DNA from: a bacterium
Lineage (GTDB): Bacteria > JAMOTN01
DNA: 11,247 nucleotides
Direction of reading: 5' to 3'
Assembly: GCA_027062325.1 (NCBI GenBank)
Contig: JAMOTN010000015.1
Coordinates: forward strand, 1 to 11,247
The position numbers and the translations under genes are program-made. The notes below the pieces were generated by a model that had not been told where the DNA came from, ran no database searches, and saw only the letters and a program-made list of their open reading frames with translations. This document shows positions 1 through 11,247 of the stretch, piece after piece. Numbering within the stretch: position 1 is the first letter of the stretch; each line of letters begins with the position of its first letter.

Positions 1-708
1 AGGTAACGCATCTACTAAGGCTTTCAAGGTATAGACAACTGTCTTTGTTTTTCCTGTTCCAAATGGTCCGTGAACTAGCAGAATACGTGGGCAAGAACCT
101 GCATAAAATTCAACTGCTTTTTTCACAACTTTTCGCTGAGAAGGATTTAAATCATTTAAAAATGAGCGGTTAAGCTCTACTACTCCACACCCTACATCTT
201 CAACTACAGCAACATTCTCTTTCTTCCCTAACAAAATATCTTCAAGAAAATAAGAGCTACTGAAAAACCTTTCTAGAGCACTTAACATTCTTTTGAAGGT
301 AACATCGTTAGAGTACAAATCAACGCGCCATTTCTTTGCCCTGACACTTCGAATATCTTGAGAAAAAACAATCTGTAGAAAACGCTTCCCCTTTTTAATA
401 CACGTCCCCTCTATTCCAAATCGTAAAGGATCCTTACCTATTGGTGTAACAAGCACCACATCAGAAGGAGATATGTCAGTTTTAAATTCATACGGCAAAC
501 CAAACTGGAAGACGTATTCTCCATAAAAGTTCTTTCCCATATACTTAGCATTCATATCAAGTAAAGTTTTCCCAATTTTTTGGCGAAATTTAGGAGGGAA
601 TTTCCTTATCTCATACTCACTCTGAATTCTTTGCTCTTCCATTTCAAACCTAACCAATCGTGAAAAATAATCAACATATTCTTTTTTATCACTAAAGCTC
701 TCTTTCAT
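1..708 (-). CDS. Superfamily 1 (IGHMBP2/Upf1-like) helicase, N-terminal part only
   Basis: The reading frame opens with ATG at 708 and stays open for 236 codons to the window edge, where it is cut off. Around residues 187-191 there is a Q-motif-like LNPSQ, and at residues 214-221 a Walker A loop, GPFGTGKT, followed by KT. This pairing of Q motif and GPxGTGKT is typical of superfamily 1B helicases of the IGHMBP2/Upf1/Dna2 group, which use ATP to translocate on and unwind DNA or RNA. Family members usually have GPPGTGKT, so Phe at the third position is a small variation. Residues about 80-125 are rich in beta-forming residues and may be the OB-like 1B domain seen in this group. The Walker B and later motifs should lie beyond the left edge. 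No strong Shine-Dalgarno is visible: a GAGG directly abuts the ATG and is too close. It probably has its own transcript, since an 81 nt gap with a TATAAT separates it from the preceding gene. Confidence 0.85.
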   Translation of the reverse strand, partial: MKESFSDKKEYVDYFSRLVRFEMEEQRIQSEYEIRKFPPKFRQKIGKTLLDMNAKYMGKNFYGEYVFQFGLPYEFKTDISPSDVVLVTPIGKDPLRFGIEGTCIKKGKRFLQIVFSQDIRSVRAKKWRVDLYSNDVTFKRMLSALERFFSSSYFLEDILLGKKENVAVVEDVGCGVVELNRSFLNDLNPSQRKVVKKAVEFYAGSCPRILLVHGPFGTGKTKTVVYTLKALVDALP

Positions 709-757
709 CCTCACACACCCCGCAATTGGAAAGAATAGAAACAAAAATCAGAAACAG

Positions 758-763
758 ATTATA
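758..763 (-). promoter_or_regulatory. Possible -10 box for the helicase gene
   Basis: Read on the minus strand, this is an exact TATAAT in the 81 nt gap between the small membrane-protein gene and the helicase start at 708, about 50 nt upstream of the ATG. The -35 region is poor. A TTGAGA lies 13 nt upstream, which is too short a spacer, and at 16-17 nt spacing there is only a T-rich run. In AT-rich DNA such a hexamer can arise by chance, so this is a tentative call. The rest of the gap (709-789) shows no convincing hairpin or terminator. Confidence 0.35.
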
Positions 764-789
764 ATAAAGCAAGTTCTCTCAAAAAGAAT

Positions 790-1284
790 TTAAAGTTCCC
801 CATACCAACTCTTCAAATCCTTGCGCCACTCACATGCTTTTTTAAGATAACACTCTGGACACAATCCCGTTTTTACATATACCTCATAAGCTCCAAAATC
901 TTCCCGCAACAACCCAATTGGAATTGTCTTCATGCACTTTTCACACATAACTAGCTTCATATCCAATTCGTTTAAGAAAGGCACATCTAACTCTGAAAGT
1001 TTACGAACAATCTCTACAAATTCATCGTGAGTCAACACTTCTTTATTTCTAATGGAATCAAGTAATCTTTTTACTTTGTGTTCAACCATCAAAGCTCTTA
1101 CCCAATTGAAAGCTCCCACTAACAAAGTTGCCGCCACCAAAAACGGTATCAATCTGACAATCGCAGTTATCAAAAACACCCCTAGAAAAACAGAAAGAAC
1201 CACTCCCACTGTTGCAACTGCCACAACTGACAAAAACAGAAAACCAATAAATCTAAGTATTGGGTGAACTCCTCTTCCATTCAC
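790..1284 (-). CDS. Small membrane protein with two hydrophobic helices and a C-terminal CxxC/CxxC motif
   Basis: I do not recognise this 164-residue protein. Residues about 9-34 and 38-62 are strongly hydrophobic and probably form a helical hairpin in the membrane. The remaining ~100 residues are soluble and charged. They carry C113-x2-C116 (CEKC) and C142-x2-C145 (CPEC), 25 residues apart, which looks like a zinc ribbon or knuckle. Start: GTG at 1284, supported by a well-spaced GGTGAT Shine-Dalgarno; an in-frame TGA lies three codons upstream, so it cannot start earlier. The ATG at 1280 is in another frame. The gene begins 17 nt after the GspE-type ATPase gene ends and is probably cotranscribed with it, so a role with that ATPase at the membrane is possible but is only inferred from position. 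It is the last gene before an 81 nt gap and may end the operon. Confidence 0.7.
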   Translation of the reverse strand: MNGRGVHPILRFIGFLFLSVVAVATVGVVLSVFLGVFLITAIVRLIPFLVAATLLVGAFNWVRALMVEHKVKRLLDSIRNKEVLTHDEFVEIVRKLSELDVPFLNELDMKLVMCEKCMKTIPIGLLREDFGAYEVYVKTGLCPECYLKKACEWRKDLKSWYGEL

Positions 1285-1289
1285 CTTAC

Positions 1290-1295
1290 ATCACC
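1290..1295 (-). promoter_or_regulatory. Ribosome binding site that supports a GTG start at 1284
   Basis: On the minus strand GGTGAT, which matches the 3' part of the full anti-Shine-Dalgarno complement, sits 5 nt upstream of the GTG at 1284. Together with the in-frame stop just upstream it fixes the start of the small membrane protein at a non-ATG codon. Confidence 0.6.
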
Positions 1296-1301
1296 CTGTT
1301 T

Positions 1302-3005
1302 TCAATCCTCATCACGCTGAGTAACCCTCATAACCTCTTCAATCGTAGTCGTCCCCTCAACAACTTTTAAAAGCCCATCCTCACGTAGAGTCAACATGCC
1401 TTTTTGGCGTGCATAAAGCTTTATCTTAGTTGCAGGCACTTTATCAACGATCATCTCTCTTATCTTCTCATCTGGAATCAATAGCTCATTTATACACGTC
1501 CTTCCAAGATACCCCGTTCCCTTACAAATCTCACAACCACGCCCCCTGTAAAAAGTCAAGCTCGAAACATCAACATTTGGCGGAAGTACAGTTTTTATCT
1601 GCTCAAGCATCTTAGGACTAAGCTTCACCTCTTCCTTACAATGTGGACAAACCTTCCTAACAAGACGTTGAGCCATTATAGCAACAACACTCGAGGCTAC
1701 TAAAAACGGCTCAACACCCATATCGATCAAGCGCGTCACAGCACTAGCCGCATCATTTGTGTGCAAAGTTGAAAAAACGAGGTGCCCTGTTAAAGCTGCA
1801 CGAATCGCAATTTCAGCTGTCTCATAATCTCTTATCTCTCCAACCATTATTACATCCGGATCCTGACGCAGTATAGAGCGCAATCCACTTGCAAAATTAT
1901 ACCCTGCTTTAGGATTAACTTGAGATTGATTCACAAGAGGTATCTTGTACTCCACAGGATCCTCAATAGTAACAATATTCTTGTCTATGCTATTTATCTT
2001 TTGCAAAGCAGCATAAAGAGTTGTTGACTTTCCAGAACCAGTAGGACCTGTCACCAATATTATTCCATTAGGATACCGTATCACCTTATTAAATCTTTCA
2101 AGGACTGTAGGAGTAAATCCCAAATCCTCAAGTTTCATCACCATTTTACTTTTATCAAGAATTCTTATAACAACTTTTTCCCCATCAACCGTGGGAAAAG
2201 TAGAGACACGTAGATCTATCTTTCTACCATCAAGCTCATACATTATTCTTCCATCTTGAGGAACACGCTTTTCAGCAATATCAATATCAGACATTATCTT
2301 TATACGCGACACAACCGGAGCTTCTAAGTTTTTAGAGAGAGAAAGCACTTCATGTAAAACTCCATCTAATCTGTAGCGAACACGCAGTACTTTTTCATCT
2401 GGTTCAATATGAATATCACTTGCCTCATCTTTTATCGCATTCTTTATTATCCGATCCACCAGTTGAACAATTGGCGCATCATTCACCTCATAATCTTTGT
2501 TATCCAATTTAACCCCTAATATTGAAGACCTGCTACCCTCCTCTTTATAAGAAGCTCTATCCCCTGAAGATGCATAATATTTATTTATGGCTCTTTCCAA
2601 TTCAGAAATAGTGGTCACCAACGGCTTTACTATACATCCCGTCATATCCTCAACTGTCTCTTTAACAAAAGTGTCAAACGGATCAACCATTGCAAGATTA
2701 AGTGTGTTGCCAACACGCATTAATGGAAAAACTTTGTATTTTCTACAAAAATCCTCCGATAACAACTTTAAAACATCCTCATCCACCATCCAATTGTCAA
2801 GTTTTGCATGATTCACTCCCAATTTATCTTCCAAAAAACGGATCAAATCAGACTGTGAAACGAATCCATTTTTTACAAGAATGTATCCCAAACTTTCTCC
2901 GGTCTTTTTCTGCAAAGCCAACGCCTTCTTCAAGGTTCCTTCATCTATCAATCCATATTTCACAAGCGCTGCTCCAAACTTGAGCCTCTCAGTTACCATT
3001 AACAT
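1302..3005 (-). CDS. gspE: GspE/PilB-family secretion or type IV pilus assembly ATPase
   Basis: Cytoplasmic hexameric ATPase of the type II secretion / type IV pilus family, which powers pilus or pseudopilus extension. Numbered from the ATG at 3005 (567 residues), it has an N-terminal MshEN/T2SSE-N-like region (about 1-145), a linker, then the catalytic core: Walker A GPTGSGKST at 320-328, acidic Asp box (TIEDPVEY) at about 346-353, Walker B region ending VGEIRD at about 388-393, and His box TGHLVFSTLHTND at 406-418. Cysteines 453, 456, 491 and 494 form the CxxC...CxxC zinc motif of PilB/GspE, which PilT retraction ATPases lack. The longest ORF begins at a TTG at 3011, but a GAGGA Shine-Dalgarno is correctly spaced (7 nt) from the ATG at 3005, whose A is shared with the nusB stop (TGATG), so translation is probably coupled. 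Oddity: after the zinc motif the usual GRxGI is GRTCI, with Cys504 in place of Gly. No other pilus gene is in the window, so pilus or secretion use cannot be decided. Confidence 0.93.
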   Translation of the reverse strand: MLMVTERLKFGAALVKYGLIDEGTLKKALALQKKTGESLGYILVKNGFVSQSDLIRFLEDKLGVNHAKLDNWMVDEDVLKLLSEDFCRKYKVFPLMRVGNTLNLAMVDPFDTFVKETVEDMTGCIVKPLVTTISELERAINKYYASSGDRASYKEEGSRSSILGVKLDNKDYEVNDAPIVQLVDRIIKNAIKDEASDIHIEPDEKVLRVRYRLDGVLHEVLSLSKNLEAPVVSRIKIMSDIDIAEKRVPQDGRIMYELDGRKIDLRVSTFPTVDGEKVVIRILDKSKMVMKLEDLGFTPTVLERFNKVIRYPNGIILVTGPTGSGKSTTLYAALQKINSIDKNIVTIEDPVEYKIPLVNQSQVNPKAGYNFASGLRSILRQDPDVIMVGEIRDYETAEIAIRAALTGHLVFSTLHTNDAASAVTRLIDMGVEPFLVASSVVAIMAQRLVRKVCPHCKEEVKLSPKMLEQIKTVLPPNVDVSSLTFYRGRGCEICKGTGYLGRTCINELLIPDEKIREMIVDKVPATKIKLYARQKGMLTLREDGLLKVVEGTTTIEEVMRVTQRDED

Positions 3006-3508
3006 CACCAATCCTCATTGTAATGGTAGTGAAACATATCTCCTAAAAAAGCATCTATGAAGTTAGCCCGGTTAAAACAAAATCTTTTGGCCATAAGAAC
3101 CGCTTCATTCAAAATTTTCTCAGGTATATCCGGAGCAAAGTATATGAGCTCGCCAAGTCCCACTCTCAAAATTGCCAAAGTAACAGTATCCGGCACCTCT
3201 TTTTCCGCTTGTTTCATAAAAAAGCGAATTTGTCTATCAATTTCCGACAAATTGTCAAATATCACTGTATACAAACGTATAAACTTATCCTTTGCCTCTT
3301 CTGGATACTCTTCAAAATCTCCCCCTAAAACCTCATCAACCGCAAAATCCTCCTCTACAAAGCTTTCTAAAATGTAATCAGACAAAACATCCATCTCTCC
3401 AAATCCCAGTCCCAATTTATCCCTCCATATTTCCAACCAAGAATAAGCCATCACACAGAGTATTCGCGCTAAGTGTGAATAACTGTAAGGCATCCTCTTA
3501 TCTGCCAT
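3005..3508 (-). CDS. nusB: Transcription antitermination factor NusB
   Basis: NusB binds boxA RNA together with NusE (S10) and supports antitermination of rRNA operons. The 167-residue protein is slightly longer than typical NusB (about 130-150). The C-terminal half gives the assignment: ILRVGLGELIYF at about 114-125, then PDIPEKILNEAVLMAKRF, matching the family pattern in which an AILRLAxYEL helix is followed by DIPxxVxINEAVELAKxF. An N-terminal ARILCVMAYSW corresponds to the family's AR..A...LYQ. The usual final F(V/I)NGVLDxI is here FIDAFLGDMF, so the asparagine is replaced. ATG at 3508 follows a purine-rich AAAGGGGGAG Shine-Dalgarno. It lies 52 nt after the exported-protein gene and overlaps the GspE-type ATPase gene by one base, an uncommon partner for nusB. 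Confidence 0.85.
   Translation of the reverse strand: MADKRMPYSYSHLARILCVMAYSWLEIWRDKLGLGFGEMDVLSDYILESFVEEDFAVDEVLGGDFEEYPEEAKDKFIRLYTVIFDNLSEIDRQIRFFMKQAEKEVPDTVTLAILRVGLGELIYFAPDIPEKILNEAVLMAKRFCFNRANFIDAFLGDMFHYHYNEDW
3012..3016 (-). promoter_or_regulatory. Shine-Dalgarno that sets the ATPase start at 3005
   Basis: GAGGA within the last codons of nusB ends 7 nt (counting from GAGG) before the ATG at 3005. The upstream TTG at 3011 would directly abut this site and is therefore unlikely to be the start. Confidence 0.6.
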
Positions 3509-3560
3509 AACTCTCCCCCTTTCAAAACTGCAATCACAAAGCAGAAAAGTAAATCAAACG

Positions 3561-4361
3561 CTACTCTGATAACTGTAAAGTCTCTTGATGCACACTCGGC
3601 TTCTCTGAGTATCCCTTGTCCTCGTAATATTTTAAATTCTCCCTGTACTTGCCAAGTTTAAAGTCAACAAAAGCCTTCCACGGGAAAAACAGCAAACTCT
3701 GTGCTGGAATTCCCTTCCTTCCAATGTCGCGCCACGAAGGTTCCAACTCCATTACCTTTGAAAGCATAGTTAAAACTTCCGTTTTCAAAGAAGTTTCAGC
3801 ATTTTGTAATTTAACCAAAAACTCCTCTAAGCATTGAGCCATAGTTGAAAATACATCTCGTACTAAATTTGGCAGATTCGCATCTTCGGATAACTTTTTG
3901 TAAAAAATCACACTTTTTTGCAAATACTTTTCCACATCAAGTCTGGGCTGTTTTTCAAACTCCTTAAATACAGAAGCGTAAAGCTTCAAACTCTGCTCAA
4001 CTTTAGAAAGCAATTTGGGATCACTGAAAAACTTAAAATTTTTCACTAAGTTATTCATAATCTTTTTCCTAGAATCTAAAGCCTCATCTACAAACTTAAA
4101 GTCCTCAATTCGAAAGGTTATTAAATCAGGGGATAACCCAGTAATTTTTTTAGAGTTGTATTTCAAAACTTTGACTTGAGTTTCTATTTCATACAAACTC
4201 CCCAATGCTTGAGAAAAAAACAAGTTGGGGTTAGAAACTATATAACTGCTGTAATCTTGCCATTTTTGATACTCATTAATCCAATCTGATGCAATATTTG
4301 GCGACACTTGCCCAGTAAAAAGCAAACTTGCAAAAAAGCTTATAACTATGAAAAGCTGCAT
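3561..4361 (-). CDS. Exported helical protein of unknown function
   Basis: I do not recognise this 266-residue protein. It starts with a short signal-peptide-like sequence (MQLFIVISFFASLLFTG, then QVS), with likely cleavage near residues 16-20 and no lipobox cysteine. The rest is Lys/Glu/Leu-rich and predicted by eye to be almost all alpha-helical, with aromatic-rich stretches near the N-terminus (WINEYQKWQDY). The longest ORF starts at a GTG (4370) that overlaps the Shine-Dalgarno GAGGTGG; the ATG at 4361 is 8 nt downstream of GAGG and overlaps the preceding stop (TAATG), so I use it. It is coupled directly to a lipoprotein gene of similar helical character, so the two products may act together at the cell surface or in the periplasm. 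This partnership is inference from gene order. Confidence 0.75.
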   Translation of the reverse strand: MQLFIVISFFASLLFTGQVSPNIASDWINEYQKWQDYSSYIVSNPNLFFSQALGSLYEIETQVKVLKYNSKKITGLSPDLITFRIEDFKFVDEALDSRKKIMNNLVKNFKFFSDPKLLSKVEQSLKLYASVFKEFEKQPRLDVEKYLQKSVIFYKKLSEDANLPNLVRDVFSTMAQCLEEFLVKLQNAETSLKTEVLTMLSKVMELEPSWRDIGRKGIPAQSLLFFPWKAFVDFKLGKYRENLKYYEDKGYSEKPSVHQETLQLSE

Positions 4362-5629
4362 TAAAACCACCTCTTGAAGAATGATTTCTTCCTACTTTTT
4401 TTCCTTCCCTGAGTAGCAAAAGTAGATATATTTTTTAAAACATTGGCAAGTTCATCCGCTTTATCTTTCATTCCATACTCTTTTGCCCTATCCAAGAGAA
4501 ACGAAACGTAAGTTTTAGCAACTCCTATCGGCATTACTTTCAAATTTTGATCAAGCTGCTCTATTGCAGCAACCAAACGTTTTTTGAAATCTGCAACTTT
4601 ATTTTTATATGCATTGTAAAGTTCAAGATACTTCAAAAAGTACGAAGGCTGTTTAAAAACCTCTTCAAACTTTTTAGACTTTGTAGAAAAATATTGAGAA
4701 TAGCGCATTTTTATAGCCAATTTATCAATATTTTCTATCTCTTTTAAATACTCTCCCCCTATACTTGAATAAGCGCACCTTAACAACCATACACCCTCCT
4801 GATTGAAAAATCCAAGTGGAATATCAGGACTTCTAAATGAAAGAAGATCCGAGGCTACCCTTTCCCACGAACCTGCAAAAGCCTCAAACAAAGCTTTAAC
4901 CTCTTTAACACCATTGTTAAACGCCAGTTCTCCCGTTCCATTCTCTATCCTTGACATTTGCTCTAAAAAATATGCCACATCTCCAACAACAGCCGCAGCT
5001 CTAAGCTGTAAAATCACTACATCTGCCAAGTTAAACGGATAAGATGCGTATTTGAAGTTTATAGGATTCACCGCAGTCCCCGGAAAAGTCCACCCTTTAT
5101 CAAGCTTTTTCAAAACCTTTTTAAAAGTTCTATCTATTTCAAAACGCAATTCCTTTTCAAAAGCAGCAAGCGAGTTCTTTAAATCAGCATAATTCTTATA
5201 ATAACCTGCCTCCAGAGAAAGCTCTCTAACCAACAACTTGATGAATTTTTCATCAAGCTCTGCACCTATCTCCTTGGAATACTTAAGAGCTGCCCTAAAC
5301 GCTTCACGTATTTTTCTCTTTGAAACATCTCCATGCATGTACATCCAACCAAGAAGTGCCTGACAAAACGAGTAATAAGCAGCAGCCTTCCTCCTAACTG
5401 TTCCCCCACTTTTGAAGTATATCTTCAAAAGTTTTGAACTCCAGTTCGTAAGCTGCCCCTCATCAAACATTATTAGAGAGTTCTCCATCTCTGTCTTAAC
5501 TTGCCAAAGCTTTTGCTCTTCACTAATAGCTAAAATACTCTCCCCCTTTTCCTTACCAACACCACATCCTGTAAGAAAAATACTGGACAAAATCCCAACC
5601 AGCACAACAATTAACCATACAAATCTCAT
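4361..5629 (-). CDS. Lipoprotein with all-helical, possibly solenoid, domain; function unknown
   Basis: A lipoprotein signal peptide is clear: MRFVWLIVVLVG, further hydrophobic residues, then the lipobox LTGC, with Cys22 as the lipidated residue if the start is the ATG at 5629. An earlier ATG at 5659 has a better Shine-Dalgarno (GAGGA about 9-10 nt upstream) and would overlap dnaB by 20 nt. It would, however, add ten residues including Asp and Glu before the signal, which is unusual, so the start is uncertain. The mature ~400 residues are rich in Ala, Lys, Glu, Leu and aromatics and look like a string of helices, suggestive of a TPR-like scaffold, though I see no clean repeat. The protein ends in a strongly basic tail (GRKKSRKKSFFKRWF). 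Its stop overlaps the start of the next exported-protein gene. With the GspE-type ATPase downstream, a pilotin- or assembly-like role is conceivable but not shown. Confidence 0.75.
   Translation of the reverse strand: MRFVWLIVVLVGILSSIFLTGCGVGKEKGESILAISEEQKLWQVKTEMENSLIMFDEGQLTNWSSKLLKIYFKSGGTVRRKAAAYYSFCQALLGWMYMHGDVSKRKIREAFRAALKYSKEIGAELDEKFIKLLVRELSLEAGYYKNYADLKNSLAAFEKELRFEIDRTFKKVLKKLDKGWTFPGTAVNPINFKYASYPFNLADVVILQLRAAAVVGDVAYFLEQMSRIENGTGELAFNNGVKEVKALFEAFAGSWERVASDLLSFRSPDIPLGFFNQEGVWLLRCAYSSIGGEYLKEIENIDKLAIKMRYSQYFSTKSKKFEEVFKQPSYFLKYLELYNAYKNKVADFKKRLVAAIEQLDQNLKVMPIGVAKTYVSFLLDRAKEYGMKDKADELANVLKNISTFATQGRKKSRKKSFFKRWF
4367..4373 (-). promoter_or_regulatory. Shine-Dalgarno that sets the exported-protein start at 4361
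   Basis: GAGGTGG on the minus strand; its GAGG core is 8 nt from the ATG at 4361. The GTG of the longest ORF (4370) overlaps this site, so it cannot use it as a ribosome binding site. Confidence 0.6.
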
Positions 5630-5639
5630 CTCAATAATA

Positions 5640-7418
5640 TCAGACCAAAGAATCCGCATCTCTCTTTATCCTCACCGCCTTTTTGCGAGCTGCAGAAAGG
5701 GCTCCCGTCTTTAAATCCTGCTTATCCCTAAACCTTATCATACCAGTCTCTATAAGCTTATTCAAAAGTCTATCAATTCTCGCATACCTGTACTTGTCTT
5801 CCTCCCCTTTAAATCCAAGCTCCACAAATTTGTTCTCTTCTATGAAGAAGAAAAACTGCACAACTGGTGGATAACCTTCTGGAGCATCCCTGTTTTTGTC
5901 AAGGTACAGGTTAACTATATCAATCTTTGGAACATTTTCTGGATCTTTTCCCATCTCACGCGCTTTTATTCGCAGTTGGTTCTCAAGCTCTGCTGTATCC
6001 TCCCAATCCTTTGCAAGAATCATAGCAACGTCCAAGTCGTACTCTATATCCCCTGATCCTTTTGTATGATACATAGTAGGCCTTCCTTTACCCGGTCCCG
6101 AATCCAATTCACATCCTTCACGAGTTAAAGAAGATATGACAACTATTGGACAATTCAACTCTATCGTAAGCCTCTTTATATCCGTCGATATCTCCTCAAT
6201 TTTGAAACGCTCTGTGGAATACTCTTTAGGATACGGCATCTTCTGGAGGTAATCTAGGAATATGACAATGTCATCCGTACCATGAATTTCCATCGCATTG
6301 TATGCGTAAGCCTTTATTCTGTCAACCGTATCTTTTTTGGATCCCTCCATTATATAGAAGTAATCCATATACTCCTCCATCTTTTTCCAACCTGCTGCAA
6401 ACCTTTCCATAAGCTCCGGATTCTTGGTTATGTCTTTTCTGCGCAAAGTATCTGGATTTATTCTACTCTCTTTTGCCAAAATACGATAAGTTAACGTTTT
6501 TCGCGTTTGCTCCCATGAAAAAAACAACACTGGTATCTTCTCATTGCGAGCAACCGTAGTTGCCAATTCCAAAGTAAGGGAAGTCTTTCCACGACGAGGT
6601 GCTCCCGCAATCGCATAGAAAAAGCCTTTTCTCAAGCCAGAAAGGGCTAAATTTAGATCGTTGTAAGGCTGGAGAGAATAACCAAGCGTTTCAATCTCCC
6701 CCGTCTTTGCCCTTTCCTCTATTTCTTTTGCAATTTCTATGAGTTCTGACTTTATTAACTTTATAGACTGTCCAGTGTGAGCCTTCTGAATTTCTCTTAA
6801 GTCGCGAACAAGTATGTTTACAAACTCAAGAACTGGAGTATTGGTATTCTCTTTTCCATCGATATAATCGTCAATTTTTCTTCTAACAAGTTTTAGTCTC
6901 TCTATGCTCGCTCTTTCCCTTAAACGTGCAAGATACTCCATCATGCTACCAAGCTGAACTGGCGGCTGATGCACTATTAAGTCAAGCACTTCCTCAATCT
7001 CGGGAGTCAACTCATTTTGTCGCTTTAAAAAATCCTGCACTAAAAATCTGTCCCAACTCTTTCCCTGTTTGTAGAAATAAACAAGTAGTTCCGCTATTTT
7101 ACGAGTTGCAGGATGATAAAGCATATCCGGAGAAAAACCCTCATTCAGCATCTTTCCCAAAACAAACTTATCTTTGAATATTCCTGTCAAAAACGTTATA
7201 TCAAGCTCTCCGTATTTTTTTAGAAGTTGAGCCTCTCTTGAGGTTGAAGTAGTAACTGTAGGAGAAGAAGTTATAGCTTCTTGCAAAAAAGCTTTTCCTT
7301 TGAATCCACCACCTGCAGCCGCAAAGCTTTTAAATTTTTCAAATGCACAATCTGCACATATACTTGTCATCCAATTATCAGGTAGCTCTTTCCCACAAAC
7401 TTCACATCTTTTAGGCAT
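5640..7418 (-). CDS. dnaB: DnaB-family hexameric helicase with N-terminal zinc finger
   Basis: RecA-fold helicase of the DnaB family, which unwinds DNA ahead of the replication fork. Numbered from the ATG at 7418 (592 residues): C5-x2-C8 and C21-x2-C24 form a small zinc ribbon; a low-complexity linker spans about 33-65; a DnaB-N-like helical region covers about 70-215; then the RecA core. The core has Walker A GAPRRGKTS at 272-280, SWEQTR at 301-306, Walker B IVIFLDYLQ at 384-392, ISSLTREG at 428-435 (family SQLxR), SGDIEYDLD at 455-463 and the arginine-finger-like KNRDAPEG at 508-515 (family KxRNGPTG). A basic C-terminal extension of about 55 residues follows. The GTG start of the longest ORF (7427) overlaps the GAGG Shine-Dalgarno; the ATG at 7418 is 8 nt away and is preferred. 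The zinc finger and C-terminal extension are not part of standard DnaB. It could be the replicative helicase or a diverged paralogue; a RadA/Sms assignment is less likely because the DnaB-N region and DnaB motifs are present. Confidence 0.88.
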   Translation of the reverse strand: MPKRCEVCGKELPDNWMTSICADCAFEKFKSFAAAGGGFKGKAFLQEAITSSPTVTTSTSREAQLLKKYGELDITFLTGIFKDKFVLGKMLNEGFSPDMLYHPATRKIAELLVYFYKQGKSWDRFLVQDFLKRQNELTPEIEEVLDLIVHQPPVQLGSMMEYLARLRERASIERLKLVRRKIDDYIDGKENTNTPVLEFVNILVRDLREIQKAHTGQSIKLIKSELIEIAKEIEERAKTGEIETLGYSLQPYNDLNLALSGLRKGFFYAIAGAPRRGKTSLTLELATTVARNEKIPVLFFSWEQTRKTLTYRILAKESRINPDTLRRKDITKNPELMERFAAGWKKMEEYMDYFYIMEGSKKDTVDRIKAYAYNAMEIHGTDDIVIFLDYLQKMPYPKEYSTERFKIEEISTDIKRLTIELNCPIVVISSLTREGCELDSGPGKGRPTMYHTKGSGDIEYDLDVAMILAKDWEDTAELENQLRIKAREMGKDPENVPKIDIVNLYLDKNRDAPEGYPPVVQFFFFIEENKFVELGFKGEEDKYRYARIDRLLNKLIETGMIRFRDKQDLKTGALSAARKKAVRIKRDADSLV

Positions 7419-7426
7419 AAAAAACA

Positions 7427-7430
7427 CCTC
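7427..7430 (-). promoter_or_regulatory. Shine-Dalgarno that sets the dnaB start at 7418
   Basis: GAGG (in GAAGAGGTG) on the minus strand lies 8 nt from the ATG at 7418. The GTG at 7427 shares its first base with this site, so it is not a credible start. Confidence 0.6.
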
Positions 7431-7455
7431 TTCAAAACCTTTTAAACTTACACAC

Positions 7456-7695
7456 CTATTCCAAAATTTCTATAACCTCAAGTCCACTCAACTCACTCTT
7501 GGCTCCTTCTAAAAATTCAAGAAGCTCATTTTTTAAGCCTGAAGTAGTCGATAACTTGAGTCGTGCTTCAAAAGAATCAAGACATGTGCACACTGCTAAA
7601 TTATCCGCCGCCTTTATCATCTCATCAAAAAAACCAACTTCTGCTCTATCAAGATGTACTATAACCTCGACTGGCAAAGTAACTTCTCTTGCCAA
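7456..7695 (-). CDS. Small DUF4911-like protein
   Basis: About 79 residues. The pattern VEVIVHLDRAEVGFFDEMIK followed by AADNLAVCTCLD, then a C-terminal helix with ELLEFLEG, resembles from memory the DUF4911 family, a small alpha/beta domain of unknown function found in several anaerobic bacteria. The start is ambiguous. An AGGAG Shine-Dalgarno (7708-7704) overlaps the gltX stop. A GTG at 7704 lies on it and an ATG at 7701 is only 2 nt from it, while a TTG at 7695 has an ideal 8 nt spacing, so I use the TTG. The gene follows gltX immediately and precedes dnaB by 37 nt, so it is cotranscribed with both. Two neighbouring cysteines (CTC) occur in the middle; no other catalytic motif is visible. 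No function can be assigned. Confidence 0.65.
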   Translation of the reverse strand: MAREVTLPVEVIVHLDRAEVGFFDEMIKAADNLAVCTCLDSFEARLKLSTTSGLKNELLEFLEGAKSELSGLEVIEILE

Positions 7696-7706
7696 GAACA
7701 TCACTC

Positions 7707-9200
7707 CTAATTAAAATTTGCCGACAAACTTTTAACATAGTTATTGAGCCTTTTCAAAACCCTTTCCTTCCCAAGCCAGTACACAACCTCTGTAATGTTT
7801 GGTCCATCTGCCAAGTTGGTAGCCACTAATCTAAAAGGTTTGTACAAGTTTTTACCCTTGCAGCCCTGTTTTATTGCCAACTTAAAAGTAGCTTTTATGG
7901 ATTCCATACTCCATTCGCAACCTTGTAAATTTTCAACTAAAGCATACAAAACCTCACAAAATTTACTCCAATTATCACAAAACTTAATTCTATCTTCATC
8001 TGAAATTACTTTATCCTCTAAAACTTCAAGCAAAATCTTTACCAATTCATAAAAATTGGCAGCATTTTCTCTGAAAAGATACGCCAAATTCAAAACGTTA
8101 CCCTTTTCCGAAACGAAATATTTAGACAACCTATTAACAACACCTTTCACATTTTCCAAAAGATTTTCTACATCTTCGGTATACGCCTTCTCCTTCTTTA
8201 CATAAGCAATCCAATTTTCAAATTCCCTTACAAACTCCTCAAAACCCAACTCCTTCATGTGAACAGAGTTTATATATCTCAATTTATCAAGATCAAAACG
8301 AGCAGGCGAAGTATTTAAACGCTCTACTGTAAATCTATTCACAAGCTCTTCAACTTTGAAAATTTCCTTCTCTTCAGGATGCGACCATCCCATGAGTGCA
8401 AGCCAATTCACAACTGACTGAGGAAGGTACCCTGCAACATGCAATTCAACAACTGTGGCACCCCCCTCTCGCTTTGAAAGTTTTTTACCTTCTTTATTCA
8501 ATATCAGTGGAATATGGGCAAATTCTGGAACATCAAAACTTAAAGCTTTATAAAGCAATATCTGCTTAGGTGTATTTGGCACGTGATCTTCTCCACGCAG
8601 AACAAAATTTATCCCCATTGTAGCATCGTCCACAACAACGCAATAATTATATGTATAGCTACCATCACCTCTTCTAACCACAAAATCCTCAAGATTTGCA
8701 GTGTTGTAAACAACCTCTCCCTTTACAAAATCACGCCACTTAACATCCTCATTTTCAGGAACTGCAAAACGCCATGCAGCCCTTTGACCATCTCTTAAGC
8801 GTTGTTCTCTCTCTTCTCTTGAAAGTTTTCTACATGTTCCCGGGTATTTATAAGGCTCTCCTTTTTCACGAGCTTTTTTTCTAGCTTCTTCAAGCTTCTG
8901 GGGATCACAAAAACACGGATAAATTTTTTCTTCACTTTTCAACTTTTCAAAGTATTCACCGTAAAAATCTGCCCTATCAGACTGCCTATAAAGCTCATCC
9001 CACATCAACCCCAACCACTCAAGCTGTTTTTTTATATCCTCCTCAAAGTATTCGCGACTTCTTTCAGGATCCGTATCTTCTATTCTCAAAACGAACTTTC
9101 CACCCTTTGAACGCGCATGCAACCAGTTAAATAGAGCAGTTCTAGCCCCTCCAACGTGCAAGTATCCCGTAGGAGAGGGAGCAAATCTAACCTTTAACAT
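7707..9200 (-). CDS. gltX: Glutamyl-tRNA synthetase
   Basis: Class I aminoacyl-tRNA synthetase that charges tRNA-Glu (and in many bacteria also tRNA-Gln, for later amidation). The 497-residue length is normal. The N-terminus has RFAPSPTGYLHVGGART with the HIGH-like HVGG at 15-18; IEDTDPERS follows at about 40-48. A CFC...Y...C zinc-site pattern occurs at C96, C98, Y119 and C123. LRGEDHVPNTPKQ is at about 201-213, and the KMSKS-like KLSKR at 240-244. The C-terminal helical anticodon-binding region (about 320-497) is more diverged. ATG at 9200 has a well-spaced AGAGGTG Shine-Dalgarno. It starts 17 nt after the CBS-HutP gene and its TAG overlaps the next gene's Shine-Dalgarno. I cannot tell discriminating from non-discriminating GluRS by eye. 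Confidence 0.97.
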   Translation of the reverse strand: MLKVRFAPSPTGYLHVGGARTALFNWLHARSKGGKFVLRIEDTDPERSREYFEEDIKKQLEWLGLMWDELYRQSDRADFYGEYFEKLKSEEKIYPCFCDPQKLEEARKKAREKGEPYKYPGTCRKLSREEREQRLRDGQRAAWRFAVPENEDVKWRDFVKGEVVYNTANLEDFVVRRGDGSYTYNYCVVVDDATMGINFVLRGEDHVPNTPKQILLYKALSFDVPEFAHIPLILNKEGKKLSKREGGATVVELHVAGYLPQSVVNWLALMGWSHPEEKEIFKVEELVNRFTVERLNTSPARFDLDKLRYINSVHMKELGFEEFVREFENWIAYVKKEKAYTEDVENLLENVKGVVNRLSKYFVSEKGNVLNLAYLFRENAANFYELVKILLEVLEDKVISDEDRIKFCDNWSKFCEVLYALVENLQGCEWSMESIKATFKLAIKQGCKGKNLYKPFRLVATNLADGPNITEVVYWLGKERVLKRLNNYVKSLSANFN

Positions 9201-9217
9201 TACACTTCACCTCTAAC

Positions 9218-10006
9218 CTAAGCTTTCTCATCTGAAGGTCCTATAACAGCAAATCCCATAAAAAGTTGCATTGGTGAATTAGCAAGTGCGTGTCCACAAC
9301 GTCCAAAAGCAGCAACGCAAATTCTTCCATGTCCTCTTACCACAGAAACCTTAAATCCACCACCAAGTCCAGGATTTACCGCTGCAAGCTGTAAATAAAC
9401 ATCTCGTACAGCATTCGATATAGCTATCTTTTCATTTGAATCTTCCTTTATAACACCGCGCGCAATAGCTGCCACAATTGCACTTTCTCTCATCTTTATT
9501 GGAAGCTGTTCAGCCGTAGCTCCTACTTGAGTTATAGCAGCTTTATAACCCTCCTCTCGGCACTTTTCCAACCAATGCTCCTCTTTGCTCCTATCCGTAC
9601 TCATAGCAAGGTATATAGCTGCTCTTTCTGGAGTAAGCTCCGGATATTTTCCTTCAAATACGGCATCTTCAACTAATTCTTTAGGGGTTATAATCCCCAC
9701 AACCTTTCCCTTTTCAAGAACAGGGATATAAGAAAGCCGATTAATTGTCATAAGCTTTGCAGCCTCTTTAACTTCTTCTTCTCCTTCAATCCCCAAAAAT
9801 TTCTTATTCATAATCTTAGCAACAGGAGCATTATCATCATTTTCCTTAAGGAGATCAGTAGGATCAATAATACCAACTATCTCCCCTTCATCTTCAACCA
9901 TGATACACTCAGGCTGATGTAAAAGCATTATTCTCTTAGCCTTTGCCACAGGCTCGTCTGCACTCATCTTAAAAAGAGTGGTTCTCATTACCTCCTTTAC
10001 CTTCAT
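9218..10006 (-). CDS. CBS-domain pair fused to a HutP-like domain
   Basis: Two CBS domains (about residues 1-56 and 57-116: MKVKEVMRTTLFKMSADEPV, then KIMNKKFLGIEGEEEV) are followed by a C-terminal domain (about 125-256) resembling HutP. The match is in the order PERAAIYLAMS, EEHWLEKCREEGYKAAITQVG, ESAIVAAIARGVIKED, then GGFKVSVVRGHGRICVAAFG. CBS pairs bind adenosine nucleotides such as AMP, ATP or S-adenosylmethionine; B. subtilis HutP is a histidine- and Mg-dependent RNA-binding antiterminator. The Mg ligands of B. subtilis HutP (His73 and His77) align with Ile and Asn here, so histidine/metal regulation of that kind is not expected. Start: the longest ORF begins at a GTG (10015) inside AGGAGGTG; the ATG at 10006 has 8 nt spacing and matches the usual CBS beginning. 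It overlaps the end of yacL by 38 nt and lies just ahead of gltX. A regulator reading an adenylate ligand and acting on RNA is an attractive inference, not shown. Confidence 0.8.
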   Translation of the reverse strand: MKVKEVMRTTLFKMSADEPVAKAKRIMLLHQPECIMVEDEGEIVGIIDPTDLLKENDDNAPVAKIMNKKFLGIEGEEEVKEAAKLMTINRLSYIPVLEKGKVVGIITPKELVEDAVFEGKYPELTPERAAIYLAMSTDRSKEEHWLEKCREEGYKAAITQVGATAEQLPIKMRESAIVAAIARGVIKEDSNEKIAISNAVRDVYLQLAAVNPGLGGGFKVSVVRGHGRICVAAFGRCGHALANSPMQLFMGFAVIGPSDEKA

Positions 10007-11030
10007 CTCCTTCACCTCCTAAAACTTCAACCAAAACAGCAAAGTAAACTTTTCCCACCTCTGTCGGGGTTACATTTGTTATTTTAACACGAACGCGTTT
10101 CTCCAAAATATCTCTTTTAAAAGGTATCACCACCATATTTCCAAACTCAGTATAAGCCACATATTGGTCCTTTTCGCGCCCACGCTTTACCGGAATCACT
10201 TCAACCACATCCCCAACTTTTAAATCTTCCGTTATATTCAACTCAGTCAAATCGATAACATCTACTTTTAAACTGCGAGCCATTCCAGCTACAGCTCTGT
10301 CAGCTGTAACAACTCGCCCTTCTAAAGCTTTGGCAACTTCTATTAGCTGCACATCAACTTCATCAGACTTTGTATAATTTAAAGGATCAACCTCGATAAC
10401 ATCCATATCTTTTATTATCTTTAAAGCATTTAAAACAGCCTTTCTCTTAGAAGGCAGCTCTGAAAGGAGCGCTAATTCTCGTAGCACTGTATTGAGAAGC
10501 ACGATCTTTCCTTCTAAAACTTTAAAGGAAAGAAGTACCTCAAACTTTTTGGATAACAAAGCGCTCGTGTCAACAACTTTTGGCGGTACCACTTCCCATA
10601 AATTCGAAATTCCCTCCTTGAATAGCACAAATCCAACCCACCCAATAAACACTGCTCCCAAAAATGGCAAAAATAAAGCTAGAATTTCCAGACTTTTTTG
10701 AAACCACTCAACGTCACTATACTCACCAGCAATATTCTTTAACCAACCGGAAACAGGCATGAAAAATAAATACCCAACTATAGCAGATAAAACCACCACG
10801 GCAAAACTCCTAAGTATTACAACAGGTGGATTCCTTCTAAAGTACTTAACAAAAGTTTCCATAAAATACCTAGTCAAAATTGAAGAAAGCAACCAAAAAG
10901 TTGCTCCAAATAAGAAAACAACAGAATATATATTAGCCTCCATCCAGCTGTAGGCTGGTGCTATCTCCCATCCCACAAAACAGCCAACAATAGTGGACAC
11001 CATAACTATAAAGTTCCTGAAAATCTCCAT
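9969..11030 (-). CDS. yacL: YacL-type membrane protein with PIN and TRAM domains
   Basis: Integral membrane protein with a cytoplasmic PIN nuclease-like domain and a TRAM RNA-binding domain. Four hydrophobic segments are visible at about 8-26, 34-53, 72-92 and 114-137. The PIN domain runs from about 150 to 262: VVDTSAL with Asp154, RELALL with Glu185, SDEVDVQL with Asp226, and VVTADRAVAGMA with Asp244, i.e. the usual acidic set. The VDTSVIIDGRI motif seen in many YacL proteins is here VDTSALLSKKF, so the DGR part is lost. A TRAM-like beta domain (about 267-337) follows, beginning LKVGDVVEVIPVKRGRE. The last ~14 residues are Gly/Glu/Lys-rich and overlap the next gene. ATG at 11030 follows GGGAG at 7 nt. 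Whether it cleaves RNA is unknown; placement next to gltX is common in Firmicutes. Confidence 0.9.
   Translation of the reverse strand: MEIFRNFIVMVSTIVGCFVGWEIAPAYSWMEANIYSVVFLFGATFWLLSSILTRYFMETFVKYFRRNPPVVILRSFAVVVLSAIVGYLFFMPVSGWLKNIAGEYSDVEWFQKSLEILALFLPFLGAVFIGWVGFVLFKEGISNLWEVVPPKVVDTSALLSKKFEVLLSFKVLEGKIVLLNTVLRELALLSELPSKRKAVLNALKIIKDMDVIEVDPLNYTKSDEVDVQLIEVAKALEGRVVTADRAVAGMARSLKVDVIDLTELNITEDLKVGDVVEVIPVKRGREKDQYVAYTEFGNMVVIPFKRDILEKRVRVKITNVTPTEVGKVYFAVLVEVLGGEGDEGKGGNENHSF
9991..10020 (-). promoter_or_regulatory. Clustered Shine-Dalgarno motifs inside the end of yacL
   Basis: Read on the minus strand, this stretch contains AGGAGGTGA, AAGGAG and AAAGGAGG in a row within the last codons of yacL. 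The first is optimally spaced (8 nt) for the ATG at 10006. The last is only 2 nt before the in-frame ATG at 9988 and is probably not a functional start signal. The purine-rich signal gives YacL an unusual Gly/Glu/Lys-rich tail. Confidence 0.55.
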
Positions 11031-11074
11031 AAACTCACTCCCGCAAGAACCTATACTGAATTACTTTATCTCCA

Positions 11075-11247
11075 TCAATAACCCTTTTCCAAAATTTTTA
11101 ACATGGTAAAATCGTCAAACTCAAGACTATTTTTTTTATCAACCTCAACATTTTTCAATTCAATCCCAAAGAAACCCTCAAAAAACCCAACCCAATCTCC
11201 CAAAGCATTCTTATCTATTGCCTCTCTTAAAAGTGAAGCAGCATCTA
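11075..11247 (-). CDS. C-terminal fragment of an unidentified protein, possibly a PP2C-type phosphatase
   Basis: Only the last ~56 codons are inside the window; the gene continues past the right edge. The fragment begins DAASLLREAIDKNALGDW and ends FDDFTMLKILEKGY. The DDFTMLKI segment is reminiscent of the conserved DD-x-T-x-hydrophobic ending of PP2C/SpoIIE-type serine/threonine phosphatases, where the Asp helps bind metal. That is a weak, single-motif suggestion. After the TGA at 11077 another frame reads on convincingly to a TGA at 11035, which is 4 nt before the yacL start. A frameshift or sequencing error in the A/T/G runs near 11078-11100 is therefore possible and the true end may be 11035. 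Confidence 0.5.
   Translation of the reverse strand, partial: DAASLLREAIDKNALGDWVGFFEGFFGIELKNVEVDKKNSLEFDDFTMLKILEKGY

Follow-up and report, generated by a model that had tools for sequence, protein, structure and literature searches.

HutP is the textbook case of an antiterminator gated by a ligand, and has been studied in one small branch. The 11,247-nt stretch of bacterial DNA considered here (“the window”) encodes a protein in which a HutP-like domain follows a pair of CBS domains, and the gene, here called cbs-hutP, is located between yacL and gltX. This raises the question of what a HutP domain does in such a protein and at such a location. A literature search found no publication on CBS-HutP, i.e., on HutP together with a CBS domain, and no paper on the function of YacL.

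The positions of the genes and domains are listed in Table 1. An earlier note on this DNA had assigned the cbs-hutP reading frame an ATG start at position 10006. We retain that start because an AGGAGG ribosome-binding site (RBS) lies 8 nt upstream of it; the longer alternative, a GTG at 10015, falls within that same RBS. The earlier note had also described the gene as lying between a TRAM-bearing yacL and gltX. Indeed, TRAM scores 22.2 bits in the window's YacL (Pfam cut-off 21), the YacL orthologues at loci L155 and L160 carry PIN plus TRAM, and gltX follows directly, 17 nt downstream of cbs-hutP. The yacL gene overlaps the start of cbs-hutP by 38 nt, and the two genes are likely to be translationally coupled through this overlap.

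Table 1. Features of the cbs-hutP locus, in window coordinates, with the basis for each assignment
Feature	Position	Strand	Basis
cbs-hutP gene	9218..10006	minus	262 aa; ORF list and sequence, Pfam CBS and HutP
CBS pair, residues about 1-113	9668..10006	minus	PF00571 2.4e-18; model residues 1-120 match CBS pairs, Z about 18
HutP-fold domain, residues about 121-256	9239..9646	minus	PF09021 5.9e-31; 4ok9 Z 18.0; 62-sequence alignment
yacL, membrane-anchored PIN-TRAM protein	9969..11030	minus	Pfam TRAM, PIN plus TRAM in orthologues, synteny
gltX, glutamyl-tRNA synthetase	7707..9200	minus	Pfam tRNA-synt_1c 1.3e-94, synteny

Several other genes follow gltX. A small DUF4911 protein (7456-7704; Pfam, 43.9 bits) is encoded between gltX and a gene at 5640-7427, whose product has a DnaB-type helicase C-terminal domain that scores too low for the curated replicative-DnaB cut-offs, and a weak zinc-ribbon match at the N-terminus. 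Two neighboring ORFs at 3561-5659 (432 and 269 aa) have no Pfam match over cut-off; one of them has a lipoprotein-like N-terminus. A viral contig scan found no match.

The proposal that one protein carries both a CBS pair and a HutP-like domain was borne out. PF00571 matches the N-terminal half in two stretches (2.4e-18), PF09021 matches the C-terminal half at 5.9e-31 (107.8 bits, with a cut-off of 25), and all 31 proteins scanned match both Pfam families. AlphaFold2 modeled the full-length protein with a pLDDT of 89.4, using a 31-sequence alignment, and the HutP half alone with a pLDDT of 93.0. The closest structure to the modeled HutP half is Geobacillus HutP (4ok9; Z 18.0, rmsd 2.1, 129 residues), followed by B. 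subtilis HutP (1vea/1wpv) with Z 17.5-17.6. Six HutP entries fall between Z 16.6 and 18.0, and the next fold, which is SpoIIAB-like, scores 6.6, the level of common arrangements. No non-HutP fold exceeded Z 6.6 for this half in the aligned structure set, which is not proof of absence; among the matches, no enzyme family competes with HutP. Single-sequence and profile searches of PDB sequences missed HutP; the relationship is seen only by Pfam and structure. Together, the Pfam matches and the predicted structure confirm that this protein links a genuine HutP fold to a CBS pair. The likeness to the HutPs of B. subtilis and Geobacillus (PF09021; 1wpv, 1wmq, 4ok9) extends over the whole domain, with Z 17-18 and about 21% identity.

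The fusion recurs well beyond the window. With two fusions as queries, searches of genome contigs turned up a further six, in Muiribacteriota, Halanaerobacter and Bacillota. When a profile was built from the HutP half, matches at >200 bits identified the fusion in 27 of 299 sampled Bacillota genomes; nearly all of these matches are in frames of at least about 260 aa, and one ends at a contig edge. The other Bacillota matches listed score <60 bits, and nearly all of their frames are about 140-200 aa long. In the Muiribacterium phylum, 32 of 39 genomes carry the fusion, most of them together with a second, stand-alone HutP, as does the window genome; one Fusobacteriota-like genome carries it as well. 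We compared 62 CBS-HutP proteins, including the window copy, whose nearest relative (G494) is 73% identical. The fusions form a single clade on a long branch (support 94/94, recovered in 96% of bootstrap trees), showing a single origin. A chance fusion or assembly artefact is ruled out by the 61 relatives of like architecture, nearly all at the same locus. CBS-HutP is thus a conserved family in several distantly related bacterial groups.

At these loci, yacL precedes cbs-hutP, with ispD-ispF between the two in Bacillota only, and cbs-hutP is followed by gltX or murA. The Bacillota operon is radA-disA-carD-yacL-ispD-ispF, with cbs-hutP behind ispF/ispD: in 27 of 27 loci, ispF, ispD or ispDF immediately precedes cbs-hutP, with yacL before those, and the downstream gene is gltX in 15 and murA in 8. 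In the Muiribacterium phylum, yacL is directly upstream in 28 of 31 loci and gltX downstream in 25 of 31, with gltX often following after a gap of 1-3 nt. Locus L033, where the fusion adjoins guaA, is an exception. By contrast with the fusions, none of 15 stand-alone HutP loci is near yacL, ispD/ispF, gltX or murA. Loci within one phylum are related and their counts are not independent; sharing between phyla is the stronger point, and it is because the position between yacL and gltX is conserved across phyla that we consider it meaningful.

Could the protein be an antiterminator of the classical HutP type, binding NAG repeats together with L-histidine and Mg2+? It shares the fold and the Pfam family with such proteins. 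In published structures of B. subtilis HutP, H73, H77 and H138 (numbering of the PDB sequence) are the ligands of the metal in the L-His-Mg2+ complex. When the window protein is aligned to the B. subtilis and Geobacillus HutPs, H73 is replaced by I194 and H77 by N198, exactly as the earlier note had stated, and H138 is also gone. No fusion among the 62 has a histidine at position 73 or 77, and a single aligned histidine occurs at position 138 among the 31 compared. Moreover, NAG clusters are not enriched around the fusion loci, and no hut genes were recognized in the neighborhood, whereas the HutPs of B. subtilis and Geobacillus are encoded with hut genes. Classical hut antitermination is very improbable, and we rejected it on the missing histidines. 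The protein is in the HutP fold family but is not a hut-type antiterminator.

The missing histidines had also been read as a possible sign that fusion to the CBS pair rewired the domain, and this reading is not supported in that form. Among 49 stand-alone members of the HutP family, drawn from Fusobacteriota-like and Bacillota genomes, positions 73/77 are Gly-Gly in 47, Asp/Arg in one and His-His in one (L068); the second HutP of the window genome also lacks the pair. Since 48 of the 49 stand-alone proteins are without H73/H77, their loss does not mark the CBS fusion. Within this sample, it is the His/Mg site that is the exception, i.e., the rarer state. The stand-alone HutPs found in Clostridia and Fusobacteria, which are about 140 aa long and share about 31-35% identity with the window protein, resemble the fusions in lacking the His pair, but differ in their Gly-Gly at 73/77, in having no CBS domains, and in forming a separate clade.

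What the fusions have at this site is distinctive. The metal face of B. subtilis HutP (H73, H77, E81) is I/F/M, N and D in the fusions, with D202 present in 61 of 62. The pocket face is thus kept within the CBS-fused class and differs from that of the other classes. Mean pairwise identity is 0.72 for the HutP half versus 0.37 for the CBS half, and 31 positions in the HutP half do not vary among the 62 sequences, 14 of them polar, charged or Trp (G256-A262 in the 95% conservation list are gap artefacts and were left out of the counts). The invariant residues include E127, E142, W145, T159, Q160, K171, R173, E174, E188, K193, S197, Q206, K219, H239, and the loop G213-L214-G215-G216-G217 (GLGGG). 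Fourteen such positions is a large number for a plain RNA binder, and we count them against an RNA role. Maintained in several phyla, they and the GLGGG loop would fit an enzyme whose HutP fold has turned into a catalytic or metabolite-processing domain controlled by the CBS pair; other HutP classes, too, adjoin metabolic genes. However, the only strong fold match is to HutP (Z about 17-18), well above the next fold, and no catalytic motif of a known family was seen. We therefore regard an enzymatic function as improbable, though less so than classical antitermination.

At the position of T56 in B. subtilis HutP, presumably an RNA contact, all fusions aligned have V or A; R98, T99 and E137 are either substituted or aligned with gaps, in a region where the alignment is unsure. 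Paired NAG clusters, searched for around the loci only, numbered 7 in 1.5 Mb of strand, at 4 of 62 loci. The window contains no Rfam element and no visible leader, and its terminator-like sites are within shuffle noise. Attenuation in cis before gltX was rejected, as there is no Rfam match in the window and the 17-nt gap leaves no room for an attenuator; in related operons, the T-boxes detected are behind gltX or before cysE, not between cbs-hutP and gltX. Because T56 is changed, NAG clusters are rare and no Rfam element is present, it is the fold, of all these features, that suggests RNA binding. The earlier note had suggested a role in translation or RNA control from the location of the gene. 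The location has gained in weight, being conserved across phyla, but RNA control finds no support in the V or A at position 56, the lack of NAG enrichment or the gltX gaps of often 1-3 nt.

The modeled CBS half resembles CBS pairs such as AcuB with bound AMP/ADP/ATP and 2yzi (Z about 18), and c-di-AMP-bound DarB and OpuCA are also among its matches. In the CBS2 motif G-x-x-T/S-x-x-D/E, T/S is present at position 107 in 57 of 62 fusions and D at 110, the ribose position, in 59 of 62; in CBS1, Asp51 is kept in 36 of 62. The window protein has T107/E110 in CBS2 and D48/D51 in CBS1, with Glu110 where the family mostly has D. From these residues, an adenine-nucleotide signal into the CBS pair is plausible. 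The window genome also has a gene for a c-di-AMP cyclase. As a main claim, however, a direct link to c-di-AMP through disA was set aside, since it draws on synteny in Bacillota only; disA does not adjoin cbs-hutP in the window, nor does it in the Muiribacterium phylum.

Two known CBS proteins offer a different model for the output. AcuB (CBS-ACT), one of the top structural matches to the CBS half, likewise consists of a CBS pair and a small domain at the C-terminal end; this domain is an ACT domain, not HutP. DarB/CbpB matches the fusion in the fold of its CBS pair (Z 15.7) and possibly in responding to a second messenger, but has no C-terminal domain and is 12% identical. DarB regulates Rel and pyruvate carboxylase (PMC7900238, PMC8822347); in the case of Rel, this CBS-only protein acts by binding its partner, and c-di-AMP blocks that binding (PMC7900238). 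By analogy, the CBS pair of the fusion may sense c-di-AMP or ATP/AMP, while the HutP half, having lost RNA binding, would dock on YacL, GltX or another operon product and regulate it. Consistent with this, yacL is a nearly constant operon partner, the T56 contact of the B. subtilis type is changed, and the Bacillota copies sit in the disA operon. Against it, the matches to AcuB, DarB and OpuCA are generic to CBS pairs, and the disA neighborhood is confined to Bacillota. We consider such protein-protein control possible, and nearly as likely as an RNA output.

Our preferred reading, which we hold tentatively and at somewhat less than an even chance, is that the protein is a nucleotide-gated hexameric regulator with a re-specialized pocket and an RNA output. 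The CBS pairs would dimerize, with an adenine nucleotide (AMP/ADP/ATP or c-di-AMP) bound chiefly at the CBS2 site, and the HutP halves would form a HutP-like hexamer. Its pocket would lie on the helix face of B. subtilis H73/H77/E81, re-specialized through I194/N198/D202 together with H239, K219 and the GLGGG loop, presumably for a ligand other than a His-Mg chelate. The nucleotide state would gate the pocket and thereby the binding of single-stranded RNA in trans, so that operon-linked expression or RNA turnover (YacL PIN-TRAM, GltX) would follow the energy or second-messenger state. Several features support such a regulator: the domains, the fold, the conservation of the HutP half, the single clade, the operon position, the CBS2 motif, the c-di-AMP cyclase, and the only studied relative, HutP, a hexameric ligand-gated RNA-binding antiterminator (PMC7430163). 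Counted against it are the changes at T56 and R98/T99/E137, the rarity of NAG clusters, the lack of a leader, Rfam element or excess of terminators, the short gap before gltX, the retention of CBS1 Asp51 in little more than half of the fusions, and the Glu110 of the window protein.

More broadly, and with somewhat less confidence, we suggest that the HutP fold may be a general platform for ligand-gated regulators, comprising at least four classes that differ in pocket residues and in gene partners: the hut type (His-His), a shikimate-linked class (Gly-Gly), an ABC-ATPase-linked class, and the CBS-fused class (Ile-Asn plus the invariant His239). The last of these, near-universal in the Muiribacterium phylum, would couple the adenine-nucleotide/c-di-AMP state to the translation/RNA-decay operon yacL-gltX. 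The CBS-fused proteins are a sister class of HutP, joined to putative nucleotide sensors, and in several phyla they have a constant place within a core operon. If the fusion is a nucleotide-gated regulator of RNA or protein, it would connect glutamyl-tRNA synthesis and RNA processing with the energy or c-di-AMP state, and HutP would be recast as a broad switch family with separate ligands, each open to binding tests.

The stand-alone HutPs have neighbors of their own. The sole sampled HutP that keeps H73/H77/H138 (L068) adjoins a polar amino-acid ABC transporter (L127:4642-6772), and no hut enzymes were recognized near it. In the clostridial loci examined, short stand-alone HutPs directly adjoin an AroH-type chorismate mutase (PF07736; L126:4185-4985, L133:4735-5576, L140:4790-5629), and in Fusobacteriota-like genomes, aroK/aroQ-like genes are nearby; this shikimate-linked class may sense an aromatic metabolite. 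The second HutP class of the Muiribacterium phylum (about 155 aa) is close to a MalK/UgpC-type ABC ATPase in 9 of the 9 loci examined (L184-L192), and the second HutP gene of the window genome overlaps the gene for such an ATPase (L035:9158-10709).
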